In this document: positions 1-9,499 of the stretch, piece after piece | Layout of the letters: every line of letters starts with the position of its first letter | How positions within the stretch are numbered: the first letter of the stretch is position 1 | Assembly (NCBI GenBank): GCA_001803565.1 | Contig: MHDQ01000186.1 | Location: 4,520-14,018 of the forward strand | Direction: 5' to 3' | Length of the DNA stretch: 9,499 nt | Origin: Nitrospinae bacterium RIFCSPLOWO2_12_FULL_45_22 | GTDB taxonomy: Bacteria; 2-12-FULL-45-22 | Made by a program: the position numbers and the translations under genes | The notes under the pieces: model-generated | What the model was told of the DNA's origin: nothing | Databases searched by the model: none | Seen by the model: the letters and a program-made list of their open reading frames with translations, nothing else

Positions 1-1
1 C

Positions 2-205
2 TTTACCCCAGCTACTACCTCCTTGGAACTCAGTCCAGGATATGCTTTCCCCTTGACCCCATTCTTTTCTGTAACCTTACCTACAGGCTTAGCTGAGGGT
101 AGTTATCAAGCCTTTGCTGCCTTAGCCGAACCTGGCTCTGTTCAGTCAGGTTCTCCTGAGATAATGGGGGATATCAGTATCATTTCCTTCTCCTATTCTC
201 CTTAA
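2..205 (+). CDS. C-terminal end of an exported multidomain protein (5' part outside window)
   Basis: The frame is open from the left edge and ends at a TAA followed at once by TAG. The 67 visible residues align without gaps to the last 67 residues of the 1383-residue protein encoded at 2999-7150, with 49 identities by hand count. Both end in the same pattern, GDISI-x-SF-x-YSP, and share SLEL, FFSV and ALAEPGSVQ. The ATG-like internal TTG at 23 is not a credible start; the real gene begins outside the window. By analogy with the paralogue, this is the end of the last beta-sandwich-like domain of a secreted or surface protein. Its N-terminal architecture cannot be seen, so it may or may not carry beta-helix, cohesin or dockerin modules. 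Confidence is high that it is coding and paralogous, low for function. Confidence 0.88.
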   Translation, partial: FTPATTSLELSPGYAFPLTPFFSVTLPTGLAEGSYQAFAALAEPGSVQSGSPEIMGDISIISFSYSP

Positions 206-290
206 TAGTGGGGGATGTAACCTCTAAGTTAGAGAACCTTTTAATCCGGAAGAGTGAATATTTCAGAAAGTAATCTATACCCCTAAGATT
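206..290 (+). repeat. 3' flank repeat, copy 1
   Basis: The non-coding sequence after the stop codon matches the sequence after the stop of the large gene (7151-7235) with a few substitutions and single-base gaps. A 22-base block, 243-264, is identical to 7187-7208. Both copies start with a second stop, TAG. A short dyad (CTCTAA at 222-227, TTAGAG at 229-234) sits near the start; copy 2 has a different dyad at nearly the same place. The similarity fades by about 290. The simplest reading is a duplication that included the gene end and its downstream flank; a conserved 3' RNA element is the alternative. Confidence 0.75.
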
Positions 291-483
291 ACTTCACCAA
301 ATGAAAATTACTACGAGTAATATGACAGAGGGTCTCACCTATCCCTTACCAGATAAGCTAAAGAATTTATTTTATTGACAAAACACCCAATTTTCAATTC
401 CCCTCATTTCCCCTGGTTTTGCCAATGGAGTGACTACAATTTTGACTACAGCCGGTAGAGAATAAAATATAAGGGGTATGCAC

Positions 484-513
484 TTGACTCTTGTAGATGC
501 AATTTGTTATAGT
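484..513 (+). promoter_or_regulatory. Candidate sigma-70 promoter
   Basis: TTGACT (484-489) and TATAGT (508-513) each match 5 of 6 consensus bases, with an 18-base spacer. It points towards the small ORFs and the glycosyltransferase operon. It is supported only by motif match in AT-rich DNA, where chance hits are frequent. Confidence 0.35.
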
Positions 514-592
514 TGACTAATGAAAGTGCCCCAATATATTGTATATTATTACAAGTTACATGAGTGATGTGCATATGCCTTTAAAATATTTA

Positions 593-621
593 TTGACATG
601 AAATCTGGGACTTGATAAAAA
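593..621 (+). promoter_or_regulatory. Candidate sigma-70 promoter
   Basis: A perfect TTGACA (593-598) is followed after exactly 17 bases by TAAAAA (616-621, 4 of 6 consensus bases). Transcription from here would start near 628, about 90 bases before the ATG at 719 and 235 before the ATG at 862. It competes with the candidate at 484-513; both could be used or neither. Confidence 0.35.
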
Positions 622-718
622 CAAATTCCAGAGAAAAAAAACAGTATCCTTGAGAAAATCCCCCATAGAACCTAATAAACTTACCTCTTCTTGATAAGAA
701 CTATTGGAGGGAAGAAAA

Positions 719-805
719 ATGGTTAAGTCCTTCTATCTGCCCCGATTTCTTCTGAGGCCGCAGCTACTGAACCACATACCGAACACCCAATCCTTGGGTT
801 ATTGA
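719..805 (+). CDS. Small ORF of 28 codons with strong ribosome binding site
   Basis: ATG at 719 is preceded by GGAGGG (706-711) with a 7-base spacer, a near-ideal ribosome binding site. The predicted 28-residue peptide begins MVKSFYLPRFLLRPQL. Its first 16 residues match the start of the next small ORF (862-1008) at 8 of 16 positions, with four further conservative pairs. It is not strongly hydrophobic after the shared part and ends at TGA 803-805. It could be a real small peptide, an upstream leader peptide, or the remnant of a gene start whose 3' part was lost. No function is recognised. Without conservation data, the ribosome binding site and the pairing with the second ORF are the only support. 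Confidence 0.3.
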   Translation: MVKSFYLPRFLLRPQLLNHIPNTQSLGY

Positions 806-861
806 ATATTACCTGAGTTCATCACTTAGATTAATAGACAATCTTATGAAGGGGGGCAAAG

Positions 862-1008
862 ATGGGCAGAGCATTTTCCCTACCTAAACTATCCCTGAGA
901 CCTTGCCTGGCAATAGCAGTAATAATCTATCTTCCCTTTCTTATCCCTAATAATAGACTGGTTGCCCCAATCAATAGCTTGGAGTTGACCGATGCTAACT
1001 CACGGTGA
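862..1008 (+). CDS. Small hydrophobic peptide of 48 residues, overlapping the glycosyltransferase start
   Basis: ATG at 862 follows AAGGGGGG (849-856) with a 5-base spacer. The peptide starts MGRAFSLPKLSLRPCL, has basic residues followed by a hydrophobic stretch at about residues 15-28, and then a polar tail. This looks like a signal peptide or single membrane anchor. The stop (TGA 1006-1008) lies 17 bases inside the glycosyltransferase gene, whose own ribosome binding site is within this ORF, so translation of the two is probably coupled. It may be a genuine small membrane peptide, a leader peptide controlling the downstream gene, or the severed N-terminus of an exported protein. I do not recognise a family. 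Confidence 0.45.
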   Translation: MGRAFSLPKLSLRPCLAIAVIIYLPFLIPNNRLVAPINSLELTDANSR

Positions 1009-2965
1009 AATAAATTCTAAAGAGGACGAAAACCGGCATAAGCAAACAAACCTAAATAAGGTCGCGACATTTTTTTGTGGGAAAAGGATTGTATTATCAT
1101 CCATCCTGTTCTTAACTTTCGTTATTCGAGTAATTTACATCAGCCAAACTGCGGATACACTCTTTTATAAAAACCTAGTTCTGGATCAACTCTTTTATGA
1201 TGAATGGGCAAGGGAAATACTTACGGGTAATGGGGCGCGGGAAGGTGTTAACATTATGGGACCGCTATATCCCTTCTTTCTGGTTTTGATATATCGTATC
1301 TTTGGCCAAAGTTTGTATATGGTCAGGTTTATACAAATATTGATAAGCACATTCGCTTGTTTCTTAACATTTATTATTTCCCAGAAATTATTCAATCGCA
1401 CAGTAGGTATCATCTCAGCTTTAATTTTCAGTTGTTACGGGACCCTTATATATTACGATGCCCTCTTATTGGAACCCTCCCTTACAGCATGCCTGACTCT
1501 ATTAATGATTTTATCAGTATTGAAGGCTATAGAGGAAGAAAAATACCTCTATTGGGTTCTCGGGGGAGGGTGTTTGGGATTAGCAGCTTTGGCTCGGCCC
1601 AATATCTTATTATTTGCCGCTGTTATGTTGATCTGGTTTTTTTTCTCGAGAAGGAAGGCACCAGAAGGGAGACCTATTTTGTACGGGGTCAGTTTCTATC
1701 TAGGAATAATTTTAATCCTTTCCCCTATAACCTTAAAAAACTATTTGCTTACCAGAGAATTCTTATTAATAAGCTCTCAAGGTGGCATAAATTTTTACAT
1801 TGGTAATAACCCTCAGGCAAGTGGGACTTATTCTTCCATAGAGAGGGTCTCTGATACCCCGGGTAGACAATTTGTCGATGCCAAAAAGATTGCGGAAGAT
1901 ACCTTAAAGAGAAAATTAAAACCCGCTGAAGTATCAAGGTTTTGGTATTTCCAGGGTCTTGTTTTTGTAAAAGATGATCCTTGGCAGGCTTTATCACTAC
2001 TTATGAAAAAGTTTACCCTCTTTTGGAATGCCGCAGAACTTCCTTTAAATGAAGACTATGAATTCAATAAAAGATTTTCTTCCTTACTGCGGCTCCCTTT
2101 GCCCTCTTTTGGACTAATTGCCCCTTTTGCTTTATTAGGGATTGCCCTATCCCTGCCCAGTTGGAGAAAAGCAAATATGTTTATATTGCATCTTTTTATT
2201 GGTGCTTATATGCTTTCCGTCATCAATTTCTTTATAACAGCACGATACCGCTTACCCATCATACCTTTACTAATTATTTTCGCTTCCTATGCCATCTATT
2301 GGTGCTTAATAAGGGCCGGGGAGAAAAAATGGAGACAAATAGGAGCATTCATTGGATTATTCCTGATCCTTTATAAAATAGCTAACATTGAGATTCTAAA
2401 AACAGATTTTGCTAGTTCCCATATAAATCTTGGTGTCATCTATAATAAAACTGGTATGTTTGATCTAGCCATAAGGGAATTAAAAGAGGCACTCAATGAA
2501 CGTCCAGACTATGCAGAAGCCCATTACTATCTCGGTATTGTCTATTCAAACAAAGGATGGCAGGAACAGGCCATTAGAGAATATAAGCGCGCCTTAGCGA
2601 TAAAACCTAACCTGCCTGAAGTTCACAATAATCTAGGAGTGATATTTAAAGAGGAGCGTCTTATCCAGCAGGCTATAGAAGAGATCAAAGAAGCTATAGA
2701 ACTAAGGCCCGAATATCCGGAGGCTCATTATAATCTCGGGGTTGTGTATGGAGATATGAGATTATACAATGAGGCAATTAAAAAATATAAACAGGCATTA
2801 CAAATTAAACCCAATTTCCCTGAGGCCCATAACAATCTGGGAATAATTTACAGAGAGAGAGGATGGATTAGTTTGGCAGAGGAAGAATTTAAGAAGGCCC
2901 TGGCAATAAAAGCCGATTATGCCGAAGCAGCTCATAATCTCAAGATTATCTATTCCGTGAAATAA
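992..2965 (+). CDS. GT-C membrane glycosyltransferase (GT39/ArnT-like) with C-terminal TPRs
   Basis: Residues 33-52 form the first membrane helix. The following loop carries D65-Q-L-F-Y-D70-E71, the acidic motif expected after helix 1 in GT-C enzymes that use polyprenyl-phosphate sugars. About ten further hydrophobic segments run to residue 462. The family-like ARPN (201-204) and a late RYRLP (418-422) are present. From about 476 to 642 there are five TPRs with an exact 34-residue period (NLG, YLG or NLG at 479, 513, 547, 581, 615), then a short capping helix. Start: ATG 992 has GGAG at 981-984 with a 7-base spacer. The enzyme presumably moves a sugar from a lipid carrier to a protein or glycan on the outer face of the inner membrane; the TPRs would bind a partner or the acceptor. 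The 33-base gap to the next gene indicates an operon. The sugar, the acceptor and the side of the membrane on which the TPRs lie are unknown. Confidence 0.85.
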   Translation: MLTHGEINSKEDENRHKQTNLNKVATFFCGKRIVLSSILFLTFVIRVIYISQTADTLFYKNLVLDQLFYDEWAREILTGNGAREGVNIMGPLYPFFLVLIYRIFGQSLYMVRFIQILISTFACFLTFIISQKLFNRTVGIISALIFSCYGTLIYYDALLLEPSLTACLTLLMILSVLKAIEEEKYLYWVLGGGCLGLAALARPNILLFAAVMLIWFFFSRRKAPEGRPILYGVSFYLGIILILSPITLKNYLLTREFLLISSQGGINFYIGNNPQASGTYSSIERVSDTPGRQFVDAKKIAEDTLKRKLKPAEVSRFWYFQGLVFVKDDPWQALSLLMKKFTLFWNAAELPLNEDYEFNKRFSSLLRLPLPSFGLIAPFALLGIALSLPSWRKANMFILHLFIGAYMLSVINFFITARYRLPIIPLLIIFASYAIYWCLIRAGEKKWRQIGAFIGLFLILYKIANIEILKTDFASSHINLGVIYNKTGMFDLAIRELKEALNERPDYAEAHYYLGIVYSNKGWQEQAIREYKRALAIKPNLPEVHNNLGVIFKEERLIQQAIEEIKEAIELRPEYPEAHYNLGVVYGDMRLYNEAIKKYKQALQIKPNFPEAHNNLGIIYRERGWISLAEEEFKKALAIKADYAEAAHNLKIIYSVK

Positions 2966-2998
2966 AGGGCATAGCTATCTATAGCGAGGATATTACCG

Positions 2999-5900
2999 AT
3001 GTCAAAGAAAGTTCCGGTAGGGGGGCTGATTGGTTTAGCAATATCCTTATTTATTGCGAGCGGGATTTCATCGGCAGAGACCTATGTCAGTTACAATATA
3101 ACGCAAGATACTACTTGGACTGAGGAAGGAAGCCCATATATTATCATCAGGACTATCAGTGTCTACCCATCCGCAACCCTCACGATTAAACCAGGAGTAA
3201 AAATAAAGTTTGATGGCTATTACTCTCTACAGATAGGTGGTACATTAGTTGCCCAAGGTACTTCACAGAAGTATATTACCTTTACTTCCAATAAAGCAAA
3301 CCCATCCCCTGGTGATTGGGATAGAATCTATTTCTTAGACAGTAGCGAAGATGCCCGATTTGACGATGCCGGCAATTATCTCAGTGGTAGTATATTGGAA
3401 TATTGCAAAATAGAATATGGCGGCGGTTCTCGTTATGGTAATATAGGTGTAATTTACGCTGATCAGCCCGCTTCTCCGGCTATCATCCGTAATACTATCA
3501 GCAAAAATGCCAGTGATGCCGTCTATCTGCCGGGAAATTCTTCTTCTATGATCACGAGTAATGTTATCACCGACAACAGCGGACTTGGTATCTATTGTCC
3601 CGGCTCTTCTCTAAAAATTGAAAATAACACGATCTCTAATAATGCGACAGGAATTTGGGGATCAGCAAAATCCATTAGTAATAATTTTATCCATGGTAAC
3701 CGGGGAGGAGGTATCGGGATTGATGCCGATTCAACCATAACAAACAATATCATCCTCAATAATACTTACAGTGGAATCTATATATACTCCAGTACATCCA
3801 TTATCTCTGGTAATAAAGTCATTAATAATGGAGATGATGGAATTCTCGGTACCGAAAGTAACGCTCTTATCGTCAATAATTCTATCATTGGAAACAGGGG
3901 TTATGGTATTAATTGTTATAATGATAAAGTTGAAAATAATACGGTCACAAAAAATAAGGGTGGGATTAAAAATGCCCTTAAAGCCCACCTAAACAATATT
4001 TTTGATAATACGGACTATGATTATCTAAGTAGTACTTCCACCGATGTTGATGCAGCAAATAACTGGTGGGGCACTACTGATACTGCCGAAATAGATAAGC
4101 ATATCTATGACTATTGGGATAATATCACCCTGGGCAAGGTAAATTATCCCCCCATATTAGACGCACCTAACCTGGAAGCCCCACCTCTCCCCCCTACTGG
4201 ATTAAAAGCCACAGTAGAAGATAATAAGATATCCTTGACCTGGAAAAGATCTGAGCAGAACGATTTAGCGGGCTATAAAGTATATTATGATACCGATTCT
4301 GGCTACCCTTATGGCGGCAAGAATGCCGCGGAGGGAGATTCTCCTATAGATGTGGGCAATAGGATAAGCTATCAATTGACCGGTTTATCGGATGGCATAT
4401 ATTTTTTCTCTATCACGGCCTACGATACACAAGGCAACGAGAGCTGGCATTCTGATGAGGTAGAAATTAAAGTAGGGACTGGCGTAGATGCCACCCCACC
4501 ATCTGGCACCATCCTTATCAACGATGGTGCCGAGAAAACCAACTCCATCTTGGTTGATCTAACTTTATCTGCCGCTGATGAAGGGATTGGTATGGGTGAA
4601 GGGGCTCGGATGCGGTTCAGTAACGATAATAAGACATGGTCAGACCTGGAGCCTTATAGCACTACTAAGGCCGACTGGGACCTGAGGGCCTATGGTGGCA
4701 GCCCGGATGAAGGGACCAAGACCGTCTATGCCCTGTTCAGTGATGCTGCTGGCAACTGGATTACCCGGGCCGTCAGTGATACCATTGAATACATCAGTGG
4801 CATAGATACCACTCCCCCCAGTTCTACCATCACTGCCCCCGAAAACGGGGCCACGGTATCCGGTAAGGTCTATACCATCAAAGGGACCGCCACAGATGAT
4901 AAGTCCGGTGTTGATTTGATAGAAGTAAGCACCGATGGCGGGACAAGCTGGCAAAAGGCTACTGGCACCACTAACTGGCAGTATGACTGGACACTGCCTG
5001 CCGATGGTACTTATACTATTAAGTCTAGGGCCACAGATAAAGATGGCAATATAGAGACCCCCGGAGATGGGATTACGGTCATTGTAGATAACCAGGGTAT
5101 CTCTACCCCTACGGGCCTCACCGCTCAGGGTGGGGCCAAGAGCGTTAACCTATCCTGGAAGGCCAATACCGAGAGTGACCTGGCCGGATACAACCTCTAC
5201 CGGGAAATTGACCCAACGGGAAATTATACTACCAAGATAAACCAGGAACTGATAAAGACTACCAGCTATACCGATGAAGCTGTTGACCAGGGGAATACTT
5301 ACTGGTATAAGATAACGGCCGTTGATCTGTCCGGTAATGAGAGCAATAAGTCCGCAGCGGTCTCCGCTAAGGTAGGGGCCATTACCGTATGGATGCCCGA
5401 TATCAAAGGAGAGGCCGGGGACAAGGTAAGCCTGCCGATCAATGTCAGCAATGCTACCGGTGTGGGTTCTACTGCCGCCGGGATAGATATTAAGTTGAAC
5501 TATAACCCAAACCTGCTGACCCCTACCCAGGTCAGCACGACCAACCTGACCAAGGGCTTTACTCTGTATGACAATATCTCCCAGGCCACTGGTCAGCTCA
5601 ATATCAGTGGGGTGAACCGCACGGGTAGTACTATCACCGGGGAAGGATACCTGGTAGAGGTAGAGTATTCCATAAATAGAGAGGCCGTGGAAGGGGCTAC
5701 CGCCACCTTAAGCTTTGTAGAGGTCAAGCTATATGATGATGCTGCCAATTCTTTGACAGTAGATTATACTGATACTGCTACCTTTACTGTAGGGGCGGCC
5801 TATAAGCGGGGAGACCTTAATGGAGACGGTTCCGTGGATTCCGCCGATGCCCTGATAGCCATGAAGATCGCCACCGGGGAGATAGAGCCTAGTAAGGAAC

Positions 5901-7150
5901 AAAAACAAGCCGGTGATATCGATGGGAATGGGAAGATAAATACTGCCGATGCGATCCTGATCCTGCGGATGGCGGTGGGGCTTGATATACATCCCTCTTC
6001 CTCAGTAGCCAGCAATGTTATAAAGGCTCTAAAGATATTTGCCTCTAGCCATACTATAAACGTAACCATTGGAGACCATCCTGGTGAGGCGGGTTCTGCC
6101 ATTACGGTCCCCATAATAATAGATAATCTGGCAGGGGTAGCGGGGGCCGATATCCTATTAACATTTGACCCGGATATCCTTACTGCTACCGGGGCCTCTA
6201 CTACCAGCCTGAGTACTGGCTTTAATCTGCAATATAAGATTACTACTGGGGCTATAGCCATATCCATCCTCAGTACTACCGAGCTATCCGAGGGCAGCGG
6301 CGCCTTTGTCAATGTAGGCTTCCAGGTAAATCAAGGGGCCAATATTGGAGCCAGCACATCCCTTACCCTGGCACAAGCCAGTCTGTATAGCCAATACGGT
6401 AGAGACCTATCCCTAGATCATAGTGTTAAGGCTACTAATGGGAAATTCACGGTAGCTCACAGTACGCCCACTGGCTTGAAGGCCACGGTAGAAGGTAAGA
6501 CCGTGCATATCCAATGGCAGGCAAACAGCGAAGCTGATATTGATCATTACAATATCTATGTGGGGTATGCCTCCAAAGCCTATGACCTGGACGGTAGCCC
6601 ATTTAATGTAGGCAATATTACCTCTATCACTGCCCCAGATGTCCCGGATGGTACTTATTACTTGGCTCTCAGTGCCGTAAATAGTGCTGGCCAAGAGAGT
6701 AGCTTATCGGAAGAGATAAAGCTAGTGGTGGGTGCTAAACCCAGTATTACCATAAGCACTAATAAGGATAGCTATTCCCCCGGCGATACTCTTACCCTTT
6801 CCTTTGCTATCAGCAACCCCACGGCGACTACTCAGGTAGTAGATATTTTTCTTGGCATTATCGCACCAGATGGTAGTATCTACTTTTTTGACTCATCCCC
6901 CTTTCAAAGGAATTTAATCCCAGCCAAGATAGATGATCCCAGGAGCTTTATCCCAGCTAGCACTTCTTTGGAACTGAAGCCAGGATATGATTTCCCCTTG
7001 ATGCCTTTCTTCTCAGTAGCCTTACCCAGCAATCTGCCAGAGGGTACTTATCACGCCTTTGGTGCCTTGGCTGAACCCGGCTCTGTCCAGGCAGGTGCTC
7101 CTAAAATAATTGGGGATATCAGTATCACTTCCTTCGGCTATTCTCCTTAA
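2999..7150 (+). CDS. Secreted beta-helix / FN3 / cohesin-dockerin-cohesin surface protein
   Basis: The start ATG has GAGGA (2986-2990) 8 bases upstream. Residues 1-26 are a signal peptide, cleaved about after SSA-E. Residues 30-395 have the parallel beta-helix pattern: LTIKPGV and ITFTS, repeated N-x-I-x-N-N/G turns, and NNWWG at 354-358. Then follow FN3 (396-490), two Ig-like domains each starting D-x-TPPS (497-599, 603-698), FN3 (703-790), cohesin (795-931), type I dockerin (935-996), cohesin (1018-1153), FN3 (1155-1242) and a C-terminal beta domain (1246-1383). The dockerin has both calcium loops: D939, N941, D943, D950 and D973, D975, N977, D984. No catalytic residues for a polysaccharide lyase or hydrolase are evident to me, so a binding or scaffold role is more likely than enzymatic activity. 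The end is paralogous to the gene at 2-205. Codon usage shifts from AT-rich in the beta-helix to GC-rich after about 4480. Confidence 0.9.
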   Translation: MSKKVPVGGLIGLAISLFIASGISSAETYVSYNITQDTTWTEEGSPYIIIRTISVYPSATLTIKPGVKIKFDGYYSLQIGGTLVAQGTSQKYITFTSNKANPSPGDWDRIYFLDSSEDARFDDAGNYLSGSILEYCKIEYGGGSRYGNIGVIYADQPASPAIIRNTISKNASDAVYLPGNSSSMITSNVITDNSGLGIYCPGSSLKIENNTISNNATGIWGSAKSISNNFIHGNRGGGIGIDADSTITNNIILNNTYSGIYIYSSTSIISGNKVINNGDDGILGTESNALIVNNSIIGNRGYGINCYNDKVENNTVTKNKGGIKNALKAHLNNIFDNTDYDYLSSTSTDVDAANNWWGTTDTAEIDKHIYDYWDNITLGKVNYPPILDAPNLEAPPLPPTGLKATVEDNKISLTWKRSEQNDLAGYKVYYDTDSGYPYGGKNAAEGDSPIDVGNRISYQLTGLSDGIYFFSITAYDTQGNESWHSDEVEIKVGTGVDATPPSGTILINDGAEKTNSILVDLTLSAADEGIGMGEGARMRFSNDNKTWSDLEPYSTTKADWDLRAYGGSPDEGTKTVYALFSDAAGNWITRAVSDTIEYISGIDTTPPSSTITAPENGATVSGKVYTIKGTATDDKSGVDLIEVSTDGGTSWQKATGTTNWQYDWTLPADGTYTIKSRATDKDGNIETPGDGITVIVDNQGISTPTGLTAQGGAKSVNLSWKANTESDLAGYNLYREIDPTGNYTTKINQELIKTTSYTDEAVDQGNTYWYKITAVDLSGNESNKSAAVSAKVGAITVWMPDIKGEAGDKVSLPINVSNATGVGSTAAGIDIKLNYNPNLLTPTQVSTTNLTKGFTLYDNISQATGQLNISGVNRTGSTITGEGYLVEVEYSINREAVEGATATLSFVEVKLYDDAANSLTVDYTDTATFTVGAAYKRGDLNGDGSVDSADALIAMKIATGEIEPSKEQKQAGDIDGNGKINTADAILILRMAVGLDIHPSSSVASNVIKALKIFASSHTINVTIGDHPGEAGSAITVPIIIDNLAGVAGADILLTFDPDILTATGASTTSLSTGFNLQYKITTGAIAISILSTTELSEGSGAFVNVGFQVNQGANIGASTSLTLAQASLYSQYGRDLSLDHSVKATNGKFTVAHSTPTGLKATVEGKTVHIQWQANSEADIDHYNIYVGYASKAYDLDGSPFNVGNITSITAPDVPDGTYYLALSAVNSAGQESSLSEEIKLVVGAKPSITISTNKDSYSPGDTLTLSFAISNPTATTQVVDIFLGIIAPDGSIYFFDSSPFQRNLIPAKIDDPRSFIPASTSLELKPGYDFPLMPFFSVALPSNLPEGTYHAFGALAEPGSVQAGAPKIIGDISITSFGYSP

Positions 7151-7235
7151 TAGTGTTGGATGTAACCTTAGGTTAGATGGCCTTTAAATCCGGAAGAGTG
7201 AATATTTCCGGAAGAAATCCATAGTCCTAGTAGTT
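7151..7235 (+). repeat. 3' flank repeat, copy 2
   Basis: This is the partner of 206-290: it begins with the second stop TAG and includes the identical 22-base block at 7187-7208. It contains the dyad TAACCT (7163-7168) / AGGTTA (7170-7175). The match to copy 1 continues, with gaps, to about 7235. Conservation outside the reading frame supports either a segmental duplication of gene end plus flank or a selected 3' element. Confidence 0.75.
7189..7212 (+). terminator. Possible 3' hairpin after the surface-protein gene
   Basis: TCCGGAA (7189-7195) pairs perfectly with TTCCGGA (7206-7212) around a 10-base loop, 39 bases after the stop. There is no U-tract after it, so it is a poor intrinsic terminator; RNA processing or 3'-end protection is possible. 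In copy 1 the right arm is altered (TTCAGA), breaking the stem, which weakens a conserved-structure reading. Confidence 0.25.
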
Positions 7236-7445
7236 CTTTATTAGGTGTGGACTTCTTACGAGAAAGCTGCCCCCAAGGAATTAAGCAATCCATTAGGTCT
7301 ATCCCCTAATGCCGTCAGAAGGTGTGATATTTGCCCCCCACTAATTCTGCGCGGGCTTCACATTATCTTTTTGATTATTACCTACACCAGCCTTTGTAGA
7401 GATGCCAGATCTATTGTGAATTGTTGTACTGATCGAGCAAGTTAA
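7236..7445. other. Intergenic stretch, no gene seen
   Basis: A forward frame is open from 7245 to 7445, but its product (66 residues, rich in Cys, Arg and Leu) has no ribosome binding site, no recognisable pattern and begins inside the edge of the 3' repeat. I regard it as non-coding. The stretch may include decayed sequence from the duplication or insertion that placed the toxin-antitoxin pair here. Confidence 0.45.
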
Positions 7446-7463
7446 CGCAGGCTAAAGCCTGCG
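7446..7463. repeat. REP-like palindrome
   Basis: CGCAGGC (7446-7452) and GCCTGCG (7457-7463) form a perfect 7-bp stem around TAAA, followed by ACTACCCC. It is a GC-rich island in AT-rich DNA, 26 bases before the antitoxin ATG. The form resembles dispersed REP-type palindromes, which are normally present in many genomic copies; only one copy lies in this window, so that assignment is inference. It could alternatively act as a hairpin near the toxin-antitoxin promoter. Confidence 0.5.
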
Positions 7464-7488
7464 ACTACCCCAAAACCGCATTATTAAA

Positions 7489-7700
7489 ATGAAAATTCCT
7501 ATACTATTAAATTATGGTGGGATGAAGAAGGCCATATTTATGGCATTGATATTATGCCATTTATGGAAGAGTTAGAAGAATTCAAGAAAAATCTAAACAC
7601 GATACGTTTGGGTGGTATTTGGAAAGGTATAAAGATTACAGAGGAAGATATTAAAGAAATACGAAGGGATTTGCTAAAGAAACTTGAGGAGAAATGGTAA
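7489..7700 (+). pseudogene. vapB: VapB-type antitoxin frame with an apparent one-base frameshift
   Basis: The frame ending at TAA 7698-7700 encodes a charged helical C-terminus, with LGGIWKGIKITEEDIKEIRR and then LLKKLEEKW, of the kind seen in small VapB antitoxins that precede PIN-domain toxins. Upstream the same frame reads SYTIKLWWDEEGHIYGIDI, which looks coding, yet it meets TAA at 7485-7487 without a start codon. ATG 7489 is one base out of phase: it is followed by AAAA, and one more A would give a continuous 70-residue protein beginning MKNSYTIKLWW. So there is a deletion, a sequencing or assembly error, or slippage at the A run. The internal ATGs at 7554 and 7563 would give 48 or 45 residues, but neither has a ribosome binding site. 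Expected role: bind and neutralise the toxin and repress their shared promoter. Family name is inferred mainly from context. Confidence 0.6.
7686..7691 (+). promoter_or_regulatory. Ribosome binding site that fixes the toxin start at 7700
   Basis: GAGGAG lies inside the last antitoxin codons. It is only 2 bases from ATG 7694 but 8 bases from ATG 7700, the usual distance. The second ATG is therefore preferred. It overlaps the antitoxin stop as TAATG, a classic translational coupling arrangement. Confidence 0.65.
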
Positions 7701-8089
7701 TGCCCTTTGTTACCGACACTCACTCTTTAGTTTGGCATATAACGGATAATCCTAAACTTTCCACCGAAGCGAGAGAGATTTTTCAAAAAGTGGATAATTT
7801 TCAGGATTATATTTTCATTCCTTGTATTGTCTTTTTTGAATTACTCTATCTCATCGAAAAGAAAAGGATTGTTGCTGATTTTGATAGTTTTCTTGCAATG
7901 GTATCTTCAGCGAAGAATTATAGGATAGAGCCGTTATGTCTGCCAATAATTGAAAAAAGTAAAAGAATCCCCAAAAGGGTGTCCGATCCTTGGGATAGAT
8001 TAATTGCTGCTACCTCAATGCATTTGAATTTCCCTTTGATAACTCGGGATGAGACCCTGAGAGAGATAGGGTTGGAGGTTATATGGTGA
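7700..8089 (+). CDS. vapC: VapC-type toxin, PIN-domain ribonuclease
   Basis: The 129-residue product has the size and order of a PIN-domain toxin. D6 is in the opening strand (VTDTHSLVW), E47 in FFELLYL, D96/D99 in SDPWDRLIAAT, and D117 in ITRDETL; together these make the acidic pocket that binds Mg2+ or Mn2+. PIN toxins of this type cleave RNA (tRNA, rRNA or mRNA, depending on the member); the target here cannot be told. I chose ATG 7700 over ATG 7694 because of ribosome binding site spacing and the TAATG junction with the antitoxin. The active-site residues all appear intact, although the antitoxin frame upstream seems broken, an unstable combination if both are read literally. The DTHSLVWH opening is typical of one large VapC subgroup. 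Confidence 0.87.
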   Translation: MPFVTDTHSLVWHITDNPKLSTEAREIFQKVDNFQDYIFIPCIVFFELLYLIEKKRIVADFDSFLAMVSSAKNYRIEPLCLPIIEKSKRIPKRVSDPWDRLIAATSMHLNFPLITRDETLREIGLEVIW

Positions 8090-8370
8090 CAGGCCCGGCA
8101 CAGCGTATAACACGGTCTATGGGGAAAATGGATGAACAATTGTCCGTCAGAGACGGTTGTATAATTACCTCCTTTTCCTCTAGGGTTCTTTCCCAGAAAA
8201 AATCTCCTTTCAACTCTTCTTTACCCACCAAAAACTAGACCACTAATCTAATTGATGATATCCTTAATTCCCTAAATGCCTTTGACCGAGGATCGCTGAA
8301 TACGGGATATAGCTTGTTAAATGAGGGGATTTGTGGTTTAATTAATAAATTACTATAGAGTTATATCAGA
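8090..8370. other. Intergenic stretch between the toxin and queD-like genes
   Basis: No convincing gene is present. A 36-codon frame from ATG 8128 has poor ribosome binding site spacing and no recognisable features. A weak hairpin (8136-8160) follows the toxin gene. No preQ1 riboswitch motif was found in front of the queD-like gene, which is relevant because queuosine genes often carry one. Confidence 0.5.
8136..8160 (+). terminator. Weak hairpin after the toxin gene
   Basis: CCGTC (8144-8148) pairs with GACGG (8152-8156) around AGA, and outer ACAA (8136-8139) can pair with TTGT (8157-8160) across a bulge. It is followed by ATAATTACC rather than a run of T, so it may only pause or protect the toxin-antitoxin transcript. 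Confidence 0.2.
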
Positions 8371-8376
8371 TATAAT
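8371..8376 (+). promoter_or_regulatory. Candidate -10 element before queD-like gene
   Basis: A perfect TATAAT lies 15 bases upstream of ATG 8392, in AT-rich sequence. No good -35 hexamer is found at 16-18 bases (the region reads about AATTAC or TTACTA). If used, transcription would start near 8383, after the GTG at 8380 and giving a very short leader, which favours ATG 8392 as the start codon. Confidence 0.3.
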
Positions 8377-8391
8377 CTCGTGAGAAAAGCT

Positions 8392-8775
8392 ATGTATGCG
8401 CTTACTGTGAAGTCGGGATTTGCTGCCGCTCATCAACTGCGGGGTTATCAAGGGGCTTGCGAAAACCTGCATGGCCACAATTGGAAAGTGGAAGTAACCA
8501 TCATGGCCAACAAATTAAATGAACTAGGCATAGTAATAGATTTCCGGGAGATAAAACGGGTATTAGATGGAGTCCTGGAGAGCCTGGATCATAAGAATCT
8601 AAGCGACCTAGAACCCTTTAAAAAAGCTAATCCTACCTCGGAGAATATTTGCGCCTGGCTATTCCAGGAGTTGGATAAAAGATTATCTTCTCGAGACCTT
8701 AAAGTAAATAAGGTTACCGTCAGAGAAACGGATAATTATGCTGCCTCGTATTACCGACAAGCATCTGAGCCATAA
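8392..8775 (+). CDS. queD: 6-carboxytetrahydropterin synthase / PTPS family protein (QueD-like)
   Basis: The 127-residue product covers the whole family. Zinc ligands are H14 (AAAHQL) and H27, H29 (LHGHNW). The nucleophile is C23 (GACENLHGH), with the D66-H67 pair in SLDHKNL and E112 in VRETDN for pterin binding; PTSEN (81-85) is also family-typical. QueD converts 7,8-dihydroneopterin triphosphate to 6-carboxy-tetrahydropterin, the second step towards preQ0 and queuosine; the cytosolic fold is a homo-oligomeric T-fold. The C-x-x-x-HGH spacing fits QueD better than folate-shunting PTPS-III, where the Cys is replaced by Glu. No other queuosine gene is in the window, so the pathway call rests on family residues. 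A GTG at 8380 would add four residues; ATG 8392 aligns with the usual family N-terminus and with the nearby -10 candidate. The next gene overlaps its last 38 bases. Confidence 0.85.
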   Translation: MYALTVKSGFAAAHQLRGYQGACENLHGHNWKVEVTIMANKLNELGIVIDFREIKRVLDGVLESLDHKNLSDLEPFKKANPTSENICAWLFQELDKRLSSRDLKVNKVTVRETDNYAASYYRQASEP

Positions 8776-9499
8776 TAAAAAAATAGAGCAATTATTGAAT
8801 GAGTTCTTACCACCCTCTTATTACCAGGTTTTAAGGGGGGCGAACGAGATAGCCAACGAGCTGGGGTATCCCATTTATTTAGCCGGAGGCTCAGTACGGG
8901 ATTGGCTCATGGGCAAAGCAAACCTCGATCTGGACCTCGTGGTAGAAGGGGATGGCCTGATTTTTACCGAATATTTAGCCACCCGGCTCAGGACAAAATA
9001 CCAGCTCCATAAGAGGTATTTGACCGCTACTATTTTTTTACCCGGGTCTTTCAAGCTCGATATTGCAACTACCAGGACAGAATACTATCCCCATCCCGCT
9101 GCCTTGCCTAGAGTGCGAAAAGGTACCTTGAAGGAAGACCTCTTCCGGCGAGACTTTACTATTAATACGCTGGCTATAAGGATTAATGGGCCCGAGGCAC
9201 CTTATTTGGTAGATTTTTTTGGTGGGGAGAAAGACCTGCATGAAGGCATTATCAAGGTATTACATCCCCTCAGTTTTGTAGATGATCCCACCCGGATACT
9301 AAGGGCCCTTCGGTTCGAACAGCGCTTTGATTTTTCCCTGGAAAGTGACACCCTGGACTATCTCAGAAAGGCCGTTGAGAAAGCGTATCTCGCCCAGGTA
9401 AAAGGAGCCAGGTTTTTCCAGGAACTCTTTCTTATCCTAAGCGAAAATAGGCCCCTAAAAGTTATCCAGCGCATGTCTGATTTTGACCTCTTAAGGTCT
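8738..9499 (+). CDS. Class II tRNA CCA-adding enzyme / poly(A) polymerase family, 3' truncated by window
   Basis: 254 codons are visible with no stop. The nucleotidyltransferase head has GGSVRD (50-55) and D64-L-D66 followed by LVVEGD, the two carboxylates that bind metal. The base and ribose recognition motifs RRDFTIN (137-143) and DDPTRILRALRFEQRF (182-197) follow. Such enzymes add or repair CCA (or only A, or only CC, in split-function species) on tRNA 3' ends; the specificity is not readable here. The visible part does not start with DHH or CBS domains, so it is not the long fused form at its N-terminus. Start is uncertain: ATG 8738 lies 38 bases inside the queD-like gene with a weak upstream GAGA, while in-frame TTG 8795 is an alternative that would avoid the overlap. 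Overlap implies co-transcription with the upstream gene. Confidence 0.85.
   Translation, partial: MLPRITDKHLSHNKKIEQLLNEFLPPSYYQVLRGANEIANELGYPIYLAGGSVRDWLMGKANLDLDLVVEGDGLIFTEYLATRLRTKYQLHKRYLTATIFLPGSFKLDIATTRTEYYPHPAALPRVRKGTLKEDLFRRDFTINTLAIRINGPEAPYLVDFFGGEKDLHEGIIKVLHPLSFVDDPTRILRALRFEQRFDFSLESDTLDYLRKAVEKAYLAQVKGARFFQELFLILSENRPLKVIQRMSDFDLLRS

Follow-up and report, generated by a model that had tools for sequence, protein, structure and literature searches.

The gene at positions 2999 to 7150 of the window (the whole stretch of DNA analysed here, 9,499 nucleotides) encodes a secreted modular protein of 1383 residues in which a type I dockerin lies between two cohesins. These modules share one open frame, with no cellulosome around them, and all three are genuine docking modules. 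From sequence features we estimate, at slightly under one in two, the probability that the protein docks onto itself, between or within copies. Outside cellulosomes, cohesin and dockerin modules occur widely, and their roles are mostly obscure. If the window protein does link to itself, it would show concretely what a large class of surface proteins does, and a genome with two apparently self-contained cohesin-dockerin loci (three cohesins, two dockerins) offers a simple test case.

From the N-terminus, the chain is composed of a signal peptide, a beta-helix, Ig- and FN3-like domains, cohesin 1, the dockerin, cohesin 2, a further FN3-like domain and a C-terminal Ig-like domain. The coordinates of the cohesins and the dockerin come from profile searches of the whole genome and agree with residues 795-1153, where the original prediction had placed them. 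The features are as follows, with the evidence for each in parentheses.

992..2965, plus strand: PMT_2-type membrane glycosyltransferase with TPR repeats (Pfam; ends 33 nt upstream of the 2999-7150 gene)
2999..7150, plus strand: whole gene, secreted modular protein, 1383 aa (open reading frame, Pfam)
2999..3076, plus strand: Sec-type signal peptide, MSKKVPVGGLIGLAISLFIASGISSA (read by eye from the sequence)
3446..4108, boundaries approximate, plus strand: right-handed parallel beta-helix, PF13229 / NosD-like (Pfam Beta_helix, 7e-24; TIGR03804)
4172..4468, plus strand: FN3-like domain, a Pfam DUF4998 match that resembles the C-terminal FN3-like domain (Pfam and self-similarity)
4817..5023, plus strand: bacterial Ig domain Big_7 (Pfam, 2.5e-11)
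5105..5380, plus strand: FN3-like domain (self-similarity to the C-terminal FN3-like domain)
5393..5758, plus strand: cohesin 1, PF00963 (profile, 47.9 bits; fold match, Z 16.3 to 4uyp_A/4uyq_A)
5810..5962, plus strand: type I dockerin, PF00404, both calcium loops intact (profile, 47.1 bits; ligand positions)
6056..6451, plus strand: cohesin 2, PF00963 (profile, 49 bits; phmmer, 5.7e-6 to 4uyp_A)
6461..6727, plus strand: FN3-like domain (common to the paralogues, together with the C-terminal domain)
6728..7147, plus strand: C-terminal Ig-like domain, 140 aa (about 20 other proteins of the same genome; pTM 0.74; RbmA-like fold, Z 11.8)

The Pfam Cohesin model matches the 1383-residue protein over two stretches with an E-value of 4.9e-20 and 72.6 bits (curated cut-off 24.1), and Dockerin_1 matches with 1.4e-10 and 41.7 bits (curated cut-off 22.9). 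The two cohesins align with a score of 201, compared with 45 ± 8 for shuffled sequences (shuffle z 19.7), and by this measure are clearly homologous to each other. An AlphaFold model of cohesin 1 adopts the jelly-roll fold and superimposes on the type I cohesin 4uyq_A with a Z of 16.3 and an rmsd of 2.4 over 137 residues; 4uyq_A and 4uyp_A are type I cohesins whose structures were solved with bound dockerins. The same model also aligns with non-cellulosomal cohesins of Clostridium perfringens and Archaeoglobus, and the cohesin fold of cohesin 2 is supported by a phmmer match of its sequence to 4uyp_A. For residues 795-1153 modelled alone, the top Foldseek match is the cohesin dyad 3l8q. In that model (mean pLDDT 72, pTM 0.42) the individual domains are good and their placement relative to one another is unreliable; the underlying alignment held three sequences over cohesin 1 and the query alone over cohesin 2.

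Both calcium loops of the dockerin are complete, with Asp, Asn, Asp, Asp and Asp at ligand positions 1, 3, 5, 9 and 12 of loop 1 and Asp, Asp, Asn, Asn and Asp at the same positions of loop 2. The recognition residues are nearly symmetric (S-A/T-A at 10/11, M-K/L-R at 17/18 and G at 22), as in dual-binding dockerins, the positions being taken from PMC3413522; the specificity is read from these few positions only. The original prediction of one type I dockerin with intact calcium loops between two cohesins is thus borne out, with profiles above their cut-offs and all ligand positions kept. The cohesins are type I-like and the dockerin is type I, and each is a candidate for binding its counterpart.

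Above the curated cut-offs, a whole-genome profile search found no more than three cohesins and two dockerins, which fall into two loci; relaxing the threshold to E ≤ 10 added no cohesin and just three short dockerin-like scraps, none convincing. Because the assembly (3.67 Mb in 321 contigs) is 85% complete, more partner modules may be missing from it. The partner modules envisaged elsewhere in the genome did turn up, as one dockerin and one cohesin, both on contig C305 (locus L007, G000:C305). The dockerin directly follows the signal peptide of an RHS/YD-repeat protein of 2090 residues (8738-15010) that also bears CBM30-like domains. The cohesin belongs to a secreted 310-residue protein, encoded 66 nt after the RHS gene (15077-16009), that consists of one cohesin and a C-terminal domain of the window type. 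These two proteins likely form an anchor pair that displays the RHS protein at the surface. Two genes for family 2 membrane glycosyltransferases (6986-8725 and 16105-17232) flank the pair.

Cohesins and a dockerin on a secreted protein, together with the CBM30-like domains of the RHS protein, could be taken to indicate the scaffoldin of a cellulosome-like, polysaccharide-degrading complex. We consider this highly improbable, given that the genome has just two dockerins, neither of them on a hydrolase, and that the window protein has no cellulose-binding module. The cellulosome reading was rejected on the absence of any dockerin-bearing hydrolase from the 85% complete assembly, in which the sole other dockerin is that of the RHS protein. 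Pfam likewise finds no catalytic family on the 1383-residue chain, in agreement with the original prediction, and its matches there include neither a cellulose-binding module nor an SLH anchor. The further claim of a surface protein unrelated to cellulose breakdown is also supported, as the protein has no catalytic domain and the genome's other dockerin is on an RHS protein and not a glycoside hydrolase.

With partner modules present in the genome, the protein could instead be a heterotypic adaptor scaffoldin, its cohesins recruiting other dockerin proteins such as the C305 RHS protein and its dockerin fitting into the cohesin of another, anchoring protein, for example the small one on C305. 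The latter carries the C-terminal domain of the window protein, and the scaffoldins ScaN and ScaK, which combine cohesins with a type I dockerin in a single chain, have been proposed as adaptors (PMC6780208). However, the two dockerins of the genome differ in their recognition residues (L-D and M-E at 10/11 in the RHS dockerin, S-A and T-A in that of the window), the cohesin on C305 is only distantly similar to cohesins 1 and 2 (shuffle z of 5.5 and 4.1, compared with 19.7 for the 1-2 pair), and both loci contain a cohesin and a dockerin of their own, so that an adaptor role is somewhat unlikely. Given the differing recognition residues and the distant C305 cohesin, two self-contained pairs are the simplest reading, in which case the cognate cohesin of the window dockerin would most simply be its own.

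We therefore favor self-docking, to which the intact calcium loops, the near-symmetric recognition residues, the scarcity of other modules in the genome and the presence of a cohesin close to the RHS dockerin all point. Under this model the gene product would be secreted and belong to the surface or matrix, independently of any cellulosome, with the beta-helix facing outward and the cohesin-dockerin-cohesin module near the C-terminus. Its dockerin would bind, in a calcium-dependent manner, a cohesin of the same protein species. Docking could take place in trans, to another copy, joining copies into chains or a network, which might amount to the calcium-dependent surface lattice of the original prediction. 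Alternatively, it could take place in cis, with the dockerin engaging one of the two neighbouring cohesins of its own chain.

The arrangement is also found in other genomes. Cohesins occur in 59 of 290 sampled genomes and dockerins in 78 of the 290. Among 117 listed dockerin frames, a set that leaves aside the dockerins of one very dockerin-rich genome, at least 19, from at least 11 genomes, also bear a cohesin, in most cases separated from the dockerin by 9 to 57 residues. At five loci (L039, L040, L048, L066 and L067) in four genomes of different families, Pfam detected a dockerin and two cohesin stretches ahead of a type IX sorting tail; the cohesin-dockerin-cohesin order at these loci was read from the sequences, and at L048 and L066 the dockerin score falls short of the curated cut-off. 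The passengers of cohesin-dockerin chains with type IX tails include WD40, Kelch, laminin-G, alkaline-phosphatase, subtilase and beta-helix domains. Such variety ahead of the sorting tails suggests that the cassette behaves as a portable C-terminal stem, and its recurrence under unrelated passengers beside these tails fits a role in surface assembly. With cohesin-dockerin(-cohesin) cassettes also at L121-L140, the arrangement looks more general than the window protein. A distant-relative scan of genome contigs with the single protein as query returned mostly clostridial dockerins. Scans of viral contigs found no relatives, and the one other genome of the same phylum that was searched gave no match.

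The cassette could also be a stalk only: a rigid stem, perhaps closed in cis, built from the cohesin-like domains together with the calcium-loaded dockerin, which spaces the beta-helix from the cell and docks to no other molecule. The modules are indeed closely spaced, with 17 residues between the profile matches of cohesin 1 and the dockerin and 31 between those of the dockerin and cohesin 2, and this cassette is also found ahead of sorting tails in proteins with such unrelated passengers as WD40, Kelch, laminin G and alkaline phosphatase. Near-symmetric recognition sides and intact calcium loops would nevertheless be superfluous for a mere spacer, and strong binding has been verified for archaeal non-cellulosomal cohesin-dockerin pairs (cited in PMC9012536). 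On balance, we find a pure spacer about as unlikely as an adaptor and retain self-docking. In a broader version of self-docking, several bacterial lineages would use the cohesin-dockerin(-cohesin) cassette as a general C-terminal 'self-linking stem' for their surface proteins. Calcium-dependent docking of copies to one another would then produce a surface network with no part in polysaccharide breakdown, and in the window protein a lineage-specific Ig-like domain would stand in place of the type IX tail. This generalization is distinctly unlikely.

In published systems, the partner cohesin of a scaffoldin-borne dockerin usually resides on another protein. Within single chains, cohesins and dockerins occur together in the scaffoldins of Acetivibrio cellulolyticus (PMC3413522), and ScaO1 of Clostridium alkalicellulosi is tabulated as Peptidase-PPC-Coh1-Doc1-Coh2-RhsA (PMC6780208). 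Like the window protein, ScaO1 and the related ScaO/ScaP scaffoldins (PMC6780208, PMC3413522) have a dockerin flanked by two cohesins and accessory domains of the surface type. ScaO1 differs in its mix of type I and type II cohesins, its peptidase and the full cellulosome of its genome, whereas the window protein combines a pair of related type I-like cohesins with a beta-helix and has neither a peptidase nor a cellulosome around it. Thus, the contrast that was originally drawn with classical cellulosomes is fair and the novelty it implied is not, since ScaO1 was already published and the arrangement recurs in several bacterial families. Cohesin-dockerin-cohesin proteins are a known type, to which the window protein belongs.

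In ANME archaea, a single protein can combine one dockerin with as many as five cohesins (PMC9012536), and the cohesin/dockerin proteins of their bacterial partners, syntrophic sulfate reducers, are proposed to be adhesins (PMC10553843). When compared by module content, these proteins resemble the window protein in being non-cellulosomal and, in ANME, in carrying one dockerin and several cohesins per chain; an adhesin or extracellular-assembly role has been proposed for them, and their lineages and passengers differ from those of the window protein. The non-cellulosomal cohesins of Clostridium perfringens (2vo8, 2jh2 and 2w1n, the last with an adjoining FN3 domain) are close fold matches but, unlike those of the window protein, are carried by glycoside hydrolases. 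In the type IX proteins (L039, L040, L048, L066, L067, L130, L132, L134, L135 and others) the cassette lies, as in the window protein, near the C-terminus before a C-terminal domain, and L135 shares the beta-helix passenger. Those proteins end in Por_Secre_tail/FlgD_ig, whereas the window protein has its own Ig-like C-terminal domain instead.

This C-terminal domain (residues 1244-1383) is shared by about 20 further open frames of the genome (loci L009-L031) with up to 79% identity, nearly always abutting the stop codon. No Pfam model matches it above cut-off, and its predicted structure (pTM 0.74) is an Ig-like sandwich. The top fold match is the Vibrio cholerae biofilm scaffold RbmA (Z 11.8, rmsd 2.4, 106 residues), at about 15% identity and with other Ig-like proteins at Z 9-11, so that the likeness in fold stops short of indicating a shared function. 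Weaker relatives were found in 5 of 386 sampled genomes, sometimes away from the C-terminus and with many copies in one family. Its probable role is to attach the protein to the cell surface or matrix. The domain was also considered as a type IX sorting tail, a candidate that was rejected because PF18962 has no match in the whole genome.

The PMT_2 glycosyltransferase gene upstream is possibly co-transcribed with the 2999-7150 gene, and its product might glycosylate the beta-helix/cohesin surface protein. On the 3′ side lie ordinary genes, for a PIN-domain protein (7694-8089) and members of the 6-pyruvoyl-tetrahydropterin synthase (8380-8775) and CCA-adding/poly(A) polymerase (8738-9499) families. 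Further upstream, a paralogue with BNR, Ig, FN3-like and C-terminal domains (L006, 931-4575) is broken in the assembly by a stretch of N, and its tail resumes at positions 2-205 of the window.
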